Source of the DNA: a candidate division WOR-3 bacterium
GTDB lineage: Bacteria > Hydrothermota > Tepidihabitantia > SM23-42 > JAOAFX01
DNA: 33,375 nucleotides
Assembly (NCBI GenBank): GCA_039802205.1
Contig: JBDRWD010000024.1
Coordinates: 1 to 33,375, forward strand
Reading direction: 5' to 3'
Translations under genes and position numbers: made by a program
Shown: positions 1-33,375 of the stretch, one piece after another
How the letters are laid out: every line of letters begins with the position of its first letter
Position numbering within the stretch: the stretch's first letter is position 1
The notes under the pieces: model-generated
What the model was told of the DNA's origin: nothing
Databases searched by the model: none
Seen by the model: only the letters and a program-made list of their open reading frames with translations

Positions 1-22
1 CCTCCGGAATGTCTATGCAAAT

Positions 23-70
23 CATAGGCACTCCTTTCGGATAGAATATATCCAGGGGTGCCTATGTTTT
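23..70 (+). terminator. Probable intrinsic terminator of an upstream gene
   Basis: Positions 23-34 pair with 55-66 in a 12-bp stem with one G-U pair. An inner 5-bp stem (39-43 with 49-53) sits inside it. TTTT follows at 67-70. This is the shape of an intrinsic terminator for a plus-strand gene lying before the window. No coding part of that gene is visible, so the assignment rests on structure only. Confidence 0.5.
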
Positions 71-87
71 AAAAGTTTTGGGTAAGA

Positions 88-121
88 TATTTTATTTTGA
101 TTAATATTTTATTTTGATTAA
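88..121. repeat. 17-bp perfect tandem duplication upstream of the aromatic operon promoter
   Basis: TATTTTATTTTGATTAA occurs twice head to tail (88-104 and 105-121). A looser third copy beginning GGTAAGAT lies at about 135-157, and the first copy is also preceded by GGTAAGAT (81-88). The block ends 45 bp before the -35 box at 166. It could be an operator array, an AT-rich UP-like element or a simple slippage duplication. Confidence 0.7.
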
Positions 122-165
122 ATAACCCCACTTCGGTAAGATTATTTTTGATTCAAATCGCGCGC

Positions 166-193
166 TTGACAGAAAAAAATTTTTGAATATAAT
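166..193 (+). promoter_or_regulatory. Consensus promoter of the aromatic amino-acid operon
   Basis: TTGACA at 166-171 and TATAAT at 188-193, separated by 16 bp, match both housekeeping sigma boxes perfectly. Transcription should begin near 199-201. That gives a leader of about 230 nt before the first enzyme gene at 433, and places the GTG of the leader peptide at the very 5' end. Confidence 0.85.
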
Positions 194-199
194 TATATC

Positions 200-337
200 G
201 TGGTTAGGATTTTGCGTTCCTGCAGGCTCAATCGTAACTGCCCGACCCAGGCAGAGTTTGCCCTTTTAAATCTTAACCACAACCACACCGCATTCTCCTT
301 TAATCACTACTGGTATTGGCACTTCCGGGCCCAATAA
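200..337 (+). CDS. Leader peptide rich in His, Phe, Tyr and Trp (45 aa), probable attenuator peptide
   Basis: The frame GTG 200 to TAA 335-337 encodes 45 residues, ending TAFSFNHYWYWHFRAQ. Eleven of the last 20 residues are His (4), Phe (3), Tyr (2) or Trp (2); the first 25 contain one Phe and no His, Tyr or Trp. The operon behind it makes precisely these amino acids: DAHP and EPSP synthases (all aromatics), prephenate dehydratase (Phe), TrpEG (Trp) and HisD (His). GTG 200 has no ribosome-binding site but lies six nt after the -10 box, as in other leaderless genes of this window. TTG 212 is the only other usual in-frame start. Seen: the frame and codons. Known: leader peptides of trp, phe and his operons use runs of the regulated codons. 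Inferred: ribosome stalling at 293-325 controls the operon. The frame shows no similarity to a structured protein that I can recognise. Confidence 0.75.
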   Translation: MVRILRSCRLNRNCPTQAEFALLNLNHNHTAFSFNHYWYWHFRAQ

Positions 338-432
338 GGGTCGCAAAATCCTTTTTGGTCCCGGAAGTGCCATCAATCTTCCTTCATCAATAACGCCACT
401 TTTTACCCTGAAAAAAAGAAAGGAGGTAAATA
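200..432 (+). promoter_or_regulatory. Structured leader RNA with alternative pairings (attenuator)
   Basis: Segment A (200-212) pairs with B (268-280) over 13 bp with one G-U pair. Segment C (318-329) pairs with E (360-371) over 12 perfect bp and overlaps the last Trp-His-Phe codons of the leader peptide. A 5-bp hairpin (238-242 with 250-254) lies inside the first domain. Segment 206-216 is also perfectly complementary over 11 bp to 342-352 (D), inside the loop of C:E, so A:B and A:D exclude each other. Codons at 294-301 can pair with the ribosome-binding site of the first enzyme gene (419-426; seven Watson-Crick pairs plus G-U), and 402-407 can pair with 425-430. I see no hairpin plus U-run typical of an intrinsic terminator, so the output could be translational or Rho-dependent. 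There is no T-box or riboswitch consensus that I recognise. Confidence 0.6.
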
Positions 433-1449
433 ATGATCATAACAATGTCTGTCCAAGCCGGTGAGGAAGATATTGAGCAGGTAAGAAGAAAAATTGCTGA
501 ATTAGGCTATGGAGTAAAGATTTTTCGTGGAGAAAAAAAGACCGTACTCCATATAATCGGGGTTACAGATAGGGAAAAGATTGCTAAAGTTGTTGAGTCC
601 CTGCCCGGTGTGGAAAACCTTATTCCCATTCTCAGCCCTTATAAACTGGCTAGTAGGGAATTCCATCCCGATGATACAATCGTTGCGGTCAATGGCAAAA
701 GGATTGGCGATAAGACTATCGCCATAATCGCCGGTCCCTGTGCAGTTGAATCCGAGAGTATGATGTTTGAACTTGCCTGCGTCCTGAAAGAAGCAGGCGC
801 CCAGTTCCTGAGGGGCGGCGCCTACAAACCACGAACCTCACCCTATAGTTTCCAGGGATTAGGCGAGAAAGGACTTGAAATTTTAGCCCGTGCAAGAGAA
901 AAGACCGGTCTTTTGGTCGTCACCGAAGTCCTTTCCGAGATTGATGTTCCATTGGTGTATAAATATGCCGATATCCTACAGATTGGAGCAAGGAATATGC
1001 AAAACTTCCCCCTGCTCAAGACCGTAGGCAGATTCAATAAGCCCGTGCTTTTAAAAAGAGGAATGTCAGCAACGATTGAAGAATGGCTCATGGCTGCCGA
1101 ATATATTCTCTCCGAAGGAAATCCTAATGTGATACTCTGCGAACGGGGTATTAGAACATTTGAGCATTATACCCGCAATACCCTTGATATCAGTGCGGTC
1201 CCGGTCGTGAAATACCTTTCCCATCTTCCGATAATAATTGACCCAAGCCATGCCTCAGGAGATGCAAAATATGTCACTCCCCTGGCCCGCGCTGCCATCG
1301 CCGCAGGTGCGGATGGAATAATGGTGGAAGTCCATCCGGATCCGCCCAATGCCCTTTCAGATGGGAAACAATCATTGAAGATAGAAGCCTTTAAAGAACT
1401 GATAAAAGAAATTAAAGGGATTGCTGAAGCGATCGGGAGGACCTTATGA
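433..1449 (+). CDS. aroF: 3-deoxy-7-phosphoheptulonate synthase (DAHP synthase, type I beta)
   Basis: Catalyses the first step of the shikimate pathway, condensing phosphoenolpyruvate with erythrose 4-phosphate in the cytoplasm. The 338 residues fit the Thermotoga/Bacillus-like type I beta form. A ferredoxin-like regulatory domain occupies about residues 1-70 and a TIM barrel follows. Visible catalytic motifs are [45 protein letters not shown] and DPSHASG. In this family the N-terminal domain mediates feedback inhibition by Tyr or Phe. The start ATG has AGGAGG six nt upstream. The stop overlaps the start of the next gene (ATGA), so this is the first enzyme gene of a translationally coupled operon. 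Its ribosome-binding site can be masked by leader sequences, so it is probably the control point. The symbol aroF is the common alternative for this family; aroG or aroA are also used. Confidence 0.93.
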
Positions 1450-2303
1450 GTAACCCGATCCAGGTGTATTTCCAAGGGACAAAGGGTGCCTACAGTGAAG
1501 TGGCGGCCACGAGATTCTTTAACAAGAAAGTAATAACCACTGGTCTAACCGGTTTTGAAGATTTGTTCGCGGCACTGGACAAAGCCCCCGATGCCTATGC
1601 TGTATTGCCTATCGAAAATTCCTTGACTGGAAGCATCCATCGGAATTACGATTTGCTCTTAACCGGTAAAGTCTGGATCGTAGGGGAAGTAGAATTGCAG
1701 ATAACTTACAATCTTTTGGGTTTGGATTCAAATACGGAATTAAAAGAAATCTGGGCACACCCGGTAGTTTTAGAACAATGCCGCGACTTCATCACCAAGA
1801 ATCCAAAATATAAAATTGTCCCCTTTTTTGATTCTGCCGGTGCCGCGGAGGTGGTGATAAAAAACCAACGAAAAGATGTTGGTATCATCGCCGGTCCCCA
1901 GGTTGCTCTCGTGTATGGTCTGAAGACATTGACAAAAGGAATAGAGGACAATCCGATGAATTTCACCCGCTTTTTGGTTCTTTCCAAAAAAGAGAAAATC
2001 CATCCTGGGCCAGATGCAAAATCTTCTTTGGTCTTTGGTGTCAAAAACGAGCCCGGCATCCTATTCCGCTGCCTGAGCATCTTCGCCCTCAGAAATATTG
2101 ATCTGATGAAACTGGAATCCCGACCTATCATCGGGAAACCATGGGAGTATATTTTCTATATTGATTTCCAGGGAAGCATCGCCGAGGAACGATGTAGAAA
2201 GGCGGTGGAAATTCTCGAAGAAATTGCAGTTTATTATAAATTCCTCGGTAGTTATCCGGTGATAAAGGAGCAGAACCATGAATATCTTGGTAAAAAATTG
2301 TAG
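1446..2303 (+). CDS. pheA: Prephenate dehydratase with ACT domain
   Basis: Converts prephenate to phenylpyruvate, the committed step to phenylalanine. At 285 residues it is a stand-alone dehydratase with no chorismate mutase domain. The catalytic part (about 1-180) shows [14 protein letters not shown] at the N-terminus, the [15 protein letters not shown] motif, and the Thr-Arg-Phe catalytic triplet in MNFTRFLVL. The C-terminal ACT domain (about 195-275) contains the ESRP motif that binds phenylalanine in this family, so feedback inhibition by Phe is likely. Its ATG overlaps the stop of the DAHP synthase gene by four bases. Its own 3' end overlaps the EPSP synthase gene by 26 bases. A separate chorismate mutase must be encoded elsewhere. 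Confidence 0.94.
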
Positions 2304-3600
2304 TATTGCTTCAGGGCTGCTCGCGGTTGGGGGGGATAAGTCGATCACGCATCGAGCTTTGATTCTGGGAACCCTCGCTGAAGGTCGCAGTGAGCTCATA
2401 AATCCTTCTGACGCTGAAGATTGCCAAGCAACCATTAGATGTTTAAAAATGCTTGGCGCCGAAATAATTAAAAAAGATTCCCGGATTATCATTGAGGGCA
2501 AAGGACTTTACAGTCTAAAGGAACCCGAAGATGTTCTGGACTGCCGCAATTCCGGAACCACCATCCGCCTATTAACCGGACTCCTTGCTGGACAGAAATT
2601 CTACTCGGTCCTCACCGGTGATGATTCCTTACGAAGAAGGCCCATGGCAAGGATAATCGATCCGCTGCGCCTAATGGGGGCAAATATTGAGAGCCGCAAA
2701 GGTGGATTAGCACCGCTCAGCATTAAAGGAAGTGATTTAAGGGGGATCGAATATCGGCTTCCCATTCCCAGTGCCCAGGTGAAATCGGCTTTAATGCTTG
2801 CCGGATTCTATGCTGATTCCCCAACCATAATTGAAGAACCAATTTCTTCACGGGATCATTCCGAACGTTTATTTACTTATTTAGGAATAAGGTTTAGTAA
2901 AAAGGGGAATCGGATTGAGATAAGACCAAGGCCAATCTTCAAAGGCAAAACTATTTACATCCCTAACGACATCTCTTCGGCAGCATTTTTTATCGTCCTT
3001 GGTTGTCTCATTGGAGATAAACTGGTCATTCAAGAAACCGGGATAAACCCACTGCGCAGCGGGGTGATTGAGATATTGAAAAAGGCGGGTGCTTTGATCA
3101 CCATAGGGAATAAAAAAATCTTTTCCGAGGAACCGGTGGCGGATATTATTGTAAGAAAGAGAAAACCGCGTGCATTCACAATCGGCGGATCATTAATTCC
3201 TTCAGTGATCGATGAAATTCCAGTGCTTGCTGTACTTGCTACTCAGCTTGATGGAACCTCGGTGATCAAAGATGCCCAAGAACTGCGGGTCAAGGAGACT
3301 GACCGGTTGAGGGCGATTGCTACCGAGTTACAAAAATTTGGTGCCCGGATAAAAGAGGAACCCGACGGATTGATAATAAATGGGCCCACTCGCTTGAGAG
3401 GCACAGTATGTAAAAGTTATCATGACCACCGGATTGCCATGGCCCTGACTGTAGCGGGTTTGATTGCCGAAGGAGAAACCGTGATCCAGGATGCCGAATG
3501 TATCAAAATATCCTTTCCTGATTTTATCGAGAAATTAAAAACCATCTGTGGAGAGGAATATGTTCAAATTGAGGGTCTCAACAATAATCAAAGAGTATAA
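2278..3600 (+). CDS. aroA: EPSP synthase (3-phosphoshikimate 1-carboxyvinyltransferase)
   Basis: Transfers the enolpyruvyl group of PEP to shikimate 3-phosphate, the penultimate step to chorismate. The 440 residues form the usual two-domain inside-out barrel. Motifs seen in order are GDKSITHRALILG, NSGTTIRLLTG, LRRRPM, SAQVKSALMLAG, RDHSERL, the DEIPVLAV catalytic Asp region, KETDRL and YHDHRIAMAL. The GDKS, SAQVK and RDHSE motifs match the signature set described for class II EPSP synthases. The Pro that follows NAGTAMR in the E. coli enzyme is Leu here. The ATG lies inside the end of pheA, with AAAGGAG seven nt upstream, so it is coupled to pheA. The end overlaps the start of trpE. Confidence 0.95.
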   Translation: MNILVKNCSIASGLLAVGGDKSITHRALILGTLAEGRSELINPSDAEDCQATIRCLKMLGAEIIKKDSRIIIEGKGLYSLKEPEDVLDCRNSGTTIRLLTGLLAGQKFYSVLTGDDSLRRRPMARIIDPLRLMGANIESRKGGLAPLSIKGSDLRGIEYRLPIPSAQVKSALMLAGFYADSPTIIEEPISSRDHSERLFTYLGIRFSKKGNRIEIRPRPIFKGKTIYIPNDISSAAFFIVLGCLIGDKLVIQETGINPLRSGVIEILKKAGALITIGNKKIFSEEPVADIIVRKRKPRAFTIGGSLIPSVIDEIPVLAVLATQLDGTSVIKDAQELRVKETDRLRAIATELQKFGARIKEEPDGLIINGPTRLRGTVCKSYHDHRIAMALTVAGLIAEGETVIQDAECIKISFPDFIEKLKTICGEEYVQIEGLNNNQRV

Positions 3601-4933
3601 AACCCCACCCTTAGACGCATACTACCTGCTTTATCATGATGAACCTTATGCCTTCTTGTATGAATCGCTGGAATTGAGTGGTAGTCACGGCCGCTATTCA
3701 TTTTTGGGCGCGCGTCCCGGCATCATCTTCCGGGCATACAACGGCATAATTAATATCTATGAGGCAGAAAGGAGGATAAAAAAATACGGTAATCCTTTTG
3801 GCGAACTCCGGAAAATTTTAAAATGTTACATGAGTAAAGATTATTTTGCCCCCTTTAACGGGGGCGCCGTCGGTTATGTTGCCTATGATGCAGTCCGTTA
3901 TTTTGAAAAAATTCCCGATAAAAATCCCGATGAATTAAAAATCCCTGATCTATTTTTTATCTTTCCTCAAGAGATTGTAATCTTTGACCACAAGTATCAC
4001 TCTGCTCAAATCTTGATGTTTGACGAAGACAAGCACCGATTAGAGTATGTAAAAAAAATTCTTAATCGAGGGATGTGTCTCCAGAAAAAAAACACACAAA
4101 CAAAGAACCGGATATCCTATGAAGCAAATTTCACCAAAAAAGAATTCTGTAATGCTGTAAAAATTGCGAAGGAATATATCTTTGCAGGTGATATATTCCA
4201 AGTTGTGCTGGCCCAGCGATTTAAAACGCCGGTCAAAAAGCCGTATTTTGATATTTATCAGGCATTACGTATCGCTAACCCTTCGCCGTATATGTACTAT
4301 TTGAAACTCGATGATATCACAATTCTGGGGTCTTCCCCGGAGACTTTAGTGAAATTAAAAAACGGCGTGGCTGTATCACGGCCTCTTGCCGGAACCAGAC
4401 CACGAGGTCATAATACAATCCAGGATAAAAAACTCGCCCAGGAATTGTTAACCGATGAAAAAGAACGTGCTGAGCATATTATGCTCGTGGATCTTGCCCG
4501 TAATGACTTAGGCAAGGTCTGCTGCTACGGCACTGTCCGAACCAATAGATTGTTAAAAATTGAACGTTATTCAAAGGTCATGCATCTTGTATCAAATGTC
4601 GTGGGCAGACTAGATGAAAGGTTTGACAGTATTGACCTTTTTATCGCTTCATTTCCTGCAGGAACTGTTTCAGGTGCACCTAAGATCAGGGCAATGGAGA
4701 TCATCGACGAATTGGAACCTGTCCGGCGTGGGTTGTATGCTGGGGCGATCGGTTATTTTGATTTCCAGGGTAATATGGATTTCTGCATTGGGATAAGGAT
4801 GATTCTCATCAAAGATGGAATCGCTTATCTCCAGGGAGGTGCGGGTATTGTCGCGGATTCAATCCCAGAAAAAGAATATCAGGAAACGATAAATAAAACC
4901 CGGGCTTTAAAATCAGCATTGGCGATAGCATGA
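3560..4933 (+). CDS. trpE: Anthranilate synthase component I
   Basis: Makes anthranilate from chorismate using ammonia supplied by the glutaminase subunit; first step of the tryptophan branch. About 457 residues. The N-terminal part carries the SLELSGSHGRYSFLGARPG segment, which in TrpE forms the Trp feedback site together with later residues. The chorismate-binding domain shows FQVVLAQRF, SSPETLVKL, RPLAGTRPRG, VDLARNDLG, FPAGTVSGAPKIRAMEII and GGAGIVADSIPEKEYQET. These favour TrpE over PabB, though PabB cannot be fully excluded by eye. An in-frame GTG at 3548 is possible. ATG 3560 is preferred because GGAGAGG lies directly upstream with proper spacing. It overlaps aroA by 41 bases and trpG by four. 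Confidence 0.92.
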   Translation: MFKLRVSTIIKEYKTPPLDAYYLLYHDEPYAFLYESLELSGSHGRYSFLGARPGIIFRAYNGIINIYEAERRIKKYGNPFGELRKILKCYMSKDYFAPFNGGAVGYVAYDAVRYFEKIPDKNPDELKIPDLFFIFPQEIVIFDHKYHSAQILMFDEDKHRLEYVKKILNRGMCLQKKNTQTKNRISYEANFTKKEFCNAVKIAKEYIFAGDIFQVVLAQRFKTPVKKPYFDIYQALRIANPSPYMYYLKLDDITILGSSPETLVKLKNGVAVSRPLAGTRPRGHNTIQDKKLAQELLTDEKERAEHIMLVDLARNDLGKVCCYGTVRTNRLLKIERYSKVMHLVSNVVGRLDERFDSIDLFIASFPAGTVSGAPKIRAMEIIDELEPVRRGLYAGAIGYFDFQGNMDFCIGIRMILIKDGIAYLQGGAGIVADSIPEKEYQETINKTRALKSALAIA

Positions 4934-5535
4934 TCCTTTTGATTGACAACTATGATTCATTTGTCTATAATCTGGCTCAGTATCTCGGAGCACTGGGTGA
5001 AAAATTGATTGTGGTCCGCAATGATGAGATTGGGATTAAAAGAATAAAGCGAATGAAAATTGACTACATTTTTATCTCCCCAGGTCCCAAAACTCCAAAG
5101 GAAGCGGGAATGACCTGCCGGATTATCGAATGCTTTGCGGGTAAAATCCCAATCTTTGGTGTCTGCCTTGGGCATCAGGCAATTGCTGAAGTATTCGGAG
5201 GCAAGGTAGTTCGGGCTCCCACGGTCGTTCATGGTAAAGTATCTTTAATTTACCATGATCAGAAGACAATCTTTAAAAAGATAAAAAATCCTTTTTATGC
5301 CACCCGTTATCATTCCCTAATTGTCCCCCAAGAATCGATTCCTTTTTGTCTCGAAATGACGGCTTGGACTGAAGACGGATTGGTGATGGGCATAAGGCAC
5401 CGTGAATATCCTATCGAAGGTGTTCAATTCCATCCTGAATCGATATTAACCACATCCGGGAAAACGCTTCTTAAAAATTTTTTAAATTTTTACAAAAAGA
5501 AAGTTGACAAAAAGGAGGAAAATTGCAAATATTGA
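4930..5535 (+). CDS. trpG: Anthranilate synthase component II (glutamine amidotransferase)
   Basis: Class I glutamine amidotransferase that hydrolyses glutamine and channels ammonia to TrpE. At 201 residues it is a free-standing subunit. The N-terminal LIDNYDSFVYNLAQYLG, the oxyanion SPGPKTPKEAG, the nucleophile Cys in GVCLGHQAIAEVFGG and the His-Glu pair in GVQFHPESILT are all present, so the catalytic triad is intact. The same protein may serve as PabA in folate synthesis, since no pabA is seen nearby. The ATGA overlap with trpE indicates translational coupling. The last residues are Lys-rich and the gene runs 13 bases into hisD, whose ribosome-binding site lies inside it. Confidence 0.94.
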   Translation: MILLIDNYDSFVYNLAQYLGALGEKLIVVRNDEIGIKRIKRMKIDYIFISPGPKTPKEAGMTCRIIECFAGKIPIFGVCLGHQAIAEVFGGKVVRAPTVVHGKVSLIYHDQKTIFKKIKNPFYATRYHSLIVPQESIPFCLEMTAWTEDGLVMGIRHREYPIEGVQFHPESILTTSGKTLLKNFLNFYKKKVDKKEENCKY

Positions 5536-6788
5536 GAAGCGAAGAATTGCCGGAGGATTTTTTCCGGCCTCAAATGGAAGGAAATATAAGTCTGGTCCGC
5601 TCGATTGTGAATGAGGTAAAAAATTTCGGTGACCGGGCGTTAAATAAATATACCAAAAAATTCGATAAAGTTTCAGTTTCGAATTTTCGGGTTACTCCTG
5701 CAGAGTTGAAAAAAGCTGCCCACTCCATTGATAAGCATCTGCTCCAAGCTCTGACCCGAGCCAAGGAGAATATTGAAAAATTCTCCCGTGCCCAGTTATG
5801 TCAATTAAAAAATTTTAAGATTAATATCACCAATGGGGTGATCGCCGAGCAAGTAATAATCCCCCTTGAGAGAATTGGCATTTATATCCCCGGAGGAAGA
5901 TTTCCTCTTATTTCTACAGTTTTGATGTGCGGTGTCCCAGCGATGGTAGCAGGAGTAAAGGAAATCGCAATATGTTCACCGCCAACCTATCAGAATTCGG
6001 TGCACCCCTTAATACTGGCTACCGCCCAGTTTTTAGGGATCAGGGAAGTATACAAGGTCGGAGGTATTCAGGCGATTGCAGCAATGGCTTATGGAACCAA
6101 AACAGTGAAACCAGTTGCGAAAATCTTTGGACCAGGAAATATCTTTGTAGCAAGTGCCAAGAAATATGTATTTGGAGATGTAGGCATTGATTTTATCGCC
6201 GGGCCCACCGAAATCTTGATCATCGCAGACGAATCAGCTGTTCCTGAGATTGTAGCTGCAGATCTGCTTGCCCAGGCCGAACATGATCCCAATGCCCTAC
6301 CTATTTTAGTAACTAACGCTCCAAGTTTTGCCGGTAAAGTAATAAAAATTCTCAACCGGCAGGTTAAAATTCTTAAGACCGGGCGGATTGCGAAAAGAGC
6401 TTTAAATAACAATGGTCTAATCATCATTGCCCAGGACATTGAAGAGGCAATAGAAATTGCTAATAAAAAAGCCCCAGAACATTTAGAATTACAGATTAAA
6501 AATCCTGAAAGATATATCTCAAGATTGAAAAATTATGGAACCCTTTTCGTCGGTAAATATGCAGCCGAGGTGCTCGGAGACTACAGCAGTGGTTTGAATC
6601 ATACACTTCCTACCGCAGGTGCGGCACGATATACAGGTGGCCTCCACATAAAAGATTTCTTGAAGATTCAAACCGTTTTGAGAGTGAATAAAATTGGCTT
6701 AAAGCGGATCGGCCCGATTGCTCAGATTCTTGCCCAGACCGAAGGTTTATTTGCCCATGCCCGTTCCATCGAGGTGAGGATGAGATAA
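5523..6788 (+). CDS. hisD: Histidinol dehydrogenase
   Basis: Catalyses the last two steps of histidine synthesis, oxidising L-histidinol to histidine with NAD and Zn2+. The 421 residues match the family length. Visible motifs are GRFPLISTVLM, KIFGPGNIFVASAKKY, FIAGPTEILIIAD, the metal-binding AEHDPNA, the catalytic APEHLEL, LGDYSSGLNHTLPT and the late FAHARSIE histidine. All key residues appear intact. The start is TTG 5523: AAGGAGG lies just upstream, and no closer ATG keeps the N-terminus. It is the last gene of the aromatic operon and its only histidine gene. That is unusual, but the leader peptide carries four His codons near its end. Confidence 0.95.
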   Translation: MQILRSEELPEDFFRPQMEGNISLVRSIVNEVKNFGDRALNKYTKKFDKVSVSNFRVTPAELKKAAHSIDKHLLQALTRAKENIEKFSRAQLCQLKNFKINITNGVIAEQVIIPLERIGIYIPGGRFPLISTVLMCGVPAMVAGVKEIAICSPPTYQNSVHPLILATAQFLGIREVYKVGGIQAIAAMAYGTKTVKPVAKIFGPGNIFVASAKKYVFGDVGIDFIAGPTEILIIADESAVPEIVAADLLAQAEHDPNALPILVTNAPSFAGKVIKILNRQVKILKTGRIAKRALNNNGLIIIAQDIEEAIEIANKKAPEHLELQIKNPERYISRLKNYGTLFVGKYAAEVLGDYSSGLNHTLPTAGAARYTGGLHIKDFLKIQTVLRVNKIGLKRIGPIAQILAQTEGLFAHARSIEVRMR

Positions 6789-6792
6789 ATGC

Positions 6793-6820
6793 TTGACTTG
6801 GTTATGAAAATAAATAGAAT
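6793..6820 (+). promoter_or_regulatory. Promoter for the 6826 gene, leaderless start
   Basis: TTGACT (6793-6798), 16-bp spacer, TAGAAT (6815-6820). The ATG at 6826 lies only five nt downstream, so the mRNA would start at or next to the start codon. No ribosome-binding site precedes this ATG, which agrees with a leaderless message. Confidence 0.65.
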
Positions 6821-6825
6821 AAACC

Positions 6826-7428
6826 ATGAGTCTAAATTTTGTTTGCATTCTAATCTTTAACATCACAATCAATTCGGCAAATGGTGCTTTCACCGGAGAA
6901 GTTACCTACTCGGGTACAACCGAACTCGCTACTGCCTCGTTTAAACTATATGATCACGAAGGCAATATGCTCTATCATATTGTAAACCCGGAGGCAATTA
7001 CCTTTTTCATCAGCAACACCGGTGAAGTCTTTGCTACTAACGAACAGAGCTTATATCTGTATAAGTTAACAGGCGAGATAAAAATTCTCAAAAAACTTAA
7101 TTATCCCAATGGATTCGGGTTCTCTCCGGACAATAAGATCTTTTTTGCCTCAGACCGCAACGGTTTATACGCCTATTCCATGTCTGGAGGATTGCTCTAT
7201 CATTTCAATCCGGGTCGCCTTTTTGCGAGCACTGATAGTGCCCACCGTGTGGTAGTGGTCTCAAATGATACACTCTTCTTGTATGAAAAAGGGAAATTAA
7301 AAACCCAGACACTCTTGCCTAACCCCTATGTGAGAAAGATCCAATTCATCAACGAAGATCAAGTTGAGATTATACTGCCGGATACCACACTTTACCTTGA
7401 ATGGTTACAAAAGTGTAAGGAGGATTGA
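6826..7428 (+). CDS. Exported protein of unknown function, beta-propeller-like
   Basis: I do not recognise the family. The first 20 or so residues (hydrophobic FVCILIFNI followed by SANGAFTG) look like a signal peptide with cleavage near residue 20. The mature 180 residues are short beta-strand blocks alternating with Asn/Gly/Asp turns. Examples are FFISNTGEVFATNEQSLYLY and FSPDNKIFFASDRNGLYAYS, which resemble blades of a WD40/SMP-30-like propeller, but too few blades are present for a full propeller. There are no cysteines apart from one in the signal region and one near the C-terminus, and no catalytic motif. The start is supported by the promoter just upstream. The TGA overlaps the next start codon (ATGA-type), so it is coupled to the M23 peptidase gene. 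Confidence 0.7.
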   Translation: MSLNFVCILIFNITINSANGAFTGEVTYSGTTELATASFKLYDHEGNMLYHIVNPEAITFFISNTGEVFATNEQSLYLYKLTGEIKILKKLNYPNGFGFSPDNKIFFASDRNGLYAYSMSGGLLYHFNPGRLFASTDSAHRVVVVSNDTLFLYEKGKLKTQTLLPNPYVRKIQFINEDQVEIILPDTTLYLEWLQKCKED

Positions 7429-8636
7429 TGTTTTTATTGTTCATTATAAATGTCGGCTGGCCCCTGGGACCCCAGGATGAAACCCATCCTATTGGAAATA
7501 ATTGGGGGGAATATCAATATTACGGGAGTGGAAGTGCCTATCTCCATCCCGGGATTGATGTGATGGGGAATTCTGTAGGCCAGCCTGTTTACGCAGTGCA
7601 GCGAGGAATTGTCAAGGCCTGGCTCACCACGCAGGCTGAATATCACTGGCGCTTAGCTATTGCTGATTCTAATATCTCTAATGACTCTGTGGAAGCCTGG
7701 CTTTATGCACATATCGATCCCAATCGATACCACAAAAATGTCGGCGATATCGTGAATGAGGGAGATCTGATCGGCTATCTTGTCCCTTGGCCTGTTACTG
7801 GTTTTGACCATTGCCATTTCGCCCGTATCAAGGATATCGGTCCGGTCTGGAATACTGCGGATTGGGCATTCGTGAGAAATCCCCTGGCAATTATTACTCC
7901 CTATGATGATACTGCAAAGCCGGTATTTGAAAATGCGTATGGAAATTACAAATTTGCGATCTGTAACAATAATACCAGCACCTATCTAAATCCTCCAACG
8001 GTCGTCACAGGAAATGTGGATATCATCGCCAAGATTTATGACAAAACCGGGATCCCGATCAACCAGAATCCAGTCTGGGAAAAAATGATTCCCATGCGCA
8101 TCAGTTATGAAATCCACGGACCCCAGAATGTGCCGGAGAGGCTCTCTTTTCTATTCCGAGGTTACCTTTACTACAGCAGCAATGTCAATGTTGTATACAA
8201 AAATGATCAAGTATGCACGAGCCGTGGGGACTACGAAAATCGAGACTTTTATTTCATCGTAACTAATACTGACGGCGATACCCTTATCGAAGCTACAGAT
8301 GCAAATTATTCCTGGAATACTACAGGTTTTCCACCTGGCAATTATTGGATTGTAGTAACAGCAATGGATGCCGCGGGTAATACAACAAAGGATAGTATGA
8401 TGGTAACCATTCCCGGTCAGTCTGTTGAAGAAAATTATACATATCTAATCGCCCGCACGAGCATTGTCAATTCTCCCAAGGCACTCAATGAACTCTTCTG
8501 TAAATTTGCGGTAAAACTATATGATGTGAATGGACGCGTTCAAAGTGACTTCCATAATCTTCCGCCGGGAGTCTATTTTGCAATCTATAAAGATAATGGA
8601 GAGTTAAAACAGAAAAAGATCGTGATAATCAAGTAA
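7428..8636 (+). CDS. M23 (LytM-type) metallopeptidase with C-terminal sorting domain
   Basis: Probable secreted peptidase or peptidoglycan-binding relative. An M23 domain spans about residues 25-150. The zinc-binding His-x3-Asp is in YLHPGIDVMG and the His-x-His in FDHCHFARI, so the metal site seems complete. A middle segment (about 170-330) resembles immunoglobulin-like beta domains. The last 60 residues, with KLYDVNGRV, LPPGVYFAIY and KKIVIIK, resemble the type A sorting domain of type IX secretion cargo. The N-terminus MFLLFIINVGWPLG is an unusually short hydrophobic stretch. ATG 7428 is preferred to the in-frame TTG 7425 because AAGGAGG (7417-7423) is too close to TTG. It overlaps the previous stop codon by one base. 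The target of the enzyme cannot be told from sequence. Confidence 0.8.
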   Translation: MFLLFIINVGWPLGPQDETHPIGNNWGEYQYYGSGSAYLHPGIDVMGNSVGQPVYAVQRGIVKAWLTTQAEYHWRLAIADSNISNDSVEAWLYAHIDPNRYHKNVGDIVNEGDLIGYLVPWPVTGFDHCHFARIKDIGPVWNTADWAFVRNPLAIITPYDDTAKPVFENAYGNYKFAICNNNTSTYLNPPTVVTGNVDIIAKIYDKTGIPINQNPVWEKMIPMRISYEIHGPQNVPERLSFLFRGYLYYSSNVNVVYKNDQVCTSRGDYENRDFYFIVTNTDGDTLIEATDANYSWNTTGFPPGNYWIVVTAMDAAGNTTKDSMMVTIPGQSVEENYTYLIARTSIVNSPKALNELFCKFAVKLYDVNGRVQSDFHNLPPGVYFAIYKDNGELKQKKIVIIK

Positions 8637-8646
8637 ATTTTTTCGC

Positions 8647-8674
8647 TTGACTTAATACATAATCCGGATATAAT
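8647..8674 (+). promoter_or_regulatory. tRNA-Gln promoter
   Basis: TTGACT (8647-8652), 16-bp spacer, TATAAT (8669-8674), ending 18 bp before the tRNA. It has the same architecture as the other promoters of the window. Confidence 0.75.
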
Positions 8675-8692
8675 TAATCTAAAAATAAAGAC

Positions 8693-8763
8693 TGGGGGAT
8701 CGTCTAATGGTAGGACGATTGGCTCTGGACCAATTGGTCGGGGTTCGAATCCCTGTCCCCCAG
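8693..8763 (+). tRNA. tRNA-Gln (anticodon CTG)
   Basis: A full cloverleaf can be drawn. The acceptor stem is TGGGGGA/TCCCCCA (8693-8699 with 8756-8762), the D stem GTC/GAC, and the anticodon stem ATTGG/CCAAT with loop CTCTGGA, giving CTG at 8725-8727. The T arm has loop TTCGAAT and the discriminator is G at 8763. It reads CAG codons for glutamine. CCA is not encoded and must be added by a nucleotidyltransferase. A dedicated promoter lies directly upstream. Confidence 0.95.
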
Positions 8764-8820
8764 TTTTGATTTTTTAGAAGCGCATCTTTTCATTTCAACC
8801 CTAATTCTGCTAAAATACTC

Positions 8821-8848
8821 TTGACTTTTGAAAAATTATATTTATAAT
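8821..8848 (+). promoter_or_regulatory. Promoter for the roadblock-MglA-dnaE gene cluster, leaderless start
   Basis: TTGACT (8821-8826), 16-bp spacer, TATAAT (8843-8848). The first ATG (8855) follows after six nt. A TTG at 8828 is in frame but lies between the two promoter boxes, so it cannot be in the transcript. The start must therefore be 8855 if this promoter is used. Confidence 0.8.
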
Positions 8849-8854
8849 GTTACG

Positions 8855-9349
8855 ATGCAGGAAGGGCTTAATATTTTTGAAGAAGATTTTTGGGCGATAA
8901 CTGAATCATTAAATCGACTGCTCCAAGGGACGAATGCCCGTGCCATATTACTCATCGATAAGGCTGGACAACTAATCACTTCAGCAGGTGATACCTCGAC
9001 GATGGATGTATCATCGTTTGCCACCCTTTCTGCCGCGGATTTCGCCGCTACCAGTCAGCTTGCATCTTTGATAGGAGAGAAAGAATTCTCTACTTTATTT
9101 CATCAGGGAGAAAAGGAGAATCTCTATGTCTGTCTTGTTGCCAACCGCGTGATCCTAGCCGTTCTATTTGACCAGCGCACGACCCTGGGTCTGGTTCGGG
9201 TTAAGGTAAAGAATACAGCCCAGGAATTAGAAAAAATTTTTGAAGATATTTTCAAAAAACTGGGTAAGGATCAAATTGGCCAGAAACCGTTTGATCTTGA
9301 TTTTACCAAAGCAGCTGAGGATGAGTTGGACAAGTTATTTGGATTTTAG
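8855..9349 (+). CDS. Roadblock/LC7 domain protein (MglB-like)
   Basis: Small roadblock-fold protein (164 residues), the class that includes MglB, the GTPase-activating partner of MglA. The core (about 15-115) shows LLQGTNARAILLIDKAGQLI, a Ser/Ala-rich helix (FATLSAADFAATSQLASLIG), then FSTLFHQGEKENLYVCLV and RVILAVLFDQRTTLGLVR, as in the family. A charged helical tail (about 115-164) ends LDKLFGF. The ATG is leaderless and is fixed by the promoter. The MglA gene follows after six bases. Known: MglB-type proteins set MglA polarity in Myxococcus. Inferred: this pair controls cell polarity or surface motility, or serves as a general GTPase switch. Confidence 0.85.
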   Translation: MQEGLNIFEEDFWAITESLNRLLQGTNARAILLIDKAGQLITSAGDTSTMDVSSFATLSAADFAATSQLASLIGEKEFSTLFHQGEKENLYVCLVANRVILAVLFDQRTTLGLVRVKVKNTAQELEKIFEDIFKKLGKDQIGQKPFDLDFTKAAEDELDKLFGF

Positions 9350-9355
9350 TCAACT

Positions 9356-9937
9356 ATGGCACTGATAAATTATGCCTCAAGGGAAATAAATTGTAAGATT
9401 GTGTACTATGGACCGGGTCTTGGAGGAAAGACTACCAATATAAAATATATCTATACCAAACTTAATCCCGAAATAAAAGGAAAATTGATCAGCCTGGCTA
9501 CTGAACTTGACCGCACATTATTTTTTGATTTCTTACCGGTGGACCTGGGCACGATTAAGGGTTTTAAAACCAGATTCCATCTTTATACCGTTCCCGGACA
9601 GGTTTTTTATAATGCATCAAGAAAATTGATCTTAAAAGGTGTGGATGGTATCGTCTTTGTGGCCGATTCTCAGATTGAAAGATTTGAAGAAAATATCGAA
9701 TCCTTCCAGAATATGGAGGATAATCTAAGGACTTATAATATTTCTATTGATAAAATTCCGATTGTAATTCAGTATAATAAACGCGACCTCCCCAATATCA
9801 CCAGTGTAGAAGAACTTCAGAAGGTTCTTAACCCTCAGTTGAAGTATCCTTATTTTGAAGCCGTGGCAGTCCAGGGTATCGGGGTATTCGAAACATTGAA
9901 GGAAGTCTGTAAACGGGTTTTGTTGACCCTCTCTTGA
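9356..9937 (+). CDS. mglA: MglA-type small Ras-like GTPase
   Basis: Cytoplasmic GTPase of the bacterial MglA family, 193 residues. The P-loop is [10 protein letters not shown] (about residues 20-29). The switch II region carries [21 protein letters not shown], and VFVADSQ follows, a hallmark of MglA. The guanine-specificity motif is NKRD (about 142-145), and AVAVQG near residue 164 serves as the G5 loop. All GTP-binding elements are intact. It lies six bases after its likely regulator, the roadblock protein, and its stop overlaps the start region of a zinc-ribbon gene. There is no strong ribosome-binding site before the ATG, so coupling to the upstream gene is likely. In Myxococcus, MglA-GTP marks the leading pole. 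The role here is not shown by the sequence. Confidence 0.9.
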
Positions 9938-9939
9938 GG

Positions 9940-10218
9940 ATGTCATCACAACGGTGTAGTCGGTGCCAAAAGATTATTAATCCAGGCGACCTGTTCTACC
10001 GGCTGCTGATAAAGGTCTTTGCAGATTTTGATGGAGTAATTAATATAAAAAATTCAAAATTTGATCTCAAAAAAGAATTTGAAAAAATCCAGTGTCTACC
10101 TGAAGATTTGCTGGAGGAAGAAGTTTTCAAAGAATTTAATTTCATCCTCTGTCCTCGCTGTAAGGAGATTTATTGTGCTAATCCTTTGTTCTTGCCCCTT
10201 GATAATGTCCATTTTTAG
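9940..10218 (+). CDS. Small zinc-ribbon protein of unknown function
   Basis: About 92 residues. Two CxxC pairs, CSRC near the N-terminus and CPRC at about residue 70 (with a further Cys in IYCANP), are spaced to bind one zinc ion across a helical middle rich in Lys and Glu. I do not recognise the family. It sits between mglA and dnaE on the same strand with no room for another promoter, so it is cotranscribed with both. ATG 9940 and TTG 9934 (which overlaps the mglA stop) are both possible starts; neither has a well-spaced ribosome-binding site. Confidence 0.7.
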   Translation: MSSQRCSRCQKIINPGDLFYRLLIKVFADFDGVINIKNSKFDLKKEFEKIQCLPEDLLEEEVFKEFNFILCPRCKEIYCANPLFLPLDNVHF

Positions 10219-10223
10219 TTAAA

Positions 10224-13592
<3,369 letters not shown>

Positions 13593-13604
13593 AGGAGGAT
13601 GACG

Positions 13605-14279
13605 ATGCTTTTAATCATTCTATTCTCACATTATCTCATTGATCAACCAGATCTCACCATTCCCAAGCATGGCAACTATTCAGTCCAGCTGCGGTTTGGC
13701 CCAGAAGGAGAAATCATCGGGTATGGTGCGATAGAACTTTTGGATAGAATTTCTTTAGGATTGAGTTATGGGGCATCCAATCTTATCGGTGCTGGCAATC
13801 CAAATTTTTATAAACTTCCTGGGCTCCAGGCAAGATTGCTCATCATTGAACAATCCTGGATGGTGCCTACGATCATCTGTGGGTTTGACAATCAGGGATA
13901 TGGAGAATACGATGATACTGCTTCTCGTTATGACATCATGTCTAAAGGTCTTTATTGCCAAGTGGGGGGTATTTTCGAATATCCCGACCTAACGATTACC
14001 CCCAGCATCGGCGCAAATTACTCATTTGAACATGGTGGACATATAGATATATTTTCTGGGGTAAAGTTTAAAATAGGTTCTACCGAACTGCTTATCGATT
14101 ATACACCCAATCTGAATGATCCACGGGACCAGAATAAAGGATATTTGAATTCTGGTATAAGGTTTAATTTTTACAATCAATTATTCTTCGAATTCGCGCT
14201 GAGGGACATGCTGGATAACAGTAATAAAAACCAGCAGTTAAATAGAATGATTAAAATAGGGTATAGTTCCGCATTTTAA
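13605..14279 (+). CDS. Probable outer-membrane beta-barrel protein
   Basis: About 224 residues with a short hydrophobic start (MLLIILFSHYLI). Alternating hydrophobic and polar strands bounded by Gly, Asn and Asp turns follow, as in YSVQLRFGPEGEIIGYGAIELL, ISLGLSYGAS and GVKFKIGSTELLIDY. It ends in IKIGYSSAF, with the terminal aromatic residue typical of proteins inserted by the BAM complex. The family is not recognised. ATG 13605 is preferred to ATG 13599 because AAGGAGG ends at 13597, which leaves seven nt to 13605 but one nt to 13599. It follows dnaE by 12 bases and is likely cotranscribed with it. A parS-like palindrome begins at its stop codon. Confidence 0.7.
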   Translation: MLLIILFSHYLIDQPDLTIPKHGNYSVQLRFGPEGEIIGYGAIELLDRISLGLSYGASNLIGAGNPNFYKLPGLQARLLIIEQSWMVPTIICGFDNQGYGEYDDTASRYDIMSKGLYCQVGGIFEYPDLTITPSIGANYSFEHGGHIDIFSGVKFKIGSTELLIDYTPNLNDPRDQNKGYLNSGIRFNFYNQLFFEFALRDMLDNSNKNQQLNRMIKIGYSSAF

Positions 14280-14295
14280 TGTTTCACGTGAAACA
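14280..14295. promoter_or_regulatory. parS-like ParB-binding site
   Basis: TGTTTCACGTGAAACA is a perfect 16-bp palindrome that matches the chromosomal parS consensus known from Bacillus and many other phyla. With flanking bases the palindrome extends to 20 bp (14278-14297). It lies between the barrel gene stop and the thioredoxin-like gene. In most bacteria parS sites cluster near the replication origin, where ParB loads and recruits SMC. No parA or parB is in the window. Confidence 0.85.
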
Positions 14296-14317
14296 TTAAA
14301 AAGGAGGTAGAGGAATT

Positions 14318-14668
14318 ATGATAAAAGAATTAACCGATATCGATTTCTTTCAGGAGGTAGAGAAATCCTCCCTCCCTTACATGGTTTATTTTTGGGCAAT
14401 CTGGTCACCGAGTTGTAAAGCAATGAGCAAGTATATTGAGGAAATTGATAGGGAATATTCAGATAAAATCAACATCGCTAAGGTGAATGTTGATAATGAG
14501 ATAAAGACCGCCAACGAATACGATATTCAAAACATACCCACAATACTCATCTTTGTGGGAGGGACGGTGAAAGAAAGAATAATCGGGACAATCTCCAAGG
14601 AGGCTTTAATGAAAAAGCTCAATAAATATCTGGGGATGAAGCCAAGAAAAACAAAGGAGACAAAATGA
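14318..14668 (+). CDS. Thioredoxin-like protein with altered active site (WSPSC)
   Basis: 116 residues with the thioredoxin fold in order: an N-terminal strand, then YMVYFWAIWSPSCKAMSKYI, INIAKVNVDNE, the cis-Pro segment QNIPTILIFVGG and the helix KEALMKKLNKYL. The usual WCGPC is WSPSC here, so the N-terminal nucleophilic Cys is Ser and only the resolving Cys remains. It therefore cannot work as an ordinary dithiol reductase. A monothiol, chaperone-like or binding role is possible. AAGGAGG lies about 10 nt before the ATG. The TlpA-like gene starts before this one ends (four-base overlap), so the two are cotranscribed. Confidence 0.85.
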   Translation: MIKELTDIDFFQEVEKSSLPYMVYFWAIWSPSCKAMSKYIEEIDREYSDKINIAKVNVDNEIKTANEYDIQNIPTILIFVGGTVKERIIGTISKEALMKKLNKYLGMKPRKTKETK

Positions 14669-15159
14669 AAAAAGTATCGATTACAATCATAACCACCTGT
14701 CTAATTTTTACGCTTTTTTGTACTAAGGAAAAGAGTGGAACTTCGGATATAAAGGGAAATGATTTCACCCTGAAGTCCCTCCAGGGTGAGGAGTATACGC
14801 TTTCTAAGTTAAAAGGCAGGGTCGTAATTGTTGATTTTTGGGCAACATGGTGCCCGCCCTGCAGACGCGAGATACCCCATCTTGTTGCGCTTTATGAAAA
14901 ACACAAGGATAAAGGACTCTTGATTTTAGGGGTGAGCGCAGAAGATAAACAAACCCTTGCAACCTTTGCACGCGAGAACAATATCAACTATCCGATTCTT
15001 CTGGGGAATAACGAAGTCTTTCAAAGGTTTGGTGTGCGTTCAATTCCCCATACCCTCTTCATTGATAAGAAAGGAAATGTAAGAAAGACCCAGATCGGTT
15101 ATGCGGATGAATTAATACCGGTTTTTGAAGCCCTTCTTGATACGTTATTAAATGAATAA
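14665..15159 (+). CDS. TlpA/ResA-like thiol-disulfide oxidoreductase, exported
   Basis: 164 residues. A Lys-Lys start, a hydrophobic stretch (ITIITTCLIFTLF) and a Cys followed by a charged linker suggest a lipoprotein or a membrane anchor; the lipobox TLFC is imperfect. The mature AhpC/TSA-TlpA domain shows FWATWCPPCRREIPHL (intact CPPC), LGVSAEDKQTLATFARENN and the cis-Pro in VRSIPHTLFIDKKG. It probably reduces disulfides outside the inner membrane, for example in cytochrome c maturation or extracytoplasmic thiol homeostasis. It overlaps the upstream thioredoxin-like gene by four bases (ATGA). The OsmC-like gene follows after 20 bases. Confidence 0.88.
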   Translation: MKKVSITIITTCLIFTLFCTKEKSGTSDIKGNDFTLKSLQGEEYTLSKLKGRVVIVDFWATWCPPCRREIPHLVALYEKHKDKGLLILGVSAEDKQTLATFARENNINYPILLGNNEVFQRFGVRSIPHTLFIDKKGNVRKTQIGYADELIPVFEALLDTLLNE

Positions 15160-15179
15160 TCTTTTTCATTTGAAAAAAA

Positions 15180-15581
15180 ATGATAACCCTCCATTGGAAT
15201 AAAAAAGGTCTGCAGTTTACGGCTGAAGACGAGGAACACCATCAAATCATCGTTGATACCGATATCCAATCCGGTGGACTAAATCAGGGTTTTAAGCCCA
15301 TGGATCTACTCCTCGTAGCCCTTGCCGGCTGCATGGGAATGGACATTGTAGCAATACTTCAGAAAAAAGGTGGAAAAATAGATTCTTTCAGAATGGTATT
15401 AAAAGGCGAAAAGAATTCTGAACATCCCAGAAGGTATTTAAGAATAATCTACGAAATTGAATGCAAGGGCGATTACCGGCGGGAAGACCTAATAAGGTCT
15501 TTTGAACTTTCCCGGGATAAGTACTGTTCGGTTTTGGCAACACTGAAAAATCCTCCGCAATTTGAGTTTAACATAATATAG
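15180..15581 (+). CDS. OsmC/Ohr family protein
   Basis: 133 residues with the OsmC-like fold. Two conserved Cys occur, in LAGCMGMDIV (about residue 57) and in RDKYCSVLATL (about residue 119), at the positions of the peroxidatic and resolving Cys. The N-terminal strand region ending GGLNQGFKPMDLLLVALAG is typical. Family members reduce organic hydroperoxides using thiol partners. The two thioredoxin-fold genes directly upstream make a redox role plausible. It resembles the YhfA-like subgroup more than Ohr itself. There is no clear ribosome-binding site before the ATG; A-rich sequence precedes it. It is the last plus-strand gene before a convergent junction of 39 bases with no obvious terminator hairpin. 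Confidence 0.85.
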   Translation: MITLHWNKKGLQFTAEDEEHHQIIVDTDIQSGGLNQGFKPMDLLLVALAGCMGMDIVAILQKKGGKIDSFRMVLKGEKNSEHPRRYLRIIYEIECKGDYRREDLIRSFELSRDKYCSVLATLKNPPQFEFNII

Positions 15582-15620
15582 ATCTGAAACAATATACTAA
15601 ATTTTAGCATAAATATTCAA

Positions 15621-16535
15621 TTATCCCCTGCCCGCCGATCCAAAAAGGATTATTTTTTCTTTTACCACCCCTTTTATCACGGCTCGGGCATGGTTTAATA
15701 TCCGGCGCGGGTCGAACTCCTCAGGAGTTCTGAATAAAAATTCCCGAATCGCCGCAGTGAAGGCGATTCTGATATCGGTATCCACATTGATCTTGGTGAT
15801 ACCATTTTTGACAGCCTCTTTTATCAAACGGTCAGGGACGCCTTTTGTTTTTTCTATCCGCGCGCCAAATTTATTTGCGTAACGAATCCATTTGGGTTTT
15901 ACTCCAGAGGCACCATGAAGAACCAGAGGAATTTCCACCTGGGCAGCGATCGCTTTTAGAATATCAATCCGCAATCTGGGTTTGCCTTTAAATTTATGGG
16001 CACCGTGGGCAGTCCCTATAGCAATAGCCAGGGCGTCACACTCTGAAAGCCGGACAAACCTCGCTGCTTCATCAGGATCACTATACAGCAGATGTGCAGG
16101 CTTCATATCATCCTCAATCCCGGCGAGTTGGCCAATCTCAGCCTCAACTGATATCCCCTTTTTGTGCGCATATTTAACGACTTTTTTTGTTAAGTTTAAA
16201 TTTTCTTTAAATGGCAGATAGGAACCATCTATCATCACCGAGGTAAATCCAGCATCAATACATTTTTTTATCAAATCGAAATCTCTCCCATGATCCAGAT
16301 GGAGCACCACAGGAATCCTGGATCTTTCGGCTATGCTATATACAATCTGGACGATCGTTGACAATCCAGAATAATTTATTGCTTTTTCACTTACCCCAAT
16401 AATCACCGGCGCATTTAATTCCTCAGCAGCCTGAACAATTGCCTGAGTTATTTCCATATTGGAGGTGTTAAAATGTCCTACCGCATATTTTTTCTCTCGC
16501 GCCTGAGGAAGCACCTTGTTTAAATTGACGATCAT
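15621..16535 (-). CDS. fba: Class II fructose-bisphosphate aldolase family protein
   Basis: 304 residues, Zn-dependent class II aldolase (FBA/tagatose type). Metal and substrate motifs seen are VVLHLDHGRDFD (first His and catalytic Asp), SVEAEIGQLAG, AIAIGTAHGAHK (His ligand), VLHGASGV (His ligand) and KINVDTDIRIAFTAAIREF (phosphate binding). Fructose 1,6-bisphosphate is the most likely substrate; tagatose bisphosphate cannot be ruled out by eye. It starts two bases after the stop of the cyclase-AAA-TPR gene, with AAGG upstream of the ATG, and is the last gene of the nine-gene minus-strand operon. Aldolase would thus be transcribed with cofactor and tRNA-modification genes. Confidence 0.92.
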   Translation of the reverse strand: MIVNLNKVLPQAREKKYAVGHFNTSNMEITQAIVQAAEELNAPVIIGVSEKAINYSGLSTIVQIVYSIAERSRIPVVLHLDHGRDFDLIKKCIDAGFTSVMIDGSYLPFKENLNLTKKVVKYAHKKGISVEAEIGQLAGIEDDMKPAHLLYSDPDEAARFVRLSECDALAIAIGTAHGAHKFKGKPRLRIDILKAIAAQVEIPLVLHGASGVKPKWIRYANKFGARIEKTKGVPDRLIKEAVKNGITKINVDTDIRIAFTAAIREFLFRTPEEFDPRRILNHARAVIKGVVKEKIILFGSAGRG

Positions 16536-16537
16536 GA

Positions 16538-19500
16538 TTACCTTCTCTTAATTCCCATGCTCCGATATATTCTCATTGCGTTTTGGTAATATTTTTTCAT
16601 CTCAGACCGTCGTCGTATAAACCCCAAAAATCGGGCATACTCATAATAAACATCGGCTAAGAGTTTTTTGAATCTATTCTTCTCACAAAGTAAGATCGCT
16701 TCTTGAAAATTCTTTTCGGCATTCAAAGGATCAGTCTTGTTAAGGAAAATACCGAAGTTTAATAGACAATATACCTTCAATTCTGCGGAATTAATCAGAT
16801 TTGCAATCTCCTGGGCAGCATTTAAAAATTTCTTGGATTCATCAAATTTGCCCTGCTTGAATTTTAAATATCCAAGAGTGTTTAATACCATTCCAATGGC
16901 AAATTTATTTCCCACATTTTCAAATAACCGGCGCGCCTGCTCCAGATATCTTTGGGCAAGCTTCAAATTTCCCATCTCGGTATAAATTCTCCCCAAGTTA
17001 TAAGAGGCCATGGCGATATCTCTCCGGGCATTGAGCTGTTGGGCGATTCGAAGATATTTTTTAAACAATTCCATCGCCTTTTTGAACTTAAATTGATGGT
17101 AATATATCTCCCCTAAATTACCATAGGCAATCGCCACGCCCTGCTTCTCCCCCAGTTTTCTACTTATTTTCAGATATTGCTCAAAAGACTCAAGTGCTCT
17201 CTGATAGTCTCCTTCATTGAAATAAACTATACCAATGTTGTTTATGGCGGTCCCAACTCCAGATTTATCGCCCAGTTCTTCGGAAATTTTTAAAAATTTA
17301 TGATAAAAATCGATCGCCACCCGGGAATCACCTTTATCCTGATAGACATTTCCCAAATTACAATACGCGATACCGATGTTATGTTTATCCTCCAGTTCTT
17401 CACTAATTTTTAAATACATCGTAAAGGCATCAATTGCCTTGTCGTATTCGCCCTGCATCCGATAGGCTATACCCAAGGTATTGTAGATCAACCGCTGGCC
17501 CCGGAATTCACCAATCTCATGGGCAATGGTCAGGGCTCTTTCACATAATGCGATTGCCTTCGCCGGTTCACCCTTCAATTGGTGTACGATCGCCAAATTG
17601 TTATAAGCAACCAACATGGTCTTTTTGAGGCCGGGATCTGAGGACCATTTTTTCACTTTTTTGATGATATTTATGGACTCCAGGGCTTTCTTTTCGGCGA
17701 GGTCGATCTTCCCTTTTATACGATAAAACCAACTTTCCCAACTGGAAATCTCCGAAAGTTCTTTTAAAATCAAAATGGACTGAGAATCTGAAATCCTTCT
17801 CAATTCCTTTCTTGCCTCGTGGAGATGTTTCATGGCTTTTTCGTAAATCCCCTGCCGGTAATAAATAAGTGCCTGATGTTTAAGACTGCGCGCCCATGTG
17901 AGCCGGTCGCTTTCCGCATACTTCTTTATACTTTGATAAGTCTCCAATGCATTTTTATAATCCCCAATCAATTCATAGACCGAACCGAGTTTTTCTTTAA
18001 TGCGGACGATTCTTTGGGGCATGGTGGATGGTATTATGGAGAGACATCGCTGATAGATTTCAATCGCTGCATTATTCAAATAGAAATCTCTTTTTTTATC
18101 CCCGGCCTTCTCTAAATAATCCAATGCTTTTAACAACTCACCCCCAAGATAAAAATGGTGGGCAAGAGTATCGTAATACTCTTCAAGGTTAAACCCGAAA
18201 ATCTTTTCAATTGCGAAACCGACTTTCTGATGATAGCTCTTTAATTCTTTTTTCAACAGCGAGTTATATACCGCATCCCGAATGAGCGTGTGGGTAAAGC
18301 CATATTTATTCTCCTCGGGCAGGCCGGTGCTTTCAATTATTTTAAAAATATTTTGATGGGTAAGAAAGAGTAGATTCTTATGTAAGCGTTCGCGGCTCGG
18401 GAGCAAGGCTTGGAGCAGTTTGAAAGAAAATTCCTCACCAATGACTGCAGCAATATTTACTATGGCTCTCAATTCGGGAGCGAGGCGGTCGACTTTGGTC
18501 ATGATGAGTTCATCAAGACTGCGCGGCAGGGAAAAAGTGGCTCCGGAGGCCAAATAGGCACAGCCGTCTTTTATCTGGATCATATTTGTGTTACTAAGGT
18601 TTATAGCGAGTTCACTCAAATAAAATGGTATTGAACCCGATTTTTTCAGGAGCAGGGCCAATAATTCATCCTCAATTCTTTCACAATTAAAAATTTTTTT
18701 TAAGAGCGCAGCCGTCTCCTCCATCTCCAGAGGTTTTAGATTTAGCATGCTGAAATAAGGCAACTCTCCGGTCCGTCCGATATCAAACGAGGGTCGGTAC
18801 AGGGCAATAAGCATAATGGGTTTGTAGCCAATGGTATGGGCCAGGGTATGCATAAAATTTATGGTTTCATTATCCACCCAGTGGCAATCATCAAAGATAA
18901 TCACCAGAGGCCGGGAACGAGGATATTTCAAAATTAGCGAGTGGATCGCTTCCATTAATAAGCGACTCCGCTCCTCGGCAGGCATCGCCTCCAGCTGGCG
19001 GCGTTCAGTTTCAGTCAAATCAGCTGAAAGAAAGTACTTGTAAAATGAAATTTTTGTTCTTAAAACTGCATCATCAAGCTCCTCAATAGTTTTGGCAATC
19101 CGGCGCGCCATCGTCTCAGGAGAATCTTTTTCATTAATCCCAAATATCTTTTTGAGAATCTCCCTTAACACAAAATATGATGAGTTGCTGTGATACTCAA
19201 TCCCTTTGCCCTCAATCACTACCGCATCCACACCCAATTGTCTTTTAAACTCATAAACAAGTTTCGTTTTACCGATTCCAGCCTCACCAACAATTCCCAC
19301 AACCCTTCCTTTTCCATTTTTTACTTCTCCAAAGATTTTATTAAGATGTGCCATCTCATCACTTCTACCGATCAAAGGAATCTCCGCGATCTTCCGCAGG
19401 CTATAAGGAACTCTTACCCTGATCGGTGTAAAGACTTGTATCATGCCGCTTTTTCCTTTCACCGGAATCTTTTTTAACTTTCTATATACAATCTCCTGGC

Positions 19501-20038
19501 AGGTATGGCGGTAAACCTCTTCGCTCACATAAATCTTACCTCGGGGTGCTGCATTCTGGAGGCGCTGAGCGAGATTTACGGTATCACCCATTACAGTATA
19601 ACCTCCGGGCCGGCCTAGGTCGCCCGTAGCTACAAGGCCATAGTTAATGCCAATTGAAAGTGCCAAATTCTGTTTCTTTTCAATATTAAAATCTTTAATC
19701 TCTTTCATCAAATCAATACTTGCAAGAACCGCACGCAAAGGATCATCTTCGTGCGCCACTGGCGCACCGAAAACAGCCATGATACAATCTCCGATGAATT
19801 TATCGACAAAGCCTTCGTATTTCTGGACTACTGTAGCCAGACGCTGGAGGCACTGGTCGATTAGATCTTTAACCTCTTCTGGATCCATTCTTTCTGCAAG
19901 CGGGGTAAATCCGGCGATATCTGCAAAGATCACCGCTACCGGACGTCGCTGACCGAATGTTTTTGTCAACTGCAATCCGCAGCGACTGCAAAAATTTGCC
20001 GATTCTGGATTGTTATAACCACACCTCGGGCAATTCAT
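16538..20038 (-). CDS. Class III adenylate cyclase fused to AAA ATPase and TPR repeats
   Basis: Large 1166-residue signalling protein. The order is: a zinc ribbon (Cys 3, 6, 17, 20); a class III cyclase domain (about 33-215) with metal-binding Asp40 in FADIAGF and Asp84 in FIGDCIMAVFG, Lys80, and the transition-state Asn and Arg in GDTVNLAQRL; an AAA/STAND-like ATPase with GEAGIGKTKL (about residue 260) and IIFDDCHWVD; a winged-helix-like region; and about ten TPR units in the C-terminal 500 residues (for example ALESFEQYLKISRKLGEKQG). All catalytic residues are present, so nucleotide cyclase activity is likely. The AAA-TPR part probably gates it in response to a partner. It has no transmembrane segment. 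The ATG overlaps the upstream stop (ATGA), and fba starts two bases downstream. Confidence 0.9.
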   Translation of the reverse strand: MNCPRCGYNNPESANFCSRCGLQLTKTFGQRRPVAVIFADIAGFTPLAERMDPEEVKDLIDQCLQRLATVVQKYEGFVDKFIGDCIMAVFGAPVAHEDDPLRAVLASIDLMKEIKDFNIEKKQNLALSIGINYGLVATGDLGRPGGYTVMGDTVNLAQRLQNAAPRGKIYVSEEVYRHTCQEIVYRKLKKIPVKGKSGMIQVFTPIRVRVPYSLRKIAEIPLIGRSDEMAHLNKIFGEVKNGKGRVVGIVGEAGIGKTKLVYEFKRQLGVDAVVIEGKGIEYHSNSSYFVLREILKKIFGINEKDSPETMARRIAKTIEELDDAVLRTKISFYKYFLSADLTETERRQLEAMPAEERSRLLMEAIHSLILKYPRSRPLVIIFDDCHWVDNETINFMHTLAHTIGYKPIMLIALYRPSFDIGRTGELPYFSMLNLKPLEMEETAALLKKIFNCERIEDELLALLLKKSGSIPFYLSELAINLSNTNMIQIKDGCAYLASGATFSLPRSLDELIMTKVDRLAPELRAIVNIAAVIGEEFSFKLLQALLPSRERLHKNLLFLTHQNIFKIIESTGLPEENKYGFTHTLIRDAVYNSLLKKELKSYHQKVGFAIEKIFGFNLEEYYDTLAHHFYLGGELLKALDYLEKAGDKKRDFYLNNAAIEIYQRCLSIIPSTMPQRIVRIKEKLGSVYELIGDYKNALETYQSIKKYAESDRLTWARSLKHQALIYYRQGIYEKAMKHLHEARKELRRISDSQSILILKELSEISSWESWFYRIKGKIDLAEKKALESINIIKKVKKWSSDPGLKKTMLVAYNNLAIVHQLKGEPAKAIALCERALTIAHEIGEFRGQRLIYNTLGIAYRMQGEYDKAIDAFTMYLKISEELEDKHNIGIAYCNLGNVYQDKGDSRVAIDFYHKFLKISEELGDKSGVGTAINNIGIVYFNEGDYQRALESFEQYLKISRKLGEKQGVAIAYGNLGEIYYHQFKFKKAMELFKKYLRIAQQLNARRDIAMASYNLGRIYTEMGNLKLAQRYLEQARRLFENVGNKFAIGMVLNTLGYLKFKQGKFDESKKFLNAAQEIANLINSAELKVYCLLNFGIFLNKTDPLNAEKNFQEAILLCEKNRFKKLLADVYYEYARFLGFIRRRSEMKKYYQNAMRIYRSMGIKRR

Positions 20039-20547
20039 CTTTCCAGAAGGCTCTTGAGCTCATTAATTTCGTTTTTCAGAAGGTTTATCTTCAACTCTCC
20101 CTCTGAACCTTTTAAATAAGGTACCATCTTCAATGTTCTTTCCACATAATCAATCAAAGCTATGGCTTCATCAATGTAAATACGATTGATAACCTTCTTT
20201 CGCGCCTGCTGGAGCATCAGGTCAAGATAATCCAAAGAAAGCGGCAGGATACTGCGGGGTGATTTTTTTATTTCGAAGAGGAAGAGTTCCCCTTTATTAT
20301 TATTTACCCTTCCGTCGGTCAGAAAATAAAATCCAGCCACATCAGAGGTCTCAGGTAGAGGAATTATTGCATCAAAGTAGGTAATATAGGACCGCGCGGA
20401 TGTTGAATCCCATTTTGTGTTTCCAAAATTGTAATAAAGAATTACCTCCTGTGTAGGGATTTCGGGTTTTATCCGCACCAGCAGATCCGGAGAATTCTTT
20501 AAAAAATAAAGGCTCAATTGACCTATAATGAACAATAATAAACTCAT
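20035..20547 (-). CDS. Hypothetical membrane-anchored or exported protein
   Basis: 170 residues, family not recognised. A hydrophobic N-terminus (SLLLFIIGQLSLYFL) acts as signal or anchor. A beta-rich middle (about 25-95) follows, with VILYYNFGNTKWDS and FYFLTDGRVNNNKGELFLFEI, and then a helical, charged C-terminus (about 100-170) that may form a coiled coil. There are no Cys or His clusters. Start: ATG 20547 with AAAGGAGG four nt upstream. It is locked in the operon by ATGA overlaps with rimI upstream and the cyclase gene downstream. It could be an extracytoplasmic accessory of the cyclase, but this is only context. Confidence 0.75.
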   Translation of the reverse strand: MSLLLFIIGQLSLYFLKNSPDLLVRIKPEIPTQEVILYYNFGNTKWDSTSARSYITYFDAIIPLPETSDVAGFYFLTDGRVNNNKGELFLFEIKKSPRSILPLSLDYLDLMLQQARKKVINRIYIDEAIALIDYVERTLKMVPYLKGSEGELKINLLKNEINELKSLLER

Positions 20548-20993
20548 GGGACCTCCTTTAACTCTTTACCCATCACATAGGCATCGGTGCCATCCAGGTA
20601 ATAATTTTTTCTTAATTGGATGATCCGATACCCAAATTTTTTATATAATTTTATTGCCACCGTGTTATCCACTCTTACTTCCAAGTAGGCATAAAGACAT
20701 TCCCTTTGTTTGCCTCTACGTTCCACTTCGGCAAGGAGCCGGGTTCCTATCCCCTGATGTTGATATTCCGGAGCGACTGCGACATTGGTGATATGTAACT
20801 CATCCAGAACCGAATCAGCAATTATGTACCCGCCTACTATTCCATCTTTTTCAGCAACAAGGGCGATAGTATCATTCTTGAGCAGATCATGTTCAAAAAA
20901 GGATCTCGGCCAGGGATTGGGAAACACTTTGCATTCAATCATGTAGACTTGGTCGATATCCGTGATCTTCATTTCTCTTATACTCCAAGTCAT
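20544..20993 (-). CDS. rimI: Ribosomal-protein-alanine N-acetyltransferase family (RimI)
   Basis: 149-residue GNAT acetyltransferase. The N-terminal MTWSIREMKITDIDQVYMIE and FPNPWPRSFFEHDLL are typical of RimI. The acetyl-CoA loop is VAPEYQHQGIGTRLL, and the C-terminal part holds YLEVRVDNTVAIKLYKKFGY. RimI acetylates the N-terminus of ribosomal protein S18 in E. coli; other GNAT substrates are possible. The ATGA overlap with tsaB upstream gives the widely conserved tsaE-tsaB-rimI order, which supports the name. AAAGGA sits directly against the ATG, so initiation probably depends on coupling. Confidence 0.9.
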   Translation of the reverse strand: MTWSIREMKITDIDQVYMIECKVFPNPWPRSFFEHDLLKNDTIALVAEKDGIVGGYIIADSVLDELHITNVAVAPEYQHQGIGTRLLAEVERRGKQRECLYAYLEVRVDNTVAIKLYKKFGYRIIQLRKNYYLDGTDAYVMGKELKEVP

Positions 20994-21688
20994 TCCTTTA
21001 ATTTTGCCTCGGCTGAGGTCTTTTTAATGTAATGGGGCTCAAGCAACTCCGGGTCATCAAAGATTCCCATCTTTATCCGGCGTAGGGCGGTAAGAACGAC
21101 TTTGGAGGCTGAAGGGCAAAATAAGGGTGATTCGCTGATGATTATCCTATTTTTATCTTTTCCCTGTGCAAAATCTTTTAATAACTGAACACCCGGACCT
21201 GCTATGATTATTTTTTCCTCCTTATATTTCTCCCAAGCAAATTTTAAAAAATCTTCAGGTTTAAATACTAAATCCTTGCTTATGCGACGGTGGCTCTTAA
21301 AAAGGGCGACGAATATCTCTTTCTGAAATGCCTCCATAACCGGCGCGATGAGATAATTGCTATCAATAAAATTAGAAAACGCTACTGTGTACGCAATCAC
21401 TTCAAGAGTGTTGACAGCACAGATTGGGATTCTCCGGCTTAAAAAAAGTCCTTTAGCGAGTGCCAGCCCCACCCGTAAGGAAGTAAACATACCCGGTCCG
21501 ATGGTCAAGGCGATGGCATCTATTTTCTCCACTCCATTTATCAAATCATGAACCACAAGAAAGAAATTACCGCTTTTTATATCACTACTGAAGATTCTAT
21601 CCCCTGTTATCTCATAAAGTATCCTCGCTTCCTCACAGATACAGGTTGAAAATGATTTCGTGGAAGTATCAATTCCTAAGATCTTCAA
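20990..21688 (-). CDS. tsaB: tRNA threonylcarbamoyladenosine biosynthesis protein TsaB
   Basis: 232 residues of the ASKHA fold. ILGIDTSTKSFSTCI at the start and AIALTIGPGMFTSLRVGLALAKGL are diagnostic of TsaB. It forms the t6A37 tRNA-modification complex with TsaD and TsaE. The start is TTG 21688, with AAGGGAGA upstream at good spacing; no ATG precedes the DTSTKS motif in this frame. It overlaps the tsaE stop by 20 bases. The tsaD gene is not in the window. Confidence 0.92.
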   Translation of the reverse strand: MKILGIDTSTKSFSTCICEEARILYEITGDRIFSSDIKSGNFFLVVHDLINGVEKIDAIALTIGPGMFTSLRVGLALAKGLFLSRRIPICAVNTLEVIAYTVAFSNFIDSNYLIAPVMEAFQKEIFVALFKSHRRISKDLVFKPEDFLKFAWEKYKEEKIIIAGPGVQLLKDFAQGKDKNRIIISESPLFCPSASKVVLTALRRIKMGIFDDPELLEPHYIKKTSAEAKLKE

Positions 21689-22103
21689 TTGTAATCTCCC
21701 TTTGATTTGACCGAATTATACGAAAAGAGATATAGAAGCCTGGTGTTAAACGACGCTCGAAATTCGGTATTCGATCTGCCCATTCAATTATGGTGATGCC
21801 ACCTTGCGCATAATATTCTTCAAGGGGTAAGATATCACAATCTGCCTTATCGAGCCGATATAGATCGATATGGCTCACCTTAAACTTTCCAGTATATTCC
21901 GTAACGATAATAAAACTGGGGCTGGTCACCGGTTCTTTAATGCCTAACCCCTGACACACTCCCCGCGTAAAAGTAGTCTTCCCGCTTCCCAGATCCCCGC
22001 TGAGAAACAAGATATCGTCGGACCTTAACATCCGGGCAATCCTTCTACCAAGTTTTAATGTCTCAGCCGGTGAACCGGTAAGATATCTTCTAACCCGAGA
22101 CAT
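21669..22103 (-). CDS. tsaE: tRNA threonylcarbamoyladenosine biosynthesis ATPase TsaE
   Basis: P-loop ATPase of the t6A pathway, about 144 residues. The Walker A is LSGDLGSGKTTFTRGVCQGLG. TSPSFIIVTEY, the SHIDLYRLD motif and IIEWADRIP follow, all diagnostic. It stimulates turnover of the TsaB-TsaD complex. Two starts are possible: ATG 22130 (nine residues longer, weak GAGGA 11 nt upstream) and ATG 22103, which gives the usual family N-terminus and a shorter overlap with coaX. I prefer the latter without strong evidence. Either way the gene overlaps coaX and is cotranscribed. Confidence 0.9.
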   Translation of the reverse strand: MSRVRRYLTGSPAETLKLGRRIARMLRSDDILFLSGDLGSGKTTFTRGVCQGLGIKEPVTSPSFIIVTEYTGKFKVSHIDLYRLDKADCDILPLEEYYAQGGITIIEWADRIPNFERRLTPGFYISFRIIRSNQREITIEDLRN

Positions 22104-22824
22104 TTTTTTGGTATAATTGGAAGATACCATAAAGTATCAAGTCCTCATCTACCCGATCTATGCCGGTTATCAAGTGGGCAAAACGTGGCGCCCAGCCACC
22201 AGTTATTATTGTGCGATATTGCTTTTTATAGTTATTTTTTATCTCATCGATAAATCGCTCAATGGTAAACTTAGTACTGTTCAAAATACCCGACCGCACA
22301 CATCCGGTGGTGTTTTTGCCGAGGAGATTGAATCGCCCGTTCAAAGAAATCTTGCTGATCAACGCAGTTTTCTGGGTTAAACTCCACAATTGCGTATCCG
22401 GTCCCGGTAGGATAATTCCTCCGCAGTGGATTCCTTCTTCTGTAACCACATCCCCAGTGATGGCAGTTCCCAAAGAGAAGATGATTATGTTGTCATGATA
22501 CCGTAGATATCCACCATTGATAGCAGCAATTCGATCTGGACCCAAGTTGCCATATGCGATCTTCACGGGCATTTTTATCCGGGCATTTATAAAAAAAGGC
22601 TTTATGCCAAATCTACTTCTTAGATATTGGGTCAACATCTTGCTTACATTTGGTACCACCGAAGCAATTGCCACCCCTTCAATCTCCCTTTTTGCCAGCA
22701 AACGACCAATAATCTTTCTCTCAAAACCCTGCTGGGTGCGCCATCTTTGCGTATATACCAGACAGCCATTTTGGTAAAGACCAATGTGAACATTGGTATT
22801 CCCGATATCAAAAGTGCAAATCAT
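22090..22824 (-). CDS. coaX: Type III pantothenate kinase
   Basis: Phosphorylates pantothenate, the first step of coenzyme A synthesis. 244 residues of the ASKHA fold. The phosphate-binding FDIGNTNVHIGLY is at the N-terminus, then the catalytic GPDRIAAINGGY and IFSLGTAITGDVV, then GGIILPGP and ITGGWAP. ATG 22824 is chosen because AAGGAT lies five nt upstream and it overlaps the birA stop as ATGA. A longer TTG start at 22851 would add nine residues before the conserved start. It is adjacent to birA, a common pairing in bacteria. Confidence 0.93.
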   Translation of the reverse strand: MICTFDIGNTNVHIGLYQNGCLVYTQRWRTQQGFERKIIGRLLAKREIEGVAIASVVPNVSKMLTQYLRSRFGIKPFFINARIKMPVKIAYGNLGPDRIAAINGGYLRYHDNIIIFSLGTAITGDVVTEEGIHCGGIILPGPDTQLWSLTQKTALISKISLNGRFNLLGKNTTGCVRSGILNSTKFTIERFIDEIKNNYKKQYRTIITGGWAPRFAHLITGIDRVDEDLILYGIFQLYQKNVSG

Positions 22825-23516
22825 AAAATCCTTACTACATCCCCTTGGCAAATTTTTCTAATAACTCCGTCTGCGGTCCGGATAATGAGGTTCCAATCTT
22901 CGTCAACATTATGGATGACACCGCGGATGGTCTCTTTTGATGATAATTTGACTTCCACCGGCTCGCCCACCCCACTAATATATTGATAAATCTCCGCCAT
23001 ATCAAATCTATCGCGCTGTAAAGCATCGTAAAGATTCCAGAAATTTGTTAAACATAAATTAAGTATTTCTTTCAGATTATAGGACTGACCGGTTTCTTTA
23101 TACAAAGATGTGGCCTCGGTTAACCAAGATGGGAATTTTTTTATATTCACATTCAAACCAATCCCACAAATCACCGCGGTGTCTACCCGCTCACAAAGAA
23201 TGCCACAAACTTTTTTCTGGTTAATCAATACATCGTTGGGCCAATGGATGGCAACATCAGTAAAATTCAACTCTTTCAAAGTTTCCACTACTGCCTGGCA
23301 GGATATCACAGGTAGCAGATGGATATTTTTTTCCGGAAAAACAAGAATAGAAAGATACATTCCTCCAGGTGGCGAATACCATTCCCTTTTCTGCCGACCT
23401 CGTCCTTTCGTCTGAGAATAGGCGAATACCGCAATTTCTCTCCGATTTTTGATCAACCTTTTCAAGACATCCTGGGTGGATGTAACCTGTTTAAATTTTA
23501 GGACTTCTCTTTTCAT
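22821..23516 (-). CDS. birA: Biotin-[acetyl-CoA-carboxylase] ligase
   Basis: Attaches biotin to the carboxyl-carrier protein. 231 residues. There is no N-terminal winged helix, so this is a monofunctional ligase rather than a BirA repressor. Motifs are STQDVLKRL, AYSQTKGRGRQKREWYSPPGG (adenylate loop), HWPNDVLINQKKVCGILCE, GIGLNVN and the C-terminal SH3-like domain ending GVIRKICQGDVVRIL. The start ATG overlaps the upstream lipoprotein stop (ATGA). It is the second gene of the operon. Confidence 0.93.
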   Translation of the reverse strand: MKREVLKFKQVTSTQDVLKRLIKNRREIAVFAYSQTKGRGRQKREWYSPPGGMYLSILVFPEKNIHLLPVISCQAVVETLKELNFTDVAIHWPNDVLINQKKVCGILCERVDTAVICGIGLNVNIKKFPSWLTEATSLYKETGQSYNLKEILNLCLTNFWNLYDALQRDRFDMAEIYQYISGVGEPVEVKLSSKETIRGVIHNVDEDWNLIIRTADGVIRKICQGDVVRIL

Positions 23517-24019
23517 TGGTAGTAGTATATCTTTAAACTTGCACCTTCAAATGGTTTATGACCGGTTTTAATCCTCTGGGAATCCGGAGAAAACAAGTTA
23601 CTACTCGCAATACTTATCACCAATCGATAATCTTGATTTTCCTCAATGAGTATTGGAGTAAAGGCATCGGCGATAAATTGATAAAGGGTATCAACCAGGA
23701 CGATCGATGTGTTATCAATTTTATAAATCAGCGAATCGATTGTCAAGCGAACTTTTTTATAATTACCCGGGGTAATCGGTATATACCCATTGGTTATGCT
23801 CTGATAATTATCATCGTTTACAGAAACAGCGACCTGGGTGTTGCCTCTCCAGACCTCTATGAAATCTTTGCCCTGTAATGCTTCGATCTTTGTCACTTGA
23901 ATTATTAAATCACCAAAAGTTCCATTGATGAGTGCTCCGTCATTAAAACCGAACTCCACACTTGCATTCGGGGCACAGGAAATAATTAAAATTATTAAAA
24001 CAAAATAAAGTGATTTCAT
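23513..24019 (-). CDS. Putative lipoprotein, DUF4382-like
   Basis: 168 residues. MKSLYFVLIILIISCAPN is a lipoprotein signal with the acylated Cys near residue 15. The mature part resembles DUF4382-type beta-sandwich proteins: DLIIQVTKIEAL, then ITPGNYKKVRLTIDSLIYKI. That resemblance is judged by eye and is moderate. Its function is unknown. The start is ATG 24019, with AAAGGAGG six nt upstream; a longer frame to 24067 would run into the -35 box and can be excluded. It is the first gene of the operon that continues with birA and coaX. Confidence 0.8.
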   Translation of the reverse strand: MKSLYFVLIILIISCAPNASVEFGFNDGALINGTFGDLIIQVTKIEALQGKDFIEVWRGNTQVAVSVNDDNYQSITNGYIPITPGNYKKVRLTIDSLIYKIDNTSIVLVDTLYQFIADAFTPILIEENQDYRLVISIASSNLFSPDSQRIKTGHKPFEGASLKIYYYQ

Positions 24020-24039
24020 CAAAAACCTCCTTTGATTAA

Positions 24040-24067
24040 ATTTTATCTTAAAATCGGGGTAAGTCAA
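24040..24067 (-). promoter_or_regulatory. Promoter of the lipoprotein-birA-coaX-tsaEB-rimI-cyclase-fba operon
   Basis: On the minus strand, TTGACT (24067-24062), a 16-bp spacer and TAAAAT (24045-24040). Transcription should start near 24034-24033, leaving a short leader that holds the AAAGGAGG of the lipoprotein gene. No other promoter of this quality is seen between here and 15621, and the nine genes overlap or are two bases apart. Confidence 0.75.
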
Positions 24068-24128
24068 GATAAAATCCTCCTACCCAGTGCTCCAAACCTG
24101 TGCAATGCTCAAGACCTCTCGCATCGAG

Positions 24129-24166
24129 AAAACACTCCATAGGTACTTAGAGAAGCTAAGTGTTTT
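24129..24166 (-). terminator. Possible terminator after the Ca2+ ATPase gene
   Basis: AAAACACT at 24129-24136 pairs with AGTGTTTT at 24159-24166 (8 bp). A competing 6-bp hairpin (24145-24150 with 24156-24161) overlaps it and the stop codon. A/T tracts at the stem ends make it terminator-like on either strand. The stem is AT-rich and weak. Confidence 0.35.
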
Positions 24167-26789
24167 TTAATTTATATTTTTTAAAAAACCCTCTAACCAC
24201 CTTTCCTATTTCAACTAAAACCAAAACAATGGAAGATAAACCAATAGAAATTAATAACTCGGGGAGATTAAGGGGTTGGGTTTTAAATATTGGATTTAAA
24301 AACGGTAGATATATCACCGCCATCTGGGCGGAAAAAAGAATAATTGTTGAAATCACAAGAAAGGGATTGGATAATAAGCCTAAGGCAAATAATGATTTAT
24401 CATCAGAACGGCAGGCAAAGGCATTACCCAATTGGCTCAGACACAAAACAGTGAAGACCATTGTCTGCCAGTGGCTGTCTATCTTTATTGCGATCGCCTG
24501 AGTCGCAAGGGTAACTCCTGACATGAGCAATCCTACCACCAGGATATAAAATCCCATCCCCCGGGCAAAGATGCCTTCCTGGGGCGGACGCGGTGGTCTT
24601 TTCATCAAATCTTTATCCGCAACTTCGGTGGCCAGTGCCAGAGAAGGTAGGCTATCGGTGATAAGATTTATCCAGAGTAGGTGGATGGGTAATAAAGGTA
24701 GGGGTAAACGGAAAAATGGCGCAAGGAAAATCGTGAGTATCTCCGCACAATTGCATGACATGATATACTTTATAAATTTCCTTATATTCTCGTAAATCCG
24801 CCGACCCTCACGCACGGCTTTTACAATAGTAGCAAAATTATCATCAAGAAGAATCATATGGGATGCCTCTTTACTAACTTCGGTTCCCATAATTCCCATA
24901 GCAACACCGATATTTGCCCGTTTCAGTGCCGGAGCATCATTCACTCCATCTCCGGTCATCGCCACATATTGACCTTTGTCCTGAAGTGCACGGACAATCT
25001 TCAACTTCTGCTCCGGAGCAACCCTTGCATAAACTCGGATATGTTCAACCCGCCTTTCGAATTCTTCAAGCGATAATTTATCTAATTCCTTCCCGGTGAT
25101 AACTGCTTGGTTATCCTCATTCATAATGCCCAATTGATAGGCAATGGACCTCGCGGTAATGGGGTGATCACCGGTGATCATCACCGGGATTATCCCAGCA
25201 GTCTTACACTGTTGAATTGCTTCTTTTACTCCTTCTCTGGGTGGATCAATCATACCAACTAGGCCAAGGATAATTAGGTTATTTTCAACATCTGCTGGGT
25301 TTAAATTAACCGGCATTTCTTGCCATTCACGCATTGCAATTGCCAGAACACGTAAACCATCGTTTGCCATCTTGAGATTCGCGGTGCTGAGAAATTGTAG
25401 TTCTTTTTTTATTTCACCATTGACGAGACAACCTATCGATCTTTCCATCAATACATCTATCGCACCTTTGGTAAATGCAAGTATTCTACCATCAACCATT
25501 TTATGAAAGGTAGTCATACACTTCCGTTCTGAATCAAAGGGAATTTCACCAATCCGCGGAAATTTTTTTATCAACTCCCGTTTATCGAATCCTGCCTCGT
25601 ATGCCGCCCGACATAAGGCTATTTCGGTAGGGTCACCAATCATTTTACCATCCCTATCATACTGCGCATCATTACTAAGAGCAAGGGCAAGGAAGAATTC
25701 GGTATTTTTCTCGGCATAATCAACAAAATCTTCTTCTTTTATTATTTCGTTGTTGATACACACCTCACGGACGAACATCTTGTTCTGGGTGAGCGTCCCG
25801 GTTTTGTCAGAGCAGATGTAAGTCACTGAACCCAGTGTTTCCACAGCCGAGAGTTTTCGCATCAAGGCATTCTCTTGGACCATTTTCTTTGCCCCCAGCG
25901 CGAGGGTAATCGTGACCACCGCAGGTAAGGCTTCAGGAATTGCAGCCACTGCAAGGCTTACAGCGGTCAAAAACATTAAAGTAATCGACTCGCCCCGCAA
26001 AATTCCAAAAACAAAGACGAATCCACAGATGGTAAGAAAAATGATTGTCAGCCATTTACCGAATGAAGTGAGTCGCTGTTGCAATGGCGTCTTTAGCTCC
26101 TCCTCCTCTTGAATGAGCGTAGCGATTCTACCGATTTCGGTATTCATCCCAGTCGCTACCACAACCCCTATTCCGCGGCCATAGGTCACCAGGGTTCCTT
26201 TATATGCCATATTCTTTCTGTCACCTAAGGGCAGTTCAGGGTCATGAAGCACCGCGGTAGATTTTTCTACCGGAATTGATTCACCAGTGAGGGGTGCCTC
26301 ATCAATCTTCAACTGTGCAACCTCAACCAATCTCATATCTGCAGGTACGATGTTACCAGCCTCAAGCAAAACGATATCGCCGGGTACAACTTCTGATGCC
26401 GGAATAGTGTAGATAATATTATTTCTACGGACATTGATGTTTGCCTGGGCTAATTTCTTTAATGCCGCAATGGCTTTTTCCGCTCGATATTCTTGAATAA
26501 ACCCAATAAAACCATTGAGCACTACAATCACGATTATTGCAATTGTATCGATCGGTTCACCTATTATTCCGGAAATAATCGCTGCGCCGATGAGTATCAG
26601 AATCATAAAATCTGTAAACTGGGCAATCAACATTTCCCAAGTGGTCTTTTTCCTTGCCTCTTTTATTTCATTGGGTCCATATTTTTCCAAGCGAACCCTT
26701 GCCTCTTCGGAATTGAGACCCTGGAAATTGGTGCCGAGAGATTCAAAAACTCTATCGATTGGTAATGTGTGCCAAGTTTCTTTTACCAT
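24156..26789 (-). CDS. SERCA-type P-type Ca2+ ATPase
   Basis: Ion pump of the P2A class, about 877 residues, in the inner membrane. It has an N-terminal cation_ATPase_N segment, DEAPLTGES (actuator domain, TGES loop), CSDKTGTLTQNK with the phosphorylated Asp, KGAIDVL, and TGDGVNDAPALKRA (hinge). Membrane ligands match SERCA: PEALP in M4 (Glu), SCNCAEIL in M5 (Asn and Glu) and WINLITDSLP in M6 (Asn, Thr, Asp). Both Ca2+ sites therefore seem present, and export of Ca2+ (perhaps Mn2+) is most likely. The C-terminus ends FFKKYKLKNT. The in-frame TTG 26795 lies two bases from the -10 box, so ATG 26789 is chosen. It is transcribed alone from its own promoter. Confidence 0.92.
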   Translation of the reverse strand: MVKETWHTLPIDRVFESLGTNFQGLNSEEARVRLEKYGPNEIKEARKKTTWEMLIAQFTDFMILILIGAAIISGIIGEPIDTIAIIVIVVLNGFIGFIQEYRAEKAIAALKKLAQANINVRRNNIIYTIPASEVVPGDIVLLEAGNIVPADMRLVEVAQLKIDEAPLTGESIPVEKSTAVLHDPELPLGDRKNMAYKGTLVTYGRGIGVVVATGMNTEIGRIATLIQEEEELKTPLQQRLTSFGKWLTIIFLTICGFVFVFGILRGESITLMFLTAVSLAVAAIPEALPAVVTITLALGAKKMVQENALMRKLSAVETLGSVTYICSDKTGTLTQNKMFVREVCINNEIIKEEDFVDYAEKNTEFFLALALSNDAQYDRDGKMIGDPTEIALCRAAYEAGFDKRELIKKFPRIGEIPFDSERKCMTTFHKMVDGRILAFTKGAIDVLMERSIGCLVNGEIKKELQFLSTANLKMANDGLRVLAIAMREWQEMPVNLNPADVENNLIILGLVGMIDPPREGVKEAIQQCKTAGIIPVMITGDHPITARSIAYQLGIMNEDNQAVITGKELDKLSLEEFERRVEHIRVYARVAPEQKLKIVRALQDKGQYVAMTGDGVNDAPALKRANIGVAMGIMGTEVSKEASHMILLDDNFATIVKAVREGRRIYENIRKFIKYIMSCNCAEILTIFLAPFFRLPLPLLPIHLLWINLITDSLPSLALATEVADKDLMKRPPRPPQEGIFARGMGFYILVVGLLMSGVTLATQAIAIKIDSHWQTMVFTVLCLSQLGNAFACRSDDKSLFALGLLSNPFLVISTIILFSAQMAVIYLPFLNPIFKTQPLNLPELLISIGLSSIVLVLVEIGKVVRGFFKKYKLKNT

Positions 26790-26797
26790 TCCCAAAA

Positions 26798-26825
26798 AGA
26801 ATACCTATTTTTTAAGGGATGTCAA
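26798..26825 (-). promoter_or_regulatory. Promoter of the Ca2+ ATPase gene, near-leaderless
   Basis: On the minus strand, TTGACA (26825-26820), a 16-bp spacer and TATTCT (26803-26798). The ATG at 26789 follows eight nt after the -10 box, so the message would have almost no leader. The -10 box matches four of six consensus bases. Confidence 0.6.
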
Positions 26826-26867
26826 TGATAGTAATTCTTGCCTGACTCTGGGAAATAATGATGAAGT

Positions 26868-28658
26868 TCACTCTTCATTTTGGTTACGCACCATCTTTAA
26901 ATAGCGGTATATCTGGCGCTCCGACAATCCTAATTCCTTACAGGTCTTTTTAACATCCCGGCCGTTGGCAATAAAGACTTCAAAAATTAACTTTGCCTTA
27001 TACTGGAGGACTTTTTCCTCCAGCGTCAGCGGCTTAGCGATTGCCAATCCCAAATCATCAATATCAATATACTCTTTTCGGCAACTTAGAAAAGCCTGCT
27101 CCAACATCTTTTCGAGTTGTCTTACATTGCCCGGATAATCAAAATTGAGCAGTGCTCTCTTCGCCCTCTCAGTTATTCCGGCGACAAATCCTTTGTGTCT
27201 TTCTTTTATCTTCCCCAGCAGATGCTCAATCAGTAGCGGAATTTCGTTCCGCCGTTCACGCAGCGGTGGAATTTCAATTTTGGGTGAATGAATCCGATAA
27301 TACAAATCTTCTCTAAATTTTCCCTGGGTAATCATCTCCTCAAGATTGCGATTGGTCGCAAAAATAAAGCGGACATTCACCACCCGACCTTCGTTACTGC
27401 CTAAGGGAATGACCTTTTTATCCTCCAGCACGCGCAGCAATTTTGCCTGGACATTGAGAGGAAGTTCAGCAATTTCGTCAAAAAATACCGTCCCATTATT
27501 GGCAAATTCAATCTTGCCGATCTTATCATGACGGGCGTCTGTAAAGGCACCACGCTTGTAGCCAAACAGCTCGGATTCAAACAGATTCTCCGGGATTGCC
27601 GCACAGTTTACCACGACAAACTTCTCATGTGCCCGGTGACTTTCATTATGGATCGCAGAGGCGAGCAAATCTTTACCCGTGCCGCTCTCCCCAATAATCA
27701 AAAGATTGGTCTCCTGAACGGCGAGCTGGCGGGCAAATTTTTTAATACTTTCCAGACCGATGATATCTTCAAAAGTATAAGGGGCATGGAAGGGAACTTC
27801 TTTTTTGCTGCATGTTATCTGAGATGCCGGCTCAAAGATGAAAAGATATTTATCACTCCACTCTTTCCTCAATACAAAAAATTTCATATTCAAACTTTCG
27901 GATTCGAACAGGTCATTAACGATTGATTTGCGTTTGAGGATATTGGCACCAAATCTTCGGGTGATATTATCATTCGGGTCCAAAACTAATACCTTTTTTG
28001 CTCTTTCACTCAACCAGCAGATGTTACCCCGAGTATCGGTAACAACAAAAATGAGATTGAGCAACTTTGCAAGGTCGCTATAAAAATTGAATTCAAAATT
28101 TTTTTGATATTCCTGCTGAATTATCTCCGCCAGCATCTTTACCAGCATAAAAGTGTAGGGATGCCCCTTTCTTTCCGGATGAACAATGACGATGGTGCCC
28201 AGCAATTCATCTTTGTCTAAAATCGGTGCACAAAAGCAGGCACCGGATTGGAATATTTTTAGATAATACTCTTCACCCTCCACATAGACCGGCTTTTGGT
28301 GACGGATGGCAAGAGCCACCGCAGTAGTCCCCGCATCCTCTTCACGGAGTGAACCTCCTTCGCCCAACCCGATTTTTGTCCGACCCTCCAGAAGGCGTTG
28401 GGGACCTAGTTCTTTCAAAATAAAACCTTCTTTATCAGTTAAAACTAAAATTGAACCACAGAGTTTAAAGGACTCGCTACAAAGTTTCATGTAGGGTAAG
28501 GCGGAGTTTATCAGAGCATGATTGAGTTTCTGGCGCCGCATAAGTTCCGAGTGATTAAGGGAATTAGGAATATATGATTGATTGGGATTTAAACCCAATT
28601 TTCTACAGCGCTTTCTTGATTCTGCTATCCATTTCTCTCTTTCCGATAATCCACTCAT
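26868..28658 (-). CDS. Sigma-54-dependent activator with N-terminal GAF-like sensor
   Basis: About 596 residues in three parts. The sensor region (about 1-285) resembles GAF/PAS domains of AcoR-like activators (GEGGSLREEDAG, ACFCAPILDKDELLGTIVIV). The AAA+ domain (about 290-520) holds GESGTGKDLL, the loop GAFTDA in ELFGYKRGAFTDARHDK, FFDEIAELP, FATNRNLE and PPLRERRNEIP. The C-terminus is a Fis-type helix-turn-helix (KTCKELGLSERQIYRYLK). The sigma-54 contact loop is GAFTDA rather than GAFTGA, a variant seen in other activators. ATG 28658 is chosen because TAGGAA lies upstream at good spacing; an in-frame GTG at 28700 would be buried in the leader hairpin. The signal sensed and the target genes are unknown. 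Confidence 0.9.
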   Translation of the reverse strand: MSGLSEREKWIAESRKRCRKLGLNPNQSYIPNSLNHSELMRRQKLNHALINSALPYMKLCSESFKLCGSILVLTDKEGFILKELGPQRLLEGRTKIGLGEGGSLREEDAGTTAVALAIRHQKPVYVEGEEYYLKIFQSGACFCAPILDKDELLGTIVIVHPERKGHPYTFMLVKMLAEIIQQEYQKNFEFNFYSDLAKLLNLIFVVTDTRGNICWLSERAKKVLVLDPNDNITRRFGANILKRKSIVNDLFESESLNMKFFVLRKEWSDKYLFIFEPASQITCSKKEVPFHAPYTFEDIIGLESIKKFARQLAVQETNLLIIGESGTGKDLLASAIHNESHRAHEKFVVVNCAAIPENLFESELFGYKRGAFTDARHDKIGKIEFANNGTVFFDEIAELPLNVQAKLLRVLEDKKVIPLGSNEGRVVNVRFIFATNRNLEEMITQGKFREDLYYRIHSPKIEIPPLRERRNEIPLLIEHLLGKIKERHKGFVAGITERAKRALLNFDYPGNVRQLEKMLEQAFLSCRKEYIDIDDLGLAIAKPLTLEEKVLQYKAKLIFEVFIANGRDVKKTCKELGLSERQIYRYLKMVRNQNEE

Positions 28659-28683
28659 ATAATTCCTATCGTGTTTATTATAT

Positions 28684-28747
28684 AAAAAAGCATAAGGCAC
28701 CCGTTTAAAAATTTTTATTAAAGAAATAATAACATCTGGGGCCTTAT
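28684..28747 (-). terminator. Terminator-like hairpin in the leader of the sigma-54 activator gene
   Basis: On the minus strand, 28747-28741 pairs with 28698-28692 (7 bp). Three more G-C pairs (28740-28738 with 28702-28700) follow beyond a one-base bulge. Inside is an AT-rich 6-bp hairpin. The base of the stem is followed by GCTTTTTT. It sits between the promoter (28786-28759) and the ATG (28658), so it could attenuate this gene or end transcripts of the upstream operon. Confidence 0.5.
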
Positions 28748-28758
28748 ATTATGGATGA

Positions 28759-28786
28759 ATTATACATATTAGTGTAATATTGTCAA
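28759..28786 (-). promoter_or_regulatory. Consensus promoter of the sigma-54 activator gene
   Basis: On the minus strand, TTGACA (28786-28781), a 16-bp spacer and TATAAT (28764-28759) match both boxes perfectly. The predicted start is near 28752, giving a leader of about 95 nt that contains the terminator-like hairpin. The rest of the intergenic space up to 28893 shows only an 8-bp inverted repeat (ATAATCCT/AGGATTAT). Confidence 0.8.
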
Positions 28787-28893
28787 TATGTTACTTTAAA
28801 AATTACCTTTAGAAAAATAATCCTGACAAAGCGCTTAGAATGGGTCGAGGATAAATTTGGTATGTCTAAAGGATTATCTTCGCATACAAGAAT

Positions 28894-30051
28894 TTAAATT
28901 TTAGTGCCAATATACGCACAGCAACGCGTACAGATAGGGAGTCGATCATATTTCTGGAGAACCTTACGGAAATTTATCAATTTCGGACTGTTATTCCAGA
29001 TTTCCATAAACGATTTTTCATGTAAGTTACCAAAGCAGAAGTTATTATTATTTGTGACTTCATTACACAGTACTACATCTCCATCTTCAGTAATATTTGC
29101 GAAAACCCACGGGCAGTAAACTTTTTTTTCTACTATGAAAACTTCAGGCTGAGTGTAGTATTTATTAAGTTCCTGTAAACTTAGTTTCTTTCCAACCCAT
29201 ATCAACCAATTGAATTTTTTGTCACTCCACCTGATATATTGGCAAAGTCGAGTAAAATCGATGGTGGTAAATTTCAGGTCTTCATAACTATTCTTTTTAG
29301 CAAAAAATAAACTATTTCCAAACTTTTGATTGTGTTCCTCTACATTCTTATTACTCAGAAAGTATTGCATGTGCCGGATCATCATATAATCAACCATCCG
29401 GGATTTTACCAATCTTTCAACTATCTCGAACAACTCTGGCAGGGCATACCAGTTCGCGGGTGAAACAGTGGTGGAAATGGCAATGAGCGGCCGGCTTCGG
29501 TATTTATTTAATTCCAAGATCCCCTCTATAGCCTTTTCAAAAGCCCTGTCAGTGTTTCGCACATAATTGTGAATCTCCCTTTTCCCATCGATTGATATTA
29601 CTATCCCGCCGATGCCGGCAGCCATTATCTCTTTTGCCCTCTTTTTTAAAACATATCCATTCGTGGTAATTTCAGTATATAATTTTCTTTGGGTGGCATA
29701 ATCAATTACATGACCGAGCCAGGGATACAGTGTTGGTTCGCCACCCCCGGCAAAGAGCAAACTGGTTCCAAAAGGCGCCAGGTTATCTATGGTTCTTTTT
29801 ACTAAGTCTAAAGGAATAAATTTTACATTATTATTTATCCGATTTGATACCCGATAGGTACAGGTTCGACAATTATGATTACAGAGGTTTGTCAATGTAA
29901 AATTGACAATCGAGGGACCAGGGAGACCAGTGGTTTTGTGGAGATTGAAATATAGCACAGTCCTTTTTTTAAAACTTCTAACTACTAATTTCCAGTGACT
30001 TTTAAACTGGATAAATTTTCGCAAAAAGAATAGAAACTTCCACACGGTCAT
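28894..30051 (-). CDS. Radical SAM protein with SPASM-like C-terminus
   Basis: 385 residues. The radical SAM cluster is Cys57-x3-Cys61-x2-Cys64 in TNLCNHNCRTC. GGGEPTLYPWLGHVI (SAM binding) and TNGYVL follow, then VISIDGKREIHNYVR. The C-terminal part has Cys in YCPWVFANITEDGDVVLCNE, FCFGNL and ICTRCCAYIG, the pattern of a SPASM auxiliary Fe-S domain. The first 45 residues are basic and aromatic and may bind a membrane or partner. SPASM enzymes modify peptides or make cofactors, but no precursor peptide is visible next to it. The ATG overlaps the methyltransferase stop (ATGA), so both are made together. The substrate is unknown. Confidence 0.88.
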   Translation of the reverse strand: MTVWKFLFFLRKFIQFKSHWKLVVRSFKKRTVLYFNLHKTTGLPGPSIVNFTLTNLCNHNCRTCTYRVSNRINNNVKFIPLDLVKRTIDNLAPFGTSLLFAGGGEPTLYPWLGHVIDYATQRKLYTEITTNGYVLKKRAKEIMAAGIGGIVISIDGKREIHNYVRNTDRAFEKAIEGILELNKYRSRPLIAISTTVSPANWYALPELFEIVERLVKSRMVDYMMIRHMQYFLSNKNVEEHNQKFGNSLFFAKKNSYEDLKFTTIDFTRLCQYIRWSDKKFNWLIWVGKKLSLQELNKYYTQPEVFIVEKKVYCPWVFANITEDGDVVLCNEVTNNNNFCFGNLHEKSFMEIWNNSPKLINFRKVLQKYDRLPICTRCCAYIGTKI

Positions 30052-30677
30052 TTTTTATAAACACCAAGGAAGAGATTAAATGAATTGATAAGAAATTTAG
30101 TGCCAATCTTTATCGGTAAAAAACTAGGAATAAATCTTTCCACCAGTTTAAATCCAATCCGATGCAAAAGCTGATTGAGCGAGTCAAAAGAAGGACGGTA
30201 GCAGTGTTCAATCACATCGTAGAATATTTTATATTGAAGTTTTGAAAGTGTATTGCTTCTTAAGGGCATTTGAATAACAAACAATCCTTGATCCTTTAAA
30301 CTCCCATAGATATTTTTTAGGGCATACTCGTAGTCATCTAAATGTTCAATTGTATTTATCGCCAAGATCACATCAAACTTACAGGTAAAAGGGATTGGCT
30401 CTTTGGTAATATCACACTCTTGGAAATTATTGGGATTATACTTTTTTGTCATTTCTTTTACTGCGAATTTGGATATATCAACTCCGTAAATTTCAAAGTC
30501 CCGGCAGAAAAATTTAAGAAGATTATCATTTCCAAAGCCGATCTCAAGAATTTTACCACTCTTCAATCTTTGGTAAACAATTCTTTTGATTTCCCGATTA
30601 CGGATAGTATCTATATACCAGCGGTAAAATTTGCTTCGGAAATGGTTATTGAAATATTCTTCATCATAGTTAATCAT
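30048..30677 (-). CDS. SAM-dependent methyltransferase (class I)
   Basis: 209 residues of the Methyltransf_11/UbiE-like fold. The SAM motif I is ILEIGFGNDNLLKFF (normally GxGxG; here GFGND). IYGVDISKFAVKEM is motif II, and DVILAINTIEHLDDYEYALK is the post-motif region. A Lys- and Phe-rich C-terminus (LPIKIGTKFLINSFNLFLGVYKK) may touch membrane or lipid. The substrate is unknown. It starts 42 bases after the phosphoesterase gene with no promoter in between. It is coupled to the radical SAM gene by a four-base overlap, so the two may act on the same molecule. Confidence 0.85.
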   Translation of the reverse strand: MINYDEEYFNNHFRSKFYRWYIDTIRNREIKRIVYQRLKSGKILEIGFGNDNLLKFFCRDFEIYGVDISKFAVKEMTKKYNPNNFQECDITKEPIPFTCKFDVILAINTIEHLDDYEYALKNIYGSLKDQGLFVIQMPLRSNTLSKLQYKIFYDVIEHCYRPSFDSLNQLLHRIGFKLVERFIPSFLPIKIGTKFLINSFNLFLGVYKK

Positions 30678-30719
30678 AATTCTACGCGACTTCTTACATT
30701 ATTGCAGATTCTTGCTCCA

Positions 30720-33212
30720 TTATTTTAACAGAACCAATTTTTCAGTTAAAACATATTTCTTTGTTATTACTTTTAGAAAGTAAACCCCTGAAGATAAATT
30801 ATGTGTTTCTAAGATGAATTCGGAATCGCTGGCTAAAAAATGATTGCTTCTTCCCACTAAACGTCCAGAGGAGTCAAAGAGTTTAATGGAGACATCGCCA
30901 CCGTCAAGATTAGCGACTTTTAACTTAATAATTCCATCCTTAAGACTGGATCTGATAACCTTGATAGATCGTTCTTCTAAACCACCATCTTTTTCAACTT
31001 CTGAAGACCACGATATCACCGGCTCAGTATATTTTAAGAACACCAATCTAACCCAACCATTGCCATTTTTGTTGGCATCCGTAAAGTATCCATTACAGAC
31101 CGTGGAAAACCCATCCCAGGGGTATTTAATCTCCCAACTTTTATCTCCACTCCATCCCGGATATCCATGGAGATGCCCGCCGAACCAACCGCCGATATGT
31201 TCTTTAAAAGCATTAAGAAAACCGGCGATGTTGTTGTATTCATTGACAGTAAAATTCCAGTAACCCCTGCTACTATCATCTCTTGGTGGAAATTCTACAT
31301 AGAGCGGATGATGGGCGAAGATCAAAATGTTATCAGCCTTTTTATTTGGATAATCCCGGATATGATCCCGCCACCAGGCATAGGCACCATTTTCACCGAG
31401 TCGGGGATCATCTTTCTTTAATTCCATAACTGGTCCACGATATCCGGCATCCGTATATAACGAACAGACAAAAGCACTGGAATTACTATATATCCGAACC
31501 GAGGAAGCCTCGTCATTTCCAATGAAATTGCCATCGAGATTCCGGTCGTCATAAATAAATATTTCCTTTTTACCCCCGTAGTTTTCGTGTTCATAAATCT
31601 CTATGCGGCTACCGAGATAGCCGTTTTCTACTTCCATCGATGATACCTCATCATTGAGATTATAGTTCTCTAAGACATAAAACCCTGGACCGGTTGCTTC
31701 AAAAAATCCCTTATAATGACTATCCACATATAGCGTCACAGTGCAATTCCCCACAATCCGCACTGCCGAAATGATATCATTCCAGTTCGTTGGTTTTGGA
31801 AATGTCCAGCCTGTAGGATTATCACTGAGATCCGCATCATTAGCCCACAAGGTTAATTGATTATTATCATAGGTATCAATACCTGCTTCACTATAAAATA
31901 TTGCGCCCCGACTGTTACAATTTTCTATTTTTATCGACGAGATCACATCGTTCCATCCGCTGGGCATGGAAGGTGAAAAATAGGTTTGATTTGCCGGAAT
32001 ATCATAGGTAAGACTTGCTCCTGAGAAGTTTGCATCTTTATAGAAAGTCACCCGGCAGGGACCATAAATTTTAAAGGAAGATATCGCATCATTGCCGATA
32101 TAATTGCCGTAAAGATAACGGTCACTGGCAATAAATACTTCCTGTCTGTCTCCATAATTCGCATCTTTATACACAACCAGACGTCCCGAAAGCAATCCAT
32201 TGGTAATTTTGATTGACGATGCTTTATCATTGAATTGGTATGTCGATGAACTCAAATCGGGTATGTTTGTTGAAGTCCTCACAATGCTTCCTTTATAATT
32301 GAGATCTTTATAGAGACGCACGGTGCAATTGCCTATTATTCTTATAGATGAAGCCCGGTCGTTGCCGATAAAAGAACCTTCCAGTGAGGGAATGCTGTTA
32401 AAAAAGGTTTGACTTCGTCCTTCATCAACTGTGGGATTATTGTGTTCATACAATACCACCCCCCGACTGTCACAATTTCTTATTTTTATGCTTGAAATTT
32501 TATCGTTTAAATCAAGTGCATATAACGCTCCTCCAGCATCTACACCCATGCCGTTGTTAGCATCGTCACGGGAGTTGAAATCAAGACAAACAAAATGCCA
32601 GTCACCGTAACCAGCATCAAAGGCAAAATCCTGGAAATAATTATAATGGTCCGGCTCCACCTCCCAATTCCAAATCGGCAGCGGACACTGAACAAAATTA
32701 GGCAGGATATTAAATAGATACTGATAGTGAGGTCCATAAATATTGTTGAAATAACTATCACTCAATTCTTCTGGAGCTTTATTATTCGCATCAATGTAAG
32801 GCCAGACATCATGATTACCAATGAGTGGAATCCAGGGGACCTGTAATGTGCTCAAAATTTCATAGGCTTTTCTTAATTCCGAAATCTCTGCACTTTCGGT
32901 TAAATCACCCAAGATGAAGACATATTTTATGTTATAAACATTTTTATAACTGTTGATCCAGTTCACGGTATTGCGTAATTTGAGCGCTGCATCTCCTTGA
33001 TCGTAACCATAGGGTGCGTCATTCCATCCAGGTGTTCCATAATCAGGAATCGCATCTCCGATATGCGGATCTGCAATGATCGCAATCGCAAATTGGTTAG
33101 TCCCCCTGCCCAAATAAGGACCATAAATAATATTAGGCGCCTGAAGTTCATCACCCCAAGCAGAGATAAAAATTATTCCTGCTCCAAAAAGTATTATTCT
33201 TTTTATGAACAT
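30720..33212 (-). CDS. Secreted calcineurin-like phosphoesterase with eight beta/gamma-crystallin motifs and a sorting domain
   Basis: 830 residues. A signal peptide occupies 1-19 (IILFGAGIIFISAWG). The metallophosphoesterase first half holds IADPHIGD (about 48), FILGDLTES (about 103) and LIGNHDVWPY (about 133). Residues of about 235-600 carry eight crystallin-type motifs, each with SSIKI-like and LYKDxNYxG segments. The phosphoesterase then resumes with LIFAHHPLY (about 634) and GGHLHGYPG (about 680). The ordered metal ligands thus lie on both sides of the insert, so the crystallin block is inserted into the enzyme domain. The last 75 residues (VSIKLFDSSGRLVG, LSSGVYFLKV, KLVLLK) form a sorting domain like that of type IX secretion cargo. 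ATG 33212 has AAAGGAG upstream. Ca2+ binding and surface display are inferred. Confidence 0.88.
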   Translation of the reverse strand: MFIKRIILFGAGIIFISAWGDELQAPNIIYGPYLGRGTNQFAIAIIADPHIGDAIPDYGTPGWNDAPYGYDQGDAALKLRNTVNWINSYKNVYNIKYVFILGDLTESAEISELRKAYEILSTLQVPWIPLIGNHDVWPYIDANNKAPEELSDSYFNNIYGPHYQYLFNILPNFVQCPLPIWNWEVEPDHYNYFQDFAFDAGYGDWHFVCLDFNSRDDANNGMGVDAGGALYALDLNDKISSIKIRNCDSRGVVLYEHNNPTVDEGRSQTFFNSIPSLEGSFIGNDRASSIRIIGNCTVRLYKDLNYKGSIVRTSTNIPDLSSSTYQFNDKASSIKITNGLLSGRLVVYKDANYGDRQEVFIASDRYLYGNYIGNDAISSFKIYGPCRVTFYKDANFSGASLTYDIPANQTYFSPSMPSGWNDVISSIKIENCNSRGAIFYSEAGIDTYDNNQLTLWANDADLSDNPTGWTFPKPTNWNDIISAVRIVGNCTVTLYVDSHYKGFFEATGPGFYVLENYNLNDEVSSMEVENGYLGSRIEIYEHENYGGKKEIFIYDDRNLDGNFIGNDEASSVRIYSNSSAFVCSLYTDAGYRGPVMELKKDDPRLGENGAYAWWRDHIRDYPNKKADNILIFAHHPLYVEFPPRDDSSRGYWNFTVNEYNNIAGFLNAFKEHIGGWFGGHLHGYPGWSGDKSWEIKYPWDGFSTVCNGYFTDANKNGNGWVRLVFLKYTEPVISWSSEVEKDGGLEERSIKVIRSSLKDGIIKLKVANLDGGDVSIKLFDSSGRLVGRSNHFLASDSEFILETHNLSSGVYFLKVITKKYVLTEKLVLLK

Positions 33213-33240
33213 ATGCTCTCCTTTCTAATAATTCCATTTA

Positions 33241-33335
33241 ACTCCCTCCTCCTCTCTCCTTCTTTAACCCGCCCCGCCAGGAGGAAACAGCGGGGCGGAG
33301 GGGAGTGTGAAGGGGGAGGTTGTCCTTCACAGAAA
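33241..33335. repeat. GC-rich imperfect inverted repeat upstream of the phosphoesterase gene
   Basis: CCGCCCCGC at 33269-33277 pairs perfectly with GCGGGGCGG at 33290-33298 (9 bp, 12-nt loop). Pyrimidine-rich sequence on the left and purine-rich sequence on the right extend the pairing imperfectly (for example CCTTC/GAAGG). It is much more GC-rich than its surroundings, as dispersed REP- or MITE-like elements often are. The rest of 33213-33375 holds the ribosome-binding site of the phosphoesterase gene; I see no promoter of the type used elsewhere here. Confidence 0.5.
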
Positions 33336-33375
33336 AATTGATACTCGCAAGCTAAAACCCTGCCTACATTCAACC

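Follow-up and report, generated by a model that had tools for sequence, protein, structure and literature searches.

A predicted leaderless leader peptide rich in His, Tyr, Trp and Phe codons as a probable attenuator of a His/aromatic amino acid regulon in candidate division WOR-3

We analyzed a 33,375-nucleotide stretch of DNA from a candidate division WOR-3 bacterium (hereafter the window), in which an operon for aromatic amino acid biosynthesis is preceded by a short open reading frame. This frame quite probably encodes a leader peptide that is translated from a leaderless start and controls the operon by ribosome-mediated attenuation, using a set of codons for four amino acids, His, Tyr, Trp and Phe. 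With somewhat less confidence, we also favor the view that this one peptide integrates the supply of histidine and the three aromatic amino acids and controls a pan-His/aromatic regulon, and that its codon set evolves with the pathways that the operon retains. Attenuation by leader peptides is a known mechanism; the four-amino-acid codon set is unusual.

The leader peptide frame occupies positions 200–337 of the forward strand and consists of 45 codons, from a GTG start that is predicted to be leaderless to the TAA stop codon at 335–337; its whole translation is VVRILRSCRLNRNCPTQAEFALLNLNHNHTAFSFNHYWYWHFRAQ. We obtained the same reading of the frame end, NHNHTAFSFNHYWYWHFRAQ-TAA, as the first-pass annotation of this DNA, and a recount agrees that 11 of the final 20 codons encode His, Phe, Tyr or Trp. 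In dinucleotide shuffles of the 300-nt region, a frame with at least 11 such codons, including all four amino acids, appeared in only 3 of 5000 cases. Related DNA totalling about 240 kb contained 6702 stop-ended 20-codon stretches, of which four reached this threshold; three of them are the leaders described here, and the fourth lies opposite the his-trp-aro operon, on the other strand. The predicted sensor codons fall into two groups: an outer group at 278–301 (His at 278–280 and 284–286, Phe at 293–295 and 299–301), which is conserved in the his-operon leaders of the genus, and a core at 305–325, His-Tyr-Trp-Tyr-Trp-His-Phe. The pattern FxFNHYWYW is kept across six genus copies, with silent variation in three codons and amino acid change only at x. 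For the last codons of 13 leaders, the fraction of His, Phe, Tyr and Trp is 44% in-frame versus 5–16% in the other five frames. Five genus copies have 108 nt between the leader start and YWYW, and two others have 111 and 90 nt; all of these distances are multiples of three.

Upstream of the frame, the forward strand carries a sigma-70 promoter that matches the consensus at 12 of 12 positions, with the −35 hexamer TTGACA at 166–171, a 16-nt spacer and the −10 hexamer TATAAT at 188–193. The GTG codon starts 6 nt after the −10 hexamer, at the predicted transcript start (about position 200). Ten leaders share this arrangement, with a 16-nt spacer and exactly 6 nt between the −10 hexamer and the ATG or GTG codon. 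Genome-wide, the pattern TTGACA-N16-TATAAT-N6-RTG, with at most two mismatches, was found at 228 sites, versus 6 sites for the reversed pattern that served as a control; an ORF of about 90 amino acids or more is opened by 24 of the 30 best pattern sites and by 32 of 40 further sites. The constant spacing in ten leaders and the genome-wide excess of the arrangement support the earlier proposal that the peptide itself is leaderless, and leaderless initiation is, on the evidence of promoter spacing, quite probable. Predicted leaderless genes, with the start codon exactly 6 nt downstream of TATAAT, are very common in this genome. Two other sites were observed in the window: a second 12/12 promoter-like site at 4943–4971, inside the start of trpG, which may serve trpG-hisD as an internal promoter, and an inverted repeat at 25–68, AGGCACTCC...GGGGTGCCT, followed by T-rich DNA, which is possibly the terminator of an upstream gene.

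The first structural gene, an aroF-type DAHP synthase (433–1449), has the Shine-Dalgarno sequence AGGAGG at 421–426 and is followed, also on the forward strand, by pheA (prephenate dehydratase, 1446–2303), aroA (EPSP synthase, 2278–3600), trpE (3548–4933), trpG (4930–5535) and hisD (5523–6788). This gene order matches the first-pass description of an operon for the common aromatic steps, the Phe and Trp branches, and hisD. Directly 3′ of the operon, there is an ORF (7425–8636) with a weak C-terminal match to a T9SS sorting domain. A second leader element, 81% identical to the first, is located before hisG in the same genome; its frame is kept and ends in NHNHPTFSFNHYWYWHFRAQ. Behind it lies a 17-gene operon, hisG-hisC-hisB-hisH-hisF-hisA/IE-trpD-trpC-tyrA-trpF-aroE-aroC-aroK/B-aroQ-trpB-trpA plus a second DAHP synthase gene, in which trpF was assigned by its matches. 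Jointly, the two operons encode the biosynthesis of His, Trp, Phe and Tyr, precisely the four amino acids whose codons are clustered in the leaders. Because the same element heads this his-trp-tyr-aro operon, the whole set of His and aromatic pathways would answer one combined signal.

Relatives with the leader belong to candidate division WOR-3; the host and two congeners, three species of one genus, each carry both leader copies. By our search, hisG occurs in 10 of 147 genomes of the phylum and this kind of DAHP synthase in 17, so that His and aromatic pathways are rare in the phylum. The leaders that precede hisG in the more distant relatives G077 (MLTNTRKPFSLTNILARPSGLGRINHFEHHYWYWRFRT), G070 (MLNFTAQNFLQSHIRLLVINTNNSAVPFVYFFNYFWHPGHCLGCH) and G126 (MNNNDTKINSINKSIQKSLRRSFFSPSQRAGRYYVYPYIFYYSWWHKNKNTSEFTA) encode diverged peptides with a common design: the start lies 6 nt after the −10 hexamer, the His, Phe, Tyr and Trp codons come late in the frame, and there is usually a hairpin over the peptide end. 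An end-product-codon-rich short ORF lies between promoter and first gene, and its frame and regulatory codons are conserved in the three genus species as well as in G077, G070 and G126. The first-pass annotation proposed to search relatives for a short frame that is conserved, varies silently and has its His, Phe, Tyr and Trp codons in a cluster, and our comparison recovered such a frame; the opposite outcome, relatives with the operon but without a conserved His/aromatic-rich frame, was sought and not found. When we scanned about 85,000 species genomes with the pattern HYWYW[H/R]F, we obtained 22 matches, namely, 3 WOR-3 leaders and 19 matches that lie in short or unrelated frames.

The gene run is unbroken from hisG to hisD in G126 and from hisC to hisD in G127; in the host genus, it is split between two DAHP synthase genes, and those two adjoin in G082. 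The his-trp-tyr-aro-phe operon, which is single in G126, is thus split in two in the host genus, with a leader before each half, and the leader was probably duplicated when the operon split. The first-pass annotation took a combined sensor as the reason for the presence of hisD in the window operon; such a sensor is probable, but hisD is explained more fully by the split of the operon. It should be noted that these comparisons cover few independent lineages, and that the genomes are all draft or metagenome-derived.

The candidate terminator is a long hairpin at 317–372 (forward strand), which begins at the start of the last Trp codon, spans the peptide end and the stop codon, and is followed by a U-rich but interrupted tail at 373–386. 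Across leaders, 95.5% of the cells for this hairpin are paired, and there are two double-compensatory pairs in G077; G070, G071 and family f19 have other hairpins at the same place, and G126 has no strong local hairpin right at the codon cluster. The minimum free energy fold also contains a 5′ helix at 200–280 (forward strand), in which 200–212 pairs with 268–280; it is kept in five of the six genus leader folds and is weak or different elsewhere. Inspection of the leader folds revealed no conserved mutually exclusive antiterminator helix; on visual inspection, the window copy showed a possible antiterminator pairing of 206–216 with 344–354, which is weaker in the hisG copy. Instead of such a helix, the folds predict that the stalled ribosome itself masks the hairpin arm.

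In the mechanism that we propose, transcription would start at or near GTG 200, as judged from the promoter spacing, and the ribosome would initiate at the 5′ end of the transcript. With His, Tyr, Trp and Phe tRNAs charged, the ribosome would reach the stop codon at 335–337 and leave, the hairpin at 317–372 would form, and most transcripts would presumably end before the operon. With any of these tRNAs uncharged, the ribosome would stall in the Tyr-Trp-Tyr-Trp-His-Phe codons, its footprint would cover the 5′ arm of the hairpin and block hairpin formation, and RNA polymerase would be expected to read into the operon. Folding under a ribosome-sized mask is consistent with this scheme: the value for the window hairpin dropped from 0.88 to 0.41 at Trp38, 0.25 at Tyr39, 0.03 at Trp40, and 0 at both His41 and Phe42, and a similar loss was seen in the other hairpin-bearing leaders. 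The same genome contains, at L115:1501-1690, a predicted leaderless Ile/Leu/Val-rich leader, MQKYFIEIAICKIVLVILIALRRLGLMAV, with a GC-rich hairpin, a T6 run and a possible antiterminator; leuA lies a few hundred nucleotides past it, beyond a 109-aa ORF that belongs to no known family. By its sequence features, this leader looks like a classical attenuator that is leaderless, and its occurrence in the same genome supports ribosome-mediated attenuation in the window.

The His codons are the weakest part of the four-amino-acid reading, in which the case for His sensing is built on His 305–307, on the NHNH upstream of it, and on the genes that the operon contains. Possibly, although we regard this as fairly unlikely, the leader senses aromatic amino acids only, and the His codons have no sensing role and are retained through RNA structure or common descent. 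In favor of this, His 320–322 lies in a hairpin arm and is replaced by Arg (CGC) in the G069 aro leader and in G077, stalls at His upstream of the Tyr and Trp codons leave most of the hairpin in the masked fold (still 0.69 with the mask at His 305–307), and G071, without hisG and hisD, still has His codons, mostly in hairpin arms. However, His 305–307 lies outside the hairpin and is present in all genus copies, with a silent CAC/CAT change. Moreover, the last 22 codons hold four to five His in the his-operon leaders, compared to two in the G068 and G069 aro leaders, and His is present in the G077, G070 and G126 leaders and absent from the f19 aro leaders.

Losses of genes and codons bear on the match between leader codons and operon content. 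The G071 genome (99% complete) is without hisG, trpE and hisD, and its operon starts at tyrA with an apparent trpF remnant; its leader, MLNSTAQKFFHIPLMLSAVNARNSAVPFVYFFNFIGHPGHSPGCH, has GGG (Gly) where the sister G070 has TGG (Trp). The f19 aro leaders (G023 and G025), MGSVRFYFTRFYYYPL(I/N)ERG, contain Phe and Tyr only, and G023, the f19 genome tested, is without trpE. The G127 leader, REFFYLHFQI, with no Trp codon and a 9-nt spacing, fits poorly; G127 is an exception because trp genes are present although the leader has no Trp codon. These cases, few in number and with one substitution, are suggestive of a leader codon set that tracks the gene content of the operon. Some related loci were also inspected. 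The f19 DAHP synthase genes (L086, L088 and L089) have a Phe/Tyr-only short leader with its own hairpin, and a reading of the region upstream of hisG in f19 showed no obvious leader peptide. Near 3000–3120 of L099 (minus strand), G071 apparently keeps the first few hisG codons past the leader, as a trace left by the loss of the his genes.

A sub-variant of the attenuation reading, which we consider unlikely, is that termination depends on Rho, so that the stalled or translating ribosome would control access of Rho past the peptide, with the hairpin only positioning or pausing RNA polymerase. Rho is encoded in the genome, terminator-like sites show no enrichment in the window, and several leaders have an imperfect U-tract or none (the 12-nt tail contains six T in the window, four in the G069 aro leader, and two in G077 and f19). 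The poor U-tracts and the lack of enrichment also weigh against our main reading. Conversely, the his leaders of the genus have T5–T6 a few nucleotides past the stem, and the leuA leader of the same genome has a textbook hairpin with T6. Translational attenuation, in which a stall would unmask the Shine-Dalgarno sequence of the first gene, appears improbable. In the free fold, the Shine-Dalgarno sequence of the window pairs with 294–301 and becomes slightly freer on a stall, but its accessibility under stall masks shows no consistent change across leaders, the pairing that covers it is not conserved, and an operon of 17 genes is not obviously controlled via its first gene alone. In the masked folds, stalling at the Tyr and Trp codons removes the hairpin, whereas its effect on Shine-Dalgarno access is inconsistent; therefore, control of transcription is favored over control of first-gene translation.

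Arrest by the nascent chain, in which the specific sequence HYWYW would sense a free small molecule and halt the ribosome, is very improbable: HYWYWxFR hardly varies within the genus and G077, but G070, G071 and G126 have the same residues at the same place in unrelated orders (PFVYFFNYFWH, PFVYFFNF and YYVYPYIFYYSWWH, respectively), and therefore composition is kept, not sequence. That the element is a structured RNA, a riboswitch or a protein site with a coincidental ORF, is hardly credible, given the multiples-of-three spacing, the silent changes, the recurrence of the start spacing in diverged relatives, and an Rfam search (gathering and relaxed thresholds) that, apart from a tRNA, gave nothing beyond chance matches in the leader region and no T-box, even though the leader folds far better than shuffled sequences (z = −6.4).

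To our knowledge, the attenuators described to date respond to a single amino acid or to the set of one pathway. T-box riboswitches, located in front of amino acid genes, detect uncharged tRNA and need no ORF; the window has no T-box match. The enterobacterial trpL, pheL and hisL leaders resemble the window leader in having a short ORF with end-product codons and stem-loops by the stop codon, and differ from it in that each serves a single amino acid, is led by a Shine-Dalgarno sequence, and has a clear antiterminator and a U-tract terminator. A his leader is described in PMC3896937. In the closest known system, aroR of Corynebacterium glutamicum (Neshat et al. 2014, reviewed in PMC11802643), aromatic codons likewise precede a DAHP synthase (aroF) operon under ribosome-mediated attenuation; as described in the review, the codons are Phe-Tyr-Phe only, the leader heads the aroF operon rather than a His-plus-aromatic operon set, and Tyr availability reportedly made no difference. 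The first-pass statement that classical leaders respond either to a single amino acid or to the branched-chain set was therefore slightly too narrow. Actinobacterial ilvB leader ORFs overlap candidate terminator hairpins and, like the window leader, combine several amino acids per peptide; unlike it, they serve the branched-chain amino acids of one pathway family and have a polyU run (PMC1262725). The mycobacterial poly-Cys sORFs (Canestrari et al. 2020, cited in PMC9031893) are, as the window leader is predicted to be, leaderless short ORFs acting as amino-acid-responsive attenuators; as presented in the citing paper, they respond to cysteine only and regulate the translation of downstream genes. 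In a literature search of partial coverage, which makes this weak evidence, we found no leader that joins His with aromatic amino acids and no leader peptide reported from candidate division WOR-3.

If the proposed reading is true, codon composition on its own would suffice for cross-pathway control of His and aromatic amino acid biosynthesis, with no need for a regulatory protein. Because codons are lost alongside gene content in G071 and f19, the idea that leader codons are tuned to the operon can be tested directly.
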